A stretch of DNA of 64,000 bases from Arthrobacter sp. EM1 (lineage in GTDB: Bacteria; Actinomycetota; Actinomycetes; Actinomycetales; Micrococcaceae). Position 1 is the first letter of the stretch. Each line of letters starts with the position of its first letter. The stretch spans positions 1,426,001 through 1,490,000 of the forward strand of contig NZ_CP124836.1 of the NCBI RefSeq assembly GCF_029964055.1. Reading direction: 5' to 3'. Of the stretch, positions 1 through 64,000 are shown in pieces. The notes beneath the pieces are model-generated. The model saw only the letters and a list, made by a program, of their open reading frames with translations, did no database searches and was not told the origin of the DNA. A program made the translations under genes and the position numbers.

Positions 1-1
1 G

Positions 2-790
2 AAGCGGCTCAGGGAGCGGTTCGGCGACGAGCTGTTCCGTCGCGAGGGGAACGACATGGTGCCGACCGCGAAGGCGACGCAACTGTTTGGGCCCCTACAC
101 AACGCCTTGGCACAAATAGACGCGACCGTCATGGGAGCGGACGTGTTCGAACCGACCGGATTCAGCGGCGAACTCGTCCTCGGACTCACCTCGATCGGCG
201 AGCAGACGTTCCTCCCACCGATCATGACCGCCCTCGGGCGGGTCGGCGCCGATCCGCGAATACAGGTGGAACGGCTCGATTCGGACGAGGTCGAGAGCGG
301 GCTAATCCGCGGCACCATCGATCTGGCATTAACCGTGTCGCGGATCGCCACACCGCGGCTGTGGAGGACGCACGTGCGTTCGGTCGAATACGTGGCTCTG
401 TCGTCCGGGTTGCATCCACTGCCCGCGACCGGGCCTGACATGTTCGAGGGGAGACGCTTTGTGCGGGTCTCCGCCCGTGGCGGGCACGTCTATCCTTTGC
501 AGGCGCTGACCGAACACGACTTGATGTCCCAGGTCGTGCTGACCATGGAGGAATACGGCACCGTGCCCGCCGTGCTCGAGGCGACGGATCTGGTCGTCCT
601 GCTGCCTCGACATGTAGCGGGGGTGTTCTGCGGCTGGTTCCCCCGCCTTCGCATCGCCGAGCTGCCCTGGCCCGGGCAGAGCACACCAGTGGAGTTGTAC
701 ACGCGGCGCGAGGCCAGCCTCTCGCAGGCGCAGCGATGGTTCCGCTCGCTGGTGCTTGATGCGGTTGCGGCGGATGAATACAAGTCGTAG
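2..790 (+). CDS. LysR-family transcriptional regulator, 5' partial
   Basis: The reading frame is open from base 2 and ends at the TAG at 788-790, so the start lies outside the window. The first visible residues (LRERFGDELF, then PTAKA) are the end of a LysR winged-helix DNA-binding domain and the start of the linker helix. The remaining ~240 residues match the size and layout of the effector-binding domain (GFSGELVLGLTSIGEQ near its start). LysR proteins are cytoplasmic homotetramers that usually regulate a divergent or adjacent gene; that neighbour is outside the window, so the target is unknown. Family assignment is from recognisable sequence, the effector is not known. Confidence 0.85.
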   Translation, partial: KRLRERFGDELFRREGNDMVPTAKATQLFGPLHNALAQIDATVMGADVFEPTGFSGELVLGLTSIGEQTFLPPIMTALGRVGADPRIQVERLDSDEVESGLIRGTIDLALTVSRIATPRLWRTHVRSVEYVALSSGLHPLPATGPDMFEGRRFVRVSARGGHVYPLQALTEHDLMSQVVLTMEEYGTVPAVLEATDLVVLLPRHVAGVFCGWFPRLRIAELPWPGQSTPVELYTRREASLSQAQRWFRSLVLDAVAADEYKS

Positions 791-1083
791 TCATGAGCGT
801 CTGCGGGCGTCTCAAAATCGGACAGGCCGCTCACGCTGCACCGGCGTGACTGAAGAGGTCGGTGGGGACGGTGGGACCCGGCGCCGCCAGTCGACTTCGA
901 GATTGTCTGGCAGCATGACGAGGTTCTTGTAATGAAGGCAGCCGTCATTCACGGCACTGGGAGAAGGCCCGACCACGTCCTGCAGGGTGCTACCACCCGC
1001 TCTTGAGAATCGGCTGGATCGTAGGCCACCTCACCGACGCGGCACAGGCAGGCTGCCCATCGCCGGCAGGCCCAAGCGGAGCG

Positions 1084-1734
1084 CTAGCGTTTTGTCCTGT
1101 TCCAGCTGGCCTTACCCGGAGCGAACGGGCTACGCACATGGATCGACCATGACGAGTGCGGGTGGATCGTCAGAATCGCGTGCTCCCACCAGGCGCGGGC
1201 TTCGTTAGAGAGCTCCGGTAGAACCGCATCCTTGTCGGCGTCGTCCTCCGGACGGGGACGCAGCGCCTTCCAGACCAGCTGCACCTCGGGCGCCCCGGTC
1301 GGAATGCCGTCGACGTCGATCACTGCACGATCCCACGGCAGCTGCAGTCGGGGATCTCGTCGATAAACCCAGACGCTATCCGTGCCGTCCTCGACGTTGA
1401 CCTGCAGTACCCATGCGCCCGTTGCGTCATTATGGATGCGGATCGGCTGCAGGTCGGCATCCATATCAGCCTCTGCCCAAGGGAGAACGCCGTCGCCTGA
1501 CGGAGCCCACGCGCTAAACGGCGCCGGCAAGTCCTGCACCACTTGGGGCAGGTCGGCGATCGTCGTGCTGACATCGATATTGTCGTGCTCGCGAGTGTTA
1601 GTGCCGAGCCAGTGGTCGAGCGCCACCCCTCCGGACAACCACCAACGCGCCGATGACGGCCCGAGCAGCTCCGCCACGACTCGCAGGGGCAGGGGTTCCC
1701 AGTGCGTCGCGAGGGTGGGTGTGGATGAGGCCAT
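1084..1734 (-). CDS. nucleotidyltransferase-domain protein, aminoglycoside adenylyltransferase-like
   Basis: A 216-residue cytoplasmic protein starting MASSTPTLATHWEPL. Near residues 28-52 it has W-W-L-S-G-G-V-A-L-D followed by R-E-H-D-N-I-D-V-S. This is the G-G...D-x-D arrangement of the nucleotidyltransferase fold, in the version found in ANT(2'')-like proteins. The family transfers AMP to small molecules, including aminoglycosides in characterised members, but many chromosomal relatives have no known substrate, so resistance should not be assumed. It stands alone; a strong hairpin lies just upstream of its start. Confidence 0.7.
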   Translation of the reverse strand: MASSTPTLATHWEPLPLRVVAELLGPSSARWWLSGGVALDHWLGTNTREHDNIDVSTTIADLPQVVQDLPAPFSAWAPSGDGVLPWAEADMDADLQPIRIHNDATGAWVLQVNVEDGTDSVWVYRRDPRLQLPWDRAVIDVDGIPTGAPEVQLVWKALRPRPEDDADKDAVLPELSNEARAWWEHAILTIHPHSSWSIHVRSPFAPGKASWNRTKR

Positions 1735-1775
1735 GGCTCAAGGTTACCCGTGGGCGGCGGTGGTTTGTCGACATC

Positions 1776-1818
1776 AGGAACGCCCGACGGCGGGAGTGTC
1801 CCGCCGTCGGGCGTTCCT
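1776..1818. terminator. 20-bp perfect hairpin, probable terminator
   Basis: Bases 1776-1795 and 1799-1818 are perfect reverse complements with a 3-nt loop (GTG). The hairpin follows the stop of the minus-strand flavoprotein gene (1849) and precedes the nucleotidyltransferase start (1734). No U-tract follows on the minus strand, so this would be a hairpin-only terminator of the type often seen in actinobacteria. Confidence 0.65.
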
Positions 1819-1848
1819 GGGGCTAATAGGGAAACCAGGCGCTTGGTA

Positions 1849-3498
1849 TCAGAGCGCGGGGAGGCTGCCCTCCAGACTAGCCGCGGCCTGGGCTGTGGCG
1901 GCCGCGTGGCGGGCCGCCTGCCAGCCGAAGGTCATGCCGGCGCCGACCTGCACGCCTGCGCCGGGGTATTCCGAGCCCATGACCGACGCGGCGTCGTTTC
2001 CAGCGGCATAGAGTCCGGCCACCGGTTTGCCCTGGGTATCAAGTGCCTGCCCGTTTCCGTCGGTGAGCACCCCGTAGGCGGTGGCCAGCGGTGTGGGCAC
2101 GACGGCCATCGCATAAAAGGGCGCCTTCAGCAGCGGCCCGATGTTCGGGTTCGGCCCATGGTCCGGGTCCCCGGCCACCTGACCGAAGAGCAGCTCGCCC
2201 TTGTGGAAGTCCTCATCCACGCCGGTGGCGGCAAACCCGTTGTAGCGCTGCACGGTCGACTCCAAGCCCGCGGCGTCCACGCCGATCTGCGCCGCTAAGC
2301 CGGTGAAGGTCTCTGCCTCGTAGAGATAACCGTCCTTGATGTAGCGCCGCAGTGCCGCACGCGGCAGGTGGGGCATCGTGATCATGCCCAGCCCGTACTT
2401 TGCCAAGGTCCGCGAGTCCACGACCAGCCAGGCCGGCACCGCGGCGGCGTCCGGGGAAGCGAACATGGCCCGCACGAAACGGTGGTAGGAACAGGATTCG
2501 TCCACGAAGCGCAAGCCGTTAGAGTCCACGGCGATCACGCCGGGACGGGCACGGTCCCAGATGTGCGGGAAGACCACGCGAGAACCGTCCCTTCGTCGTC
2601 CGATGGAGCTGGGGAACCACAGTGCGTTTTCCCCGTTATCCCTGGCCAGCGTGGCACCGGCCTCCCTGGCCAGGGACAGCGTGTCTCCGGTGGACCCTTC
2701 CCCGGCCCGCGAGTAGAGCGGCGTGGGGGAAGGCAGCAACTTCTTTCGCATTTCAGCGTTTTGGGCGAAGCCGCCGGCGGCAAGCACCACGCCTTGGCGG
2801 GAACGGACGCGCAGGCGCCTGCCGTTCTGCGCAACCACCGCACCGACAACACGGTCCCCGTCCTTGAGTAGTTCGGTGGTTTGCGCACCGAAGAGGAATT
2901 CCACCCCCCGCTTGCGCGATTCGTGGAACATTCGGGCCACAAGCCCGTTGCCCATCACCAGGCGCGTGCCTCGCGGACGGGTGAGCCGGTCAAGTGCCCA
3001 CCGCAGGCCGAGTTGTGCAGCCAGAGCCACGGCCTTGCCACGCTCAGCCAGCGAGCCGTTGTAGAGCTTGAGCAAGGCGGACACCTCCGCGCGGCGCAAC
3101 ATCAGGGTCCCGCCCAGAAGAGCGAACTCGGGTACCGGCGGACGGACACGGCCGAAGTCGGCCTTGTCCAACAGGCGCCCGTCGAAGGGGTCAGGTTCCA
3201 ACGCGCGTCCGGTCTTACCAGTCTCGGGAAGTTCGGAGTGGTAGTCGACCACGGCAGGGGAGCGACGGAAGGTGACGCCAAGGTCATGCATCGCGTCCAG
3301 CATCTTCGGCGCGGCGTCCAGATAGGCGAGCCAGCCTTCACGCGGGGCCTTGCCGCTCACCACGGCATCCAGATAGCGTGCGGCGCGGTCGTAATCGTCC
3401 AGGATTCCGTCTTCACGCTGGAATCGGTTGTTGGGCACCCAACAAGTCCCGGCCGAGTACGCGGTGGTTCCCCCGAGGAAATCGGTTTTTTCCAAGAC
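1849..3498 (-). pseudogene. FAD-dependent oxidoreductase (fumarate reductase / 3-ketosteroid dehydrogenase family), 5' truncated
   Basis: The translated product begins at [18 protein letters not shown], which in this flavoprotein family lies about 35 residues inside the protein, directly after the GxGxxG dinucleotide-binding strand. The strand and start codon are missing: upstream in frame is a TGA about 40 bases away. The C-terminal end is normal ([22 protein letters not shown]). Family members dehydrogenate steroids or reduce fumarate-like substrates with bound FAD. Without the FAD P-loop the ~550-residue remnant is probably inactive, although a TTG at 3495 could start translation. The break is the palindrome described separately. 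Confidence 0.85.
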
Positions 3499-3656
3499 CC
3501 GCCGGCGGGATCAACCTCGGCCCGGCCTTGACGTTCGGCTACATCGCCGGCCGCGACATCGCAAACGCGACACACTACGAAGATGACGGCACCCGGGCCC
3601 CGGGAGAGCGCGCCGGAAACAACGATGCGACGGTCAAGCAGCCGAGTTTGAATTAG
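3498..3656 (+). pseudogene. C-terminal remnant of a second FAD-dependent oxidoreductase
   Basis: On the plus strand, frame 3498-3656 reads [20 protein letters not shown] and then ~30 polar residues to a TAG. G-G-I-N-x-G-P-A-x-T-F-G-Y-I-A-G-R is the usual C-terminal FAD-contacting motif of the same flavoprotein family as the gene on the opposite strand. Only about 50 residues remain. The two fragments face away from the shared junction at 3498-3509. Confidence 0.75.
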
Positions 3657-3729
3657 CAGAGGTCGGCCCTGATCTGTCGACGATCCCAAGCCTGCAGTGA
3701 GGGGACTGCCCCCGGTTTTGTTGATTCGG

Positions 3730-3744
3730 TGACCTGCCCCAGGG
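3730..3744 (+). repeat. isolated IS3-C terminal sequence
   Basis: The 15 bases TGACCTGCCCCAGGG are identical to the left end of IS3-C at 36089-36103 and differ by one base from 63200-63214. The similarity stops directly after them, so this looks like a scar of an IS end. Confidence 0.4.
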
Positions 3745-3752
3745 TGAGTATG

Positions 3753-3911
3753 TCAACTTAAACGGAGCTCGCCGCTGCGAACGAGCGAATAGACCAGTGC
3801 ACTTTTGACGTTAAGGACCTCTTGAACCTGCTCCAGGGTCAGCATCCTGGGGAACACGGGTCCCGTCGTCGGCGCAGCGTTCTCGTTCACTTGCTCTGTC
3901 CGTTTCGGCAT
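3753..3911 (-). pseudogene. excisionase/MerR-type helix-turn-helix protein, 3' truncated
   Basis: From ATG 3911 the product is a polar N-terminus followed by M-L-T-L-E-Q-V-Q-E-V-L-N-V-K-S-A-L-V-Y and S-L-V-R-S-G-E-L-R, the excisionase-family HTH (PF12728 type). Relatives continue with a recognition wing (A-I-x-I-G-G-R-G-x-W-R) and ~20 more residues. Here the frame stops two codons after GELR, next to the IS3-C scar at 3730-3744. The upstream in-frame ATG at 3983 gives a less family-like start. It was probably broken by a recombination event. Confidence 0.6.
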
Positions 3912-4103
3912 TCTCAATCCACCTCGGTCCGGTGTTGCAGCTCGTCCTTGGTGCGCTGTCCGGGGCGGAGCGATCTGGCGCACATGAAGCCATTCTTACA
4001 CTCACGAGGATTTGCTCTTGAACTGACGCTCGACCGACAGGCTGGGTGAGTCACCGTGGATTGTGGAGAAAATCTCTGAGCTCGGAGGTTTCAGTGCTCT
4101 GAC

Positions 4104-4724
4104 CTACATGTTTGGCATGGGCTCCGGGGAGGAGGGCTCACCGCGGATGGAACTGAAGGTCGCGGCCATGATGCCGGCGACGATGGCGAGGAGGCTCGGC
4201 GCAAGAATCGCGGCCGCGATCACGTCTTCGCCGTTCCCCGAGGCGATCGCCAGTCCGACGACGACGGCTGTGAGCACAACGGCCCCGGCCCAGTAGGTGC
4301 GCCAGACCACCCGGATCGTTCGTGCCCGCTTGGCGTTCTTCGCGTTCCATTCCCGCCGCACCCGCTGCACCTCGTCGGTGTGGGACTCGGGGCCTTCCCG
4401 GAAGGACACGATCGCGGCGTCGGCATCCGCGGGGGTCATGAACTCGCCGAGGAGCCCGCGCACACGGACGAGCACGGCCTCCGCCTGGATCGTGTCGTTC
4501 ATGCTGTCGTCGAATCCGGTGACGAGGGCGTCGATGAACGCCTGGATGTCGTCGTCCGTCCTCGGGGCTTTGCCTTCGAACTCGCCATCCCAGAGTTCAC
4601 GGGCCCGTTCGGCAGCGACTGCAGCGGCGAGGTACAGGTGGGCGCGCATCGCTCTCGTCAGAGAGTCGACCGTGAGATTGCTCGTGAGGGCCATGGACTC
4701 ATTGTGCACGACAAGCTCGCGCAT
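4104..4724 (-). CDS. conserved membrane protein of unknown function
   Basis: About 206 residues from ATG 4724 (MRELVVHNES); ATG 4694 (MALTSNLTVDSL) is an equally possible start. The first ~140 residues are hydrophilic and mostly helical. Two transmembrane helices follow at the C-terminus (WAGAVVLTAVVVGLAIASG and AAAILAPSLLAIVAGIMAA), separated by a short charged turn. The protein would sit in the inner membrane with a large cytoplasmic N-terminal part. I do not recognise the family and the neighbours are gene remnants. Confidence 0.6.
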   Translation of the reverse strand: MRELVVHNESMALTSNLTVDSLTRAMRAHLYLAAAVAAERARELWDGEFEGKAPRTDDDIQAFIDALVTGFDDSMNDTIQAEAVLVRVRGLLGEFMTPADADAAIVSFREGPESHTDEVQRVRREWNAKNAKRARTIRVVWRTYWAGAVVLTAVVVGLAIASGNGEDVIAAAILAPSLLAIVAGIMAATFSSIRGEPSSPEPMPNM

Positions 4725-4886
4725 GACGCCAGGGCGGCGATGCGTTGGGCAGCGTGGTTGCCGGCGCACCTCCGCCAATTGGCGGCCGCCCCGTCGTCGG
4801 GGTCCCCTGGTAGGCACGGCCCCCGATGAACGGAATGGTCAAGTTGATCCAAAACCGGCGGCGCACTGACCGCGTGCGGAATCGAC

Positions 4887-5105
4887 TTACGCAACGTCCT
4901 GAATGACGGCTTGGGAGTCCGGCGCCGACTTACCTGGTCGCGGCCCGAGGGCCTTGGTGAGGGAGGACATGCTCACGCTGAGAGTCGCCGCGATCTCCTG
5001 CAGTTTCTTTCCCTGACCCCGCAGGTCTTTAGCCGCCGCAAGTTTCGTCGCCGTCATTGCCGGCGGACGGCCGCCGAGCCGTCCCCTGGCTTTCGCGGGA
5101 CTGGT
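4887..5105 (-). pseudogene. serine resolvase/invertase, C-terminal helix-turn-helix remnant
   Basis: Reading the minus strand from about 5105 to the stop at 4887 gives A-K-A-R-G-R-L-G-G-R-P-P, then K-L-A-A-A-K-D-L-R-G-Q-G-K-K and L-Q-E-I-A-A-T-L-S-V-S-M-S-S-L. This is the DNA-binding HTH that ends Hin/Tn3-type serine recombinases. The ~140-residue catalytic domain with its nucleophilic serine is absent; the frame upstream enters an out-of-frame recombinase tail. Confidence 0.65.
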
Positions 5106-5154
5106 AGTGACCGTTGATTGAGTAGTCGGTATTCTTCGGATTTTCTCTGGCTGA

Positions 5155-5346
5155 CTTTGTCGCTGTCGGGATTGGCGGGGTGCGGGAGTTGTTATCGGCT
5201 GTGGTTGCCGGGAGCGTATTCGCTCCAGGGTGATCCGGCTTCTGCTGCGATCCTGGTGGTGCTGGTGTGGTGGTAGCCGAGGGCCTGGGCCACCACCGGC
5301 GGCATCTGGAGGACGATTTTTCGGATCACTACGGTTCTGCTGGACT
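5155..5346 (-). repeat. partial duplicate of the tyrosine-recombinase 3' end, copy 1
   Basis: This 192 bp block is closely similar to 7078-7275 in the same orientation, with scattered substitutions and a 3-bp gap. In the minus frame ending at 5192 it encodes V-L-Q-M-P-P-V-V-A-Q-A-L-G-Y-H-H and then W-S-E-Y-A-P-G-N-H-S-R, the end of a tyrosine recombinase including the presumed catalytic Tyr. Only this tail of the gene is present here. The two copies bracket the bacteriocin-like genes. Confidence 0.8.
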
Positions 5347-5459
5347 GCGGGTCCGTTCTGCCAGATGATCCCGGACGCACTAACGCGGTGACCATGCCGG
5401 CGCTGTCGAAGCAGACAACGCCATCGGGAAGACACGCATTCCCCCGTTTGTAAAGTGAC

Positions 5460-5488
5460 TTGACAAATTTCGTCATGATCGGAATGGT
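5460..5488 (+). promoter_or_regulatory. possible promoter for the Cys-rich precursor gene
   Basis: TTGACA at 5460-5465 is a perfect -35 match, with a weak -10 (AATGGT, 5483-5488) 17 nt downstream. The start codon at 5543 lies 55 bases further on. It is in AT-richer sequence just outside the duplicated recombinase tail. Confidence 0.3.
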
Positions 5489-5542
5489 GAGGCTACTGGG
5501 TTCGCAGGGGGCGGGCCCAGCAGTGATATGGGGGAACTGCGA

Positions 5543-6640
5543 ATGAGTACTGATATGAGGCTCGTCCTAGGCTTTGACGCCGGGTGCCTGGCCTGCAGCA
5601 AGATTGCCGAGGACGTTGCTTCGGCTACCGGCGGAAGACTTGAAGTCATGAATCTGTCGTCGCCGGAAATGGTGTCTTGGCGGGTTGTGGCGTTGGGTGA
5701 AGATGCGCCGTGGACCCCGACACTCATCGAAATCGCTGACGGTGACGTCTCCGCAAAAACCGGTGCGGCTATGGGGCTTGCAATGATGAGCAGGCTCGGC
5801 ATGCGCGGAAGCTGGCGGATACTCCAGCAACTGGGAGCACTTCGCCAGCGCAGTGCTGAAAACAACCGTGGACCCGAGCGCGGCGTCAGCCGAAACGTGT
5901 TTCTACAAAGTGCGGCCGGGGTTGCGCTCGGCATTTCCATTCTGGCAGGCAGCGGCACCGCGGCCGTCGCCGCATCAGATAAGAAGCGGCGAAATGAACA
6001 TTGGTTCGATCAGATGTCGGGTACATCCAAGGAAGATCTGACCGGGGGCCAGGCTCTTGCGGCATGGCGAGAATCTTCGGCATCTGCGCACATGTCCAGA
6101 CTGATGGGGCTTGCATCTGTCCGGCCGGAATCCCGCTCGATGCTCGGCACCGGTGTTGCCGGGGTTGAGGTCTCCGAAGAAATAGTTGACGCGCCCACCG
6201 TGAAGGGCGTCCGCCATGCGCTCACTGGCGGCGGAAGCATGGTAGCCGTTGCCTATGTCCATGGAGACACCGTGGTCGCCACCTACGGCGTCACCACAAA
6301 GTCCGGAACAAGCAGGCGGCTGACGAGGGTATTCCAAATCACCGGGGCTGAAACATCGCGCCTGATTGCGGAAGCAGACGATGGAGTCGCCACGGACGTC
6401 GCCGCCCTGCGTGCCGATCAACCGACAACCACAGCAAGTGGCTGCCCGGATTGCATGTACCGCAGGTGCGACGAACAGAACTGGGGTTGCGTTCAATCAT
6501 GCTGTTGGGGTTGTGCTTTTGCCTGCGGCAACCCGGGGTCATGCATTGCATGTGCGGTTATCGGCTGCCCCTGGTGTGTAAGCCTGAACTGTTGTAACCG
6601 TTCTTCCTGCTACCCCATTGTCAGGTGCGGTCCGTACTAA
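5543..6640 (+). CDS. bacteriocin-like precursor: thioredoxin-like N-terminus, membrane segment, Cys-rich C-terminal peptide
   Basis: 365 residues from ATG 5543, chosen because GGGGGA lies 8 nt upstream; ATG 5528 is in frame but lacks this. Residues 1-100 look thioredoxin-like with C15-x-x-C18. Residues 115-143 (V-S-R-N-V-F-L-Q then a hydrophobic A/G-rich stretch ending A-V-A-A) resemble a twin-arginine-type signal with R-N in place of R-R. A soluble middle part follows. The last 65 residues hold 16 cysteines (starting C-P-D-C, with C-C-W-G-C and N-C-C) and few charges. This resembles the architecture of halocin C8-type precursors, where a mature Cys-rich peptide is cut from the C-terminus of an immunity-like proprotein. 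Function as a bacteriocin is inference. Confidence 0.65.
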   Translation: MSTDMRLVLGFDAGCLACSKIAEDVASATGGRLEVMNLSSPEMVSWRVVALGEDAPWTPTLIEIADGDVSAKTGAAMGLAMMSRLGMRGSWRILQQLGALRQRSAENNRGPERGVSRNVFLQSAAGVALGISILAGSGTAAVAASDKKRRNEHWFDQMSGTSKEDLTGGQALAAWRESSASAHMSRLMGLASVRPESRSMLGTGVAGVEVSEEIVDAPTVKGVRHALTGGGSMVAVAYVHGDTVVATYGVTTKSGTSRRLTRVFQITGAETSRLIAEADDGVATDVAALRADQPTTTASGCPDCMYRRCDEQNWGCVQSCCWGCAFACGNPGSCIACAVIGCPWCVSLNCCNRSSCYPIVRCGPY

Positions 6641-6649
6641 GGAGTAAGT

Positions 6650-7033
6650 ATGTCAGTTTCAGCCCCACAGGCGACACGGTCCGCCAACTGGAAGGATGGT
6701 CTTCTCGCCACGGCGTTCGTTCTGGCCTCAGTTTCAATACCGCTACTCCTATGGCCAAGTGACGGCACCGGAAGGGACATGCTTCTTCGGGTGTTTCTTC
6801 TTGGGTGGGCGGCCTGTGGTCTGCTGCTGGCCAGCACCCTCATAGTGCCGACTCACCGCATAAGCTCACAGGTTGTCCAGGGCACTTTGTGGCTTGGCTT
6901 GGGACTCGTGTTAGGCCTCAGTCTTGGCACCTTCCCCTGGAATGGGCTGGCCTCGGGACCTGTTTGGCAGATCTGGCTGGCGATCGTCATGTCGGCCGGG
7001 TACCTGCAGCAGCTGCAGCGTCGGAGAGCCTGA
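6650..7033 (+). CDS. small four-helix membrane protein, partner of the Cys-rich precursor
   Basis: 127 residues beginning 9 bases after the precursor stop, with a strong AAGGAG ribosome site, so the two genes are very probably cotranscribed. Four hydrophobic segments are visible (LLATAFVLASVSIPLLLW, MLLRVFLLGWAACGLLLAST, GTLWLGLGLVLGLSLGTF, WQIWLAIVMSAGYL) and the protein ends Q-L-Q-R-R-R-A. No enzymatic motif is seen. Four-helix proteins next to peptide precursors are commonly immunity or export helpers; that role is inferred only from position. Confidence 0.65.
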   Translation: MSVSAPQATRSANWKDGLLATAFVLASVSIPLLLWPSDGTGRDMLLRVFLLGWAACGLLLASTLIVPTHRISSQVVQGTLWLGLGLVLGLSLGTFPWNGLASGPVWQIWLAIVMSAGYLQQLQRRRA

Positions 7034-7077
7034 CTCAGGGACCAAAAGCCTTCGCGGCAGCTCATGGGAGTGGCCGG

Positions 7078-7275
7078 CTTTGCCGCTGTCGGGAATGGCT
7101 CGGTGTTGCGGGAGTTGTTATCGGCTGTGGTCGCCGGGCGCGTATCCGCTCCAGGGTGATCCGGCTTCTGCTGCGATCCTGGTGGTGCTGGTGTGGTGGT
7201 AACCGCGGCCCTGGGCCACCACCGGCGGCGGCATCTGGAGGACGAGTTGTCGGATCGCTGCGGTTCTGCCGGACT
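7078..7275 (-). repeat. duplicate of the tyrosine-recombinase 3' end, copy 2 (in the longer gene)
   Basis: This is the partner of 5155-5346 in the same orientation. Here it is continuous with the rest of the recombinase gene (7118-8595), so it is the parental copy and the other is the partial duplicate. Confidence 0.8.
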
Positions 7276-8595
7276 GGGCCGGGACCCCGATTTCCTGCAG
7301 CAGATCGCGGATGCTTCCCGGGTCCATGGGTTGCCCGGCCCGGCGCCCCGGGAAGAGCCATCGGGAGGCCGGGTTGGCGGCGGTGGTCATGTTGGGCCTG
7401 TCTTCGAGGTATGCCCGCAGTAGCCCGGCCAGCGGTTCCGGAACCGGAGTCGGCGGTTCACCGAGGCGCAGCAGGGTGTGGTCTCCGTAGTTGAGGATGT
7501 CGTCGGTGGTGAGCCGGACGATCCGGCTTACCGGTTGGGCGTAGAGCAGAATCAATGAGCCGGCGACGCGGGAGCGTAGCGGCAGGGTTTCGTCGGTGAC
7601 CAGGCGCCGGAGAGCGGCGAGCCGGTGATGCTGTCCCATTGGGGCAGGGTTTCCCGTGGACCGGACGGGGATGGTCATGGCGGGCATCCGGCCGGTCTTC
7701 ATGCACCAGCTCAGGAAGGTCGTGGCGGGTCGGCGGGTGGCGTGGTTTTCGCTGTGCCAGGCGTCGAGGTCGGGTTGCCGGCAGTGTTCGGGGAGAGCGC
7801 CGCGGCCGGTGAGCCAGGTCAGGAAGGAACCGGCCTGGATCAGCTGCTGCCGGGCCGCGTATGCCGGAGAGTTGCCCAGCGGTCCTTTGCCGGCTTTGGC
7901 CCGGAGTTTGCGGAGTTGGTGCCAGGTGGCGAAGCGGTGGAGCACCCGGGTGTGTTCGGGGTCGCGACGGCGGCCAGATGCCCGGTGAGCCATCTCTCGA
8001 AGAGCAGGAGTTGCCGGTCGACGGCGGGCAGGACCCCGCACTCCAGGAGTATGTCGCGCAGGTAGGCGGCGGTCCGCCAGTTCGGCAGTTGCTGGAACGC
8101 TTCGTGGGTCAGAGCGAGCCGGCCTGAGGCGAGGTCCTGCAGCAGGGCCCGTGGCTGAGCGCGCGTCAGCCAGGCAAGCCCGCTTTTGGTCCGTTGCATC
8201 GTCAGCATTCGGTCGAATAGTGGTGCCAGGGGCGGGTGGACGCGGCCGGTGCCGTCATCCAGGAGCGCGCTGAGCCGGTCGGTGAGGGTGCATCTGGGGC
8301 AGAGCCGTCCGGCGAGCAGGGGCCCTTCAACCCGGCAGCGGTCGCAGGAGAAGTCGCGGGTGATCCCTGCACATTCCCTACAGACCGGCATCCCTGAGGC
8401 GTCGCGGCCCGGCAGCAGCCGTTCGCTCCGGCAGCCCGGGCAGGATCCATGTGTGCGTGTGGCCTTGTCGAAGCACGTCCGGCAGATCGGGCCGTCCGAC
8501 CAGTTCGCCGCTTTCGCTGCTTGCCGGCCGCAGCGGGCACAGATGCGTATATGCCACCGCTCATACTTCTCGCGGGTGTCGTAGGCGGGACTCAC
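7118..8595 (-). pseudogene. zinc-finger tyrosine recombinase, frameshifted
   Basis: GTG 8595 overlaps the HTH gene's stop by four bases (GTGA). The first ~130 residues carry Cys pairs of zinc ribbons (I-C-A-R-C-G-R, P-I-C-R-T-C, G-S-C-P-G-C, S-C-D-R-C, L-C-P-R-C). A core follows, but the frame changes near 7966-7970: before it the protein reads W-L-T-G-H-L-A-A-V, and after it D-P-E-H-T-R-V-L-H-R-F in another frame. One missing base explains this: 1478 bases are present and 1479 would encode 492 residues. The end carries R-T-A-A-I-R-Q-L, L-G/R-G-Y-H-H-T and W-S-G-Y-A-P-G-D, the Arg/His/Tyr elements of tyrosine recombinases. Third gene of a recombinase trio. Confidence 0.8.
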
Positions 8596-8924
8596 TGCTC
8601 GGGGGTAATCCTGGCCCGCTTGGGCCGGATGGTGGCGGCAAGGTCCACGACCTCGGCACCCGCGCCGGCCGTGCGGTGCGGCGTCACGGCCTCCGCCCGG
8701 GTGGCGATCAGCTCCGCGGGGGTCACTTCCAGAATGCCGCAGAGCGCGGCGAGGACCGGCAGCGAGAGCCGCTCGGGGATCTGGGTGACCAGCCGCCAGG
8801 CCTGCACCGAGGACAGCTCGATGCCGCGCTGGGCCAGCAGGGGGGACAGATCCGAGGCAGTGAAGATCCCCCGGGTAGCCATCACCTCGCGCAGCCGCCA
8901 TTGATAACTGATGTGTCGTTTCAT
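8592..8924 (-). CDS. XRE-type helix-turn-helix regulator of the recombinase trio
   Basis: 110 residues (MKRHISYQWRLREVMATRG...). Residues 10-75 follow the Cro/C1 HTH pattern (R-E-V-M-A-T-R-G-I-F-T-A-S-D-L...L-A-A-L-C-G-I-L-E-V-T-P-A-E-L-I). The start overlaps the upstream integrase stop by ATGA and the stop overlaps the next gene's start by GTGA, so all three form a translationally coupled operon. It probably controls or assists recombination as a small third partner. It is intact although both neighbours are broken. Confidence 0.75.
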   Translation of the reverse strand: MKRHISYQWRLREVMATRGIFTASDLSPLLAQRGIELSSVQAWRLVTQIPERLSLPVLAALCGILEVTPAELIATRAEAVTPHRTAGAGAEVVDLAATIRPKRARITPEQ

Positions 8925-9364
8925 CGGGCTTTCCTCACCGGCCGCAGGGCGGCCTCCATCGTGGCGTCCAGGGTCCTGCGGAGAGTTCGGGTGCGGAAGT
9001 CAGAGGAGACGCAGGTGTAGATCGAGGTGGTCGACGCGTGCTCGTGGCCGACCTGTTCCTGGACGAACCGGGCATCCCAGCCGTCCTCGATCAGGTGCGT
9101 GACGTAGGAGCGCCGAAAGGAATGGAAATCCAGACCCTGATCCAGGCCAAGGCTGTCCCGGTAGGTGCAGAAGCGGGTGTTCATCTGGGTGAAGCCCACG
9201 CGTGACGAGCGTTCCGAGGGCCGTAAGGCTCCGGGGCCGGCGGTGGGGATCAGCGGGCGGGCCTCCTCGGCCCATTGCTGCAGGATTTCCGCTGACCAGT
9301 CGAGGACCGACAGCACGCTGCGGCGCTTGGGCGGGGAGCCCTTCTTCGCCTTGCCGTGGCGGAC
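8921..9364 (-). pseudogene. tyrosine recombinase/integrase, 3' part (split by IS3-A)
   Basis: This is the C-terminal ~147 residues of the first recombinase of the trio. It has the H-S-F-R-R motif, V-G-H-E-H-A-S-T-T-S-I-Y (H-x-x-T...Y) with the catalytic Arg, His and Tyr, and overlaps the HTH gene by ATGA at 8921-8924. IS3-A is inserted at the GGAC at 9361-9364. Joining 12091 to 9364 after removing one GGAC restores Y-V-R-H-G-K-A-K-K-G-S without a stop. Confidence 0.85.
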
Positions 9365-9410
9365 TGAGGTGTACTACTGATGTGAGACACAGTTTGAAAG
9401 GATTGTGCCC

Positions 9411-9701
9411 ATGTCTTCCCGTCCTACCTATTCCGATGAGTTCAAGGCCGATGCCGTGAATCTTGTCATTTCCTCCGGCCGTTCGCCCGCCTCAGTTGCC
9501 CCCGAGTTAGGGATTTCCGTGACCGCCCTGAAGCGCTGGGTGCAGCTGCATCGGGAAGGAGAGTCCGGCACCGGCGTCAGGCCGGATGATCCGGTTGATC
9601 CCGCGAAATACAAGGCGTTGGAGGCCCGGTTGCGGGAGCTGGAAAGGGAAAATGATTTCCTGAAAAAAGTGTCGGCGTTCTTCGCCAAAGAACAACGGTA
9701 G
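9411..9701 (+). CDS. IS3-A OrfA (DNA-binding subunit)
   Basis: 96 residues from ATG 9411 (M-S-S-R-P-T-Y-S-D-E-F), with an IS3 OrfA helix-turn-helix (S-P-A-S-V-A-P-E-L-G-I-S-V-T-A-L-K-R-W-V) and a C-terminal leucine-zipper-like stretch (L-E-A-R-L-R-E-L-E-R-E-N-D-F-L-K-K). A run of six A at 9663-9668 near its end is a plausible -1 ribosomal slip site. Shifting there gives an open path into OrfB, the usual way IS3 elements make the OrfAB transposase. Confidence 0.9.
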   Translation: MSSRPTYSDEFKADAVNLVISSGRSPASVAPELGISVTALKRWVQLHREGESGTGVRPDDPVDPAKYKALEARLRELERENDFLKKVSAFFAKEQR

Positions 9702-10294
9702 AGGACCTCTACCGGCTTGTTCAGGAGAAGAACGCCGAATTCCCGGTGGCCTGGATGTGCGTCCGGCTGGGCGTTCCACGGGCCTCGTACTACCGGTGGC
9801 TGGAGCAGAAGGAATCAGCGACGTCTGCCCGGCACCGGGAGCTGACCGGACTGGTGAAGGCGATGTTCGATTCCTCGGACGGGATCTTCGGCCACCGGAT
9901 GGTCCACACCAAACTCGCCGCCACGGGCGTGGAGGTTTCCGTGGGCACGGTCGCTGCCATCATGGCCGAGAACGGCTGGGCGGCCAAGCGGATGCGCGCG
10001 TTCAAACGCACGACCATCCCCTCGGACCCGGACAAGGTCTTCGTGGACCTCATCGGCCGGGACTTCACCTCGGAGGTCCCCGGCACGAAGCTCGTCGGGG
10101 ACATCACCTACCTGCGTACCGGAGAGGGCTGGCTCTACCTGGCCACCGTCATCGACCTCTGCACCCGCATGGTCGTTGGCTGGGCCATGGCCGATCATAT
10201 GCGCGCCTCCCTCGTCACGGACGCGCTGAAAATGGCCAGGGACCGCGGACACCTGGCCCCGGATGCCATTTTCCACAGCGATCGCGGCACGCAA
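9663..10294 (+). pseudogene. IS3-A OrfB transposase, 5' part (split by IS30-A)
   Basis: From the slip site, the -1 frame reads through T-V-E-D-L-Y-R-L-V-Q-E-K-N-A and the HTH_21-like region to the integrase core (L-V-G-D-I-T-Y-L, first catalytic Asp). It breaks inside H-S-D-R-G-T-Q, next to the second catalytic Asp, where IS30-A is inserted. The remainder is at 11746-12045. Confidence 0.9.
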
Positions 10295-11745
10295 GGCGTA
10301 TTCAACCGATCGAAGCAACACCTGATCACGGAGGTGTTGGATGTCGGTTCGAAGTCGTCAGAAGGAGGTACGGGCGTATCGGGGGCATATCCCTTCGCCG
10401 GGTCGGCCGTCAGTGGCTTGGCGCGAGGACCGGGTACGGTTCTGGGTCGCGATCGCCTCCGGTGCGAAGACCAGGGACGCCGGCGTCGCGGCGGGCGTGT
10501 CAGAACCAGTGGCGCATCGCTGGTTCCTGCACGCTGGCGGTGTGAATCCTCAGCTGGCCCCGACACTGTCCGGGCGGTATCTGTCCTCAAGTGACCGCGA
10601 GGACATCGCGTTGTGGCGTGCGCAGGACTGCGGGGTGCGGGAGATAGCTCGCCGCCTGGGCCGAAGCCCATCGACGATCTCGCGGGAGCTGCGCCGGAAC
10701 GCGTCGACGAGAACGTATCGGTTGGACTACAAGGCGTCGACAGCGCAGTGGCACGCCGAACGACGAGCCCGCCGTCCCAAGACCGCGAAGCTGATCACGA
10801 ACGGCGGCCTCCGCGAGTACGTTAACGACAAGCTCAGCGGACACGTCAGATCGGTCGATGGGGATCAACTCGGCCCGGTCGGTCCGGTCTGGGACGGGAA
10901 GAACAAGCCCCATCGGGAGGACCGCGAATGGGTGAGGGGCTGGAGTCCCCAACAAATCGCGAAACGCCTGCCTATCGAGTTCCCGGATGATCCAACGATG
11001 CGGATCTCGCACGAAGCAATCTATCAAGCCCTTTACGTTCCAAACCGAGGCGGACTCACAAGGCAGCAGGCGTGGCACCTGCGCCGAGGGCGCACCAAAC
11101 GCACACCACGAGCGCGAACACGACAGCAGGCCTGGGCGCACGTCACCGACGCCACAACCTTGAAGAAGAGACCCTCCGAAGCCGACGGTCGGAAAGTCGC
11201 AGGCCACTGGGAGGGAGATCTCATCATTGGTCTCAACCGGTCAGCGATCGCGACTCTGATCGACCGCACGACACGTTTCGCCATGCTCGTCCATCTGCCC
11301 CGACAGAAGGGTTACGGACTGGTCAAGCCAACAAAGAATGGGCCCGCATTGGCTGGCTACGGGGCGGTCTCGATGAAGAACGCACTCGTCCGGACCTTCG
11401 AGCCACTCCCGGCAAACCTACGCCGCTCCCTGACCTGGGACCGCGGGAAGGAGATGTCCGCGCACGCCACTCTGACCCAGGAAATCGGATTGTCGGTCTA
11501 CTTTGCCGACGCGAAGAGCCCGTGGCAGCGCGGGAGCAACGAACATCTCAATGGGCTACTCCGGCAGTACTTCCCGAAAGGCACCGACATCTCCCGCTGG
11601 AGCATGCCAGAGATCCAAGCTGTTGCCGACATCATCAACAACCGGCCGCGCGGCGTCCTAGGATGGCGCACCCCAGCGGAAGCCTTCGCGGACCAGCTAA
11701 AGTCAGTTCCAATAGCAACTGTTGCTTCGATCGGTTGAATACGCC
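10295..11745 (+). mobile_element. IS30-A copy 1 (IS30 family), intact
   Basis: 1451 bp with perfect 26-bp terminal inverted repeats (GGCGTATTCAACC... at 10295; its reverse complement ends at 11745) and a 3-bp target duplication CAA (10292-10294, 11746-11748). It disrupts OrfB of IS3-A. Its IS110 target site (about 11204-11221) is empty, in contrast to copy 2. Confidence 0.95.
10341..11738 (+). CDS. IS30-A transposase
   Basis: 465 residues. There is an N-terminal HTH region, a second HTH near residues 85-115 (V-R-E-I-A-R-R-L-G-R-S-P-S-T-I-S-R-E-L), and then the DDE core: G-H-W-E-G-D-L-I (Asp293), S-L-T-W-D-R-G-K-E-M, and S-P-W-Q-R-G-S-N-E-H-L-N-G (Glu). Length and motif order fit an active IS30 transposase, which inserts through a circular intermediate, often near inverted-repeat-like sequences. 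All catalytic residues are present. Confidence 0.95.
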   Translation: MSVRSRQKEVRAYRGHIPSPGRPSVAWREDRVRFWVAIASGAKTRDAGVAAGVSEPVAHRWFLHAGGVNPQLAPTLSGRYLSSSDREDIALWRAQDCGVREIARRLGRSPSTISRELRRNASTRTYRLDYKASTAQWHAERRARRPKTAKLITNGGLREYVNDKLSGHVRSVDGDQLGPVGPVWDGKNKPHREDREWVRGWSPQQIAKRLPIEFPDDPTMRISHEAIYQALYVPNRGGLTRQQAWHLRRGRTKRTPRARTRQQAWAHVTDATTLKKRPSEADGRKVAGHWEGDLIIGLNRSAIATLIDRTTRFAMLVHLPRQKGYGLVKPTKNGPALAGYGAVSMKNALVRTFEPLPANLRRSLTWDRGKEMSAHATLTQEIGLSVYFADAKSPWQRGSNEHLNGLLRQYFPKGTDISRWSMPEIQAVADIINNRPRGVLGWRTPAEAFADQLKSVPIATVASIG

Positions 11746-12045
11746 CAATACACCTCCCGGGAAATGGGCGCCTGGTGCACCGGTAACGGCGTCCGGCAGT
11801 CCATGGGTGCCACCGGGGTGTGCTGGGATAACGCGGTCGCCGAGTCGGCGTTCTCATCCCTGAAGAACGAGTTCTACCACCACCAGAGCTTCGCCACCCG
11901 CCAAGACGCCCGCCGGGCGACCATGCGCTACATCGAGGTGTTCTATAACCGCTGGCGACCCCACACCCACAACGACGGCCTGCCGCCGGCCACAGCAATG
12001 GCCAACGTCAAAACCCAAAACCAGCCGCTAACCGCGGCCGCCTAA
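11746..12045 (+). pseudogene. IS3-A OrfB transposase, 3' part
   Basis: Continues OrfB after IS30-A: Q-Y-T-S-R-E-M-G, then D-N-A-V-A-E-S-A-F-S-S-L-K-N-E (third catalytic residue, Glu) and Y-N-R-W-R-P-H, ending at TAA 12043-12045. The catalytic residues are now divided between two fragments. Confidence 0.9.
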
Positions 12046-12090
12046 CCCCGAAAAAACCAACCAACTGTCTCACATACTTGACACACCTCA

Positions 12091-12736
12091 GGACGTAGAG
12101 GACGCCGTACTCCCCGAACTCCGGGCCCCGGGGGTTGCGGCCGAAGTCCACCACATCGAGCATCCGCGCCTCGTTGCGGCGCAGGCCGAAGGCATACGCG
12201 GTCTTGAAGAGCATCGCGTCACGGAACGCGGGCAGCCAGCCCTTGCGTCCGCGCCCGCGCACCCGGCCGACCTGTTCGTCCGCGTGGTCGAAGAATGCCT
12301 GCAGTTCATCGCGGGTGAAGGCACGCTTGGCCGGGTCCGCCTCCGCTTCCTCGACATGCACGGCGGCGTTCCACTCGTGGATCACCTGCACCGGGTGGGT
12401 ACCGAACCGTTCCTGGCAGGCCTCGGCCCAGCCGTAGGCGGGGTCGGTAACGAAGTCACAGAAGGAGCGGATGCTCCCCTGGTAGTTCCGCAGCGTGGAG
12501 CGGCGCAGGTTCCGGACCGAGCGCAGATCACCCAGCCACTCGTCAACCATCTGCGGTGACCAGGCCCATGGGAAGGCATCCGCGTGGCGGGCGAACGCCC
12601 GCACCGCCTTCTCACGGCCCTCGATCGTGGAGAACGCCAGGTTCCGGGCGAGCTGCTGGTTGCGCCACCCGTTCAACATGGCCGTGAAGACCTGCTCGTC
12701 CGGCCGCAGCAAGGGCAGGCCTCCGACCCTGGACAC
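12091..12736 (-). pseudogene. tyrosine recombinase/integrase, 5' part (split by IS3-A)
   Basis: From ATG 12736 (M-S-R-V-G-G-L-P-L-L-R-P-D) this holds the SAM-like N-terminal core-binding domain (residues ~10-110) and the start of the catalytic domain with Y-A-F-G-L-R-R-N-E-A-R-M, containing the first catalytic Arg. The frame then enters the IS end. With 8921-9364 it would make a protein of about 362 residues. It is the first gene of the trio; together with the HTH and the zinc-finger recombinase it recalls Tn554-like or recombinase-in-trio elements. Confidence 0.85.
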
Positions 12737-12804
12737 GGCATGCTTTACAGCTCTGACCTGCGGAAACGTTTCAAGTGCAGAAGGTTACCGGGCACTCCCA
12801 CCAG

Positions 12805-12834
12805 CCTTAGCGCCAGTTTCCCGCGCATTGGTCC
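12805..12834 (+). repeat. 30-bp direct repeat, copy 1
   Basis: CCTTAGCG then CAGTTTCCCGCGCATTGGTCC; 28 of 30 bases match 12976-13005, 171 bp away. It lies just upstream of the recombinase trio, so it may be a recombinase binding or attachment site. Confidence 0.55.
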
Positions 12835-12975
12835 AAATGGCTGCAATTTCATTAGGTGTACTACTGCGGTTGGGCCAATGCAACGTCTACGGATGTTTAG
12901 GTGACTGCTCGTGCTGACCAGGGCAAACTTCCCATCGCGGTCCAGGGAAAGCCGCGCCAGCGTGGTCATCTTGAT

Positions 12976-13005
12976 CCTTAGCGCTACTTTCCCGCGCATT
13001 GGTCC
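12976..13005 (+). repeat. 30-bp direct repeat, copy 2
   Basis: Second copy of the 12805-12834 repeat, lying between the recombinase module and the GNAT remnant. The 141 bases between the copies hold no convincing gene. Confidence 0.55.
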
Positions 13006-13065
13006 TCGACCCCCAGACAGCGTCCAGCTCCGCAGAGGTCTCGATTCCCTGGGCAGTCACGACTG

Positions 13066-13190
13066 CTCGCCTGGTCGACGGTGGCCAGGTCCGCACCGCC
13101 AAATTGCGTCTCAAGGTCTGGGCTTTGCCGGTAGGCAGCCCACAGCGCGGGCGCGTCCTCCAGCGTCCAGGGGCGAAGTTCGACGGTCAT
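13066..13190 (-). pseudogene. GNAT acetyltransferase, N-terminal remnant
   Basis: From ATG 13190: M-T-V-E-L-R-P-W-T-L-E-D-A-P-A-L, nearly identical to the N-terminus of the longer GNAT gene at 44817-45419. Similarity continues about 40 residues (to T-V-D-Q-A) and then stops at about 13066, so the acetyl-CoA-binding part is missing. The upstream ~45 bp also match the other copy, indicating that a larger segment was once duplicated. Confidence 0.75.
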
Positions 13191-13288
13191 AGCTCTTATC
13201 GTGCCCGACGAAAGGCGGGCGCCATGAATTTGCCCGAAAGCGGATCCTTCACCGCTCCCAGTACGACTCACGGATGAGTGCTGCGGCT

Positions 13289-13896
13289 TTAGTCGTGTTC
13301 AGGGTGCAGGGTTGCATCTGCATCGGTCTCAACCCATCGGGTGAAGGTGGTCGTGAAGTTAGCCCGAGTGGGCGAGGCACAAAATGGGCCGACCTCGGCA
13401 CTTACTGTTTCATCCAGAGGAGCAACGCGGATGAGCCGGAAAGACTCATCCCCGGCGCGGGCCCTGATGGTGACGGCGTTACCGGCCCTGCTTAGCCGCA
13501 CTGTGATTTCCCGATTGATCCACTCAGGGACAGGTGCCACCGACCAGTCGGAGACCCATGTGTTACGACGGCCCCGACCTGTGGGACTCCGTCGGACACC
13601 TCCACGCCGGCCTTGATCCAAGAAAATTCCGAAACGTGAAGATAGATCCCCGCCTGGTCGAACTGCTCGGTGTAATTCAGAAGGAATGAAACCTCCACCG
13701 CCCCCTCAGCGGGCAGCGGTGCCAACAGGGCATGCGCGCTGTCATGGACGAAGCCGTACGAGGTGTGCCTCCACGCGTCACTGTTCTCGGCTGCGGTTAC
13801 CCGCAGAGTCCGACCATCCGCGACGACACGCACGGGCGGGTTGCGCCACCTTCCCCGGGCCCAGGAATCGTGTGCTTCCTTTATCACTTGTGTCAC
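13289..13896 (-). pseudogene. DUF1349 (concanavalin-like) protein, frameshifted
   Basis: From GTG 13896 the first frame gives W-R-N-P-P-V-R-V-V, then A-W-R-H-T-S-Y-G-F-V-H-D, F-L-L-N-Y-T-E-Q-F-D-Q-A-G-I-Y-L and W-I-K-A-G-V-E, the DUF1349 core. Near 13548-13552 it must shift frame to continue V-S-D-W-S-V-A-P-V-P-E-W and F-R-L-I-R-V-A-P-L-D. An extra G in the GGG there is enough to explain it. DUF1349 proteins of ~190 residues have a lectin-like beta-sandwich fold and unclear function. The start is uncertain. Confidence 0.75.
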
Positions 13897-14002
13897 GTCA
13901 GATCCCCTAAGTCGCTCGTTCAGTCCGTAAGCCCTATTCAAGCAGTGGCACATCCAACACAACGGCGATTGCCCGTTGACCGATCGGCTATGGGACAGGC
14001 GG

Positions 14003-14453
14003 TCATTGCAACAGGAGGTTTTCGATCAGTTCGATCGGTTTCTTGAACTCTAGTCTTTTGCGTGGTCGGTCGTTGAGTTCCTGGGCAACCCAGTCGAGGT
14101 CTGCGGGGCTGTGGATGCTCAGGTCGGTGCCCTTGGGGAAATATTGGCGCAGCAGGCCGTTGGTGTTTTCGTTGATGCCGCGCTGCCAGGGCGAGTGTGG
14201 GTCGCAGAAGTAGATGTCGAGGCCGGTGTCGATCTTCACGGTTTTCCAGCCCTGCATCTCGATGCCTTGGTCCCAGGTCAGGGAATGCCGCAGCGACTCG
14301 GGGAGTGTCTTGATCTTCGCTGCCAGGGCGTCACGCATCTGTTCTGCTTTATAGCCATCCGGAAGATGAACGAGCATCGTGTAATTAGTGGTCCGCTCGA
14401 CCAGCGTTCCAATCGCGGACTGATTCCCTTTGCCGATGATGAGATCGCCCTCC
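14003..14453 (-). pseudogene. IS30-B transposase, 3' part
   Basis: From G-D-L-I-I-G-K-G-N-Q-S-A to the end (P-I-E-L-I-E-N-L-L-L-Q, TGA at 14003-14005). It contains the first Asp, S-L-T-W-D-Q-G-I-E-M and the third-residue motif Q-R-G-I-N-E-N-T-N-G. The 5' part is at 15913-16634. Confidence 0.9.
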
Positions 14454-14468
14454 TTACGATTTTGTTGT

Positions 14469-14628
14469 GGGTGATTTCGGAGCTGTCGTAGTGTTTGGAT
14501 CACCCTCGGGTGGCGGGTATGGCCCAGATCTCCCTGCCGCTTGGACGGCTCACTGGGAATGGCCGCCCGCTGCCCGCCGATGACTCGACCGCTGATTGAG
14601 ACTTACGACATTGATCGTTGGGTAAGGA
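14469..14628 (+). ncRNA. predicted bridge RNA of IS110 (copy 1)
   Basis: 5' stem: GGGTGAT (14469-75) with ATCACCC (14499-505). Target loop: outer stem 14508-14517/14566-14575 (10 pairs including two G-U) and GGCC/GGCC (14521-24, 14561-64), enclosing guide AGATCTCCCT (14526-35), a GCCG/CGGC hairpin (14536-39, 14546-49) and guide CACTGGGA (14551-58). The guides match IS30-A: AGATCTCCCT is identical to the left target strand and CACTGGGA is the reverse complement of TCCCAGTG on the right. Donor loop: ATTGAGA (14595-601) equals the element's right end (15905-911), a hairpin ACGA/TCGT (14605-608, 14615-618), and GTAAGGA (14622-628) is the reverse complement of its left end TCCTTAC. Bridge RNAs of IS110 transposases are established; this instance is read from sequence, with no expression data. 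Confidence 0.85.
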
Positions 14629-14690
14629 CGTGCCGGCGTGGTTATCGACAGGGACCAACAAATTGGAGCTGATCGAAGGGACCGAAAGAC

Positions 14691-15863
14691 ATGCCGGACG
14701 TGTGGGCAGGAATCGACTCGGGCAAGAGCGCCCATCATTGCGTTGTGATCGATCAGTCCGGGACGGTGCTGCTGTCGAGACGGGTTGAGAATGACGAAAC
14801 CGCGCTGCTCGAGCTCATCGCCGCGGTCGCGGAGAGCGCGGCCGGTGGTGAGATCTGCTGGGCTACGGATCTAAACGCCGGCGGCGCAGCGCTCCTGATA
14901 GAGCTGCTGGCAGCACACGCTCAGCACCTGCTCTATATCCCTGGGCGGATCGTGCATCACGCCGCAGCGACGTATCGTGGGGATGGAAAGACCGACGCGA
15001 AAGATGCCAGGATCATCGCGGATCAGGCACGCATGCGCACCGACCTGCAACCCGTTCGCAGTGCGGACCAGATCAGTGTGGACCTGCGGATGCTCACTGC
15101 CCGCCGCACCGATTTGGTCTGTGACCGTGTCCGGGCGATCAACCGGCTCCGGGCCACCTTGTTGGAATACTTCCCCGCACTCGAGCGGGCCTTCGACTAC
15201 TCCAAGAAGGCTCCTCTGACCCTTCTGAGCGGCTACCAGACCCCTGAGGGTATCCGCCGGATGGGACTGGCCCGACTCGCCGGATGGCTCAGGAAACGCG
15301 GCTGTCGGAATAGCGCCAAGATGGCTGAAAAAGCCGTAGCCGCCGCGAATGCCCAGTCCACCGTCCTGCGAGCCCAGTCCATGGGCTCGGCCCTCGTGGT
15401 CCGGCTGGCCGAGCAGATCCACGCAACCGATGTAGAGATCGCCGATGTTGATGCCCAGATCACGGATCTCTTCGGGCAGCACGACAGCGCCGATGTTTTG
15501 CTGAGTATGCCAGGATTCGGACCTGTACTCGCCGCAACCTTTCTCGCGAACATCGGCGGCAACCTGGACGGATTCGACTCTGTAGACCGGCTCGCCAGCG
15601 TCGCCGGCCTGGCTCCGGTCCCACGTGATTCGGGACGGATCAGCGGAAACTTGCACCGGCCGCGCCGCTTCAACCGCAGACTCCTCCGAACCTGTTACCT
15701 CGCCGCGCTCTCAAGCCTGAAAAACAGCCCCGCCTCCAGAACCTACTACGACCGGAAACGCGACGAGGGAAAGTCCCACAAACAGGCGCTCATCGCACTC
15801 GCCCGACGCCGCATCAACGTCATCTGGGCCATGCTCCGCGACCACACCGAATACCGTGAGTGA
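14691..15863 (+). CDS. IS110-family transposase (DEDD recombinase)
   Basis: 390 residues. N-terminal RuvC-like domain with Asp9 (G-I-D-S-G-K), an acidic residue at Glu54 or Asp60, and the pair Asp102/Asp105 (G-K-T-D-A-K-D-A-R). A coiled-coil region follows, then the C-terminal domain with S-M-P-G-F-G-P-V and S-V-A-G-L-A-P-V-P-R-D-S-G-R, whose Ser315 is the likely nucleophile. Full length for the family, with all catalytic elements present. It acts with the bridge RNA in the leader upstream to join the element ends to the target without terminal repeats. Confidence 0.95.
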   Translation: MPDVWAGIDSGKSAHHCVVIDQSGTVLLSRRVENDETALLELIAAVAESAAGGEICWATDLNAGGAALLIELLAAHAQHLLYIPGRIVHHAAATYRGDGKTDAKDARIIADQARMRTDLQPVRSADQISVDLRMLTARRTDLVCDRVRAINRLRATLLEYFPALERAFDYSKKAPLTLLSGYQTPEGIRRMGLARLAGWLRKRGCRNSAKMAEKAVAAANAQSTVLRAQSMGSALVVRLAEQIHATDVEIADVDAQITDLFGQHDSADVLLSMPGFGPVLAATFLANIGGNLDGFDSVDRLASVAGLAPVPRDSGRISGNLHRPRRFNRRLLRTCYLAALSSLKNSPASRTYYDRKRDEGKSHKQALIALARRRINVIWAMLRDHTEYRE

Positions 15864-15912
15864 GACGGCCCCCACCATTTGCGTCCAGGCTGCTTGACAA
15901 CAGCATTGAGAT

Positions 15913-16634
15913 TCCCAATGCCCGGGCACGGCCCGGTCCTGAACTTCGGGGGGACGCTCGGAGATATTGATCATTCCGGGGATCCGGTTCTTCCGCTGGC
16001 CGGCCTTGCGGCAGGGCTGCCTGATAGCCCGCCCGGTGCGCAGGCACGCGGTCAGATCGCGCTTCAGCGCCCCGCGGGACTGGAGGTAAAGGGACTGGTA
16101 GATCGTCTCGGGTGACACCCTCATCTCCGGCTCATCGGGGAACCCAACCCGGAGTCGTCCTGCGATCTGCTCGGGTGAGTACTTCTTTTTCAGGTCATCT
16201 TCCACCTTCGCACGCAGCACGGTGTTCGTGTGCAGTTTCGCTGGTTTCGGACGCGAGGCCCGCTCATAGGCCAGTGCGTGCGCTGAGGTCCCCCGGTAGG
16301 GCATTCCTGCCACCGAGTTGCGCCGCAACTCCCTGGAAACCGTGGAGGCCGCTCTGCCGACCACGGCTCCGATCTGCCGCAGAGATTGCCCCTGGGCGCG
16401 CAGTATTGCGATCTCCTCGCGCTGGGCGAAGGTCAGGCACCTGCCCTTCAGATCACGGCCCCGCCGGGGCCTGACACCACCGGCCTCGGCCAAGACCCTA
16501 CGCCCGGTACGCCGGCTCGTATTGATCGGAACCACGGCATCGGTGATGAAATCACCCGCCTGCATCCCGGCCCAAAAAACCTGCAAGAGATCAGGCCTCA
16601 AATGAATTGAATACCCCGCCATAACAACACCCAT
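15913..16634 (-). pseudogene. IS30-B transposase, 5' part
   Basis: From ATG 16634 (M-G-V-V-M-A-G-Y-S-I-H-L-R) through the HTH (L-R-Q-I-G-A-V-V-G-R-A-A-S-T-V-S-R-E-L) to V-P-G-H-W, where IS110 interrupts it just before the first catalytic Asp. Compared with the 30675 copy it has a small local difference (A-I-R-Q-P instead of A-V-M-Q-P). Confidence 0.9.
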
Positions 16635-16734
16635 CCGCTAAGTGTTGCAATCACCGCGAGAACCCAAGGATCCCTCACCGGACAACCCGCATGGTTCCCG
16701 AGTTGCTAGCTGAACTCTGCGAGGACTACATGTG

Positions 16735-17250
16735 CTATTCCGATGCTGCGGGAGAACTGATGCCTCGCGGCGGCCGCCATCCCTCCTGTGTCCTGATTGC
16801 CTTTTGAATACGCAAGGTGATCTCTCGCAACTGGCGTCTTTGAGCGGCCGTTAGCGGGTCAAGGACCAGCCTTCTGACGGTGTCGACATGACTCGGAGTT
16901 GCCTCATTGATCACCTTGCGGCCGGCGTCGGTGAGAGTTGCTCGGGTGGATCTCCCGTCCCTGGGGTCCTGGGAGCGCCGAACCCAGCCCCGGCCTTCCA
17001 GCCGTGACACTGCGCGAGACAGTCGCGACAGAGAGCTGTTGGCAAAGCCGGCCAGATCACTCATGCGAAGTGTCCGATCAGCTGCGTCAGCCAATGCGAA
17101 GAGGATGCCGTACTCGAAGTGTGTTAGGTCAAAATCTTGCACCAACGGCGCATCGAGCGCAGGCGGCAACCACTCCAAAACGGTAGCCAGTCCCGCCCAT
17201 GTCTCAAGGTCCTCACCGGCTAGTTCTACTGGAGGGCTGCTATCAGTCAT
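16735..17250 (-). CDS. MarR-family transcriptional regulator
   Basis: 171 residues from ATG 17250 (M-T-D-S-S-P-P-V-E-L); the ATG at 17310 would overlap the promoter region. The winged-helix core is clear: F-E-Y-G-I-L-F-A-L-A-D, then R-M-S-D-L-A-G-F-A-N-S-S-L-S-R-L-S-R-A-V, then G-W-V-R-R-S-Q-D-P-R-D-G-R-S-T-R (the wing). It is a cytoplasmic dimer that normally releases DNA on binding a small ligand. It is divergent from the SDR gene with a shared palindrome between them, so it probably represses both. The SDR target is now split by IS3-B. Confidence 0.85.
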   Translation of the reverse strand: MTDSSPPVELAGEDLETWAGLATVLEWLPPALDAPLVQDFDLTHFEYGILFALADAADRTLRMSDLAGFANSSLSRLSRAVSRLEGRGWVRRSQDPRDGRSTRATLTDAGRKVINEATPSHVDTVRRLVLDPLTAAQRRQLREITLRIQKAIRTQEGWRPPRGISSPAASE

Positions 17251-17309
17251 ACGACCAGAGTACGAGATACAGCCGGGTTTAGCTGCGCATTTAGTTGACT
17301 GAGCAATCA

Positions 17310-17344
17310 TTTACTTGTAGCATTTGGTTTCCCAAGCAAGTAAA
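17310..17344. promoter_or_regulatory. candidate MarR operator
   Basis: TTTACTTG (17310-17317) and CAAGTAAA (17337-17344) are perfect inverted repeats 19 bp apart, between the divergent marR-type and SDR starts. Position suggests the MarR binding site. Confidence 0.5.
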
Positions 17345-17364
17345 AAATGTGAGGCAACACAATC

Positions 17365-17888
17365 ATGGACATGCAGTTAGCGGCCAATCGGGCCTTCATT
17401 AGCGGCGCTACCCAGGGCATTGGCTACTCGATTGCGAAGGCGCTGCTTCGAGAGGGCGTGTCTGTCATCATCAACGGGCGCGATGAGAGCCGGGTCGAAA
17501 GCGCGGTGGGCAAACTTAGGGCAGAGGTGCCCGGCGCGATCGTCTCAGGCATTGCTGCTGACTTTCGCAACCCTGCGGAGGTACAGCACCTGCTGGGTTC
17601 GCTCGAGGACATCGACATCCTCGTGAACAATGTCGGACTCTTCGAAGTGAAACCCTTCGGGGAAATCTCCGATGATGACTGGGGGCGCTACTTCGATGTG
17701 AACGTTATGAGTGGCGTGCGGCTGTCACGCGCAGTACTTCCCAAAATGGTGGACGCCGGATGGGGCCGGATCATATTCATCGGCAGCGAATTGGGAGTAA
17801 ACATCCCTGCCGACATGACCCACTACGGCGTGACCAAGGCAGGACTACTCGCCTTGAGCAACGGACTTGCCAAGCTCACCCGTGGTAC
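17365..17888 (+). pseudogene. short-chain dehydrogenase/reductase, 5' part (split by IS3-B)
   Basis: From ATG 17365: M-D-M-Q-L-A-A-N-R-A-F-I-S-G-A-T-Q-G-I-G (cofactor-binding T-G-x-x-x-G-I-G variant with S-G-A-T-Q-G-I-G), N-N-V-G, and the active site S...Y-G-V-T-K (Tyr and Lys). The frame is interrupted after L-T-R-G-T by IS3-B. An NAD(P)-dependent oxidoreductase of about 264 residues when joined to 19146-19417; substrate unknown. Confidence 0.9.
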
Positions 17889-17917
17889 TGGTTGGGCCCC
17901 CGTTAGCAGTCCAGCGT

Positions 17918-18763
17918 CTATGCGATAGCTAATTGGTTTTCTTGCGTCCAGGTTTCCCAGTAGCGCTTCGGCGTCATGCCGTCCAGGGATCCGTGGGGCC
18001 GTTCATGATTGTAGATAGCTTTCCATTCCTCCGCCAAATACTTGGCTTCGGCCATGCTGTCCATGATTTCTCCGGAGAGTTGTTCCCTTCTGAATTGGGC
18101 GTTGAAGGATTCGATGAAGCCGTTCTGCCAGGGTGATCCCGGGTCGATGAATGCGGTGTCGACCCCGGCGGTGTCGCACCAGCTGACCAGTGCCTCAGCA
18201 GTGAACTCGGGCCCGTTGTCGCACCGGACGTAGGCCGGGGCGGTGCCGGTTTCGGCGATGATGTTCTCCAGCACCGCGACCACGTCGGCGGCTTTGAATG
18301 ACCGGCGGGGGATGATGGCCAGCGCGGTGCGGGTGTATTCGTCGATGACGTTGAAGAACCGGATGTGCCGGCCGCAGGAGGTCACGTCGGACTGGAAGTC
18401 GAAGCTGACCACGTGCATCGGGTACTCGGCTGTGAGCCGTTTCTGCTCCCCGGCGCCGGGCCCGGTGCGGCGCTTCTTCCGCGCCCTGGGTTTGCAGGTC
18501 AGCCCCTCGTCGCGCCAGAGCCGGCGCACCCGCTTCCTGTTCAGTGCCACGCCGTCCCACTCGGGCTGTGCCAGCAGGTGCCAGCGGGCCTTCCGCCAGC
18601 CCCACGCTGGATGCTTCACCGCCACGGCGCGCAAGGCTGCGCGGAGCTGGATTTCCTCGAAACCCATGTCGGGTTTCTTCTTGCGGAACGCTGACCGGTT
18701 CTGGCCCAGAAGCGCGCAGGCGAAGCGTTCGGACGCCCCGAACTTCTCCACCGCCATGCGCAC
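17918..18763 (-). CDS. IS3-B OrfB transposase
   Basis: 281 residues from the internal ATG 18763, but the frame is open back to the OrfA end, where G-GGA-AAA-TTC allows a -1 slip, so the natural product is probably an OrfAB fusion. DDE residues: V-V-S-F-D-F-Q-S-D, R-C-D-N-G-P-E-F, F-I-E-S-F-N-A-Q-F. Intact. Confidence 0.9.
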   Translation of the reverse strand: MRMAVEKFGASERFACALLGQNRSAFRKKKPDMGFEEIQLRAALRAVAVKHPAWGWRKARWHLLAQPEWDGVALNRKRVRRLWRDEGLTCKPRARKKRRTGPGAGEQKRLTAEYPMHVVSFDFQSDVTSCGRHIRFFNVIDEYTRTALAIIPRRSFKAADVVAVLENIIAETGTAPAYVRCDNGPEFTAEALVSWCDTAGVDTAFIDPGSPWQNGFIESFNAQFRREQLSGEIMDSMAEAKYLAEEWKAIYNHERPHGSLDGMTPKRYWETWTQENQLAIA

Positions 18764-18786
18764 GGCACGGCGGCGGGGTCCGGGGC

Positions 18787-19065
18787 TCAGAATTTTCCCC
18801 GCGCGACCTCGTTCAGGATGTCGATGGCGAGTTCCTTCTCCGCCAGCAGCCGCTTGAGCCGGGCGTTTTCCTTCTCCAGCTCCTTGGTCCGTTTGGATGA
18901 CTCGGCGTTCTTCTCGGACCCGTACAGGTTCAGCCAGCGATACCAGGTCGCCTCGGTGACCTGAAGTTCCTTGATGACCTCGACCATCGGGCGTCCGTCG
19001 TTGAGCATCTTCTGTCCCTGCCGGACCTTAGCGATGACCTGCTCGGGGGTATGTCTGCGTGCCAT
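18787..19065 (-). CDS. IS3-B OrfA
   Basis: 92 residues from ATG 19065 (M-A-R-R-H-T-P-E-Q-V-I-A-K-V-R-Q), with HTH (M-V-E-V-I-K-E-L-Q-V-T-E-A-T-W-Y-R-W) and a coiled coil (L-E-K-E-N-A-R-L-K-R-L-L-A-E-K-E-L). An upstream in-frame ATG at 19092 is less typical. Confidence 0.9.
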   Translation of the reverse strand: MARRHTPEQVIAKVRQGQKMLNDGRPMVEVIKELQVTEATWYRWLNLYGSEKNAESSKRTKELEKENARLKRLLAEKELAIDILNEVARGKF

Positions 19066-19145
19066 GATTCGTGAATTTCCTCCTGTGTCCATTCTCGGAC
19101 ACGAAACTCACACAGACACTGGACTTCTATCTGGGGACCCAACCA

Positions 19146-19417
19146 GTACCGGCGTTACGGTCAATACAATCCTTGGCGGACCCACCTATTCAGACGGCGT
19201 CGCCGAAACAATCGAGCAAATTGCGAAGACGCAGCAGCTCGCGACAAGTGAACTCAAGGCGGCCATCATCGGTGGAAATCAGACCTCGCTCCTCGAGCGG
19301 TTCATAGAGCCTGAAGAAATCGCAAACCTGGCAGTCTTCCTCGCAAGCCCACTCTCATCGGCAACAAACGGGGCCGCCATGCGCGCAGATGGAGGCGTAC
19401 TCACTTCGATGCTCTGA
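19146..19417 (+). pseudogene. short-chain dehydrogenase/reductase, 3' part
   Basis: After removal of IS3-B and one GTAC, the frame reads G-T-G-V-T-V-N-T-I-L-G-G-P-T and ends A-V-F-L-A-S-P-L-S-S-A-T-N-G-A-A-M-R-A-D-G-G at 19417. This is the standard SDR C-terminus with the N-G-x-x-x-R-x-D-G-G motif. Confidence 0.9.
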
Positions 19418-19456
19418 CGAACACGGTCATGCAACGACGAGTCGAGGCCCGCAAGG

Positions 19457-20685
19457 GGATCCTTGGGTTCTTGCGGTGATTGCAACACTTAGCGGATGGG
19501 TGTTGTTATGGCGAGGTATTCGATTTATGTAAGACCGGATCTTCTGCAGCTGTTTTGGGCTGGGATGCAGGCCGGTGATTTCATCACTGACGCTGTTGTG
19601 CCGATCAATACGAGCAGGCGGACTGGGCGCCGGGTCCTGGCCGAGGCCGGGGGTGTCAGGCCACGCCGCGGCAGGGATCTGAAGGGCAGGTGCCTGACTT
19701 TCGCCCAGTGTGAGGAGATCGCGGTGATGCGCGCCCAGGGATACTCGCTGCGCCGGATCGGGGCCGTGGTCGGCAGAGCGGCCTCGACGGTGTCCAGGGA
19801 GCTTCGGCGCAATTCGGTGGCCGGGTTGCCTTACCGGGCGACGTCGGCCCATGCTCTGGCGTATGAGCGGGCTTCGCGGCCGAAACCGGCGAAACTGCAC
19901 ACGAACACGGTGTTGCGTGCGAAGGTGGAGGAGGACCTGAAAAAGAAGTATTCGGCTGAGCAGATCGCAGGACGACTCCGGGTTGAGTTCCCCGATGAGC
20001 CGGAGATGAGGGTGTCACCCGAGACGATCTACCAGTCCCTTTACCTCCAGTCCCGCGGGGCGCTGAAGCGCGATCTGACCGCGTGTCTACGCACCGGGCG
20101 GGCGGTCATGCAGCCCTGCAGGAAGGCCGGCCAGCGGAAGAACCGGGTCCCCGGAATGATCAACATTTCCGAACGTCCCCCCGAAGTTCAGGACCGGGCC
20201 GTGCCCGGGCATTGGGAGGGCGATCTCATCATCGGCAAAGGGAATCAGTCCGCGATTGGAACGCTGGTCGAGCGGACCACTAATTACACGATGCTCGTAC
20301 ACCTGCCGGACGGGTACAAGGCCGAGCAGATGCGTGATGCACTGACCGCGAAAATCAAGACACTCCCCGAGTCGCTGCGGCACTCCCTCACCTGGGACCA
20401 AGGCATCGAAATGCAGGACTGGAAAACCGTGAAGATCGACACCGGCCTCGACATCTACTTCTGCGACCCACACTCACCCTGGCAGCGCGGCATCAACGAA
20501 AACACCAACGGCCTGCTGCGCCAATATTTCCCCAAGGGCACCGACCTGAGCATCCACAGCCCCGCAGACCTCGACTGGGTCGCACAGGAACTCAACGACC
20601 GACCGCGCAAAAGACTAGAGTTCAAGAAACCGATCGAACTGATCGAAAACCTCCTGTTGCAATGACCGCCTGAATCCGCCGATCC
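19457..20685 (+). mobile_element. IS30-B copy 2, intact
   Basis: 1229 bp between GGATC (19457) and GATCC (20685), with ~30-bp imperfect terminal inverted repeats sharing GCGGT-S-ATTGCAACA. GATCC is present at both ends and may be the target duplication. Its IS110 site at about 20210-20226 is unoccupied. Confidence 0.9.
19496..20665 (+). CDS. IS30-B transposase
   Basis: 389 residues from ATG 19496; ATG 19508 is an alternative. HTH at ~75-105 (L-R-R-I-G-A-V-V-G-R-A-A-S-T-V-S-R-E-L), DDE core with P-G-H-W-E-G-D-L-I (Asp243), S-L-T-W-D-Q-G-I-E-M and Q-R-G-I-N-E-N-T-N-G. It shares the order of motifs with IS30-A but the two are clearly different elements. This is the only unbroken IS30-B transposase in the window and could supply transposition to the interrupted copies. 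Confidence 0.95.
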   Translation: MGVVMARYSIYVRPDLLQLFWAGMQAGDFITDAVVPINTSRRTGRRVLAEAGGVRPRRGRDLKGRCLTFAQCEEIAVMRAQGYSLRRIGAVVGRAASTVSRELRRNSVAGLPYRATSAHALAYERASRPKPAKLHTNTVLRAKVEEDLKKKYSAEQIAGRLRVEFPDEPEMRVSPETIYQSLYLQSRGALKRDLTACLRTGRAVMQPCRKAGQRKNRVPGMINISERPPEVQDRAVPGHWEGDLIIGKGNQSAIGTLVERTTNYTMLVHLPDGYKAEQMRDALTAKIKTLPESLRHSLTWDQGIEMQDWKTVKIDTGLDIYFCDPHSPWQRGINENTNGLLRQYFPKGTDLSIHSPADLDWVAQELNDRPRKRLEFKKPIELIENLLLQ

Positions 20686-20698
20686 TCTACCGAACACC

Positions 20699-21292
20699 TC
20701 AGCGGATGGCGAGAATTGCTCCGTGCGATCGCTGCCCGGTGGTTGTCCGTGCGTGCGTCTCGACCACATTAAAGCCCGCAGCCACCAGTTCGTCGCAGAG
20801 ATCCCCTACCGGCCACTGGTATGCCGGGACGACCGCGTGATCGAACCTCTCGACGACGTGACCATCGAAGAAGCCGATCAGCAGGGCGCCACCAGGTTTA
20901 AGGACCCGACTGAACTCAAGGAGAGGAGTGCGGATCGTGCCTGGCTCATAGTGAATCAGTGAGTACCAGGCGAGCACTCCACCCATTGACCCTGTGCCGA
21001 CGTCGAGGGCGTCGAGGCTGCCTGTCCGAAACGGGATGCCGGGATAAGCACCGCGGGCGTGCGCAATGAACTCCGGAACCAGATCCACGCCGACTGCAGG
21101 GACCCCCGCTTCCCTGAGGAAGTTGGTCCAATGCCCCGGACCGCAGCCGGCGTCGATGACTGCACCCTCGATGCCATCCGCCCACGTCGCCACCAGTTGA
21201 CGATCTGAAGGGTGCGCAGCACCGAGTGAAGCGAAGCGTTCGACGTATTCCACGGCCCGACGCGAATACGCTTCGCTGACAACGTTGATCAT
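20699..21292 (-). CDS. class I SAM-dependent methyltransferase
   Basis: 197 residues from ATG 21292 (M-I-N-V-V-S-E-A-Y-S-R-R-A). Motif I V-I-D-A-G-C-G-P-G-H-W (SAM binding) and post-I V-G-V-D-L-V-P, then A-W-Y-S-L-I-H-Y and L-K-P-G-G-A-L-L-I-G-F-F. Cytoplasmic small-molecule or protein methyltransferase; the substrate cannot be told. Its stop lies 14 bases after IS30-B, so its 3' flank was changed by the insertion but the frame is complete. Confidence 0.85.
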   Translation of the reverse strand: MINVVSEAYSRRAVEYVERFASLGAAHPSDRQLVATWADGIEGAVIDAGCGPGHWTNFLREAGVPAVGVDLVPEFIAHARGAYPGIPFRTGSLDALDVGTGSMGGVLAWYSLIHYEPGTIRTPLLEFSRVLKPGGALLIGFFDGHVVERFDHAVVPAYQWPVGDLCDELVAAGFNVVETHARTTTGQRSHGAILAIR

Positions 21293-21460
21293 GCATTCGA
21301 GTGTAGGCAAGCTACGGACACGTGCCTGGTCGCCGATCCCTCTGCGGGAATCTGCGAGACTCGCCCGATGACTAAGTCGCGGCCCACTACATGTCCGGTT
21401 TAAGGAACGGCATACGGGACGTATCGCCCACCAGCAGTGAAGTCGTGTAAGACTTCCTTC

Positions 21461-21976
21461 ATGGAACGAGTGGATCCGCAGTCATGTCGAGATGAAAGCT
21501 CGAATCTTCAGCAGTTTCTGGATTACCAGCGAGCGACACTTCTCCTCAAGACCCAGGACCTGGGACGCGCTGATCTGAACCGTCGACTGACAACCTCGAC
21601 GTTGACTCTTGGGGGTCTGCTCAAGCATCTGGCTCTCGTTGAAGACGACTGGATTCAAGTTAGATTCTTGGGCAAGGATGAAAAGGAACTTGAGCCTTGG
21701 GGGAGTGCTCCGTGGGATGGAGACCGGGACTGGGAATTTCACAGCGCTGCCAATGATGACCCGCAGGAGCTGCGGGACCTATACAGGGATGCTTGCGCGC
21801 GAAGTCGCACCGCATTGCTCAACTGTTCCCTCGATGATTTGTCCGTGGGTACTGACCGGGACGGAAGCCAGTGGAACCTGCGATGGGTTCTTACGCACAT
21901 TCTGGAAGAAACCGCCCGGCACAACGGTCATGCTGATCTCCTGCGCGAAGCAATCGATGGAAGTGTAGGAGAGTAA
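21461..21976 (+). CDS. DinB/DUF664 family protein
   Basis: 171 residues from ATG 21461 (M-E-R-V-D-P-Q); an ATG at 21437 is in frame. Four-helix-bundle DinB layout with the three metal-ligand histidines in typical places: L-L-K-H-L-A-L-V-E near residue 60, and V-L-T-H-I-L-E-E-T-A-R-H-N-G-H-A-D near the end. DUF664 members are common in actinobacteria; characterised DinB-fold relatives are bacillithiol/mycothiol-dependent transferases or isomerases, so a thiol-linked role is possible but not shown. Confidence 0.85.
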   Translation: MERVDPQSCRDESSNLQQFLDYQRATLLLKTQDLGRADLNRRLTTSTLTLGGLLKHLALVEDDWIQVRFLGKDEKELEPWGSAPWDGDRDWEFHSAANDDPQELRDLYRDACARSRTALLNCSLDDLSVGTDRDGSQWNLRWVLTHILEETARHNGHADLLREAIDGSVGE

Positions 21977-22106
21977 CCGGTCGTTCCACATTCGCTCACA
22001 TGATTCTTAGCACTGCGGTGAGTCAGACCATTGTCCGGAAACCGATCCACAACCGGGCGCGCGGTTGCCCGCCCCGGCAAACCCCATTTGGGCCCGTCAC
22101 AGAAAC

Positions 22107-22280
22107 TCACCGGTGAGTCTGCCGTGCAGAGCGGCTCAAAGCAAAGCCCGCCGCCGCCGCGACGACGACCCCTGTGAGGAAGGCCTGTACGGCTCCGATG
22201 GACTCCCACAGGAGCGCCCAAGGCACAAAGCCTGCGACGAAAACGATGATGGATCTGACAACTCTGTTCTTGGTCCCCAT
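22107..22280 (-). CDS. small two-helix membrane protein
   Basis: 57 residues from ATG 22280: M-G-T-K-N-R-V-V-R, then two hydrophobic helices (SIIVFVAGFVPWALLW and AFLTGVVVAAAAGFALS) and a basic tail ending T-H-R before TGA. The positive start and tail and the helix spacing look like a real small inner-membrane protein, but there is no homology evidence. Confidence 0.4.
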   Translation of the reverse strand: MGTKNRVVRSIIVFVAGFVPWALLWESIGAVQAFLTGVVVAAAAGFALSRSARQTHR

Positions 22281-22454
22281 CGTTGAACGCTACCAGCGGC
22301 TGTTTTAGCCCTGTCTTTGATTGTGACTCTCAGCAATGGGGTTCGGCGTTTTCGACCGACACCGACAAGCGCTATTCCTTGCATGTTGCAACCTCATAAA
22401 GGGATCCTCCAGCGGTATTCCGTGCCATTACCTTCGTCGTGCGAGAATCGCCGC

Positions 22455-22461
22455 ATGAATG
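22455..22461 (+). pseudogene. start codon of an orphan GyrA-like gene, separated by IS3-B
   Basis: ATGAATG before IS3-B copy 2. Removing the IS and one AATG duplication joins this to 23719 as ATG-AAT-GAG-GAC-GAG, restoring the start of the gene described at 23719-23988. Confidence 0.75.
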
Positions 22462-22541
22462 TGGTTGGGTCCCCAGATAGAAGTCCAGTGTCTGTGTGAG
22501 TTTCGTGTCCGAGAATGGACACAGGAGGAAATTCACGAATC

Positions 22542-22820
22542 ATGGCACGCAGACATACCCCCGAGCAGGTCATCGCTAAGGTCCGGCAGGGACAGAAGAT
22601 GCTCAACGACGGACGCCCGATGGTCGAGGTCATCAAGGAACTTCAGGTCACCGAGGCGACCTGGTATCGCTGGCTGAACCTGTACGGGTCCGAGAAGAAC
22701 GCCGAGTCATCCAAACGGACCAAGGAGCTGGAGAAGGAAAACGCCCGGCTCAAGCGGCTGCTGGCGGAGAAGGAACTCGCCATCGACATCCTGAACGAGG
22801 TCGCGCGGGGAAAATTCTGA
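22542..22820 (+). CDS. IS3-B OrfA (copy 2)
   Basis: 92 residues, same protein as at 18787-19065, from ATG 22542 with AGGAGG 16 nt upstream. Confidence 0.9.
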   Translation: MARRHTPEQVIAKVRQGQKMLNDGRPMVEVIKELQVTEATWYRWLNLYGSEKNAESSKRTKELEKENARLKRLLAEKELAIDILNEVARGKF

Positions 22821-22843
22821 GCCCCGGACCCCGCCGCCGTGCC

Positions 22844-23689
22844 GTGCGCATGGCGGTGGAGAAGTTCGGGGCGTCCGAACGCTTCGCCTGCGCGCTTCTG
22901 GGCCAGAACCGGTCAGCGTTCCGCAAGAAGAAACCCGACATGGGTTTCGAGGAAATCCAGCTCCGCGCAGCCTTGCGCGCCGTGGCGGTGAAGCATCCAG
23001 CGTGGGGCTGGCGGAAGGCCCGCTGGCACCTGCTGGCACAGCCCGAGTGGGACGGCGTGGCACTGAACAGGAAGCGGGTGCGCCGGCTCTGGCGCGACGA
23101 GGGGCTGACCTGCAAACCCAGGGCGCGGAAGAAGCGCCGCACCGGGCCCGGCGCCGGGGAGCAGAAACGGCTCACAGCCGAGTACCCGATGCACGTGGTC
23201 AGCTTCGACTTCCAGTCCGACGTGACCTCCTGCGGCCGGCACATCCGGTTCTTCAACGTCATCGACGAATACACCCGCACCGCGCTGGCCATCATCCCCC
23301 GCCGGTCATTCAAAGCCGCCGACGTGGTCGCGGTGCTGGAGAACATCATCGCCGAAACCGGCACCGCCCCGGCCTACGTCCGGTGCGACAACGGGCCCGA
23401 GTTCACTGCTGAGGCACTGGTCAGCTGGTGCGACACCGCCGGGGTCGACACCGCATTCATCGACCCGGGATCACCCTGGCAGAACGGCTTCATCGAATCC
23501 TTCAACGCCCAATTCAGAAGGGAACAACTCTCCGGAGAAATCATGGACAGCATGGCCGAAGCCAAGTATTTGGCGGAGGAATGGAAAGCTATCTACAATC
23601 ATGAACGGCCCCACGGATCCCTGGACGGCATGACGCCGAAGCGCTACTGGGAAACCTGGACGCAAGAAAACCAATTAGCTATCGCATAG
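22844..23689 (+). CDS. IS3-B OrfB transposase (copy 2)
   Basis: 281 residues, same protein as at 17918-18763, with all DDE residues. Probably made as an OrfAB fusion by a -1 slip at the OrfA end. Confidence 0.9.
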   Translation: MRMAVEKFGASERFACALLGQNRSAFRKKKPDMGFEEIQLRAALRAVAVKHPAWGWRKARWHLLAQPEWDGVALNRKRVRRLWRDEGLTCKPRARKKRRTGPGAGEQKRLTAEYPMHVVSFDFQSDVTSCGRHIRFFNVIDEYTRTALAIIPRRSFKAADVVAVLENIIAETGTAPAYVRCDNGPEFTAEALVSWCDTAGVDTAFIDPGSPWQNGFIESFNAQFRREQLSGEIMDSMAEAKYLAEEWKAIYNHERPHGSLDGMTPKRYWETWTQENQLAIA

Positions 23690-23718
23690 ACGCTGGACTG
23701 CTAACGGGGGCCCAACCA

Positions 23719-23988
23719 AATGAGGACGAGCGGCAGATCAGGCAGCAGTTGATGCTCCACGAGGCTCTAGTGCATGCGATGGATCGGCGAGACGAGGTCT
23801 TCCAGGAGATCGAGGATTCACAGGACATGGACGAAGCGATCCGTCGGGTGGGTCAGCTGTTGGGCTTGGACGAGCACGGGAGCCGGGCGGTCTTGGACAT
23901 GCAGGCTAAAACATTCACCCGAAACCGGCGTCAGGTCATCGCGTCCTACGCAGAAGAACTTAGATCAAGGTTGCCTGACCGGCTCTGA
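23719..23988 (+). pseudogene. orphan GyrA coiled-coil-like protein, body of gene
   Basis: About 91 residues when joined to ATGAATG at 22455. The sequence L-M-L-H-E-A-L-V-H-A-M-D, I-R-R-V-G-Q-L-L-G-L-D-E-H-G-S-R-A-V-L-D-M-Q resembles the segment of DNA gyrase/topoisomerase IV subunit A where the coiled coil meets the catalytic core (L-L-x-L-x-E-x-Q-A-x-A-I-L-D-M). Stand-alone genes of this kind occur in actinobacteria without known function. IS3-B has taken its start codon away; an internal ATG at 23749 could still give a shorter protein. Confidence 0.6.
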
Positions 23989-24253
23989 GGACTCCGCGCC
24001 CTCCATCAATTGCTGTTGCCTCATCGCGGCACGCGTTGCCGGCTTCCCGTACGCCGATCGGCTTACGGGCGGGCAGGACGTGATGCTACGTTTGACCGCA
24101 GTGACATTCTTACTTTCTCTGTGACCCAGAGTCGATGCAGCGGTTCCCGTTCGCTTCCCTCGGAAGCGGTGATCCCGTGTGCCCTCGAAGGGGACTCCCT
24201 CGCGAGTTCCCCTGGCACCCGGCCCCTCACCGAACTCATCCAGAGAAGATCAC

Positions 24254-25276
24254 ATGCCCTTCATATCGACCGACTCCGCCGCGCCCTCCTCACCTGCCCT
24301 GGACCGGGAATCACTGCGCCCTGATTGCGCCAACTGCTTCGCGCTCTGCTGCACCGCCCTAGGCTTTTCCCGCACCTCGGACTTCGCCATCGACAAACCA
24401 GCAGGAACTCCCTGCAAGAACCTTGCCTCCGACTTCTCCTGCACCATCCACGACAGCCTGCGCCCGCGAGGCTTCCGAGGATGCACTGTCTTTGACTGCT
24501 TCGGAGCCGGCCAAAACGTCTCCCAGAACCTCTTCCAAGGAATCAGCTGGAAAGCGGATCCAGCAACAGCGAAAGACATGTTCCCGTCCTTCAAAGTCGT
24601 CCGACAACTCCACGAAATGCTCTGGTACCTGGCAGAAGCTACCAGCAGGACCTTCGACCCGGACACCTCGCACCAGGTCAACGAGCTCAGAATGACAATT
24701 GAAATTGCGATAGCCGGAACGCAGAAGGTCCTCTCCCTGAACCTCGGCGACATGCACGCCCGGGTTCGGTCGGTACTCATGGACGTCAGCGAAGAAGTGA
24801 GGTTCTCATACCTTGCAACTGGTGATGATCATCTAGATGCTGCGCTTGTCCCGGGGGCAGACCTCATGGGCAAGAATATGAAGTCCAGGTCGCTGTGTGG
24901 GGCAGACCTTCGAGGCGCCTATCTCATCGCTGCGGACCTGCGAGACTGCGACCTCTCAGGTGCTGACCTCCTCGGCGCTGACCTCCGAGATGCCCGTCTC
25001 GAAGGAGCCGATCTTTCCAGAACCCTCTATCTGACACAGGCCCAACTCAGCGCCGCCCACGGCGACGCCCACACGCGCCTGCCCTCGGACTTCAGCAGTC
25101 CTACTCATTGGACCAAAAACAGCTTACGACGACACAGTGGTGCCCGCCGGCCGGCAACTACACAGCAGTTGCCGGTCAGTCAGCACCCAAAAACCTCCGG
25201 CGGAAAAGTGTCCGGTAGCCGATCCTTTACCGGACGTATCCTACAGATGACGCAGGTATCTCTCAGGCGAGACTAA
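24254..25276 (+). CDS. YkgJ-type Cys-cluster and pentapeptide-repeat protein
   Basis: 340 residues from ATG 24254 (M-P-F-I-S-T-D-S), preferred over ATG 24179 because similarity begins here. Residues ~28-95 carry a Cys set (C-A-N-C-F-A-L-C-C, P-C-K-N-L, F-S-C-T-I-H, G-C-T-V-F-D-C-F-G-A-G-Q), the metal-chelating arrangement of YkgJ-like proteins. A helical middle follows, then pentapeptide repeats (A-D-L-R-G, A-D-L-R-D, A-D-L-L-G, A-D-L-S-R) at ~215-275. Family members usually end soon after L-P-S-D-F-S-S-P-T-H-W; here ~50 atypical residues follow, read through a 26-bp hairpin, so the native stop may have been lost. Function unknown. Confidence 0.75.
   Translation: MPFISTDSAAPSSPALDRESLRPDCANCFALCCTALGFSRTSDFAIDKPAGTPCKNLASDFSCTIHDSLRPRGFRGCTVFDCFGAGQNVSQNLFQGISWKADPATAKDMFPSFKVVRQLHEMLWYLAEATSRTFDPDTSHQVNELRMTIEIAIAGTQKVLSLNLGDMHARVRSVLMDVSEEVRFSYLATGDDHLDAALVPGADLMGKNMKSRSLCGADLRGAYLIAADLRDCDLSGADLLGADLRDARLEGADLSRTLYLTQAQLSAAHGDAHTRLPSDFSSPTHWTKNSLRRHSGARRPATTQQLPVSQHPKTSGGKVSGSRSFTGRILQMTQVSLRRD
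25210..25235. repeat. hairpin resembling IS30-B insertion sites
   Basis: GTCCGGTA (25210-25217) and TACCGGAC (25228-25235) form an 8-bp perfect stem around GCCGATCCTT. GATCCTTTACCGG also flanks the right end of IS30-B copy 3 (33322-33334), and GTAGCCGATC flanks the truncated copy near 34703. Confidence 0.5.
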
Positions 25277-25420
25277 GAACGCTCGCCAGTTGGAAATCAG
25301 GTGCAGGCGCTGCCGTCATTGATGAAGTACTCCGGTTGACCGATGGAGATGGATTTTGGCGGAGCGGTCGGGCGCGCGATGAGCGAACACGCCGGGCTGG
25401 GCCGTGCGTTGATTTCCCGC

Positions 25421-26014
25421 TCAGCTGCACGGGATGGCATGGACGGCGGGCCATACCGGGTCAATGCCTCCGATGAGATTGAGGACGCCATCGTTCCCAT
25501 CCCACTCCAGGGTGTACGAGCCGCCGGCAACCGGTTCATACCCGTCGTCCGTGGTCCACGAGCTCCCGCGCAATCCGATCCCGCCGAACCTGACCGCGTA
25601 CACTTCACCCCTGCCGGCGAAGAGGAAAGAAAACTCGCGCACGACGGCACGGCAACCGTTGGCTGCAGGAGGATCTAGAACGCGGTAGCTGGCGCCCAGG
25701 TCGCCGAACGCGCCGCCCAGGCAGATGAGGCACACAGCAAAGGCCACGATGCTGCGCAATAGCCGGACATGCGCTGCAAACGGTGGCACGTCAATGCAGC
25801 GAGCTGCCCAATTGGAGACCAGACGAAGTATCACGGAGGCGACCAGCAGCATGCCACTGACGGCCCAGAAAGTCAGTACAGTCCTGCCGATGACCAAAAG
25901 CAGCGCGCCAAGTTGTGCCACGGCGGTCATGGCCGCAAGCGCCAGGCACGCAGCCTCCAGGCGGCACAGAACCGGAATGTTCAACGAGCTCTTTACTTTT
26001 CCCCCGGTCCCCAT
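25421..26014 (-). CDS. membrane protein with C-terminal extracytoplasmic domain
   Basis: 197 residues from ATG 26014. Three transmembrane helices (CLALAAMTAVAQLGALLLVI, LTFWAVSGMLLVASVILRLV, LLRSIVAFAVCLICLGGAF) are followed by ~95 residues outside: Y-R-V-L-D-P-P, V-V-R-E-F-S-F-L-F, a W-T-T-D-D-G-Y-E-P turn and Y-T-L-E-W-D-G-N-D-G-V-L-N. The protein at 28628-29275 has the same plan (helices, Y-T-L-H-A-P, Y-R-A-V-W-N-D-E-G-L-D-L), so the two look like distant paralogues. No function known. Confidence 0.65.
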   Translation of the reverse strand: MGTGGKVKSSLNIPVLCRLEAACLALAAMTAVAQLGALLLVIGRTVLTFWAVSGMLLVASVILRLVSNWAARCIDVPPFAAHVRLLRSIVAFAVCLICLGGAFGDLGASYRVLDPPAANGCRAVVREFSFLFAGRGEVYAVRFGGIGLRGSSWTTDDGYEPVAGGSYTLEWDGNDGVLNLIGGIDPVWPAVHAIPCS

Positions 26015-26529
26015 GCGCTGAGAGTCTAGCTGTATCGATCCTCTGCCGCTGACCAGAGGCCAGTCTCACTTCACGATGAAATGACCGCGCCGTCGACGCT
26101 GGTTACCTCGCGCCGTACTTGATCCGTCCGCCAGCCCTACCGATGCAAGAAACGGTGCCCGCTAGCAGGTCGAGAAGCGCGCAGCCAGTCATGATTCCCG
26201 ACTGACTCCGGGTTCGCATTTGAGAGTAGTGCCTGGCTGAAACCAAGATTGGGCTGCGCCAGCATGTCCATGAACTCTAGTGGCATGTGTTTTCGCCATT
26301 TCCTGTTTGCGACGATCGTGGCTCGGACTGACTTCTTTCGGCGGAGTGAAGCGTGCCATATATAGATAGCTGGCGACCCCTCCTACCTCTGCACACCGTT
26401 GCCTGCGACCGAACTGCCCATCCGAAGTTGGTGACAGGGTGGCGTGGACCCGCGGATAGCTGTGGCTACGGTTTTCTGTCCGGGTTTCCACATCAGCTCG
26501 GGACAATCGGTTAAGCCCGCTCGGCCAGA
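26015..26529. other. 515-bp stretch without a supported gene
   Basis: Open frames here are short or antisense and have no recognisable domain. No clear hairpin terminator or IS end was found. Confidence 0.5.
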
Positions 26530-27777
26530 TCACTTGCTTTGGCCTGCATCGGCGTGCCCGCTCCAGAAACCTGCGCTGTGGTGATCGGCGGGGTGTTCCT
26601 CTGACCCGCTGGCGCGGTCGCGAAGGGACGCCATTCGCCGGCGCTGCGTGGCCACGATGAGCAGGGCGATGACGAGAGCTGCCGCTCCGGCCGTTCCAGC
26701 GATTACGGCCGGGGAGCTCCACGGGGTTGTCACCGCGTCGCCGGGTCGGGTCGCGGCGGATACCGGTGCCGAGGCCGGGGCGGGGGCCGAAGCCGCAACT
26801 GCAGCGGCGGTGGCGTAGCGGGCCACGGAACCGTTTCCCAAGCCGCTGCCCGGGGTCGTCACGATGATGGTCCCGTCCGGAGCTACCGCAAGGTGACCGG
26901 GGTTGCTCTCCGTTGGGATCGAGGGACCCGCTGTTCTGGTCCCCGGCGGTATTACGGACAGGGCGGGACGTAGGGCGCTGGCCACGTAGAGGGTCCCGTC
27001 CGGCCCGACGGCGGCCTCCGTGGGTCCGCCCGGGACATAGATGCGGTAGGCCACGGCGTCAGCGCCTGGTTTGATGACGGCGACGTGATTGGAACTGATG
27101 TTGGTGACATAGATCTTACCGTCCGGGCCGGCGGCGATCCCGTGGGGGTTCTCTGTCCTCCCGGGCGTGGAGCTGACCTGGATGGTCCGCGAGACGGTGT
27201 CCGCCCCGGCCGGGATCACCGAGACCGTCCCGCCGTACTGGTTCGTCACGAACGCGGTGCCGTCCTTCGTGACCGCCACTTCCACCGGGCCGGGCCCGAC
27301 CGTAACAATGCGGTCCACCGCCGATCCATTGGGTGCAATGACCGACACAGTGCCCTCGGCAGGGTTCGGAACGAAGACCGTCCCGTCGGGTCCGGCGGCA
27401 ATCAGATGGTTCCCATCCGACACCGGAATGCTCCGTACGACACCCGCCGCCCCGGCCGGTATGACACCCACTACTGCCTCACCCGAGGCACTGTCCTGCT
27501 GTGCCACGTACAACGTGCCGTCCGGGGCCAATGCGATCCCGGAGACATTGATGCCCGTACTGAGCGTGCGCGAAGGCTGGGACGCTCCCGGCGGTATCAC
27601 CCGAATCCCGCCGGCGCCGTAATCGCCCACGTACGCTGTGCCGTCACTGCCAACCACTACTCCGAGGGGTGTCCCGCCGACGTCGAGAATCTCCGCAGGA
27701 GCCCCCACGGCCGGTGCCGCCCCCAGGAAAAGGACCGCCGTCACCGCTGCGGCCGTCCTCAGACTTTGATGCTTCAC
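26530..27777 (-). CDS. secreted, C-terminally anchored beta-propeller protein
   Basis: 415 residues. Signal peptide (M-K-H-Q-S-L-R-T, a hydrophobic core, cleavage near A-V-G-A). Then about seven repeats of ~40 residues with the pattern G-x-D-G-T-x-Y-V and V-S-V-I-P-x-G-A (G-S-D-G-T-A-Y-V, A-P-D-G-T-L-Y-V, G-P-D-G-T-V-F-V, G-P-D-G-K-I-Y-V), a YncE/NHL-type propeller. An Ala/Pro-rich spacer, a transmembrane helix (AVIAGTAGAAALVIALLIVA) and a basic cytoplasmic tail follow. So it is displayed on the cell surface, perhaps for binding or sensing; no catalytic site is visible. Isolated gene. Confidence 0.8.
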   Translation of the reverse strand: MKHQSLRTAAAVTAVLFLGAAPAVGAPAEILDVGGTPLGVVVGSDGTAYVGDYGAGGIRVIPPGASQPSRTLSTGINVSGIALAPDGTLYVAQQDSASGEAVVGVIPAGAAGVVRSIPVSDGNHLIAAGPDGTVFVPNPAEGTVSVIAPNGSAVDRIVTVGPGPVEVAVTKDGTAFVTNQYGGTVSVIPAGADTVSRTIQVSSTPGRTENPHGIAAGPDGKIYVTNISSNHVAVIKPGADAVAYRIYVPGGPTEAAVGPDGTLYVASALRPALSVIPPGTRTAGPSIPTESNPGHLAVAPDGTIIVTTPGSGLGNGSVARYATAAAVAASAPAPASAPVSAATRPGDAVTTPWSSPAVIAGTAGAAALVIALLIVATQRRRMASLRDRASGSEEHPADHHSAGFWSGHADAGQSK

Positions 27778-28132
27778 GCTTTTCTACCCCCAATAGACGT
27801 GGCACCACACAGCTTCGCAATGTCATTGCATGGAGCTTAGTCCAGCCGCCGGCGACTTTCGGCCCTATGGAGTCCGGACAGCAAGTCCGTTGGTGTGCGG
27901 AAAGAGCGCCCGTTCAGGGCTTGTCTACCTGACACTGACCGGCGATCTCTAGGCGATCCATACCTGCCCGCCGTGTAGTCTGAGGTCTTCGATTTGGGGG
28001 ACACATGGCTCGAAAGCGCAACGCTGAATCTTTGCTTCTGCGATTTGATTGTGTGCCTGTAAACATTCGTAGGACATCCTGCAAACAGCGCCGCCAGCCC
28101 CGGTGTCTGGCGCAGTCCATGAGGGCCCTCAA
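27778..28132. other. 355-bp intergenic region
   Basis: Between the propeller gene start and the next plus-strand gene. It must hold the promoters of both but no strong consensus, repeat or small gene stands out. Confidence 0.4.
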
Positions 28133-28507
28133 ATGACGACTCGTCGGCGCGTAGGACGTCTTTCAATGCTCGCGCTCGGGCTGGTCTTGATCGCGTGGAT
28201 CGGATCGATGGTCTGCAGCGCCATCGATGAAGGGGCAGTTCCACCCGGCTCTGCATTCCAGATTATTCCGCAGCCCAGTGAAGCGGGGGAAATCTCCAAG
28301 CGCTGTGGGTCAGGAGGCTGTTGGCGGGAGATGGTTGTCAACATAAGAGAGCCGCAAACTGCACTGTCACTTGCTGCCGAGATGGGAGTTGTGTCAGAAC
28401 GTTGCGAGCCAATGAACCTATGGACGTTGCGTAAAACCTGCACCGGGATCTCTGATGACCGCACCGGGCTCAAGGTCTACCTTCGGTATTCAGTCCTAGG
28501 TTCCTAA
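28133..28507 (+). CDS. small exported or membrane-anchored protein
   Basis: 124 residues from ATG 28133 (M-T-T-R-R-R-V-G-R). A basic start and one hydrophobic helix (LSMLALGLVLIAWIGSMVC) give an N-terminal anchor or signal. The ~95-residue outer part has four Cys (K-R-C-G-S-G-G-C-W, S-E-R-C-E-P, K-T-C-T-G) that could form disulfides. Family not recognised. It begins a group of small envelope proteins running to 30523. Confidence 0.55.
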   Translation: MTTRRRVGRLSMLALGLVLIAWIGSMVCSAIDEGAVPPGSAFQIIPQPSEAGEISKRCGSGGCWREMVVNIREPQTALSLAAEMGVVSERCEPMNLWTLRKTCTGISDDRTGLKVYLRYSVLGS

Positions 28508-28627
28508 GACATGAGTCAGCTGCCTCATCGGCCCCCGCTGAACCCGTGGCCGCGGAAAACCCTCATCGGACGCCGAGCGGCGGCTCGGATAGTCAACGCT
28601 CAAGAATGCCAGGAGTGAAGCCGGAGA

Positions 28628-29275
28628 ATGACAGTCCAAGAAAACGGCACGTTGACCGCGGCACGTAACCGTGCGCGAAGCTCCATCTGGCTGGGAATCG
28701 CGTGGCTTCTGGTAGCGGCCTGTCTCGGGCTGATGTCCTGGACACTCCTCCAGCTTGATTCCGCGGACATCTATATTCTTCTCGCTCCGGACATTAACGC
28801 CATAACTTTGGGAACCGCCCTGGCCCTCCTGGCGATAGTCCCCGCCGTTGCTGGCGTGTATCTAGTGGTGCGAAGTGCAATTCACAGGATTCGACATCCC
28901 TGGATAGCTCGCCTCGTAAAGGCCTCCGGATGGGTGGCCGGCATCTGCATCGGTCTGGTGTTCTCATACTTGGCCTTGACGTTGTTTTTGCTCACCCCGG
29001 TGACCGCGTACACGCTGCACGCACCGACTGACGGAAGAAGCGTGCTGATCGTCAACAGGACAGTCCTCATAGCGGGCGGATTCACGATCTACGAGCCCCG
29101 AAACTGGCCCACTTATGTGAAAGTAGCGTCGCTGACTACCAATAACGCGCACGACCCATTCCGCGCCGGGACATACCGGGCGGTATGGAACGATGAGGGG
29201 CTGGACTTGGAGTTCGTAGGTGACTACATGAAACCGGATAGATACGAACACACATTCATTGAGCTCCGGCGGTAG
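28628..29275 (+). CDS. membrane protein with C-terminal extracytoplasmic domain (paralogue of 25421-26014)
   Basis: 215 residues from ATG 28628. Three helices (SIWLGIAWLLVAACLGLMSW, ALALLAIVPAVAGVYLVV, VAGICIGLVFSYLALTLFLL) and a ~90-residue outer domain with R-A-G-T-Y-R-A-V-W-N-D-E-G-L-D-L. Same architecture as the minus-strand gene at 25421. Function unknown. Confidence 0.6.
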   Translation: MTVQENGTLTAARNRARSSIWLGIAWLLVAACLGLMSWTLLQLDSADIYILLAPDINAITLGTALALLAIVPAVAGVYLVVRSAIHRIRHPWIARLVKASGWVAGICIGLVFSYLALTLFLLTPVTAYTLHAPTDGRSVLIVNRTVLIAGGFTIYEPRNWPTYVKVASLTTNNAHDPFRAGTYRAVWNDEGLDLEFVGDYMKPDRYEHTFIELRR

Positions 29276-29415
29276 CCATGCCGCCGCAGCGCTGGAACAT
29301 GCCATGCGAGGACCAAAGCAGACTGTTTTACAGCCCCTAGGTCCTTCCTCTCAATCATTCCATCTGAACCAAAAGGAACTGGCTTGTACGCTGAATTACC
29401 GACCCGGGCGCTCAC

Positions 29416-29847
29416 GTGAACCGCCGTGCAGTAACTATCGTCGTGGTGATGACGACAATGGTCGTTATCCTCCCTTCATGCGGTCGCGCACCTATTGAAG
29501 AGATCGGCCGTAACAGTATTCGCGAAAAGGCCACCAAGGCACTAGCAACCTACACACGGATACTGGAGGACACCGCTCCTGGTTCTTCCGAGCGAGTACG
29601 CCAGAAACTGGAAGAGGCCATGCCAGGTGTCTACGCAGTCGCAACGCCGCCTGGAGGCCGGCCCACCGCGGACATTTACTTGAGGGATCACGTGACCACG
29701 AGCGGTGGGTTTTGGGGGGAGCAGCGGACTGTCAACGCCTGCGTCAGATACGGCTTCGACCAACAGATGGCGACCATGGAATCGATAGACTGCCCGGCCA
29801 CGGGACCTCAGTCTGAGTACGCAGACGAGCACGTGGTGATTCCCTGA
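29416..29847 (+). CDS. small lipoprotein
   Basis: 143 residues from GTG 29416 (M-N-R-R-A-V-T-I). A lipoprotein signal with lipobox I-L-P-S-C-G gives cleavage before Cys22. The mature part is mostly helical at first (I-G-R-N-S-I-R-E-K-A-T-K-A-L-A-T-Y) and then mixed. No known domain recognised; likely anchored on the outer face of the membrane. Confidence 0.6.
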   Translation: MNRRAVTIVVVMTTMVVILPSCGRAPIEEIGRNSIREKATKALATYTRILEDTAPGSSERVRQKLEEAMPGVYAVATPPGGRPTADIYLRDHVTTSGGFWGEQRTVNACVRYGFDQQMATMESIDCPATGPQSEYADEHVVIP

Positions 29848-29917
29848 ACGGTAAGGAGCGCTGCTGCCGGTCAGTGGCCGGTGAGGGATCCGTCTGCGGA
29901 CGGCTCAGTGGAATATA

Positions 29918-29948
29918 TAGCGATGCGAAAAACGGCCATTTATCGCTA
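29918..29948. other. 7-bp inverted repeat
   Basis: TAGCGAT (29918-29924) and ATCGCTA (29942-29948), then AAAA. Downstream of the lipoprotein gene; a weak terminator or regulatory site is possible. Confidence 0.25.
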
Positions 29949-30055
29949 AAAAGCCTCACGGACGCCTACTCGTGCCGACGAGGTGGACGGTCCCCGCGAC
30001 GTGACTTGCCGTGAGTTGATTTGACGGCCGAACCGCTTCCGGCAACGATGGCGGG

Positions 30056-30523
30056 GTGAACGAAGGACACGACGTTTCGGATCTAACATTCCTCACGCTC
30101 ATGCCAGGTTCATACCGGGTAGGTGTGCTCATTCTCGGCGTACTTACCACGTCTGCGGTGGTGATCCCGCTGAGCGCTGAGATCCCGAGTGTGATGAGCC
30201 TGGTCCTCGCGATCTTGCTTGTAGCCTTATTCGCCGCCGCTTTTTTGATGCAAGCGGTCATGCGCCTCGGAACGAATGGGGTGCATATTCGGGTCGCGGG
30301 TGTGTTTAGGACGACCATCCACTATGACCAGATCACCGGGGCTGCCCCCGACCGGGTTACGGGAGTTCGCGAGGGTATGGGATTGCGCATACTGCCGAAC
30401 AAGACGACTGGCTACTTGGTAGGGGGTCCCTCCGTGCGAATCAACACCAGCGGCGGTACCGCCGTCCTGGTCTCATCAAAAACTCCGGCCGAGCTTTCAG
30501 AAGCTATTGGGCGTCGTACATAA
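30056..30523 (+). CDS. membrane protein with PH-like cytoplasmic domain
   Basis: 155 residues from GTG 30056 (M-N-E-G-H-D-V-S-D). Two helices (YRVGVLILGVLTTSAVVIPL and VMSLVLAILLVALFAAAFL) are followed by ~85 residues of beta-rich sequence (V-H-I-R-V-A-G-V-F-R-T-T-I-H-Y-D-Q-I, V-R-I-N-T-S-G-G-T-A-V-L-V-S-S), the layout of bacterial PH-domain/DUF membrane proteins. Function unknown. Confidence 0.55.
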   Translation: MNEGHDVSDLTFLTLMPGSYRVGVLILGVLTTSAVVIPLSAEIPSVMSLVLAILLVALFAAAFLMQAVMRLGTNGVHIRVAGVFRTTIHYDQITGAAPDRVTGVREGMGLRILPNKTTGYLVGGPSVRINTSGGTAVLVSSKTPAELSEAIGRRT

Positions 30524-30674
30524 CGACGACAGGGCTGAGGAATGCCGCCCAGAATCACGACCCGGGTGGAGGCATCCGCGCGCAGTAAAGACTCACGTCA
30601 GAGAGCAGACGTATGGCAAAAGGGCGCCCGCTGAGGGATCCTTGGGTTCTCGCGGTGATTGCAACACTTAGCGG

Positions 30675-31396
30675 ATGGGTGTTGTTATGGCGGGGTATTC
30701 AATTCATTTGAGGCCTGATCTCTTGCAGGTTTTTTGGGCCGGGATGCAGGCGGGTGATTTCATCACCGATGCCGTGGTTCCGATCAATACGAGCCGGCGT
30801 ACCGGGCGTAGGGTCTTGGCCGAGGCCGGTGGTGTCAGGCCCCGGCGGGGCCGTGATCTGAAGGGCCGTTGCCTGACCTTCGCCCAGCGCGAGGAGATCG
30901 CAATACTGCGCGCCCAGGGACAATCTCTGCGGCAGATCGGAGCCGTGGTCGGCAGAGCGGCCTCCACGGTTTCCAGGGAGTTGCGGCGCAACTCGGTGGC
31001 AGGAATGCCCTACCGGGGGACCTCAGCGCACGCACTGGCCTATGAGCGGGCCTCGCGTCCGAAACCAGCGAAACTGCACACGAACACCGTGCTGCGTGCG
31101 AAGGTGGAAGATGACCTGAAAAAGAAGTACTCACCCGAGCAGATCGCAGGACGACTCCGGGTTGGGTTCCCCGATGAGCCGGAGATGAGGGTGTCACCCG
31201 AGACGATCTACCAGTCCCTTTACCTCCAGTCCCGCGGGGCGCTGAAGCGCGATCTGACCGCGTGTCTACGCACCGGGCGGGCGGTCATGCAGCCCTGCAG
31301 GAAGGCCGGCCAGCGGAAGAACCGGATCCCCGGAATGATCAACATTTCCGAACGTCCCCCCGAAGTTCAGGACCGGGCCGTGCCCGGGCATTGGGA
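30675..31396 (+). pseudogene. IS30-B transposase, 5' part
   Basis: From ATG 30675 to P-G-H-W-E, interrupted in the Glu241 codon by IS110 copy 2, two codons before Asp243. Continues at 32856. Confidence 0.9.
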
Positions 31397-32618
31397 ATCT
31401 CAATGCTGTTGTCAAGCAGCCTGGACGCAAATGGTGGGGGCCGTCTCGCTCACGGTATTCGGTGTGGTCGCGGAGCATGGCCCAGATGACGTTGATGCGG
31501 CGTCGGGCGAGTGCGATGAGCGCCTGTTTGTGGGACTTTCCCTCGTCGCGTTTCCGGTCGTAGTAGGTTCTGGAGGCGGGGCTGTTTTTCAGGCTTGAGA
31601 GCGCGGCGAGGTAACAGGTTCGGAGGAGTCTGCGGTTGAAGCGGCGCGGCCGGTGCAAGTTTCCGCTGATCCGTCCCGAATCACGTGGGACCGGAGCCAG
31701 GCCGGCGACGCTGGCGAGCCGGTCTACAGAGTCGAATCCGTCCAGGTTGCCGCCGATGTTCGCGAGAAAGGTTGCGGCGAGTACAGGTCCGAATCCTGGC
31801 ATACTCAGCAAAACATCGGCGCTGTCGTGCTGCCCGAAGAGATCCGTGATCTGGGCATCAACATCGGCGATCTCTACATCGGTTGCGTGGATCTGCTCGG
31901 CCAGCCGGACCACGAGGGCCGAGCCCATGGACTGGGCTCGCAGGACGGTGGACTGGGCATTCGCGGCGGCTACGGCTTTTTCAGCCATCTTGGCGCTATT
32001 CCGACAGCCGCGTTTCCTGAGCCATCCGGCGAGTCGGGCCAGTCCCATCCGGCGGATACCCTCAGGGGTCTGGTAGCCGCTCAGAAGGGTCAGAGGAGCC
32101 TTCTTGGAGTAGTCGAAGGCCCGCTCGAGTGCGGGGAAGTATTCCAACAAGGTGGCCCGGAGCCGGTTGATCGCCCGGACACGGTCACAGACCAAATCGG
32201 TGCGGCGGGCAGTGAGCATCCGCAGGTCCACACTGATCTGGTCCGCACTGCGAACGGGTTGCAGGTCGGTGCGCATGCGTGCCTGATCCGCGATGATCCT
32301 GGCATCTTTCGCGTCGGTCTTTCCATCCCCACGATACGTCGCTGCGGCGTGATGCACGATCCGCCCAGGGATATAGAGCAGGTGCTGAGCGTGTGCTGCC
32401 AGCAGCTCTATCAGGAGCGCTGCGCCGCCGGCGTTTAGATCCGTAGCCCAGCAGATCTCACCACCGGCCGCGCTCTCCGCGACCGCGGCGATGAGCTCGA
32501 GCAGCGCGGTTTCGTCATTCTCAACCCGTCTCGACAGCAGCACCGTCCCGGACTGATCGATCACAACGCAATGATGGGCGCTCTTGCCCGAGTCGATTCC
32601 TGCCCACACGTCCGGCAT
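31266..32618 (-). CDS. IS110 transposase (copy 2), stop codon lost
   Basis: Same protein as at 14691-15863, but the TGA has become CGA (31446-31448). The frame therefore runs 60 codons further, across the element end into antisense IS30-B sequence, giving 450 residues instead of 390. All catalytic residues (Asp9, Asp102, Asp105, Ser315) are kept. Whether the C-terminal extension harms activity is unknown; the extra part follows the intact Ser domain. Confidence 0.85.
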   Translation of the reverse strand: MPDVWAGIDSGKSAHHCVVIDQSGTVLLSRRVENDETALLELIAAVAESAAGGEICWATDLNAGGAALLIELLAAHAQHLLYIPGRIVHHAAATYRGDGKTDAKDARIIADQARMRTDLQPVRSADQISVDLRMLTARRTDLVCDRVRAINRLRATLLEYFPALERAFDYSKKAPLTLLSGYQTPEGIRRMGLARLAGWLRKRGCRNSAKMAEKAVAAANAQSTVLRAQSMGSALVVRLAEQIHATDVEIADVDAQITDLFGQHDSADVLLSMPGFGPVLAATFLANIGGNLDGFDSVDRLASVAGLAPVPRDSGRISGNLHRPRRFNRRLLRTCYLAALSSLKNSPASRTYYDRKRDEGKSHKQALIALARRRINVIWAMLRDHTEYRERDGPHHLRPGCLTTALRFPMPGHGPVLNFGGTFGNVDHSGDPVLPLAGLPAGLHDRPPGA

Positions 32619-32858
32619 GTCTTTCGGTCCCTTCGATCAGCTCCAATTTGTTGGTCCCTGTCGATAACCACGCCGGCACGTCCTTACCCAACGATCAATG
32701 TCGTAAGTCTCAATCAGCGGTCGAGTCATCGGCGGGCAGCGGGCGGCCATTCCCAGTGAGCCGTCCAAGCGGCAGGGAGATCTGGGCCATACCCGCCACC
32801 CGAGGGTGATCCAAACACTACGACAGCTCCGAAATCACCCACAACAAAATCGTAAGGA
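31397..32858 (-). mobile_element. IS110 element copy 2, in IS30-B
   Basis: 1462 bp; junctions ...TTGGGA|ATCTCAATGC on the left and AATCGTAA|GGAGGGCGATC on the right, with GGA shared. Same orientation relative to the IS30 gene as copies 1 and 3. Confidence 0.95.
32681..32840 (-). ncRNA. predicted bridge RNA of IS110 (copy 2)
   Basis: Same leader as at 14469-14628, on the minus strand; the guide segments are unchanged. Confidence 0.8.
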
Positions 32859-33306
32859 GGGCGATCTCATCATCGGCAAAGGGAATCAGTCCGCGATTGG
32901 AACGCTGGTCGAGCGGACCACTAATTACACGATGCTCGTTCATCTTCCGGATGGCTATAAAGCAGAACAAATTCGTGACGCCCTGGCAGCGAAGATCAAG
33001 ACACTCCCCGAGTCGCTGCGGCATTCCCTGACCTGGGACCAAGGCATCGAGATGCAGGGCTGGAAAACCGTGAAGATCGACACCGGCCTCGACATCTACT
33101 TCTGCGACCCACACTCGCCCTGGCAGCGCGGCATCAACGAAAACACCAACGGCCTGCTGCGCCAATATTTCCCCAAGGGCACCGACCTGAGCATCCACAG
33201 CCCCGCAGACCTCGACTGGGTTGCCCAGGAACTCAACGACCGACCACGCAAAAGACTAGAGTTCAAGAAACCGATCGAACTGATCGAAAACCTCCTGTTG
33301 CAATGA
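32856..33306 (+). pseudogene. IS30-B transposase, 3' part
   Basis: G-D-L-I-I-G-K-G-N-Q to L-I-E-N-L-L-L-Q, TGA at 33304-33306. Differs from copy 1 by one residue (E-Q-I-R instead of E-Q-M-R). Confidence 0.9.
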
Positions 33307-33378
33307 CCGCCTGAATCCGCCGATCCTTTACCGGGCGTAGGTGGGACATCCTGGAACGGGTAGCGATAGTTTGAGGAC

Positions 33379-33903
33379 ATGAGTGTCTCCTTCCTGCAGG
33401 TACGCCCTCTCACTGACGCCGACGCTGCTGTTCTCGGCGCGTGGGCCGAGGACGAACTCTTCTGTCGACATGCAGGATGGACATCCAGCTCGCCGGCGAA
33501 GGTCTGCGACTTTTGGATCCGGCAAATCAAGGACCCGCCTACGGGGTTGCTTCGCTTGGCGGCCGAAAGCGTTGACCGTGAACTCCTGGGATACATGGAT
33601 CTCCATGGAACCGATCCGGAGAGCAGGGAGCTCGGTTTTCTCGTGGGGCCATCGCGCCGCTGGGGGCATGGGTTGGGACGTCGAATCGCCGAAGCCGGCC
33701 TTACCTACGGCTTCACAGAACTGTCACTCGAGCGAATCTGGGCAGAGGCTGTCGCCGCGAACGTCGCGTCAGTCCAGATTCTTCGTTCACTCGGGATGCG
33801 GGAAACGGGCCGTGGCGAGGCGGAGACCTTTCTAGAGACCAACAGCTACTACCTGCAGTTCGAGATTCTTCGTGATGCGTGGGAGCTCGGTGCGGACCGG
33901 TAA
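33379..33903 (+). CDS. GNAT-family N-acetyltransferase
   Basis: 174 residues from ATG 33379 (M-S-V-S-F-L-Q-V-R-P-L-T). RimJ/RimL-like GNAT fold: R-E-L-G-F-L-V-G-P then the acetyl-CoA loop R-R-W-G-H-G-L-G-R-R-I-A-E-A, then L-S-L-E-R-I-W-A-E-A and N-V-A-S-V-Q-I-L-R-S-L-G-M-R-E. Transfers acetyl from acetyl-CoA to an amine; substrate unknown. Complete, starting ~50 bases after IS30-B copy 3. Confidence 0.85.
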   Translation: MSVSFLQVRPLTDADAAVLGAWAEDELFCRHAGWTSSSPAKVCDFWIRQIKDPPTGLLRLAAESVDRELLGYMDLHGTDPESRELGFLVGPSRRWGHGLGRRIAEAGLTYGFTELSLERIWAEAVAANVASVQILRSLGMRETGRGEAETFLETNSYYLQFEILRDAWELGADR

Positions 33904-33994
33904 GGGATCGTCTATCGGACGCTGCTGGTGTCCGCGGGGGGAACGCCCGTCAGTCGACCCTGCGGATACGACGGTCAGCAGGTGCCGACGCTAC

Positions 33995-34597
33995 CTACGC
34001 TTCTTCAGCGCGAACGGCAGTGTCGTGCCAGTCCTGGTCCGCGTCGGCGAGGTGCGGGTACACGTGCAGCATCTCCACCGGGATGACCTCCCACGAATCG
34101 CGGTCCCACTCGCGGTACATGTCCTCGACCCTGGCGCGGTACTCCGGCGAGTCGTACGGAGACCCACCGGTGCGCCCCTCTGCAGCACGTTCATCCTCAC
34201 CGGACCGAACGAGCTCGTTTCGCTGCTCGTCGCTCAGCGTCCGGAGCGCCCCATGGCTAGCGAGCCAGTCCACCACCTCCTGCATCTGAGCCTTCATGGG
34301 ACCGCGGCCCTTTGTGTCGTCCGTGAGCGAAGCGTGTATCCGCCAGGGCTGGATGAGCCACGGGGCGACGAACGTGAGGTCGCCGCGGGCGTTCACGTGC
34401 CGGGCCCAGCCGCCAGCGTGCACGATCTCGCGCAGGAGGTACGCCTCGCATTCTGCGAACGCGTGACGTTGACCCCGCTTGGACGGCGGGTACGGCACCG
34501 CGGCGCGGCCCGGGTCCGTCGGGTAGGGGACTGGCTTCGCATTGAACTCGTGCCACCATTGGCGCAGACGGCCACCATTTGTCGTTCCCTTGCTCAT
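33995..34597 (-). CDS. hypothetical protein, Trp-rich, cytoplasmic
   Basis: 200 residues from ATG 34597 (M-S-K-G-T-T-N-G-G-R-L-R-Q-W-W-H-E-F). No signal or transmembrane segment. Contains H-A-F-A-E-C-E-A-Y-L-L-R-E-I-V-H-A-G-G-W and a charged C-terminal half with Y-R-E-W-D-R-D-S-W-E-V. Codon positions are strongly GC-biased, as in real genes of this strain. I do not recognise the family. Confidence 0.6.
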   Translation of the reverse strand: MSKGTTNGGRLRQWWHEFNAKPVPYPTDPGRAAVPYPPSKRGQRHAFAECEAYLLREIVHAGGWARHVNARGDLTFVAPWLIQPWRIHASLTDDTKGRGPMKAQMQEVVDWLASHGALRTLSDEQRNELVRSGEDERAAEGRTGGSPYDSPEYRARVEDMYREWDRDSWEVIPVEMLHVYPHLADADQDWHDTAVRAEEA

Positions 34598-34708
34598 TCG
34601 TTCCCCCCTCTGCCCACTGTACTGACGTCGATACCGAGATCACCGGCTCCCGATCCGCGTCCGCCACTTACCACCGCCGCGCGACGTCAGGGACAGGTCC
34701 CAGTAGCC

Positions 34709-35015
34709 GATCGGCGGATTCAGGCGGTCATTGCAACAGGAGGTTTTCGATCAGTTTGATCGGTTTCTTGAACTCTAGTCTTTTGCGCGGTCGGTCGTTG
34801 AGTTCCTGGGCAACCCAGTCGAGGTCTGCGGGGCTGTGGATGCTCAGGTCGGTGCCCTTGGGGAAATATTGGCGCAGCAGGCCGTTGGTGTTTTCGTTGA
34901 TGCCGCGCTGCCAGGGCGAGTGTGGGTCGCAGAAGTAGATGTCGAGGCCGGTGTCGATCTTCGCGGTTTTCCAGTCCTGCATCTCGATGCCTTGGTCCCA
35001 GGTCAGGGAATGCCG
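34709..35015 (-). mobile_element. IS30-B remnant (right-end fragment)
   Basis: About 307 bp matching the right end of IS30-B from GATC (34709) to TGCCG (35015), where similarity stops abruptly. Encodes the last ~95 transposase residues (to 34728, TGA) including S-P-W-Q-R-G-I-N-E. No left end is present. Confidence 0.85.
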
Positions 35016-35063
35016 AAATGATGGAATGCAGGCGCTGACGGAGCTGCGGTACGTGTAAAAAGA

Positions 35064-35094
35064 AAGCCCTTCCCGGCTGACCCGGGAAGGGCTT
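35064..35094. terminator. rho-independent terminator
   Basis: 13-bp perfect stem (35064-35076 and 35082-35094), loop CTGAC, followed by TTTG on the plus strand and preceded by an A-rich run, so it can act in both directions. It lies past the end of the minus-strand gene at 35161. Confidence 0.85.
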
Positions 35095-35160
35095 TTGTTC
35101 TGAACTGGAACCCGCAGCCGTTACTCGGGTCTCTGGCGGTCTTTGGGTGAAGTCTTCCGG

Positions 35161-35571
35161 CTATCCATACGGGTTGTTGTAGGTCGAGAGCTGGTACAGG
35201 ACGAACGCTACGAGGGCAACGACTATCAGCTGCAGGGCAGACATGAGGACGATGATGGTTGTGGTCCAGAGACTATCGAACCGGTACCTGCGCCGTGTCG
35301 TCAGCCAGACGCCCAGGTAGATCAACGAGATCAGGAGCATGAACGGAAGCACGTATTGGATAAATATTACGATGATGTAACCGGGGTAGTTACCCGACGC
35401 TGTGCCCGCCAACAGGCAGAGCGGGGGCAGCAGGTAGGAGAGCAGGAGCGCGAGCCTCAACCACTGGATTAACCGGGGCGGCCGCGGCTTCTCTTCCTGG
35501 ATCAGTGTCGCCTGAGGGACAGGAGGCGCAGTGACACCGCCTGGTTCGGGTAGGTTCTCCTGGATTGGCAT
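35161..35571 (-). CDS. small membrane protein, proline-rich N-terminus
   Basis: 136 residues from ATG 35571 (M-P-I-Q-E-N-L-P-E-P-G-G); frame is open further upstream but that part is shadowed by the opposite ORF. After a Pro-rich ~35 residues come three or four helices (RLALLLSYLLPPLCLLAG, GYIIVIFIQYVLPFMLLISL, and TTTIIVLMSALQLIVVALVA). Ends Y-N-N-P-Y-G. Family not recognised. Followed by a strong terminator. Confidence 0.55.
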   Translation of the reverse strand: MPIQENLPEPGGVTAPPVPQATLIQEEKPRPPRLIQWLRLALLLSYLLPPLCLLAGTASGNYPGYIIVIFIQYVLPFMLLISLIYLGVWLTTRRRYRFDSLWTTTIIVLMSALQLIVVALVAFVLYQLSTYNNPYG

Positions 35572-35677
35572 AGTGCCTACTTTCAGGTCGTGGAGTTGGG
35601 CCTGCTGCCAGCGGGATATGGAGCCGGCAGGAACATCTTTCCGCTGAGCGATAAGTGCACCGCCCGGTTCGACAATA

Positions 35678-36007
35678 GTGCCCATCTGGATGAATCTGGA
35701 TGAATCCGGCGATCGCTGGACTGGTGCTTTTTCCGGCTTGGTGCTAGCTGACGGTTGGCACGGGAGGCCTTTCGACTCCCTCTTCGCTCTCGCCTCCGCC
35801 GTGGATCTTCCGGATGGGCTCAAAAGCGAGATTGAAGGTGGATGGGACTTGATTTGTGAAGGCAACGTGACCATCGTCAAGACGGGGTTCGAGAAATATC
35901 CGGCTTTGAGGATTGAGGGATTCAAGTCGGCTTCATGGAACCCCCACGTTGGCGTCGTAGATCGGCAGACCTATGGCGAATCAGGTGGGGTCGTCTTAGT
36001 TTCCTAG
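35678..36007 (+). CDS. hypothetical protein, possibly a fragment
   Basis: 109 residues ending at TAG 36005-36007. From ~G-L-K-S-E-I-E-G-G-W-D-L-I-C-E-G-N-V onwards the composition looks like a folded protein (T-I-V-K-T-G-F-E-K-Y-P-A-L-R-I-E-G-F). The first codons overlap a tandem CTGGATGAAT repeat, and the region overlaps the upstream part of the divergent membrane gene. No domain recognised; the start is uncertain. Confidence 0.35.
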   Translation: MPIWMNLDESGDRWTGAFSGLVLADGWHGRPFDSLFALASAVDLPDGLKSEIEGGWDLICEGNVTIVKTGFEKYPALRIEGFKSASWNPHVGVVDRQTYGESGGVVLVS

Positions 36008-36088
36008 GTGGGGCAGTCACCTCTGGCGCTTGGCGTTCGGCCCACCGATGCTCCTATTGGGGGACTGCTGAAGGTTTAGTTGACAGCT

Positions 36089-36493
36089 TGACCTGCCCCA
36101 GGGATTGGTTACCCGAAATGGTTTGAGTTTTTGGCTCTCGCTGAGAGGCTTCAGACATGCCAAGACCCTATCCACCGGAGTTCCGCGCACGGGCAGTCGC
36201 CCTGGTCCGGGCCGGCAAACCCATTAGCCGAGTGGCCGCCGAGCTGGGTATCAGCGAGGGCGGCCTCCACAACTGGGTCCGTCAGGACCAGATCGACCGC
36301 GGCGAACGCCCGGGGCTGACGACGCCCGAGAGCACCGAACTGGCCAAAGCCCGGAAGCGGATCCGTCAGCTGGAAACGGAAGTGGAGATCCTCAAGCGTG
36401 CAGCGAAGCTGCTCGGTGAGGACCGGCCGGACCCAAAAGAATCCACCCGGTGATCGGAGAACTTACCGGCGCCGGGTTCCCCGCGAACCTTCA
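36089..36493 (+). mobile_element. IS3-C remnant (left end and OrfA)
   Basis: Left end TGACCTGCCCCAGGGATTGG, OrfA, and only ~40 bases of OrfB (G-E-L-T-G-A-G-F-P) before similarity ends near 36493. The right end is missing. Confidence 0.8.
36157..36453 (+). CDS. IS3-C OrfA
   Basis: 98 residues (M-P-R-P-Y-P-P-E-F-R-A-R-A-V-A-L-V) with HTH (I-S-R-V-A-A-E-L-G-I-S-E-G-G-L-H-N-W-V) and coiled coil (R-K-R-I-R-Q-L-E-T-E-V-E-I-L-K-R-A). Complete, but OrfB is lost so the element cannot move itself. Confidence 0.85.
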   Translation: MPRPYPPEFRARAVALVRAGKPISRVAAELGISEGGLHNWVRQDQIDRGERPGLTTPESTELAKARKRIRQLETEVEILKRAAKLLGEDRPDPKESTR

Positions 36494-36749
36494 ATCAGGG
36501 TAAGCGCGGGATGTCGAACGTCATTCTCCACACCGATGACGAGGATGTGTCGCTCGACTGCATCAACGACGGATCCGGGGGCCAGCTAAGGTTCTGCATG
36601 CCGATTTCGATCACGCCGGGGTCGACCAAGACGCCCGCCAGCTAAATCCCGCACTGCACTCCGCGTGACGCCGACACACGTGCGTGGGAGCGGCACCACC
36701 GTGCAAGAGGTCAATGACCCCTGTCTGTGAACCCTGGTGACCCGGAGCC

Positions 36750-36950
36750 GCCAAACCGCCTTCGACCGTGCGACCTTCAGCGGCAAAAACATCTCGTTCA
36801 ACGGGGCGGACTTCGGCAAGGCGGGGTTAGTTTTGAGCGTCTGGGGGTGCGGAACTCTGCCCCTATCTTCGACTGGGTTTTGAAGACCGAGGGGGCAACT
36901 CTAAAGCCAGCAAATGTGGAGCCGCAGAATTCGCCGCCCGTCGAACGAAC
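36750..36950 (+). pseudogene. degraded pentapeptide-repeat fragment
   Basis: One frame gives F-D-R-A-T-F-S-G-K-N-I-S-F-N-G-A-D-F-G-K and, after a shift, V-S-F-E-R-L then D-W-V-L-K-T, resembling pentapeptide repeats (A-x-F/L-x-x). No complete gene can be built. Confidence 0.3.
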
Positions 36951-37149
36951 AGGTCGCCGCGACAGGAAGGACACATTGATTTTCCCCAATCGTGATCCTC
37001 AGCGACGTCCTAGAGCCAGTGCGGACGAGTGTTGACATCCCGTGTAGACGACTTCGCAAACTGACATTCGGCGCAACCATGACCATCACGATCTTTTGTC
37101 ACATACAGAGAAACGATGACCCTTTGCATGACTTAGAATAGATGACTGG

Positions 37150-37201
37150 TTAAGTGACATATTCTGATTCCAGCCTGGTTCGGAATCACGTTGTCACTTA
37201 A
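37150..37201. repeat. long interrupted inverted repeat, possible recombinase site
   Basis: Outer arms TTAAGTGACA (37150-37159) and TGTCACTTAA (37192-37201) and inner arms GATTCC (37166-37171) and GGAATC (37182-37187). The segment TGTCACTTAAACGAAC...AAATGACT at 37192-37219 resembles a res subsite of serine resolvases (TGTC...GAC(A)). Markedly more AT-rich than its surroundings. Confidence 0.45.
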
Positions 37202-37259
37202 ACGAACGTATAAATGACTTCGCGGCCGAGATCGACCAGCCCCTCTCATCAGTAGCGGC

Positions 37260-37286
37260 TGGTACTGGTTTGGTACCATTTTGGTA
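37260..37286 (+). promoter_or_regulatory. candidate toxin-antitoxin operator
   Basis: Three TGGTA motifs (37260, 37271, 37282) directly before the antitoxin start; TGGTACCA is palindromic. Antitoxins of this class normally repress their own operon through such sites. Confidence 0.4.
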
Positions 37287-37492
37287 TGGCCATGAATCTA
37301 CGAGTTCCCGAAGACCTCGACCGCCGTCTCGATGCGCTTGCTGCCGAGGAGCACACTTCCAAGTCCGCCCTGCTTCTCCAAGGGGCCGAGCTGGTCCTCC
37401 AGCGCCACGACCGAGGCCGGGAGATCAGTGAGGGTTTGGATTTCGTGATGAGTCATGATGCGGAGCTGCTCAAGCGCCTTGAGGATGCATGA
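37286..37492 (+). CDS. ribbon-helix-helix antitoxin
   Basis: 68 residues from ATG 37286; ATG 37292 is two codons later. N-terminal RHH: M-N-L-R-V-P-E-D-L-D-R-R-L-D-A-L-A-A-E-E-H-T-S-K-S-A-L. The C-terminal tail (G-L-D-F-V-M-S-H-D-A-E-L-L-K-R-L) would bind the toxin. Its stop overlaps the toxin start (ATGA), as usual for toxin-antitoxin pairs. Expected to neutralise the Doc-like protein and repress the operon. Confidence 0.85.
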   Translation: MAMNLRVPEDLDRRLDALAAEEHTSKSALLLQGAELVLQRHDRGREISEGLDFVMSHDAELLKRLEDA

Positions 37493-37857
37493 GTTCCTAC
37501 CTCGAAATCGAGGACGCACTGCAGGTGATCGACCGGTACGGCTTCCACATCCGTGACATCGGGCTGCTCGCTTCCGCCCTGGCGCGCCCCGCGACGACGG
37601 TCATGGGCACAGAAGCCTATCCTCAACTGGCCACGAAGGCCGCAGCACTCCTCGAGTCCGTGGCCAGGTTCCATCCGCTCATCGACGGCAACAAACGCAC
37701 CGCCTGGACGCTCATGGTCCTGTTCCTCTGGATCAACGGCTATCGGCACGTCTTCAGCGCCGACGATGCCTTCGACCTGGTTGTTGGTGTGGCCGCCGGC
37801 GACATCGATTTGAAGCGCAGCGCCATCCTGATCGAGAAACACCTGATGCGGCGCTAG
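37489..37857 (+). CDS. doc: Doc-like toxin (Fic fold)
   Basis: 122 residues. Catalytic motif H62-P-L-I-D-G-N-K-R-T corresponds to H-x-F-x-(D/N)-G-N-K-R-(T) of Doc/Fic. Length is that of Doc (about 126). P1 Doc phosphorylates EF-Tu and stops translation; by motif the same activity is expected here. It is intact: IS481-A is inserted exactly at the stop codon (CGC-TAG-G) and the stop is kept. Confidence 0.85.
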   Translation: MSSYLEIEDALQVIDRYGFHIRDIGLLASALARPATTVMGTEAYPQLATKAAALLESVARFHPLIDGNKRTAWTLMVLFLWINGYRHVFSADDAFDLVVGVAAGDIDLKRSAILIEKHLMRR

Positions 37858-37858
37858 G

Positions 37859-38918
37859 TGTACTCAGCCAGGACGTTGGTTACACGGTGAAAGGGTGAAG
37901 ACCTCTTAGGTTGGTGGTTACCACACTCACCGAACGACTAAGAGGTCTTCATGGTCCACCGTAATGCCCGTCTGACTCCTGCCGGTAGAAGCATTCTTGT
38001 CCAGCGTGTTCTTCAGGGCCGTCCCGTGGCCCACGTGGCCAAGGAAATGGGTGTTTCGCGGACCTGCGCCCACCGGTGGTTCCGGCGCTATCTGGAGCAC
38101 GGCTCGGACGGGATGGAGGATCGCTCGTCACGCCCGCGTTCCTGCCCGCACGCCACCCCCTCGGCGAAAATCGACGAGGTCCTCGCGGCGCGGGTAAAGC
38201 ACCGCGAGGGCCCGGTCGAGCTGGGTGAACGGTGCCAGGTCCCGGCCCGCACGGTCTCCCGGATCATCGCCCGGGCCGGGCTGCCCCGGTTATGGGAACT
38301 GGACCCGATCAGCGGCGAACGCATCCGCGCCGGCCGGGCAACCGACCACCGCTACGAACGCGACACCGCCGGAGAACTGCTGCATATCGACGTGAAGAAG
38401 CTCGGGAAAATCCCGGACGGCGGAGGCTGGCGGGTCCACGGCCGATCCGAAGCCGTCAGAGGCCGAGGTATCGGCTATGACTACGTCCACGTGGCCGTCG
38501 ATGACCACTCCCGCCTGGCCTACGTCGAGGTTCTCCCGGATGAGAAGGGCCCCACCTGCGCGGCGTTCCTGGCCAACGCCGCAGCGTTCATGGCCGCCAA
38601 CGGAGCCCCCGTGCAAGAGGTCATGACGGACAACGCCCTGGCCTACATCCGGTCCGCTGCCTTCTCCAAAGTCATGGAGGACCTCGGCGCCAAACACCGG
38701 CGCACCAAACCCCGCAGCCCCTGGCAAAACGGCAAAGCCGAACGGTTCAACCGCACCCTCCAGGAAGGCTGGGCCTACAAGGACGCCTTCGACTCCAGCA
38801 ACCATCGCACCCAGGCCCTCACCGGCTGGCTAGACTTCTACAACCACCGCCGAAACCACGCAGCCCTCGGAGGACGACCACCCATCAGCAGATGTAACCA
38901 ACCTGCTGGCTGAGTACA
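37859..38918 (+). mobile_element. IS481-A (IS481 family)
   Basis: 1060 bp; ends TGTACTCAGCCAG (37859) and CTGGCTGAGTACA (38918), inverted repeats of ~25 bp with few mismatches; 6-bp target duplication GCTAGG (37853-37858, 38919-38924). Confidence 0.95.
37951..38913 (+). CDS. IS481-A transposase
   Basis: 320 residues. N-terminal HTH (V-A-H-V-A-K-E-M-G-V-S-R-T-C-A-H-R-W), then the DDE core: H-I-D-V-K-K-L-G-K-I-P-D-G-G-G, M-T-D-N-A-L-A-Y, and N-G-K-A-E-R-F-N-R-T-L. Single-ORF transposase of normal family length and intact, so the element may still be active. Confidence 0.95.
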   Translation: MVHRNARLTPAGRSILVQRVLQGRPVAHVAKEMGVSRTCAHRWFRRYLEHGSDGMEDRSSRPRSCPHATPSAKIDEVLAARVKHREGPVELGERCQVPARTVSRIIARAGLPRLWELDPISGERIRAGRATDHRYERDTAGELLHIDVKKLGKIPDGGGWRVHGRSEAVRGRGIGYDYVHVAVDDHSRLAYVEVLPDEKGPTCAAFLANAAAFMAANGAPVQEVMTDNALAYIRSAAFSKVMEDLGAKHRRTKPRSPWQNGKAERFNRTLQEGWAYKDAFDSSNHRTQALTGWLDFYNHRRNHAALGGRPPISRCNQPAG

Positions 38919-38924
38919 GCTAGG

Positions 38925-39737
38925 TGCTGTGGGAGGGGTCCCAGACCGATGGCTCGGAATTCGGCCATGAGCAGTCGTCGGGGGAGTTCGGAGGCCAAAA
39001 GCAGGGTGTGCACACTGTGCACACCCTGGGCTTCGGATCGGGTCGTATTGGTGCCGGACTGGGCCGGATTGCGGACGTTTGCGGGGGAGTGGCGGAAATT
39101 CAAGGGCTGGAAACCCGCTCGAGTCCCACCTCGGGCACAGTGTTTCCGCAGGTCAGGCGCTTTTGGGGTGTTTTTTCGTGTGCACATTGTGAACACTCTT
39201 GGCTCTGATCTGATGTTCCGGGTGTGTAGGGTCCTAGAACGGCTTATTCGGTTGTTTGGGGGAGCCTCTGGCTACGGCGGGCCGGGTGCCTCCTCGCGGG
39301 GTCTGTTCTGGGAGTTCATCCTCGTTCGTCCTCCCGTTGGGGTTTTCGCGTTCACTACTTCATGGTGGCTAGGGGCGCGTACAACATGACTTCCTGATTT
39401 TTTTGATCGACCCAAGGTTGCGGCCGGTTCGGGTTTTCCGCTCAGATATTTGTTCATGCAGGACTTCGCGGGGAATGGCATGACATGGCACGAATCCGGA
39501 GCTGATATGAGATCGCTGAGCCTGGCCAGTCGGTAGGTGCGGCCGGCTTCGAGGTCGAGTTCCAGGGAACTGGTGGGCTTCTGCCATGGCCTTCCCGCCA
39601 GTTAACCGGCCGCCGCAGCCGTCGTCTTTCCCGTCATCGCCGCATCCGGCTTCTGAGTGTCCGAGTTGGTCGCGCCGTGGAGCATCTTCGTTGGGGTCCA
39701 GAGAACCGAATAGGTGGTCGTGATGAGCTTGCCCGCG
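38925..39737. other. 813-bp non-coding stretch with two palindromes
   Basis: No convincing gene. It has a perfect 23-bp palindrome at 39004-39026 (arms GGGTGTGCACA and TGTGCACACCC) and a related one at 39178-39196 (GTGTGCAC...GTGAACAC). Two similar GTGCAC palindromes ~170 bp apart suggest a DNA-binding protein's sites, as in a replication, partition or regulatory region. Confidence 0.45.
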
Positions 39738-39759
39738 TTAGTGAATGGCTATTTACTAA
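39738..39759. promoter_or_regulatory. candidate TetR operator
   Basis: TTAGTGAAT-GGCT-ATTTACTAA, a 22-bp palindrome with one mismatch, ending 4 bases before the TetR start. Position suggests autorepression. Confidence 0.6.
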
Positions 39760-39763
39760 CTCC

Positions 39764-40313
39764 ATGAGCAGACCGCAGCGCACCTCCGATGAGGACTTAC
39801 TCGACCGCATCGAGGCTGCGGTGGTTCGGCGACCTTCGATAATCCCGGGGGGGTCTTCACGATGTTGCTCCGGCCGCTGGCATAGGCCCCGCCGGCCTGA
39901 TCAAGCGGTTTGGCTCGAAAGAGGGTCTACTGCTCGCGCTCACGCGGCGCTGGATCGATCGGGTGCCCGACTCCCGGGTGGGGACCGTCGATGTTTTGAC
40001 CGAGTTGCGTGAGTACGTGGATGGGAACTTTGCCGCGCCCTCATCCGCATCGGCGATCTTCGGCCTTGGGGAGCTTATGCGCGACCTGTGGTCACCCACC
40101 TCGGCGGCGCTGCTACGCGAGGGCTGGGGGAAGCAAGCCCGCTACTTCGCCACCCTCCTGGCCAACGTGCCGCTGCGGAGCGAAATCGATCCTCACGCGG
40201 CTTCGCTGACACTGCTCGACACGCTCCACGGCAGCCTCTACCGTCGGGCCGTGGACTTCAACCCCACGACTCCAACACTTACTCTCAATGCTCTTTTGGA
40301 AGGCTGGACATGA
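39764..40313 (+). pseudogene. TetR-family regulator, frameshifted
   Basis: ATG 39764 gives M-S-R-P-Q-R-T-S-D-E-D-L-L-D-R-I-E-A-A-V-V-R-R. Near the run of seven G at 39849-39855 the frame must change to continue D-V-A-P-A-A-G-I-G-P-A-G-L-I-K-R-F-G-S-K-E-G-L-L, the second HTH helix and following residues, and then the ligand-binding domain to T-L-N-A-L-L-E-G-W-T. One or two bases are lost in the G run. The stop overlaps the next start (ATGA). The DNA-binding domain is therefore broken unless this is a sequencing error in the homopolymer. Confidence 0.75.
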
Positions 40314-40470
40314 ACACCGATCGCACTTGGCAGGGATGCGTGTTCATCGGCACGAGCCTGGACGGCTACATCGCAAGGCCCGACGGCGACCTCGCCTGGC
40401 TCACCGACCCGTCGCCCCGACCACACACCACAGACTTCACCGCCCACCCCGCCCTGGTGTGGGAATCGTT
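40310..40470 (+). pseudogene. RibD/dihydrofolate-reductase-family protein, 3' truncated
   Basis: From ATG 40310: M-N-T-D-R-T-W-Q-G-C-V-F-I-G-T-S-L-D-G-Y-I-A-R-P-D-G-D-L-A-W-L, the N-terminus of RibD C-terminal-domain reductases (NADPH-dependent). Only ~53 residues remain before IS3-A copy 2. The sequence at the far side of the IS (44659 on) does not continue the gene. It was coupled to the TetR gene. Confidence 0.8.
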
Positions 40471-40515
40471 TGAGGTGTGTCAAGGATGTGAGACAGTTGG
40501 TTGGTTTTTTCGGGG

Positions 40516-40815
40516 TTAGGCGGCCGCGGTTAGCGGCTGGTTTTGGGTTTTGACGTTGGCCATTGCTGTGGCCGGCGGCAGGCCGTCGTTGTGGGTGTGG
40601 GGTCGCCAGCGGTTATAGAACACCTCGATGTAGCGCATGGTCGCCCGGCGGGCGTCTTGGCGGGTGGCGAAGCTCTGGTGGCGGTAGAACTCGTTCTTCA
40701 GGGATGAGAACGCCGACTCGGCGACCGCGTTATCCCAGCACACCCCGGTGGCACCCATGGACTGCCGGACGCCGTTACCGGTGCACCAGGCGCCCATTTC
40801 CCGGGAGGTGTATTG
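40516..40815 (-). pseudogene. IS3-A OrfB transposase, 3' part (copy 2)
   Basis: Same C-terminal segment as 11746-12045, ending P-L-T-A-A-A; contains D-N-A-V-A-E-S-A-F-S. Split by IS30-A at the same base as copy 1; one residue differs (F-Y-R-H instead of F-Y-H-H). Confidence 0.9.
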
Positions 40816-40861
40816 GGCGTATTCAACCGATCGAAGCAACACCTGATCACGGAGGTGTTGG

Positions 40862-41733
40862 ATGTCGGTTCGAAGTCGTCAGAAGGAGGTACGGGCGTAT
40901 CGGGGGCATATCCCTTCGCCGGGTCGGCCGTCAGTGGCTTGGCGCGAGGACCGGGTACGGTTCTGGGTCGCGATCGCCTCCGGTGCGAAGACCAGGGACG
41001 CCGGCGTCGCGGCGGGCGTGTCAGAACCAGTGGCGCATCGCTGGTTCCTGCACGCTGGCGGTGTGAATCCTCAGCTGGCCCCGACACTGTCCGGGCGGTA
41101 TCTGTCCTCAAGTGACCGCGAGGACATCGCGTTGTGGCGTGCGCAGGACTGCGGGGTGCGGGAGATAGCTCGCCGCCTGGGCCGAAGCCCATCGACGATC
41201 TCGCGGGAGCTGCGCCGGAACGCGTCGACGAGAACGTATCGGTTGGACTACAAGGCGTCGACAGCGCAGTGGCACGCCGAACGACGAGCCCGCCGTCCCA
41301 AGACCGCGAAGCTGATCACGAACGGCGGCCTCCGCGAGTACGTTAACGACAAGCTCAGCGGACACGTCAGATCGGTCGATGGGGATCAACTCGGCCCGGT
41401 CGGTCCGGTCTGGGACGGGAAGAACAAGCCCCATCGGGAGGACCGCGAATGGGTGAGGGGCTGGAGTCCCCAACAAATCGCGAAACGCCTGCCTATCGAG
41501 TTCCCGGATGATCCAACGATGCGGATCTCGCACGAAGCAATCTATCAAGCCCTTTACGTTCCAAACCGAGGCGGACTCACAAGGCAGCAGGCGTGGCACC
41601 TGCGCCGAGGGCGCACCAAACGCACACCACGAGCGCGAACACGACAGCAGGCCTGGGCGCACGTCACCGACGCCACAACCTTGAAGAAGAGACCCTCCGA
41701 AGCCGACGATCGGAAAGTCGCAGGCCACTGGGA
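40862..41733 (+). pseudogene. IS30-A transposase, 5' part
   Basis: From ATG 40862 to G-H-W-E (Glu291 codon), interrupted by IS110 copy 3 just before Asp293. One substitution from copy 1 (E-A-D-D-R-K instead of E-A-D-G-R-K). The remainder is at 43193-43721. Confidence 0.9.
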
Positions 41734-41782
41734 ATCTCAATGCTGTTGTCAAGCAGCCTGGACGCAAATGGTGGGGGCCGTC

Positions 41783-42955
41783 TCACTCACGGTATTCGGT
41801 GTGGTCGCGGAGCATGGCCCAGATGACGTTGATGCGGCGTCGGGCGAGTGCGATGAGCGCCTGTTTGTGGGACTTTCCCTCGTCGCGTTTCCGGTCGTAG
41901 TAGGTTCTGGAGGCGGGGCTGTTTTTCAGGCTTGAGAGCGCGGCGAGGTAACAGGTTCGGAGGAGTCTGCGGTTGAAGCGGCGCGGCCGGTGCAAGTTTC
42001 CGCTGATCCGTCCCGAATCACGTGGGACCGGAGCCAGGCCGGCGACGCTGGCGAGCCGGTCTACAGAGTCGAATCCGTCCAGGTTGCCGCCGATGTTCGC
42101 GAGAAAGGTTGCGGCGAGTACAGGTCCGAATCCTGGCATACTCAGCAAAACATCGGCGCTGTCGTGCTGCCCGAAGAGATCCGTGATCTGGGCATCAACA
42201 TCGGCGATCTCTACATCGGTTGCGTGGATCTGCTCGGCCAGCCGGACCACGAGGGCCGAGCCCATGGACTGGGCTCGCAGGACGGTGGACTGGGCATTCG
42301 CGGCGGCTACGGCTTTTTCAGCCATCTTGGCGCTATTCCGACAGCCGCGTTTCCTGAGCCATCCGGCGAGTCGGGCCAGTCCCATCCGGCGGATACCCTC
42401 AGGGGTCTGGTAGCCGCTCAGAAGGGTCAGAGGAGCCTTCTTGGAGTAGTCGAAGGCCCGCTCGAGTGCGGGGAAGTATTCCAACAAGGTGGCCCGGAGC
42501 CGGTTGATCGCCCGGACACGGTCACAGACCAAATCGGTGCGGCGGGCAGTGAGCATCCGCAGGTCCACACTGATCTGGTCCGCACTGCGAACGGGTTGCA
42601 GGTCGGTGCGCATGCGTGCCTGATCCGCGATGATCCTGGCATCTTTCGCGTCGGTCTTTCCATCCCCACGATACGTCGCTGCGGCGTGATGCACGATCCG
42701 CCCAGGGATATAGAGCAGGTGCTGAGCGTGTGCTGCCAGCAGCTCTATCAGGAGCGCTGCGCCGCCGGCGTTTAGATCCGTAGCCCAGCAGATCTCACCA
42801 CCGGCCGCGCTCTCCGCGACCGCGGCGATGAGCTCGAGCAGCGCGGTTTCGTCATTCTCAACCCGTCTCGACAGCAGCACCGTCCCGGACTGATCGATCA
42901 CAACGCAATGATGGGCGCTCTTGCCCGAGTCGATTCCTGCCCACACGTCCGGCAT
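41783..42955 (-). CDS. IS110-family transposase (copy 3)
   Basis: 390 residues, same protein as at 14691-15863, with the normal TGA stop (41783-41785) and all catalytic residues (Asp9, Asp102, Asp105, Ser315). Confidence 0.95.
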   Translation of the reverse strand: MPDVWAGIDSGKSAHHCVVIDQSGTVLLSRRVENDETALLELIAAVAESAAGGEICWATDLNAGGAALLIELLAAHAQHLLYIPGRIVHHAAATYRGDGKTDAKDARIIADQARMRTDLQPVRSADQISVDLRMLTARRTDLVCDRVRAINRLRATLLEYFPALERAFDYSKKAPLTLLSGYQTPEGIRRMGLARLAGWLRKRGCRNSAKMAEKAVAAANAQSTVLRAQSMGSALVVRLAEQIHATDVEIADVDAQITDLFGQHDSADVLLSMPGFGPVLAATFLANIGGNLDGFDSVDRLASVAGLAPVPRDSGRISGNLHRPRRFNRRLLRTCYLAALSSLKNSPASRTYYDRKRDEGKSHKQALIALARRRINVIWAMLRDHTEYRE

Positions 42956-43017
42956 GTCTTTCGGTCCCTTCGATCAGCTCCAATTTGTTGGTCCCTGTCG
43001 ATAACCACGCCGGCACG

Positions 43018-43177
43018 TCCTTACCCAACGATCAATGTCGTAAGTCTCAATCAGCGGTCGAGTCATCGGCGGGCAGCGGGCGGCCATTCCCAGTGAGCCG
43101 TCCAAGCGGCAGGGAGATCTGGGCCATACCCGCCACCCGAGGGTGATCCAAACACTACGACAGCTCCGAAATCACCC
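43018..43177 (-). ncRNA. predicted bridge RNA of IS110 (copy 3)
   Basis: Same leader as at 14469-14628, on the minus strand. In this copy the two target guides match the actual flanking sequence without mismatch (10 nt on the left, 8 nt on the right). Confidence 0.85.
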
Positions 43178-43192
43178 ACAACAAAATCGTAA

Positions 43193-43721
43193 GGAGGGAG
43201 ATCTCATCATTGGTCTCAACCGGTCAGCGATCGCGACTCTGATCGACCGCACGACACGTTTCGCCATGCTCGTCCATCTGCCCCGACAGAAGGGTTACGG
43301 ACTGGTCAAGCCAACAAAGAATGGGCCCGCATTGGCTGGCTACGGGGCGGTCTCGATGAAGAACGCACTCGTCCGGACCTTCGAGCCACTCCCGGCAAAC
43401 CTACGCCGCTCCCTGACCTGGGACCGCGGGAAGGAGATGTCCGCGCACGCCACTCTGACCCAGGAAATCGGATTGTCGGTCTACTTTGCCGACGCGAAGA
43501 GCCCGTGGCAGCGCGGGAGCAACGAACATCTCAATGGGCTACTCCGGCAGTACTTCCCGAAAGGCACCGACATCTCCCGCTGGAGCATGCCAGAGATCCA
43601 AGCTGTTGCCGACATCATCAACAACCGGCCGCGCGGCGTCCTAGGATGGCGCACCCCAGCGGAAGCCTTCGCGGACCAGCTAAAGTCAGTCCCAATAGCA
43701 ACTGTTGCTTCGATCGGTTGA
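43193..43721 (+). pseudogene. IS30-A transposase, 3' part
   Basis: G-D-L-I-I-G-L-N-R-S-A-I onward with S-L-T-W-D-R-G-K-E-M and Q-R-G-S-N-E-H-L-N-G, to stop at 43721. Complements 40862-41733. Confidence 0.9.
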
Positions 43722-43728
43722 ATACGCC

Positions 43729-44360
43729 TTGCGTGCCGCGATCGCTGTGGAAGATGGCATCCGGGGCCAGGTGTCCGCGGTCCCTGGCCATTTTCAGCGC
43801 GTCCGTGACGAGGGAGGCGCGCATATGGTCGGCCGTGGCCCAGCCAACGACCATGCGGGTGCAGAGGTCGATGACGGTGGCCAGGTAGAGCCAGCCCTCT
43901 CCGGTACGCAGGTAGGTGATGTCCCCGACGAGCTTCGTGCCGGGGACCTCCGAGGTGAAGTCCCGGCCGATGAGGTCCGCGAAGACCTTGTCCGGGTCCG
44001 AGGGGATGGTCGTGCGTTTGAACGCGCGCATCCGCTTGGCCGCCCAGCCGTTCTCGGCCATGATGGCAGCGACCGTGCCCACGGAAACCTCCACGCCCGT
44101 GGCGGCGAGTTTGGTGTGGACCATCCGGTGGCCGAAGATCCCGTCCGAGGAATCGAACATCGCCTTCACCAGTCCGGTCAGCTCCCGGTGCCGGGCAGAC
44201 GTCGGTGATTCCTTCTGCTCCAGCCACCGGTAGTACGAGGCCCGTGGAACGCCCAGCCGGACGCACATCCAGGCCACCGGGAATTCGGCGTTCTTCTCCT
44301 GAACAAGCCGGTAGAGGTCCTCTACCGTTGTTCTTTGGCGAAGAACGCCGACACTTTTTT
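43729..44360 (-). pseudogene. IS3-A OrfB transposase, 5' part (copy 2)
   Basis: Equivalent of 9663-10294 on the minus strand, with a few substitutions (for example V-F-A-D instead of V-F-V-D and A-T-A-D instead of A-M-A-D). Ends at H-S-D-R-G-T-Q where IS30-A is inserted. Confidence 0.9.
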
Positions 44361-44612
44361 CAGGAAATCATTTTCCCTTTCCAGCTCCCGCAACCGGGCC
44401 TCCAACGCCTTGTATTTCGCGGGATCAACCGGATCATCCGGCCTGACGCCGGTGCCGGACTCTCCTTCCCGGTGCAGCTGCACCCAGCGCTTCAGGGCGG
44501 TCACGGAAATCCCTAACTCGGGGGCAACTGAGGCGGGCGAACGGCCGGAGGAAATGACAAGATTCACGGCATCGGCCTTGAACTCATCGGAATAGGTAGG
44601 ACGGGAAGACAT
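44322..44612 (-). CDS. IS3-A OrfA (copy 2)
   Basis: 96 residues, same protein as at 9411-9701, intact, start ATG 44612. Confidence 0.9.
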   Translation of the reverse strand: MSSRPTYSDEFKADAVNLVISSGRSPASVAPELGISVTALKRWVQLHREGESGTGVRPDDPVDPAKYKALEARLRELERENDFLKKVSAFFAKEQR

Positions 44613-44816
44613 GGGCACAATCCTTTCAAACTGTGTCTCACATCAGTAGTACACCTCAGTGGCGCGAGTACCGCGATCACCTAGAGTCGGTTGCGGCGTC
44701 CGCCAACCGCGTGAACTCGAACACTGGAACAGGTTTCACACTCTGATGGCGGCCCGATCAGGATCTGTTCTTGTCCAATAGCGGGTGGCGTTAGAACCGA
44801 CTGTCCCGCTGCGGCT

Positions 44817-45419
44817 TCATCGGGATAACGGGAGCATCGTGAGATGTGGGCATGAATCCGTACGCAGTCGCGCGTGGGTCTCGACGTCGAAGCGTTCAGC
44901 GCCGTACGCCAGCTTCTGGCGCTCGATACCTTCGGGGATGAAACCGGCACTGGAGGCGACCTTGCACGATGCGGGATTGTTGACTCGGTGCCCTAGCTCG
45001 AGTCGGAAGAGGCCGTCTTCGAATGCTGCTGCGGCGATCGTTGCGAGGGCTCGAACTGTATAGCCGCGACCGCGGGCTGCAGAGGTGAGCCAGTAGTACA
45101 TCCAGGCAGTTTCGTGGCGCCGGTCAATGGCTGATAGTCCTACATTGCCTACAGCAGCGCCGTCTATCGTTATGGCCCAGTTGCGTCTGGACTCTGTGAA
45201 CGGAAGTTGGGCGCCGATGTAGTCACGCGCCTGGTCTATGGTGGCTGGGTGCGCACTGCCAAATTGAGTCTTTAGGTCCGGGTTCTGCTGGTATGCAGCC
45301 CGTAGCGCGGGTGCGTCCTCAAGCGTCCAGGGGCGAAGTTCGACGGTCAGAGTTCCTATCGTGCCCGACGAAGTACGGCGGCCATGAATTTGCCCGTAAG
45401 CCAGTGAGGGGAAGGGCAA
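44817..45419 (-). CDS. GNAT-family N-acetyltransferase
   Basis: Up to 200 residues. Core from L-T-V-E-L-R-P-W-T-L-E-D-A-P-A-L; acetyl-CoA-binding region S-A-A-R-G-R-G-Y-T-V-R-A-L-A-T; then R-L-E-L-G-H-R-V-N-N-P-A-S-C-K-V-A-S-S-A-G-F. RimJ/RimL-like. The codon equal to the ATG start of the relic at 13190 is CTG here, so the start is probably an upstream ATG (45419) or a non-ATG codon. The C-terminus past residue ~170 is less typical. Substrate unknown. Confidence 0.75.
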   Translation of the reverse strand: MPFPSLAYGQIHGRRTSSGTIGTLTVELRPWTLEDAPALRAAYQQNPDLKTQFGSAHPATIDQARDYIGAQLPFTESRRNWAITIDGAAVGNVGLSAIDRRHETAWMYYWLTSAARGRGYTVRALATIAAAAFEDGLFRLELGHRVNNPASCKVASSAGFIPEGIERQKLAYGAERFDVETHARLRTDSCPHLTMLPLSR

Positions 45420-45470
45420 ACGGGAAATTACGCGCTGCCTGCGGCGCTAGCTAGCCGCCTGCACGTGAAG

Positions 45471-45932
45471 TTAAAAGCAGTCAAGAGACGTCCGGTCACC
45501 CCAAACGGTGACAGGCCGTCTCTGCGCTGTTGCAACTCTGCTGGAACGATGACCCTCTGAGTCATGACAAGGTGAGGGCGCGTAACGAGTCCATCCTGGA
45601 GCGCTCTGCTGCCTTAGCTGTGGGGCGCCACTGACCGGCTCGGTTCCGGTGGGCCCCAGCTCGCTGGAGCAAGCCTTTCGGACTTTTCTCTTTTCTGCGG
45701 TTTCCATGGCAGCCTGTCGAGACCTGGTGACTGCAAGTCCGATAGCGCTTCCTGCTGCGGCCAGAAAGAAGAGCAGCACCAGCAACGGACCGGACATCCC
45801 TGGGAAGAGCGGGTTGCGGCCGGTAAGGAAGATTGACGCCAGTAAGCCCACCATCGAGATGGAAAACATCAGACCTAATGCTCTCTGGATGCGGCTCTGG
45901 CGAGTCGGCAGTGACTTGTTTGAAGTAGTCAT
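45471..45932 (-). CDS. small membrane protein
   Basis: 153 residues from ATG 45932 (M-T-T-S-N-K-S-L-P-T-R-Q-S-R). Two helices (ALGLMFSISMVGLLASIFL and GPLLVLLFFLAAAGSAIGLAV) are followed by a ~80-residue polar tail of low complexity that may be read past a lost stop. Function unknown. Confidence 0.45.
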   Translation of the reverse strand: MTTSNKSLPTRQSRIQRALGLMFSISMVGLLASIFLTGRNPLFPGMSGPLLVLLFFLAAAGSAIGLAVTRSRQAAMETAEKRKVRKACSSELGPTGTEPVSGAPQLRQQSAPGWTRYAPSPCHDSEGHRSSRVATAQRRPVTVWGDRTSLDCF

Positions 45933-46118
45933 GGATTTATTCTATCGTGTTGACTTTTAGCAAAATTGACAAGCTTGTAAATAATGGGGAATTAGAACAA
46001 CAGATTGGTTCTACAACCCCGGCCTTCAAGCCACTGGTACAGATGGCCTCTTTTGAGCTTCAGAATTGGCTGACTTCGCGGCTGACGTGTGTGAGCCAAC
46101 GACCTCGCGTGTCGGGGT

Positions 46119-46721
46119 CTAATCCAGGTCTGTGGTGAGGACGAGTTCAATAGTCTGTGTGAGTAGTGCGAGTTCGGCGTTCTCCTCGAGGTCCGGCCAC
46201 TCCTCTTTGATCTCCAGAAGCTCGTGCAGGAATGACATTCCGGTGACGATGACCGCGAGCAGCACGGCCCGTTCCCGGGGGCGCGAGAGCCCGAGTTCGG
46301 TCATCATGGGCAGCATCATTCGACTGATGAAGATCTCGCGGAGCTGCGCTACAGCCTCGGGTTTCGAACTGGCTGCCCTCATCATTCCGAGGATGTTGCT
46401 GGCCTCGGGCGAGTTGACCGACTCGAGGATGCGGCGACCTATAGCCCGCGCAGCCTCCGCCCGTGGGAGAGTTGCCATGAGCTTTGGTGCAGCGAGAGCT
46501 TCCTCGCTCGGTGCGGGCATCGACGCCGCGAAGAGGTGCTCTTTGCTGGAGAAGAAATAGATCGCAAGACTCGGATCGACTCCCGCGCGCTCGGCGATCA
46601 TCCGCATAGTAGTCCGCTCATACCCGTGCTCGGCGAAGAGAGAGCGCGCGGCTACGAGGATCTGTTGCTTGCTTTCGCTGGTTCCCCTTCGGCGACCTGC
46701 TCGTGCAGTGGTCATTGGCAC
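46119..46721 (-). CDS. TetR-family regulator next to the heliorhodopsin gene
   Basis: 200 residues. HTH: S-K-Q-Q-I-L-V-A-A-R-S-L-F-A-E-H-G-Y-E-R-T-T-M-R-M-I-A-E-R-A-G-V-D-P-S-L with I-Y-F-F-S-S-K-E-H-L-F. The C-terminal domain resembles the TetR_C_33/SACE_7040 type. Divergent from the heliorhodopsin gene with a palindrome between them, so it very likely controls it and itself. ATG 46715 is an alternative start. Confidence 0.85.
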   Translation of the reverse strand: MPMTTARAGRRRGTSESKQQILVAARSLFAEHGYERTTMRMIAERAGVDPSLAIYFFSSKEHLFAASMPAPSEEALAAPKLMATLPRAEAARAIGRRILESVNSPEASNILGMMRAASSKPEAVAQLREIFISRMMLPMMTELGLSRPRERAVLLAVIVTGMSFLHELLEIKEEWPDLEENAELALLTQTIELVLTTDLD

Positions 46722-46776
46722 ATCCCGGCCTAGTCGTGGTCCTTGACATGCAATCGTAGCGATCTCTTGAAATTTT

Positions 46777-46796
46777 AATTCAACGGCCGTTCAATT
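46777..46796. promoter_or_regulatory. candidate TetR operator before the heliorhodopsin gene
   Basis: AATTCAACGG-CCGTTCAATT, a 20-bp palindrome with one mismatched pair, in the shared promoter region between tetR and the heliorhodopsin start. TTGACA at 46743-46748 lies on the plus strand upstream. Confidence 0.6.
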
Positions 46797-46844
46797 AGAG
46801 GGCGCAGCAACAACATCCCTACCAGCGAACCAAGGGGCAACGCC

Positions 46845-47639
46845 GTGACTCAGTCCTTGACATCGCCGTCGATTGCGACGGGCGTGACTCCCGAACGCCT
46901 TCGAGGCTTACGGCGGTGGAACATCGCACTAGCAGTACTGCACCTCGGCCAGGCTGCCGCGCTTCTCTTCCTGACGAACGACTTCGCAATTCCAGTGCTC
47001 GCTTCGTATGTTGATGGTCCTCCCGGAGCAGGAGAGGAGGGAGGCCTCGTAACCTCGACGCTCTTCGAGCTGACCATCGGGTATGTTCTCGTGGCATTCC
47101 TCGCACTGGCTGGCACTGATCACCTGCTGACGGCGACGCTCGGCCGCAAAGTCTATGAGCGTGACCTCCGGCGCGGCATCAACCGGTTCCGGTGGGTCGA
47201 GTACTCGTTGAGCGCGACGCTCATGGTCATCGTGATCGCACTCTACTGGGGCATCGTGACTATCAACGCCCTCTTCGTCGTCGCCGGCGCCAACGTCGCA
47301 ATGATTCTGTTCGGATACCTTCAAGAGCGAATGAACCCCCCGGGCCGAACATCGACCACGATGGTTCCGTTTTGGTTCGGTGCGCTGGTTGGAGTGACTC
47401 CGTGGGTGGCGATGGGCCTTAACATCCCGCTGTACTCCGACGCTCCGGAGTACATCTTCGTCATCTTGGCGATTCAGGGCGTTCTCTTTTTCTGCTTCGG
47501 ACTCACTCAGTGGCTTCAGTACCGGGAAATAGGCCCGTGGGCCAACTATGCGTTCGGTGAGAAAACGTATCTGGTGCTGAGTCTCGCGGCGAAATCCCTG
47601 CTGACGTGGCAGGTCTTCCTGGCCTCTCTCATCGAATGA
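46845..47639 (+). CDS. heliorhodopsin
   Basis: 264 residues from GTG 46845. Seven transmembrane helices. Diagnostic features: R-R-W-N-I-A-L-A-V-L-H-L-G-Q-A in helix 1, F-R-W-V-E-Y-S-L-S-A-T-L-M in helix 3 with Glu119 at the place of the Schiff-base counterion, and L-A-A-K-S-L-L-T-W-Q in helix 7 with the retinal lysine K250. Heliorhodopsins have inverted topology (N-terminus inside) and bind retinal. They show long photocycles without clear ion pumping; roles in light sensing or enzyme regulation are proposed. No retinal synthesis gene (blh, crt) is visible nearby, so retinal must come from elsewhere. The TetR gene is divergent. Confidence 0.9.
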   Translation: MTQSLTSPSIATGVTPERLRGLRRWNIALAVLHLGQAAALLFLTNDFAIPVLASYVDGPPGAGEEGGLVTSTLFELTIGYVLVAFLALAGTDHLLTATLGRKVYERDLRRGINRFRWVEYSLSATLMVIVIALYWGIVTINALFVVAGANVAMILFGYLQERMNPPGRTSTTMVPFWFGALVGVTPWVAMGLNIPLYSDAPEYIFVILAIQGVLFFCFGLTQWLQYREIGPWANYAFGEKTYLVLSLAAKSLLTWQVFLASLIE

Positions 47640-47648
47640 ATAAGTGCC

Positions 47649-48545
47649 CTAACCAAGGATTCGGGCTGAGAGGGATTCCGCCGCTGCGACTACGTGGTCA
47701 AAGTGGTTGTCGGAAATCAGCCAAGGGTTGGGTTCTATTGGCTGGGCATGCCGATTGAATAGTGCGCCTGATCTGTCTTCCAAAGCGGGGTGGACCACGA
47801 GGGGCACCACTTTTTCGGCGTAGGCCTCCGCGCTCTGGAACAGCAGACCTATGAGGGTCTGCTGTGCTCGTAGTTTCAAGGTCGCTTGGCCGAGGACACC
47901 GGCCATGATGTTGGTCTTGATGATGCCGGGATTCATACCGAACACGTTGATGTCCGGAAACCGGGCGGCAGCATGGTGGACCAGAGCCTCGTTGAACACG
48001 ACGGTGTTGCTGTGGGCCGTCTGCCAGCGGTAGTTTCGGGTCAATTGCACGTCCGTGAGGTCCAGCGCGCGTTCGCCGCCGGGAAACCCCCAGACAAAAA
48101 GGCGCGGCTTCTGCCGGGGCGAAGGCCTTCCCCGGCCCAGCCGTGGCGCCAGTTCCTGGGCAACGACCCACCGGCTCATCGCGCTCGTGGCCAGATCTTT
48201 CTCTACGCCTTCCGGTGTCTCTTGGCGGGTCCGTCCCGCAAAGATCCCGTGGGTGAGCAGGACTGCGTCGAAGGTTTCGGCCGGCAAGTCGCGGGCCATC
48301 TGGCGGGAGTTGTTCAAGGACGACAGGTCTGCCGGGATAAATGACCTCTTGGGGTGAGGAGGGTCCTTGAGCGTCCTTCCGACGACGGTGACCTCGGCCC
48401 CTTTGCGCAGCAGGGACTGGGTGATGGCCCGGCCGAGGCCGCCGGTACCGCCGAAGATCACCACGCGAAGACCCTCGTAATCGGTCTGGGCAGAAGACAG
48501 CGTTCCGGGTTTCCAGTCCTGTCGTACCGTTCCGAAGGAAGACAT
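47649..48545 (-). CDS. short-chain dehydrogenase/reductase-like protein
   Basis: 298 residues from ATG 48545, chosen because GGAG lies 6 nt upstream; longer starts exist. Rossmann motif V-V-I-F-G-G-T-G-G-L-G-R-A (G-x-x-G-x-G), then A-D-L-S-S-L, V-L-L-T-H-G-I-F (N-A-G position replaced), and N-P-G-I-I-K-T-N. The usual Y-x-x-x-K is not clearly seen (H-S-N-T-V-V-F-N-E-A-L in that place), so it may be an atypical SDR or nucleotide-sugar-epimerase relative. It ends 9 bases from the heliorhodopsin stop, convergent. Confidence 0.7.
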   Translation of the reverse strand: MSSFGTVRQDWKPGTLSSAQTDYEGLRVVIFGGTGGLGRAITQSLLRKGAEVTVVGRTLKDPPHPKRSFIPADLSSLNNSRQMARDLPAETFDAVLLTHGIFAGRTRQETPEGVEKDLATSAMSRWVVAQELAPRLGRGRPSPRQKPRLFVWGFPGGERALDLTDVQLTRNYRWQTAHSNTVVFNEALVHHAAARFPDINVFGMNPGIIKTNIMAGVLGQATLKLRAQQTLIGLLFQSAEAYAEKVVPLVVHPALEDRSGALFNRHAQPIEPNPWLISDNHFDHVVAAAESLSARILG

Positions 48546-48649
48546 CTGTAACTCCATTCTTGGCCGAAGATTCGGCCTACGCCACCACGTCGAGGCCCAG
48601 CGGGCCGCCGCCGTGCGGGCCGTGGCGGATTGGTTAGGGGGCCCAGGAG

Positions 48650-49099
48650 TTGACGTTAGACGGCTTTGAGCCCAGTGTGGACGGACGGGGAGCACCGCGT
48701 GCTCCAGAATCATTCGCTCAGCTTCTCACGATCGTCCGGTTGAGGATCGGCTTGCGGGCGCTGGTGCGACTAGTGGAACATGGTCCCGCCCGTTTCGAAG
48801 TCGCCGGAACCCCGTCATCGAAGCTGGGGCGCCACCGCAACCATGATGCGGAAAATGATTTCTCATTGGCGGTCCTGCAAAGCCACGGGCAAGCAGGGGA
48901 CAGATCGGTAGAGGTCCCGATCGGACGAATAGAGGGCTCTATTTCCACTTGCTATGTCAGCGACATTGGGACCGTAGATGAGGCGCTGAAAAGAGTTCTT
49001 GAAGAATCCGACCGCAGCGTCTCTCGGTGCGGAGTGGGACACTGCAGAGATTGCATTCGACCTGCGCCTCAGCGCATAACACCTGAAATGGAGTCGTAG
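48650..49099 (+). CDS. doubtful hypothetical protein
   Basis: 149 codons open, with a C-terminal part of fairly normal composition (S-V-E-V-P-I-G-R-I-E-G-S-I-S-T, V-D-E-A-L-K-R-V-L-E-E-S-D-R). No recognisable domain and no good ribosome site. It may be non-coding. Confidence 0.25.
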   Translation: MTLDGFEPSVDGRGAPRAPESFAQLLTIVRLRIGLRALVRLVEHGPARFEVAGTPSSKLGRHRNHDAENDFSLAVLQSHGQAGDRSVEVPIGRIEGSISTCYVSDIGTVDEALKRVLEESDRSVSRCGVGHCRDCIRPAPQRITPEMES

Positions 49100-49181
49100 A
49101 CGACTGACGTAAATTCGCTGGCCCTCGATATGCTGACGTTTTCCGGGCTGATTCGACTCATCCGTCATCCGTCAGCCGCAG

Positions 49182-49736
49182 GTGGCCGAGAACTATGAGG
49201 CACGGGCGAAGTATCTTCTATCCAATCCTGCAGCCGAAGATGTTGAGGAAATCCGTGCATGGGTCCGCCTGACACTCCAGGGAGGTGCTGGTGGACTCGG
49301 CGACAAGTACGTGCAGAAGACGGACGGGTCGGTGGATAGGGCGCTTAACCAGCAGTATCAGGACCTACTGCAGAAGATGACCGACTTCGCACTTGGCGCT
49401 GATGAGTCATGGTCGCTGCTCCAGCAGATGGGGAACACCATGTTCGCCCATGGATACACCTACCTTCGCCTGGTCGAGGTCCCAACTGGCAAGTGGCCCT
49501 GCCTGCGCGGACACACCATGTACGAGGTGATGACCGCGCCTGGCCTGACCCGCCAGGTGAATTCGACTCTTCTGGGTGGTGCCGTGGGCTACGACCCGCG
49601 CGGCACACGACGAGACATGCAGGAGTGCCAGATGACGGCACGCCGCCTTTTCGATGAGGGCCGGACCGATGACTGGGTGCACTTCTCAAGCTCTCAGGTG
49701 ATTCCCGGTGAGACGCTGCGGCGGGCGACTGCGTGA
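49182..49736 (+). CDS. hypothetical cytoplasmic protein
   Basis: 184 residues from GTG 49182 (M-A-E-N-Y-E-A-R-A-K-Y-L-L). Mixed charged sequence without signal or helices of membrane type; contains W-V-R-L-T-L-Q-G-G-A-G-G-L-G-D-K and Y-L-R-L-V-E-V-P-T-G-K-W-P-C-L. Ends R-R-A-T-A. I do not recognise it. The next gene begins 54 bases downstream and may be cotranscribed. Confidence 0.5.
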   Translation: MAENYEARAKYLLSNPAAEDVEEIRAWVRLTLQGGAGGLGDKYVQKTDGSVDRALNQQYQDLLQKMTDFALGADESWSLLQQMGNTMFAHGYTYLRLVEVPTGKWPCLRGHTMYEVMTAPGLTRQVNSTLLGGAVGYDPRGTRRDMQECQMTARRLFDEGRTDDWVHFSSSQVIPGETLRRATA

Positions 49737-49789
49737 AACATGGCGGATAGCGGACTATAGACTCGGCCTGTAGTGATGGGGGACTGACA

Positions 49790-50133
49790 ATGGGCAAGAT
49801 CAAACCGGCCGAATTCTGGCTGGAACTGACTGCACTGTCGGCTTTTTTGTCCTCGTTGCGGTCTTCTTCCAAGGTGTCTTCGCGGGCGGGCTTGTTGTCG
49901 CGGAGGTGTGCGAATTGGGTGCTGGTCAGCCGTACGACCACGAGTACCGCAGCCAAAACGCGCATGAGCAACTCCAGCTGTTCCCGCTGACCACAAAGTG
50001 CAACGCCGAGTACGACCTGGTTCCGCCGTGGACGAACCCGGCATTGGCGATCTTGGACATCCTCACGGTGTCTTTCTTCGGGGCGATGCTCGCTGCCCTA
50101 TTCATCCGGATTCGGGGCAGGGTACGAGGATGA
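49790..50133 (+). pseudogene. small two-helix membrane protein, frameshifted
   Basis: From ATG 49790: M-G-K-I-K-P-A-E-F-W-L-E-L-T-A-L. Near 49832 the coherent sequence moves to another frame: V-G-F-F-V-L-V-A-V-F-F-Q-G-V-F-A (helix 1), a Cys-containing outer part (E-V-C-E-L-G-A-G, T-K-C-N-A-E-Y), and I-L-D-I-L-T-V-S-F-F-G-A-M-L-A (helix 2), ending R-G-R-V-R-G. One missing base explains it. Confidence 0.55.
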
Positions 50134-50253
50134 TTCCCATTCGGACACACAAACGCAGTGCAGACGACTTCTGACATCAGTGCAGGCGACTCCTGAAAAT
50201 CACAAGCGCGTGCGTAGGCGATCGGTTTCGTTTTGGGCTGCTCCGGGGTGTCT

Positions 50254-50308
50254 CGTAACTATCGGTGAATACACCGAATCCATCAGAGGGTTTCGAGACA
50301 TAGTTACG
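50254..50308. repeat. inverted repeat, possible small mobile-element remnant
   Basis: CGTAACTAT (50254-50262) and ATAGTTACG (50300-50308) are perfect inverted repeats, both next to a GAGAC/TCTCG-type sequence; inside is a CGGTG/CACCG hairpin (50264-50277). Confidence 0.35.
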
Positions 50309-50419
50309 GGAATCGCTGGCCGCGGACGAGCCCACACCATTCCGGGAAAATTAGAGCATTGTCGCCTGTGGAATTCGGCGCTCTTGGGCGGTGTTTTGTG
50401 GTCGCTCTTTGTCGCTAGC

Positions 50420-51492
50420 TGTATTAACCACGGAGGTTAGTGACGCGGCTTGCTGGTGGCTGACCCTTGAGTGAGGTGTGGCCTCGGTGATGATTGTAGT
50501 CATGGAGCCAGGCTGGGAAAGCGGCAACACGCTCGGCCTCTGATGCATAGGGCTTGGCGTAGGCCCATTCATCGAGCATGGTGCGGTTGTAGCGCTCTAC
50601 TTTGCCGTTGGTCTGGGGCCGGTAGGGCCGGGTTCGTTTGTGTGTGATGTCCGGGCCCAGGGCGTCTTGGAAGGCGTGGGAGCGGTAGCAGGAGCCGTTG
50701 TCTGTGAGGACGCGCTTCACGGTGATGCCGGCGGCGTTGAGGGCCTGGTTGGCGCGTTCCCAGAAGCCGGCGGCGGTCTCTTTCTTCTCGTCGTCGAGGA
50801 TCTCGGTGTAGGCGAAGCGTGAGTGGTCATCGACGGCGTTGTGCAGGTAGGCGTAGCCGGGGCGCCGGTTCGCCGTGGTCCCTGTCTTGTTTTTCTTGCC
50901 CGCTGCCCGGTCCATGACGCGGTGCCCGCCGCCGTCGGGGATGCGTCCGAGTTTCTTGATGTCGACGTGGATCATGTCCCCGGGCTTCTCGTGCTCGTAG
51001 CGGCGGATCACCCGGCCCGTGGCACGGTCCAGCCAGGACAGTTTCGCCAGCCGGTACCGGGAAAGGATCTTGTGGACGGTTGATGGGTGGAGGCCCAGCA
51101 GATACCCGATCCGGGCCGGCCCCCACCGCCGGTTCACGCGCAGGGCGATGATCCGCCGTTCCCGCCGTTGCGGGGTCCTCGAGGGCGACACAAGGGGCCT
51201 GCTGGAGCGGTCTTCCATCCCGTCCTCGCCGTGTTCGCGGTAACGCTCTGCCCAGCGTGCGGCTGTCGGTACGGAGACCTGGAACCGCTCTGCGGCCCGA
51301 CGCAGCGGCCACCCGTCATCGACTACGCATCTGGCCAGCTGCAGCCGGCCCTTGGGCGCGAGAAAGGCATTAGGGTGGGACATGAAGACCTCCGTTTGTG
51401 GAACTGGACTCTAGACAAGCCCCACTCCACCCGGAGGTCTTCTTTTTGTCACCTATCCACGCCGCCTGTCACCAACCTCCGTGGCTAATACA
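50420..51492 (-). mobile_element. IS481-B (IS481 family)
   Basis: 1073 bp; ends TGTATTAACCACGGAGGTT (50420) and AACCTCCGTGGCTAATACA (51492); 6-bp target duplication GCTAGC (50414-50419, 51493-51498). Confidence 0.95.
50424..51383 (-). CDS. IS481-B transposase
   Basis: 319 residues. HTH (L-R-R-A-A-E-R-F-Q-V-S-V-P-T-A-A-R-W), DDE core: H-V-D-I-K-K-L-G-R-I-P-D-G-G-G, L-T-D-N-G-S-C-Y-R and N-G-K-V-E-R-Y-N-R-T. The stop TAA (50424-50426) lies within the terminal repeat. Intact; clearly different from IS481-A. Confidence 0.95.
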   Translation of the reverse strand: MSHPNAFLAPKGRLQLARCVVDDGWPLRRAAERFQVSVPTAARWAERYREHGEDGMEDRSSRPLVSPSRTPQRRERRIIALRVNRRWGPARIGYLLGLHPSTVHKILSRYRLAKLSWLDRATGRVIRRYEHEKPGDMIHVDIKKLGRIPDGGGHRVMDRAAGKKNKTGTTANRRPGYAYLHNAVDDHSRFAYTEILDDEKKETAAGFWERANQALNAAGITVKRVLTDNGSCYRSHAFQDALGPDITHKRTRPYRPQTNGKVERYNRTMLDEWAYAKPYASEAERVAAFPAWLHDYNHHRGHTSLKGQPPASRVTNLRG

Positions 51493-51727
51493 GCTAGCCA
51501 GTCCCCGAAGTGGCCGTTGAGGTCCGCCCGTGAGTTGAGGTCCAGCTCCGATACGAAGCGCTGCCCGCAGTTTTGAGTCAGGGGACCGGAATGAGTAAGG
51601 GCGCGCAGCGATCGCGATTCCGCGCGACCTCCTCCGACCTACACATGTGACAGTAAATGAAGGATATGTGCGGCGGATGCGCTAGTCGCACCCCTCTGAA
51701 GGACCCTTTAACCGGTTATGGCTTCGT

Positions 51728-51757
51728 CGGCCGAACGAACCAATTGGGGTTCGGCCG
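51728..51757. promoter_or_regulatory. candidate operator of the ROK repressor
   Basis: CGGCCGAAC (51728-51736) and GTTCGGCCG (51749-51757), perfect 9-bp arms with 12 bp between, ~70-100 bp upstream of the repressor start in a 330-bp gap with no gene. Confidence 0.4.
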
Positions 51758-51829
51758 GGATACCTGATTGTAATCTGCTGGCGCTACCCGCCTGTGATAA
51801 TTTTCGGGAAACCCTTGTCAGGAGTTAGT

Positions 51830-53035
51830 TTGTTAGCTTTACTTACTTCCATGACATCCATTGGTATGCGTGACGACTCCCTCCAGGGGCGGCCGACGAC
51901 CTCGGGTGGCTTTCCTCTTGGGCGAACTCTTCGCCCCCGGTCGAAGGTGCTCCCCGAGCATGCGCGCGGTCACAACCGCGCCCTCGTGCTGCAGACCCTG
52001 TACGGCCTTGGAAGTCAGAGCCGCGCGGATGTCGCTCGCGTCACGGGTCTTACCCGCGTGACCGTGTCGGATCTCGTGGCGGAACTCATCGACGAAGGGC
52101 TTGTTATCGAGCTCGGTCAGAGAACGGGTGTTCGGCCGGGCAAGCCTGCTACTCTGCTCGACATCAACCGCGGGGGCTTCCAGATCGTCGGAATCGACCT
52201 GAGCGATAATCGGGTGTTCCGTGGAGCGATGCTCGACCTCGACGGAAAGATTCTCAGCCGCGCGGAGATCGCTCTTGAGAACAGCACTGGCGCGGAAGCC
52301 ACGGCCAAAGCCGTCGCCCTCGCGGAGCTGCTCATCACGCAGGCCACGGCCACCGTTATCGGTATTGGTGTCGGGTCGCCGGGCATCGTGGACCTCGAAG
52401 GAGTGGTCTTGAGTGCTCCCAACCTCGGCTGGGAGAACGAACGATTGCGCGCCAAACTTTCGGCGAGCTGCGGCCTTCCGGTCGTCGTGTCGAACGACGC
52501 GAACGTGGCTGTTTTCGCCGAGCACAGCTTCGGAGAAGCTAAGAGCGACATCATGCTGATCAGAATTGGCCACGGCCTGGGCTCGGGGATTCTCCTCGGC
52601 GGGAGGCTGCTCTTCGGCAGTCGCTTCGCCGCCGGCGAGATCGGCCACGTGGTCTTTGGCTCCGGCGGCGACGAGTGCGTCTGCGGTAAGCGGGGCTGCT
52701 TGGAGACATGGTTGGCGGTGCCGCGCATCGAGGCTCGGCTGGCGACAGCGAGCACCGAAGCTGAAAGGGCAGGCTTTCTCTGGGAGGCTGGCGAGCGTCT
52801 CGGCGCGGCTCTCGCGCCCGTTGTGGGGGCGCTCAATCTCGCGGAGGTCGTACTCAGCGGCCCCCGCCACCTCCTTGAGGGTCCGCTTTTCAACGCGACA
52901 CTGGAGACCCTGCATAGACGCACGATGTCCGATTTCGACAGCAGCCTTACCGTTCGTATGACCACCCTCGGAGAAGACATTGTCATGCGCGGCGCAGCCG
53001 TGCTGGTGCTCTCCCGGGAGCTTGGAGTCTCGTGA
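51830..53035 (+). CDS. ROK-family transcriptional repressor
   Basis: About 401 residues. I favour TTG 51830 because GGAG lies 5 nt upstream; ATG 51851 and 51866 are alternatives. The N-terminal winged helix (N-R-A-L-V-L-Q-T-L-Y-G-L-G-S-Q-S-R-A-D-V-A-R) is followed by a ROK sugar-binding domain: V-G-I-D-L-S-D-N-R, V-S-N-D-A-N-V-A-V, G-S-G-I-L-L-G-G, G-E-I-G-H-V-V-F, and the zinc motif C-V-C-G-K-R-G-C-L-E. Such NagC/XylR-type proteins leave DNA when the inducing sugar binds. It heads the transporter and catabolic genes to 63145 and likely controls them. Confidence 0.85.
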   Translation: MLALLTSMTSIGMRDDSLQGRPTTSGGFPLGRTLRPRSKVLPEHARGHNRALVLQTLYGLGSQSRADVARVTGLTRVTVSDLVAELIDEGLVIELGQRTGVRPGKPATLLDINRGGFQIVGIDLSDNRVFRGAMLDLDGKILSRAEIALENSTGAEATAKAVALAELLITQATATVIGIGVGSPGIVDLEGVVLSAPNLGWENERLRAKLSASCGLPVVVSNDANVAVFAEHSFGEAKSDIMLIRIGHGLGSGILLGGRLLFGSRFAAGEIGHVVFGSGGDECVCGKRGCLETWLAVPRIEARLATASTEAERAGFLWEAGERLGAALAPVVGALNLAEVVLSGPRHLLEGPLFNATLETLHRRTMSDFDSSLTVRMTTLGEDIVMRGAAVLVLSRELGVS

Positions 53036-53106
53036 GCATGACGCCCAGTCGATCGCAAGTACCAGCTTCACCAAGCGTGGCAGTGCCACGGGAGAAGGGA
53101 ACACAA

Positions 53107-54627
53107 ATGAGAAAAACGTATGGGGTGATTGCGGCAATTGCCGCGACCGCGCTTGCTCTTACCGGCTGCGGTGCAAGCCAGCCGACGTCGGGGACCAGCA
53201 CCGACACACTCACTATGAGCAATAGTGGTGACATCACGAGTTGGGACCCGAGTGCCATGAAGGAGGGTTCGATCATCCAGTATGCGGAGGCTATGTATGA
53301 CCCGCTGCTCAAAAAGTCGGCCGACGGGAGCATCGAGGGCAACCTCGCTACGAAGTGGTCGTACAACAGCGACCTGACGGAGCTCACGCTTACCCTGCGT
53401 GACGGCATCAAATTTGCCGACGGTACCGCGTTCGACGCGGACGCGGTTAAAGCTAACCTAGAGGACCGAAAGAAGGGCGCAGGCAGTGCCTCGGAGACGG
53501 CAAAAGCTATCAGCAAAGTCGATACCCTGAGTCCCACAGAGGTGAAAATAGATCTGGCGGCTCCGGCCCCCGGGCTTCTCGCAGCTCTCGCCACCTACGC
53601 CGGTTTTATGGCGAGCCCGAAGGCCATTGCTGCCGGGACGATCGGCAAGACTCCTGTTGGCAGCGGGCCCTACACCCTCGACACAAAGACCGTCGCGGGC
53701 ACCAGCTATGTGTTCAATAAGAAGCCGGAATACTGGGATAAAGACTCGTACCCATTCAGCACTGTGGTCATCAAGCCGATGCCGGACTTCACCGCCGCGT
53801 ACAACGCGCTCTCCACAGGTCAGACAGAGTTCATGTACGCGACAGCGGACATGGCCGACCAGGCGAAGGCGGCCGGACTGACCGTTCAGACTGTGCCGGG
53901 CGAATGGCAGGGAATCATCCTGCAGGACCGTGCGGGCACACTAGTGCCCGCACTCAAGGATGAGCGTGTGCGCCAGGCAATCAACATCGCGCTCGACAGG
54001 AAGGCGATCCTCGACGGATTCTTCCACGGCTACGGTCAGGTCTCGACCCAGACGTTCAACCCGGCCAGTCAAGCCTGGGTGTCGGAATTGAACGACAAGT
54101 ACCCGTATGACGTTGCCAAGGCGAAGAAGTTGCTCGCCGATGCCGGGTATGCAGACGGCTTCACACTTCCGGTGGTTTACTCGAGCGGTTTCCAGGAACC
54201 GCTCATCCCAATCCTTCAGCAGTACCTTGCTGCGGTGGGAATCACGCTGAAGCCGGTGCTCGCCGGGAGCTTCGCAAATGGCGGCCTGAAGGTCTATAAC
54301 GACTCAGCGGCATATATCTTGTCGTTCTCGACCAACATTCCGGCTTGGACAGATGTGCTTAACAAACTCACGCCCACCTCGCTCTGGAACGGCCTCGGGT
54401 ACTCGGATCCGACGGTGCAAAAGTACCTGGATGAGATTCCGAAGGCTCAGGGTGATGGGCAAGCGAAGCTTTACCAGGAACTGAACACGTACATCGTGGA
54501 CAAAGCGTGGTTCGCACCGATCGCTACGCTTCAGAACGTGTACATATCTAGTTCGAAGATCAAAGTGACCATGGAGCAGGCCCAGCTTGTTCCTAGTCTC
54601 CGGTTCTTCGCTCCGGCCGGCAAGTAG
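53107..54627 (+). CDS. ABC transporter solute-binding lipoprotein (SBP_bac_5 family)
   Basis: 506 residues from ATG 53107 (M-R-K-T-Y-G-V), with GGGAGAAGGGA upstream. Lipoprotein signal with L-T-G-C. Family 5 substrate-binding protein: the early motif Y-A-E-A-M-Y-D-P-L-L and L-R-D-G-I-K-F-A-D-G-T-A-F are diagnostic; D-E-R-V-R-Q-A-I-N-I-A-L-D-R near residue 300. Binds the substrate outside the membrane and hands it to the permeases downstream. Class 5 proteins bind peptides, opines, nickel or glycosides; the sugar-type neighbours favour a glycoside or oligosaccharide. Confidence 0.9.
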   Translation: MRKTYGVIAAIAATALALTGCGASQPTSGTSTDTLTMSNSGDITSWDPSAMKEGSIIQYAEAMYDPLLKKSADGSIEGNLATKWSYNSDLTELTLTLRDGIKFADGTAFDADAVKANLEDRKKGAGSASETAKAISKVDTLSPTEVKIDLAAPAPGLLAALATYAGFMASPKAIAAGTIGKTPVGSGPYTLDTKTVAGTSYVFNKKPEYWDKDSYPFSTVVIKPMPDFTAAYNALSTGQTEFMYATADMADQAKAAGLTVQTVPGEWQGIILQDRAGTLVPALKDERVRQAINIALDRKAILDGFFHGYGQVSTQTFNPASQAWVSELNDKYPYDVAKAKKLLADAGYADGFTLPVVYSSGFQEPLIPILQQYLAAVGITLKPVLAGSFANGGLKVYNDSAAYILSFSTNIPAWTDVLNKLTPTSLWNGLGYSDPTVQKYLDEIPKAQGDGQAKLYQELNTYIVDKAWFAPIATLQNVYISSSKIKVTMEQAQLVPSLRFFAPAGK

Positions 54628-54642
54628 TACATCACCCGTCGC

Positions 54643-54666
54643 GGTGGCCGGGGAGACCCGGCCACC
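54643..54666 (+). terminator. intercistronic hairpin
   Basis: GGTGGCCGGG (54643-54652) and CCCGGCCACC (54657-54666) with a GAGA loop, 15 bases after the binding-protein stop. It probably stabilises the upstream message or lowers readthrough, giving more binding protein than permease. Confidence 0.7.
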
Positions 54667-54695
54667 CCTTGTCATGATTTTTCGAAGGAGCTGCA

Positions 54696-55637
54696 ATGCT
54701 GCTCTTCATCCTCCGGCGCCTCCTCGCGGGCCTCTTGCTTGCTTTCGTCGTCGTCACCGGAATGTTCTTCTTTCTCACCCTTACCGGAACAGATCCCGCA
54801 CGGGGATCGCTCGGTATGTACGCGACGGTCGCCCAGGTGGAGGCTAAGCGCCACGAACTCGGGCTCGATCGCCCGGTCTTTGGGCAGTACTTCGACTGGC
54901 TGGGAAACGCGCTCACAGGCAGCCTTGGCACATCTTCAGCGCAGAACGTTTCGGTGAGTGAACTCATTCTTACCCGCCTGCCCGTTACCGTCTCACTCGC
55001 CGTCGGAGCGGTGCTCATCGCTGCCCTACTCGGCATGATGCTGGGCGTCTTTGCCGCTGTACGCCCCGGACGCATAGACAGGGCGTTGCAGATAGTGATG
55101 GTCCTCGGGTTCGCCCTTCCCAATTTCTGGGTGGCTTTGATCCTCGCTCAGGTCTTTGCGGTGCAGTTGCGGTGGTTTCCGGCCACAGGATACGCACCAT
55201 TCCTTGATTCGCCGCTCGGTTGGATAGGCAGCATCACCCTGCCGATCGTTGCCCTCTCCATAGGCTCGATTGCCGCGATCGCTCAGCAGATCCGCAATTC
55301 TGTCATCTCGGTCTACGAACAGGACTACATCCGTACCCTCCGCAGCCGCGGACTGCCGTCGCGCAACATTCTGCTCACCCACGTGCTGCGCAACGCTTCG
55401 CCTCCCGCGCTCACGATGCTCTCGCTGCAGTTCATCGCTGCGCTGAGCGGCGCGGCGATCGTCGAGCGCGTGTTCGGGCTCCAGGGTATAGGCGCAGTCG
55501 CAATTACGGCATCAGGGAGCGGCGACATCCAGGTCATCATGGGCCTGCTCTTGTTCACCGTGATCGTCGTCGTCGCAGTCAACTTCGTCGTGGATGTGCT
55601 CTACGGCGCCCTCAACCCGAAGGTGCGGATCGCATGA
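54696..55637 (+). CDS. ABC transporter permease, DppB-type
   Basis: 313 residues (M-L-L-F-I-L-R-R-L-L-A-G-L-L-L-A). First helix followed by the large outer loop (G-L-D-R-P-V-F-G-Q-Y-F-D-W-L) and five further helices; the EAA-like coupling loop Q-D-Y-I-R-T-L-R-S-R-G-L-P-S-R-N-I-L contacts the ATPases. GGAG lies 7 nt before ATG. The stop overlaps the next start (ATGA). Confidence 0.9.
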   Translation: MLLFILRRLLAGLLLAFVVVTGMFFFLTLTGTDPARGSLGMYATVAQVEAKRHELGLDRPVFGQYFDWLGNALTGSLGTSSAQNVSVSELILTRLPVTVSLAVGAVLIAALLGMMLGVFAAVRPGRIDRALQIVMVLGFALPNFWVALILAQVFAVQLRWFPATGYAPFLDSPLGWIGSITLPIVALSIGSIAAIAQQIRNSVISVYEQDYIRTLRSRGLPSRNILLTHVLRNASPPALTMLSLQFIAALSGAAIVERVFGLQGIGAVAITASGSGDIQVIMGLLLFTVIVVVAVNFVVDVLYGALNPKVRIA

Positions 55638-57418
55638 GCCAAGTTACCCTCGTTCCGGCTGCGGCCGGACAGACCTTCCGCAGGACGAAGAGATTCTTGC
55701 GCAATCCGCTCGGTGTCGCGGCGGCGATGATCCTACTCATTATCGTGTTGGTGAGCGTGCTCGCGCCCTGGATCTCACCGCGCGACCCGAACCTCATCTC
55801 ACTCGGAGAAACGCTGCTCGGCCCCAGCCCCGCGCATCCGCTCGGCACCGACGCCAGCGGACGTGACGTGCTCAGCCGCCTGTTCTGGGGCGGCCAGGTG
55901 AGTCTCCAAGCTGGCCTCATCATGACCGTGACGACCATCGTTTGCGGCGTACCGACTGGATTGCTCGCCGGTTATTTCTCGAAATGGTTCGACGGCGTGG
56001 CCAGCTGGGCCTCCAACCTGCTGATGTCGCTTCCGCAGATCCTCATTCTCTTGATGATTGTCACCTCGCTAGGCACCGGGCTCTGGCCTACAATGATCGC
56101 GCTCGGCATCCTTTGTTCCCCCGACCTGTTCCGGGTCACTCGGAGCGTTGTGATCGGCGTGCGCGGTGAGCTGTTCATCGATGCAGCGAAAGTCTCCGGG
56201 CTCGGTAACGCCAGGATTATCTTCCGGCACGTGCTATCCGTCGTGCTCGGTCCGGTGCTCATTCGCTCTTCCTTCATCTTCGGGCTCGCCATCATCGTTC
56301 AGTCCGGCCTGGAGTTCCTCGGCATCGGCGGCTCAGACCGACCGAGCTGGGGCGGCATGCTCAGCTCCGCGTTCACTACGATCTTCCGTGCGCCGCAGCT
56401 CATCTACCCGCCGGGAATCGCAATCGGGTTTACGGTGATGTCCCTCGTCATCCTCGGTGGCGCGTTTGCCGATACCCTGGGTTCGCAGCGGCCGATGAGG
56501 GCCGCTCGCCCGAAGGCCGGCGATCGGCCGGTCCCGGAGCCCGCGGTCGCGGTGAACACCCGGCGTGACTCAGCGCCGATTACACCGGTCGATGCGCTGC
56601 TTAGAGTGGAAAACCTGCGGATCGCCTACCCCCGGCATGACGCGTCGGACTCCGTGGTCGTCAAGGGTATCTCTTTGTATGTGAACAAGGGCGAGGTGGT
56701 GGGGCTCGTCGGCGAGTCCGGCTCGGGCAAGTCGCAAACGTCGTTCGGAGTGCTTGGCCTATTGCCGCCGGAGTCTCTGGTGAGCGCGGACCTGATCTCC
56801 CTCAACGGCCAGAATCTGCTCGGACTGCCGGAGAGCGAGTTGCAGAGGGTGCGCGGCACTCGAATGGCTTACGTGCCCCAGGAACCGATGTCGAACCTGG
56901 ACCCATCGTTCACCGTGGCGGTACAGCTCGTGAAACCCATGCGCCACAAGCTCGGGATATCTAGGGCAGAGGCAACTGCTCGCGCCCATGCGCTCCTCGA
57001 ACGGGTCGGCATCCCCGACCCTGCGCGCACTATGGCCTCCTACCCGCACCAACTGAGCGGTGGAATGGCGCAGCGCGTGCTCATCGCCGGCGCGGTATCC
57101 TGCGATCCGGAGCTGCTCATCGCGGACGAACCGACGACGGCTCTGGATGTTACGGTGCAAGCCGACGTTCTCAACCTACTGCGTGATCTGCAGCGGGAAC
57201 GCAACATGGGAATGATCCTTGTCACTCACAACTTTGGTGTCGTTGCCGACATCTGCGATCGCGTCGCGGTGATGCGCGATGGCGTCATCGTAGAGCAACA
57301 GGACGCAACTAAACTCTTCGGCGCTCCGAAGCACGAATACACGAAAATGCTGCTGGCTGCGACGCTAGAGGGCGCGGAGCCACGCAAGAGCAGATCTAAA
57401 ACGGAGGCCGCCAGATGA
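55634..57418 (+). CDS. fused DppC-type permease and DppD-type ATPase
   Basis: 594 residues from ATG 55634. Residues ~1-285 are a DppC permease (F-L-R-N-P-L-G-V-A-A-A, L-G-T-D-A-S-G-R-D-V-L-S-R, coupling loop D-A-A-K-V-S-G-L-G-N-A-R-I-I). A linker ~285-325 rich in Arg/Pro leads to an ATPase with Walker A G-E-S-G-S-G-K-S, Q-loop V-P-Q-E-P, signature L-S-G-G-M-A-Q-R and Walker B L-L-I-A-D-E-P-T-T-A-L-D. No stop or frameshift interrupts the join. In most organisms these are separate genes; fusions are known in some actinobacteria and fix a 1:1 ratio. The next ATPase overlaps by ATGA. Confidence 0.9.
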   Translation: MSQVTLVPAAAGQTFRRTKRFLRNPLGVAAAMILLIIVLVSVLAPWISPRDPNLISLGETLLGPSPAHPLGTDASGRDVLSRLFWGGQVSLQAGLIMTVTTIVCGVPTGLLAGYFSKWFDGVASWASNLLMSLPQILILLMIVTSLGTGLWPTMIALGILCSPDLFRVTRSVVIGVRGELFIDAAKVSGLGNARIIFRHVLSVVLGPVLIRSSFIFGLAIIVQSGLEFLGIGGSDRPSWGGMLSSAFTTIFRAPQLIYPPGIAIGFTVMSLVILGGAFADTLGSQRPMRAARPKAGDRPVPEPAVAVNTRRDSAPITPVDALLRVENLRIAYPRHDASDSVVVKGISLYVNKGEVVGLVGESGSGKSQTSFGVLGLLPPESLVSADLISLNGQNLLGLPESELQRVRGTRMAYVPQEPMSNLDPSFTVAVQLVKPMRHKLGISRAEATARAHALLERVGIPDPARTMASYPHQLSGGMAQRVLIAGAVSCDPELLIADEPTTALDVTVQADVLNLLRDLQRERNMGMILVTHNFGVVADICDRVAVMRDGVIVEQQDATKLFGAPKHEYTKMLLAATLEGAEPRKSRSKTEAAR

Positions 57419-58290
57419 GCGTCGAGCGCCAGGACCCCGAGTGGGCAGAACACCAGGGCGCCCCGCTGCTGCTTGAAGTGAACGATCTCAACGTCACCTA
57501 TCGCGGGAGAGGTTTCCGAGGCAGGAGCTTCCACGCCCTGAAAGATGTATCGATCCAGGTCAGGCGGGGCGAAACGATCGGCCTTGTGGGCGAATCAGGG
57601 TCGGGCAAGACGACCCTAGGCAGGGCGGTCCTTGGGCTCGTTCCGGTGACCAGCGGTAGCGTCGTGTTCGAGGGCGAGGAAATCTCACACGTAGGTGGTC
57701 GCCGGCGTCGGCAATTGAGCCGGGACATACAAGTGGTCTTTCAAGATCCGTACTCCTCGCTCAACCCGGCCATGACTATCGAGTCCATCCTCGCCGAGCC
57801 GCTCACCGTGCGCGGCTACAGCGGAACGGATGCCCGGGCGAGGGTGGCCGAGCTTCTCGACCATGTGCACCTGCCGGCTGACGCTGCGCAGCGGTATCCG
57901 CGAGAGTTCTCCGGTGGACAACGACAGCGCGTGGCCATCGCTCGAGCACTCGCCCTCGCCCCGAAACTCATCGTCTGTGATGAGCCGGTGAGCGCCCTCG
58001 ACCTTTCTACCCAGGCGCGCATCCTCGACCTGTTCATCGACATCCAGGAGCAGACCGGGGTCGCTTATCTCTTTATCTCACACGACCTATCTGTGGTCAG
58101 GTACATAGCCCATCGGGTGGCGGTGATGCTGAGCGGAGAGATCATCGAGACCGGCGACGGTGACGTCGTCACGACGAACCCCACAGAGCCATACACGCAG
58201 AGACTGTTGCTCGCATCGCCGGTGCCGGACCCGGTGGGTCAGGCTAAACGCCGGGACCTCTACATGAGCCTTGGTCAACCACAAAAATGA
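57415..58290 (+). CDS. ABC transporter ATPase, DppF-type
   Basis: 291 residues. Walker [10 protein letters not shown] (~59-67), Q-loop [11 protein letters not shown], signature F-S-G-G-Q-R-Q-R, Walker [14 protein letters not shown]-loop F-I-S-H-D. The C-terminus has the oligopeptide/dipeptide extension (P-Y-T-Q-R-L-L). Pairs with the ATPase half of the preceding fusion. Confidence 0.9.
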
Positions 58291-58303
58291 AAGACAAAAA
58301 ACT

Positions 58304-59185
58304 ATGCAATTTGGCTTCAGTTCCTTCACCTTCCGCCAATGCATGCGCGACGGGAGGATGTCCCTCCTCGACGTGATGGACTGGATCAGCGCGACCGACG
58401 CCACCCACATGGAGATTGCGACGGTGTCCCTTACCGGTCAGATGTCCGACGAATCGACCCTCGACTCCGACCCCGAGCTCATTCAAGGCATTAAGTCGAA
58501 GGCCGCAGACACCGGGCTCGTGCTCTCCAACCTTGTGGCGCCGGCCAACTTCCTCACCAACACGGTGGAGGAATACAAACTAAACATGGAGCGCACCAAG
58601 CGTCATATTCTCACCGCGGACGAGCTCGGCATACGACTGTTCCGTCACGACGTCGCTACCTGGGCGACGCCCGGGAGGGACATTGTCGAGTTTGAATCAC
58701 TGCTCCCGAGGGTCGTCGAGGCCTGCCAAGAAATCGCGCAGTTCGGAGCCCAATATGGCATCACTACGAGCGTTGAGAACCATGGATTGTTCATGAACGC
58801 GAGCGAGCGCGTGCGGCGTCTGATCTACCTTGTGGACGAACCGAACTTCAGGACCACAGTAGATGTTGGCAACTTCCTTGTCGTGGACGAGGACGCGTCG
58901 ACCGCTGTCGCGAGGAACGCTCCCTACGCGTCAATCTTCCATCTTAAGGACTTCTACGTTCGACACCAGTATCCGGGGGAGGGCTGGATACACACCGATG
59001 GGGGTGCGTACCTGCTCGGCGCCATCGTCGGCTACGGCGACCTTGACATGCGCTCGATAGTGCGAAACATCGTCGCATCGGGCTACGACGGATTTATATC
59101 ACTCGAATTCGAGGGAATCGAAGACTGCCTCTTGGCGGCCACCACCGGCCTGGCCAATATGCAGCGACTGTTTGCGGAGGTATGA
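58304..59185 (+). CDS. sugar phosphate isomerase/epimerase (xylose-isomerase-like TIM barrel)
   Basis: 293 residues from ATG 58304 (M-Q-F-G-F-S-S-F-T-F). TIM barrel with metal ligands in the expected places: S-V-E-N-H-G (Glu), T-V-D-V-G-N-F (Asp), I-F-H-L-K-D-F-Y (His) and S-L-E-F-E-G (Glu). Divalent-metal enzymes of this family isomerise or epimerise sugars and inosose, or act on 3-keto-glycosides. A paralogue is at 61201. Substrate unknown. Confidence 0.85.
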   Translation: MQFGFSSFTFRQCMRDGRMSLLDVMDWISATDATHMEIATVSLTGQMSDESTLDSDPELIQGIKSKAADTGLVLSNLVAPANFLTNTVEEYKLNMERTKRHILTADELGIRLFRHDVATWATPGRDIVEFESLLPRVVEACQEIAQFGAQYGITTSVENHGLFMNASERVRRLIYLVDEPNFRTTVDVGNFLVVDEDASTAVARNAPYASIFHLKDFYVRHQYPGEGWIHTDGGAYLLGAIVGYGDLDMRSIVRNIVASGYDGFISLEFEGIEDCLLAATTGLANMQRLFAEV

Positions 59186-59192
59186 GGGAATT

Positions 59193-60251
59193 ATGAGTCG
59201 TATCGGTATCGGCGTGATCGGCGCCGGAAGTATTTCAGCGATGCACCTGCAGTCTTACGCCGCGAACCCCGATGTGGAGCTCGTCGCGATTTACGACCTG
59301 AATCTCGCTAGAGCGCAGCACCAGGCCGCGAAATTCGGTGTCGCCAACGCGTACGCGACACTCGAGGAACTGCTCGCAGACTCCGCAGTGCATGCCGTGA
59401 GCATCTGCACCTGGAATAACAGCCACGCAGAACTGGCGATCGCGGCCCTAGAAGCCGGCAAGAACGTGTTGGTGGAGAAGCCGCTCTCCAAAACTGTGGC
59501 CGAGGCCGAGATGCTGGCGGCCGCCGTCAGCCGAACCGGCAAACTACTGCAGGTGGGATTCGTGCGTCGGTTCTCGTCCAATGCCAAGCTGCTGAGGCAG
59601 TTTATCGATGCCGGCGATCTAGGCGAAATATACTACGCGAAGGCCTCCAACATTCGCCGGATTGGCAACCCGGGCGGTTGGTTCGCCGATGGGGAGCGAG
59701 CGGGCGGTGGTCCGCTGATCGACATCGGTGTGCACGTGCTCGACCTTTGCTGGTTCATGATGGGTTCGCCTAAGCCCGTGACCGTGAGCGGCAACACTTA
59801 CCACCGGCTCGGGAACAGGGCCAACATTACGAACCTCGAGCGTTACAAGGTGTCGGACTACGATCCAGACAAGAACGATGTAGAAGACCTCGCGAACGCC
59901 CTCATCCGCTTCGAAAATGGAGCATCCCTCTACCTCGAGACGAGTTATTCGCTCCACGCGCTCGAGGACGAGCTGCTAGTCGGCGTGTACGGTGAGAAAG
60001 GAGGTGCCGAGCTCGAGCCGAGCCTCAGATTCACTCTCGAGAGCCACGACACCGTGATAAATGTCGTGCCCCAGGTAGACCTGCTGACCTTCAATTTCGA
60101 CGAAGGTTTCCAGAACGAGATCAACCACTTCGTGAGCCTATGCCGCGGCGAGGCCGAAGAAATCGCGCCCGTCTCCCACGGAGTTGAGATCATGCGGATG
60201 TTGTCTGCCATCTACGAGTCAGCGGCGCTCGGGCGCGAGGTGGCCCTGTGA
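59193..60251 (+). CDS. Gfo/Idh/MocA-family oxidoreductase (first)
   Basis: 352 residues from ATG 59193 (M-S-R-I-G-I-G-V-I-G-A-G-S-I-S). NAD(P)-binding G-A-G-S-I-S, catalytic V-E-K-P-L-S-K-T with Lys, and D-I-G-V-H-V-L-D-L-C-W with His. Oxidises a sugar or cyclitol hydroxyl (often C3). Neighbouring isomerases suggest a pathway through a keto-sugar. It overlaps the kinase start by GTGA. Confidence 0.85.
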   Translation: MSRIGIGVIGAGSISAMHLQSYAANPDVELVAIYDLNLARAQHQAAKFGVANAYATLEELLADSAVHAVSICTWNNSHAELAIAALEAGKNVLVEKPLSKTVAEAEMLAAAVSRTGKLLQVGFVRRFSSNAKLLRQFIDAGDLGEIYYAKASNIRRIGNPGGWFADGERAGGGPLIDIGVHVLDLCWFMMGSPKPVTVSGNTYHRLGNRANITNLERYKVSDYDPDKNDVEDLANALIRFENGASLYLETSYSLHALEDELLVGVYGEKGGAELEPSLRFTLESHDTVINVVPQVDLLTFNFDEGFQNEINHFVSLCRGEAEEIAPVSHGVEIMRMLSAIYESAALGREVAL

Positions 60252-61162
60252 GGATCGGAATCGATATAGGCGGTACGAAAACCGCAGCAGTCGTGCTGGA
60301 TGACAGCGGCGAGATCGCAGGCCACCTGCTGTTGCCGACCGGGTACGGCGAAGCAGAGGTGGTGGCCACAGCGCTGGCCGCCGTCAAGGAACTCACCCGA
60401 ATTAGCGGCCTCGCACCCGCCCAGTTCGAGTCGATCGGCGTAGGCATCCCCGGGGCCGTCGATGCGGCCTCCGGTAGGGTTTCTCACGCCGTGAACCTCG
60501 GCCTGCACGGCCTCGAGCTCGGCGGCCGGCTCTCTAGCGTCCTCGGCACACCTGTGCATGTAGAGAACGACGTGAACGCCACGGCGCTAGCCGCGTTCCA
60601 TCTCGTTGGTACCCCCTCCAGCCAATCGATGGCCTACTTGAACCTGGGCACGGGGCTCGCAGCCGGCCTCATTTTGAACGGCGAACTCTGGCGTGGATCG
60701 CGCGGTACAGCGGGTGAGCTGGGGCACATTCCCGTTGATCCTAACGGCCCGCTGTGCACCTGCGGGCAGCATGGCTGCCTCGAAGTGATGGCCTCGGGCT
60801 CAGCCGTAGCGCGCCAGTGGCCCACAGACCACCCGCGTCCTGTCCAAGCGCTGTTTGAGGCTGCGGAGGAGGGCAACGAGATGGCCATCTCGTTGAAGGC
60901 CAAGTTAGCCGAGAACATCGCCTTGGCCGTTCGCGTCCTGGTTCTTACCGTCGACGTCGACACTGTCGTGATTGGAGGCGGTCTCAGCTCGATGGGAACT
61001 CCGCTGCTGCGGTCGGTACAGGCTGTGTTCTCCCGTTGGGCCGATACCTCTGCATTCGTCGCCTTCCTCAATCTCGAAACCCGCGTTCGATTGCTGCCGG
61101 ATGACTTCCCGGCCGCCGCGGTCGGGGCCGCGCTTATCGGCTTAGCAGCTCAGGCCGTCTGA
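60248..61162 (+). CDS. ROK-family sugar kinase
   Basis: 304 residues from GTG 60248, overlapping the preceding stop. M-R-I-G-I-D-I-G-G-T-K-T-A-A (phosphate-binding), V-E-N-D-V-N-A-T-A, G-T-G-L-A-A-G-L, G-E-L-G-H-I-P-V and the zinc motif C-T-C-G-Q-H-G-C-L-E. No HTH, so this is a kinase and not a repressor; glucokinase-like, exact hexose unknown. It would trap the released sugar as a phosphate. Confidence 0.85.
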   Translation: MRIGIDIGGTKTAAVVLDDSGEIAGHLLLPTGYGEAEVVATALAAVKELTRISGLAPAQFESIGVGIPGAVDAASGRVSHAVNLGLHGLELGGRLSSVLGTPVHVENDVNATALAAFHLVGTPSSQSMAYLNLGTGLAAGLILNGELWRGSRGTAGELGHIPVDPNGPLCTCGQHGCLEVMASGSAVARQWPTDHPRPVQALFEAAEEGNEMAISLKAKLAENIALAVRVLVLTVDVDTVVIGGGLSSMGTPLLRSVQAVFSRWADTSAFVAFLNLETRVRLLPDDFPAAAVGAALIGLAAQAV

Positions 61163-61200
61163 GGCCCCGTCTTTTAGTCAACTACCGAAAGTGAACACTA

Positions 61201-62090
61201 TGAAAATCGGTTTCAGCTCCTTCAGCTTCAGCGACAAGATGCTGACAGGCAAGATGTCCATCGTCGACGTTATTGAATGGATAGGCCGAAGCGACGGGGA
61301 ACACCTTGAGCTCGCTACCGTCTCCTTCTCACCCAAGGGCACTGACACAGTCTGGAGCTTCGGCGACGATCCTGACCTTATCGAGGCGATCAGGTCTTCG
61401 GCCGCGACGAACGGCGTCGAACTCTCCGGTATGTGTATCCCGGCGGACTTTATCGGTGAACCCGATGATCGTGCTGCCCAGATAGAACGGGTGAAAGACC
61501 ATATTCGGCTGAGCGACAGCCTAGGCATCCGCTATTTCCGTCACGACGTGACGCAGTGGGCTCGGAAGATTAGGGATGTCTCAGATTTCGAGGAGAATTT
61601 TGCAACCATCGTTGACGCCTCCGCCGAGATCGCACGTTTCGCTGCGAAGTATGGCATCCAAACAAGTGTTGAGAACCACGGCTTCTATATGAACGGCAGC
61701 GAACACGTGCGCCGGCTCATAGCCGCCGTAAATGAACCGAACTTCAAGACGACTCTGGACGTCGGTAACTTCCTCTGTGTCGACGAAGATCCGCTCATCG
61801 CCACTAAAGCTAACCTGCCCCAAGCATCCTTCGTACACCTCAAGGATTTCTATATCAGGCCGCACGGCTCCTACCCGGGCGAGGGCTGGCTGACGACGAC
61901 CGGCGGAAGCTATCTGCTCGGGTCTATCGTTGGCTTCGGCGACATGGACACACGGGGCATCCTTTCGACTGTCGTCGCAGGAGGATATGACGGGTACATC
62001 TCGATCGAGTTTGAGGGCAACGAGGATTGCCTTTTCGCTTGCGAGACCGGCCTTACCAATGTCAAACGCATCCTAGAAGAGCTGCGCTAG
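61201..62090 (+). CDS. sugar phosphate isomerase/epimerase (second, paralogue of 58304)
   Basis: 296 residues from ATG 61201 (M-K-I-G-F-S-S-F-S-F). Same metal ligands: S-V-E-N-H-G, T-L-D-V-G-N-F, F-V-H-L-K-D-F-Y, S-I-E-F-E-G. Roughly half of aligned residues agree by eye with the first copy, so an isomerase-oxidoreductase pair seems to have been duplicated around the kinase. Confidence 0.85.
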
Positions 62091-62098
62091 GCCCCATC

Positions 62099-63145
62099 AT
62101 GACGATAGGGATTGGAGTAGTGGGTTGCGGCAACGTGAGCGCGAAGTACCTGGCGACCATCGCCGGTGCTCCGGGTGTGGAGCTCGTAGCCTGCACAGAT
62201 CGTGATGGTGAGCGCGCTAGGTCGGTCGGTACGCAGTTCGGAATCCCGTTAGTTCTTGCATCACTCGAGGAGCTACTCGCGCTTCCAGCGGTCGATATGG
62301 TCCTCAACCTCACCGCGCCCATGGCCCACGCAGAGGTCTCGCTGGCCGCTATCGCCTCCGGCAAACACGTGTACAGCGAGAAGCCGCTCGCGACAACGCT
62401 CACGGATGGCGTACGAATTATCGAGGCCGCAGGTCGTGCCGGAGTCCGGGTGGGCTGCGCCCCAGACACCTTCCTCGGCGACGGGATCCAAGCGATGGCC
62501 AAGCTGATCACCGATGGGGCCATCGGGCAGCCGCTTTCGGCCATCAGCATTCTCGTCACAACCGGACCTGAACACTTCCACCCGTCGCCCGAGTTTCTCT
62601 ACCACGAGGGAGCCGGCCCGTTGTTCGACATCGGGCCGTACCTCGTGACCGCGCTCACCTTCTTACTTGGACCTGTGCGGGCGGTGACCGCAATGGCAGC
62701 GACTCCGGTCGAGACACGCACAGTGAGGGTAGGCAGCCGAGCGGGGGAGACCTTTCCCTCGGCGGTTCCCACCTTCATCTCGTGCGTGCTGGAGTTTGCC
62801 AGCGGAGCGGTCGCGACTCTGCTGCAGAGCTGGGATGTCGTAGGCACGACAGCCCCGCGACTTGAGCTCCATGGCACAGCCGGCAGTATCGTCGGGCCGA
62901 GTCCGGACAGTTGGTGCGGACCCCTGCGGCTCATGCGCGCGGGCGACGAAGAATTCGTTGAAGTGATGCCCGAGATCCAAATAGGCTCTCGGCTCGGCGT
63001 CGGCGTGCTCGAAATGGTTTCTGCGCTTGAGGCTGGTAGCGGCCCTGCAGCATCTGGCGAACGGGGCCTGCACACTCTCAGGGTTCTTCAAGGGATTCTG
63101 AGTTCGGCCGCCTCCAGGCAACGGGTGCGTCTCGATGATGAGTGA
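62099..63145 (+). CDS. Gfo/Idh/MocA-family oxidoreductase (second)
   Basis: 348 residues from ATG 62099 (M-T-I-G-I-G-V-V-G-C-G-N-V-S). NAD(P) motif G-C-G-N-V-S, catalytic S-E-K-P-L-A-T-T, and D-I-G-P-Y-L-V-T-A-L in place of the usual D-x-G-x-H, so the His is replaced by Tyr or Pro. This is seen in some subfamilies and may change substrate. The last gene of the operon. Confidence 0.85.
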   Translation: MTIGIGVVGCGNVSAKYLATIAGAPGVELVACTDRDGERARSVGTQFGIPLVLASLEELLALPAVDMVLNLTAPMAHAEVSLAAIASGKHVYSEKPLATTLTDGVRIIEAAGRAGVRVGCAPDTFLGDGIQAMAKLITDGAIGQPLSAISILVTTGPEHFHPSPEFLYHEGAGPLFDIGPYLVTALTFLLGPVRAVTAMAATPVETRTVRVGSRAGETFPSAVPTFISCVLEFASGAVATLLQSWDVVGTTAPRLELHGTAGSIVGPSPDSWCGPLRLMRAGDEEFVEVMPEIQIGSRLGVGVLEMVSALEAGSGPAASGERGLHTLRVLQGILSSAASRQRVRLDDE

Positions 63146-63199
63146 GTTCCAACGCGGCTTGTTGCACAGCGGGACCGCCTCCTAATTTGCTTAAATCCA

Positions 63200-63671
63200 T
63201 GACCTGTCCCAGGGATTGGTTACCCGAAATGGGTTGAGCTATTGGCTCTCGCTGAGAGGATTTCAACCATGCCAAGACCCTATCCACCGGAATTCCGCGC
63301 ACGGGCAGTCGCCCTGTTCCGGGCCGGCAAACCCATCAGCCGCGTGGCCGCCGGTGCCGGGTTCCTCGCGAAGGTCTTTCGTCGGCTGCTGGGCGTGAGA
63401 GCAGTCCCGGTTGCTACAAGTACCGGAAGCGGCCGATGTCACCGACCAGGATGCGCAGGCAGTGGCTGACCGGGCTCATTAGGGAAGTCCATACCGCCAG
63501 CCGGGGCACCTACGGGTCCTGACCGGAGCCATACCGAACTGACGCGTGCCTGGACGTGCGCGTCAGCGAGCATCTGGTTGGGGAGCTGATGAGCCTGGCT
63601 GGAATCGCCGGCCTTCCCGGGCCGGCCAAGGTCAAACGCTTGTGGGGCGTCGCCACCAGCGATGCAAGTGA
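63200..63671 (+). mobile_element. IS3-C remnant, internally deleted
   Basis: Left end TGACCTGTCCCAGGGATTGG (one base different from 36089), then OrfA for 36 codons (63269-63352 region), a fusion into OrfB in another frame (G-Y-Y-K-Y-R-K-R-P-M-S, R-Q-W-L-T-G-L-I-R-E-V-H, G-E-L-M-S-L-A-G-I-A-G-L-P). It ends near 63671 with no right end. Confidence 0.75.
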
Positions 63672-64000
63672 TATTGTTTCGAAGATCATCTACTACGCCT
63701 TGGTGCTTCGTCCTTCAATTCGCGCTCGGGGTTTTTGGTCCGAACCCGGTCGCCACCCTGTTGGCAGCCATCATCGCGCTCTGCCCAAGGTCGTTGTGGC
63801 CATCATCATCGTGGTGATCAGTGCGGCGATTGCCGCCGCCGTAAAGACCCTCATCCAGGGATCCCTTGGCGGGCTATCCTACGGCAAAACCCTGGCGGAT
63901 ATCGCCAGCATTGTCATTCTGGGCATTGGCATCATTGCGGCCCTGAACCAGGTGGACATCGCCACCACAGTGACGACGCCGATTCTGATCGCCGTGCTGG
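63672..64000 (+). pseudogene. CmpX/mechanosensitive-channel-like membrane protein, broken, runs off the window
   Basis: Across frames it reads K-I-I-Y-Y-A-L-V-L, F-G-P-N-P-V-A-T-L-L-A-A-I-I-A-L, P-K-V-V-V-A-I-I-I-V-V-I-S-A-A and Y-G-K-T-L-A-D-I-A-S-I-V-I. These are the conserved TM-helix repeats (PF05552 type) of small-conductance channel relatives. Small indels near 63704 and 63783 change the frame, and the 5' end is replaced by IS3-C. Confidence 0.65.

Follow-up and report, generated by a model that had tools for sequence, protein, structure and literature searches.

The window analyzed here, a 64,000-nt stretch of the Arthrobacter sp. EM1 genome, carries an IS110 element inserted in a transposase gene of a type we call IS30-B, leaving two gene pieces that both score above the cutoff of the NCBIfam IS30 model (Table 1). 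Its recombinase matches PF01548 (160.9 bits) and PF02371 (68.5 bits), and scores 238.2 bits against NF033542, the NCBIfam model for the IS110 family RNA-guided transposase, where the cutoff is 140. Similarity to the solved IS621 and ISCro4 proteins is weak, and the serine region aligns with that of ISCro4. The element has several of the features by which the IS110 group is recognized: a recombinase with a DEDD N-terminal domain and a C-terminal Transposase_20 domain that includes the conserved serine region, a long non-coding left end and a short right end (238 nt, 14453-14690, versus 49 nt, 15864-15912), a short core at both junctions (TC at both element ends and in the empty site), and a left end predicted, from covariation and from both sets of guides, to form a two-loop structured RNA with target and donor guides. 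The IS1111 group carries its RNA region downstream of the recombinase gene, an arrangement that we do not see in this element, with its 49-nt right end and its guides upstream. Within the 64-kb window no Rfam family was matched at gathering scores, and no relatives of the element were found among the viral contigs scanned.

Table 1. Features of the IS110 element, its IS30 hosts and its predicted bridge RNA (positions in the window)
Feature	Position	Strand	Description	Basis
IS110 element	14451..15914	+	core TC to core TC, 1464 nt; antisense in IS30-B-type transposase gene	other copies and empty IS30-A site
Left core dinucleotide TC	14451..14452	.	common to empty site and to left and right junctions	
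IS110 recombinase, 390 aa	14691..15863	+	PF01548, PF02371; NCBIfam IS110 family RNA-guided transposase	
Target-binding stem-loop of predicted bridge RNA	14507..14576	+	12-pair stem, GGCC/GGCC, inner GCCG/CGGC hairpin	fold; covariation in 42 leaders
Left target guide AGATCTCCCT	14526..14535	+	identical to left side of IS30-A site through first core base	
Right target guide CACTGGGA	14551..14558	+	reverse complement of TC-CCAGTG	
Donor-binding stem-loop of predicted bridge RNA	14579..14646	+	helices 3-5 of covariation analysis	
Left donor guide ATTGAGA	14595..14601	+	matches element right end ATTGAGAT-TC (15905-15914)	
Right donor guide GTAAGGA	14622..14628	+	reverse complement of left end TC-CTTAC (14451-14457)	
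Right end with TTGACA	15892..15914	+	circle joining would create a promoter-like pair, TTGACA-N17-TACGAT, with 4 of 6 letters fitting at -10	
C-terminal part of interrupted IS30-B transposase gene	14003..14450	-	NF033563; corresponds to IS30-A residues 291-453	
N-terminal part of interrupted IS30-B transposase gene	15915..16634	-	NF033563; corresponds to IS30-A residues 24-296	
Intact IS30-A gene	10341-11738	+	holds empty target site	
Empty target site in intact IS30-A	11205..11221	-	codons of GHWEGD	
Second IS110 copy	31395..32858	-	in IS30-B-type gene	
Third IS110 copy	41732..43195	-	in IS30-A-type gene; identical to copy at 14451	

The leader of the element contains a target-binding loop that the original prediction had described from the letters alone, with one guide at 14526-35 and another at 14551-58 placed around a GCCG/CGGC hairpin and enclosed by GGCC/GGCC, and each of these parts is present at its position. 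The hairpin pairs 14536-39 with 14546-49 and the closure pairs 14521-24 with 14561-64, while the stem beneath them, given there as 10 pairs, is 12 pairs long (14507-18/14565-76). The guides had further been said to match the element's actual insertion site in IS30-A. Both do match exactly the site in the intact IS30-A gene, which reads AGATCTCCC-TC-CCAGTG (minus strand, 11205-11221), but this copy has inserted elsewhere: the copy at 14451-15914 sits in the IS30-B type, at AGATCGCCC-TC-CCAATG, which has two mismatches, one on each side. A filled IS30-A copy (41732-43195) reads AGATCTCCC-TC-element-TC-CCAGTG, and since the IS30-A site can be seen both empty and filled, the core must be TC, unlike the CT core of IS621. 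Both core bases fall within the right guide and the first alone within the left guide, where the second is a misfit (TG where TC would fit). In IS30-A the core falls on the codon of E291, within the GHWEGD motif, and D293, which follows E291 in the motif, is presumably the catalytic aspartate that opens the IS30 DDE triad. Throughout the 3.89-Mb genome the 17-nt site occurs once exactly, in IS30-A, at two places with two mismatches, one of them an uninterrupted IS30-B, and at eight with three.

A donor loop, absent from the first description, is also found in the leader, so that both loops of a predicted bridge RNA are present. In 65 of the 66 eligible loci among relatives, the right donor guide equals the element's left end at all 7 letters compared, in five variants, using a search pattern that presupposes the last letters GGA; the sole locus without a donor guide, L051, has a leader that is broken off. 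Donor guides track the left ends where these have changed, to TCCATAC, TCCCTAC, TCCTTAT or TCCTTAA. IS110 elements have been reported to use a promoter formed at the circle junction (PMC11208160). When the ends are joined in silico, a TTGAC box appears in 46/46 loci with both ends, and the -10 hexamers, each taken at whichever of three spacings suits best, fit only 3-4 of 6 letters, a count made without a control.

Folded alone, the window RNA has an energy no better than that of its shuffles (z of -0.77 and -1.52), and support for the structure thus comes from covariation in the alignment. The consensus structure from 42 distinct leaders has 30 pairs, and 96.5% of the cells preserve them. Two-sided changes are seen in 14 of the 30 pairs and in 101 cells, compared with a shuffle average of 36.7 cells, and none of 500 shuffles reached either value. 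Structures slid along the alignment yield 2-7 pairs and 6-14 cells with two-sided changes, a comparison that favors the consensus structure by construction, as it was derived from the same alignment. Absence of covariation was one of two results that the original prediction had named as counting against it, and the stems do covary across homologues.

We suggest, with a probability of roughly 0.93, that this IS110 element uses a bridge RNA from its left end to guide its recombinase into the GHWEGD codons of IS30 transposase genes, and that it belongs to a lineage with this one target. By extension from IS621 and its relatives, the left end likely encodes the bridge RNA, perhaps transcribed from a promoter that arises at circle closure, and this RNA would bind the recombinase and direct strand exchange. 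The circular form would then enter GHWEGD codons of IS30-family transposase genes, giving antisense copies and a split gene. The target codons are presumably kept by selection on the active site of IS30, and in that case the site would be expected in most IS30 genes, drifting mainly at synonymous positions. Most left-guide mismatches do fall where such drift is expected: across 25 loci, 37 of the 53 are on the 3 third-codon positions of 10, and a misaligned row, L013, contributes 3 of the 16 outside third positions. For the right guide (20 loci, leaving out L019, L023, L027, L064 and L082), 15 mismatches were counted, 8 of them in the third letter of the histidine codon and 6 at the last of the positions compared.

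IS30-type guides are found at 30 loci, made up of 22 genome loci, two plasmids, the four copies in this genome, its own older relative (L151) and L115. The loci were drawn by similarity to the window element, and target and descent are consequently partly confounded among them. In 28 of the 30, antisense IS30 beginning at residue 291 makes up the left flank; these include L015, whose alignment starts at 305 despite first codons that read GDLIVG. The two exceptions are L010, which lies at a contig end and has 11 readable codons that still begin GDLIIG, and L082, where the alignment runs past the boundary. On the right, the flank is IS30 in 24 loci, ending at about the same residue; in L019 the right IS30 piece is 1.4 kb off because the right end has been lost. 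Of the six right-flank exceptions, L082 reaches a contig end, the L115 locus is too short, and the element in L151 is apparently interrupted; in the other three (L023, L027 and L064) the left flank is IS30 and no IS30 was found at the right junction. In L023 (4226) and L064 (4219) the right end is followed by TCCTTA, which is like an element left end and not like IS30, and which is possibly a junction product or a later rearrangement. In L027 (4230) and L128 (about 3725), extra bases lie between the right core and an IS30-like CAATG (TCCGACTTCAATG).

The recombinases with IS30-type guides also group together. In a midpoint-rooted tree, for which L027, L066 and L128 were too short, 23 of them make up one side of a 100/100 branch, which reads as a clade given the midpoint root. 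They come from eight actinobacterial families: Micrococcaceae, Microbacteriaceae, Nocardiaceae, Mycobacteriaceae, Pseudonocardiaceae, Propionibacteriaceae, Kineosporiaceae and Acidimicrobiaceae. A pattern for the main site matched 10 of 394 genomes. IS110 was present there in three (our own, G195 and G336), with IS30 as the left flank in all three, and the other seven had neither IS110 nor IS30 at the match. The original prediction had named homologues carrying the same guides at unrelated sites as the other observation that would count against it, and among the 30 loci we found none. Comparing guides with the flanks of other insertions, as it had proposed, shows that guides vary with targets.

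Whether guides follow targets can be asked more broadly among relatives, for which we took related loci from bacterial genomes, keeping the best 80 out of 126, together with our own copies. Two of the 80 fetched loci (L030 and L062, which are without an N-terminus) were left out, and with the four own copies 82 loci went to the parser. Guide anchors allowed 73 of these to be parsed (unparsed: L013, L018, L044, L049, L055, L063, L069, L073 and L084). A usable left target was available for 64, a right target for 53 and both for 46, or 44 pairs once duplicates were removed; no right end was found in L019, L028, L029, L038, L039, L043, L045, L047, L048, L050-L052, L056, L067, L068, L070, L077, L079, L082 and L087. 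Across the 44 nonredundant pairs, the left guide at its best offset fits its own target at 7.5/10 positions versus 5.7/10 for the targets of other elements, and the right guide, with the core not counted, at 4.9/6 versus 2.4/6. None of 20,000 permutations gave a summed fit as high, a result that we take as a strong sign and not as an exact probability, because related elements are not independent. Outside the main IS30 group, 24 pairs behave likewise (left 7.1 versus 5.5, right 4.9 versus 1.9), and over 19 distinct right-guide hexamers guides and targets change together, save for the single-locus hexamers of L023 and L027.

These comparisons bear on the idea that the recombinase protein itself, and not an RNA, reads the IS30 site, with the matches in the leader being relics of target or donor. 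Such an idea draws on the RNA guide being so far a prediction from sequence, and on guides and sites being much alike inside the IS30 group, which means that this group alone cannot separate protein from RNA recognition. In the wider set of relatives the guides change with their targets from hexamer to hexamer (again save L023 and L027), sit in covarying stems and, in the donor loop, keep pace with the four changed left ends listed above, while IS621 requires its RNA in vitro, as described in PMC11208160. We therefore reject protein-only targeting, which the covariation of guides with both targets and ends makes very improbable.

The copies within this genome speak to the origin of the fixed site. 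There are four, differing by 0, 1 or 2 of 1464 nt and each in a separate IS30 host, with target sites that can be summarized as AGATCKCCC-TC-CCARTG. Three hosts are of the IS30-B type, 1.3-2.5% apart (pairwise differences of 16/1222, 28/1111 and 25/1119), and one is of another IS30 type. It is conceivable that IS110 entered IS30 once, long ago, and was inherited and copied along with it, so that the fixed site reflects descent, and the three copies in the same IS30-B type would suit such a history, as two of them have both outer ends in common and the third is cut short at one side. However, the IS110 copies are near identical within hosts that have diverged, and a single ancestral insertion is contradicted unless every IS110 copy underwent gene conversion. 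Identical IS110 proteins occur in IS30 hosts that are 55% identical in this genome and, for another two, 58% identical in Haloechinothrix, and two empty sites are left in the genome, both within uninterrupted IS30 genes. Over 105 pairs of 15 loci, with L010 and L015 excluded because their host pieces are shorter than 60 aa, no correlation is seen between the identities of IS110 and of host (rho -0.10), and the host is less similar than the IS110 in 103 pairs. Shared descent is even harder to credit than protein recognition, and on these sequence comparisons the insertions at one codon in divergent IS30 genes are separate events. Least credible of all is chance, by which short guides (about 16 nt together) would happen to match something in abundant IS30 genes, given left flanks that begin at the same codon in the same orientation in 28 of 30 loci, a genome with one exact and only two 2-mismatch sites, and IS30 matches in 0 of the 48 parsed loci outside the IS30 guide group and L057.

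Entry of an RNA-programmed element into IS30 transposase genes, as originally proposed, is hence strongly supported by the IS30 flanks, the covariation and the way guides follow targets, RNA programming being the part that we infer. The accompanying picture of one mobile element hosted by another also stands, as IS110 copies split IS30 genes at a fixed codon. The nesting may extend further. Pieces matching NF033516 indicate that the intact IS30-A splits an IS3-family transposase gene (window 9405-12045), and a second IS30-A copy (window 40000-44500) has the same flanking sequence in opposite orientation, which suggests three levels of nesting for the IS110 copy at 41732-43195 (IS3, IS30, IS110). 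The fifth, older IS110 relative of this genome (L151, 1430-8500) lies in another IS30 and is apparently interrupted by several kb of other DNA.

IS621 and its kin in the IS110 group use bridge RNAs (Durrant et al. 2024, PMC11208160), and by its sequence features this element appears to work in the same manner. It shares with that group the DEDD and serine recombinase, the long left end with a two-loop RNA (here predicted), split target and donor guides and a short core. Where that group has a promoter at the circle junction, the joined ends of this element give a promoter-like pair with a -10 that fits at 4 of 6 letters. It differs from IS621 in its core and in its target, a coding motif of IS30 transposases where IS621 is described as targeting REP elements (PMC11208160). 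IS900, of the same family, has the target motif CATGNNNNNNTCTCCTT (PMC8141618), and several sister elements lie at the same kind of ribosome-binding-site/start-codon site. The IS30 group differs from IS900 in both guides and target, and the targets of our four own copies are not of the IS900 type. A preference of IS110-type elements for other mobile elements is already known from IS4321/IS5075, which target Tn21-family terminal repeats according to a reference title in PMC11187229, so what is new here is the target. Those elements are of the IS1111 group, with the RNA downstream of the gene and a terminal repeat as target (PMC11187229), in contrast to the catalytic-motif codons seen here. ISKpn4 (integron attC) and ISPa11 (REP) are guided by a seekRNA and, like our element with its predicted guide RNA, use repeated, dispersed sites; their targets, unlike transposase codons, are described in PMC11187229 as potentially folded structures. 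In a Kocuria rhizophila paper, the passages that describe an IS110 element next to IS30 elements draw no link between them (PMC12500396). We found no published report of IS110 elements targeting IS30 genes in the literature searched, whose coverage leaves subscription journals largely outside. As far as these searches reach, a lineage fixed on the codons of a conserved, presumably catalytic GHWEGD motif of another IS family is new, while the chemistry appears to be of the known IS110 kind.

IS30 may also have been targeted a second time. L057 (2749-4194), from a distant IS110 branch, has different guides, which fit its flanks at 9/10 positions on the left and 4/6 on the right. On the left it abuts antisense IS30 that starts at residue 402 of IS30-A, next to E401, the presumed catalytic glutamate, in NEHLNGLLRQYF. 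The right flank has 10 nt to the contig end, so that any sign of IS30 on this side is limited to the fit of these letters. L057 is possibly a second, independent IS30 targeter. Among the best 15 of 1895 plasmid records found with its protein, the two nearest had no IS30 match, and a site-plus-end pattern found 18 places in 17 of 396 genomes, with no IS110 or IS30 match in the stretches examined; with no second case in these searches, L057 stays a single case.

A broader interpretation would cast the lineage as hyperparasites of IS30, whose guides read catalytic-motif codons, tolerate synonymous drift and silence IS30, with L057 having independently acquired guides for another motif. Catalytic codons would then be a recurrent safe harbor for such elements and their insertions a natural brake on IS30, a scenario that we hold tentatively, at a little under even odds. 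Each insertion does split its IS30 gene; we infer that the element could curb IS30 in living cells. If the proposed mechanism is true, the lineage would occupy a stable host-within-host niche, found across eight actinobacterial families and with its target held constant by what the protein of another mobile family must do, in which the cell's own genes are spared and a competitor is damaged. The natural guide-target pairs with synonymous mismatches would be a data set on the mismatch positions tolerated by an IS110 recombinase, and the group offers matched changes in donor guides and in target guides. Whether RNA-guided elements keep other transposons from spreading also becomes a testable question.

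The sister lineages have sites of more than one kind. Several sister elements lie between a purine-rich stretch and an opposite-strand ATG (for example L034, L036, L054, L078, L081 and L085), and others of the 24 sister sites inspected are unlike this type. The sites of L033-L036, L040, L054, L078, L081 and L085 resemble ribosome-binding sites with start codons on the opposite strand, as reported for IS900. L038, L039, L068, L070, L052 and L055 have no right end within about 250 nt of the stop and have shared downstream sequence, and may carry passenger DNA. In one Kibdelosporangium genome there are six copies (L032-L037), whose recombinases are identical.
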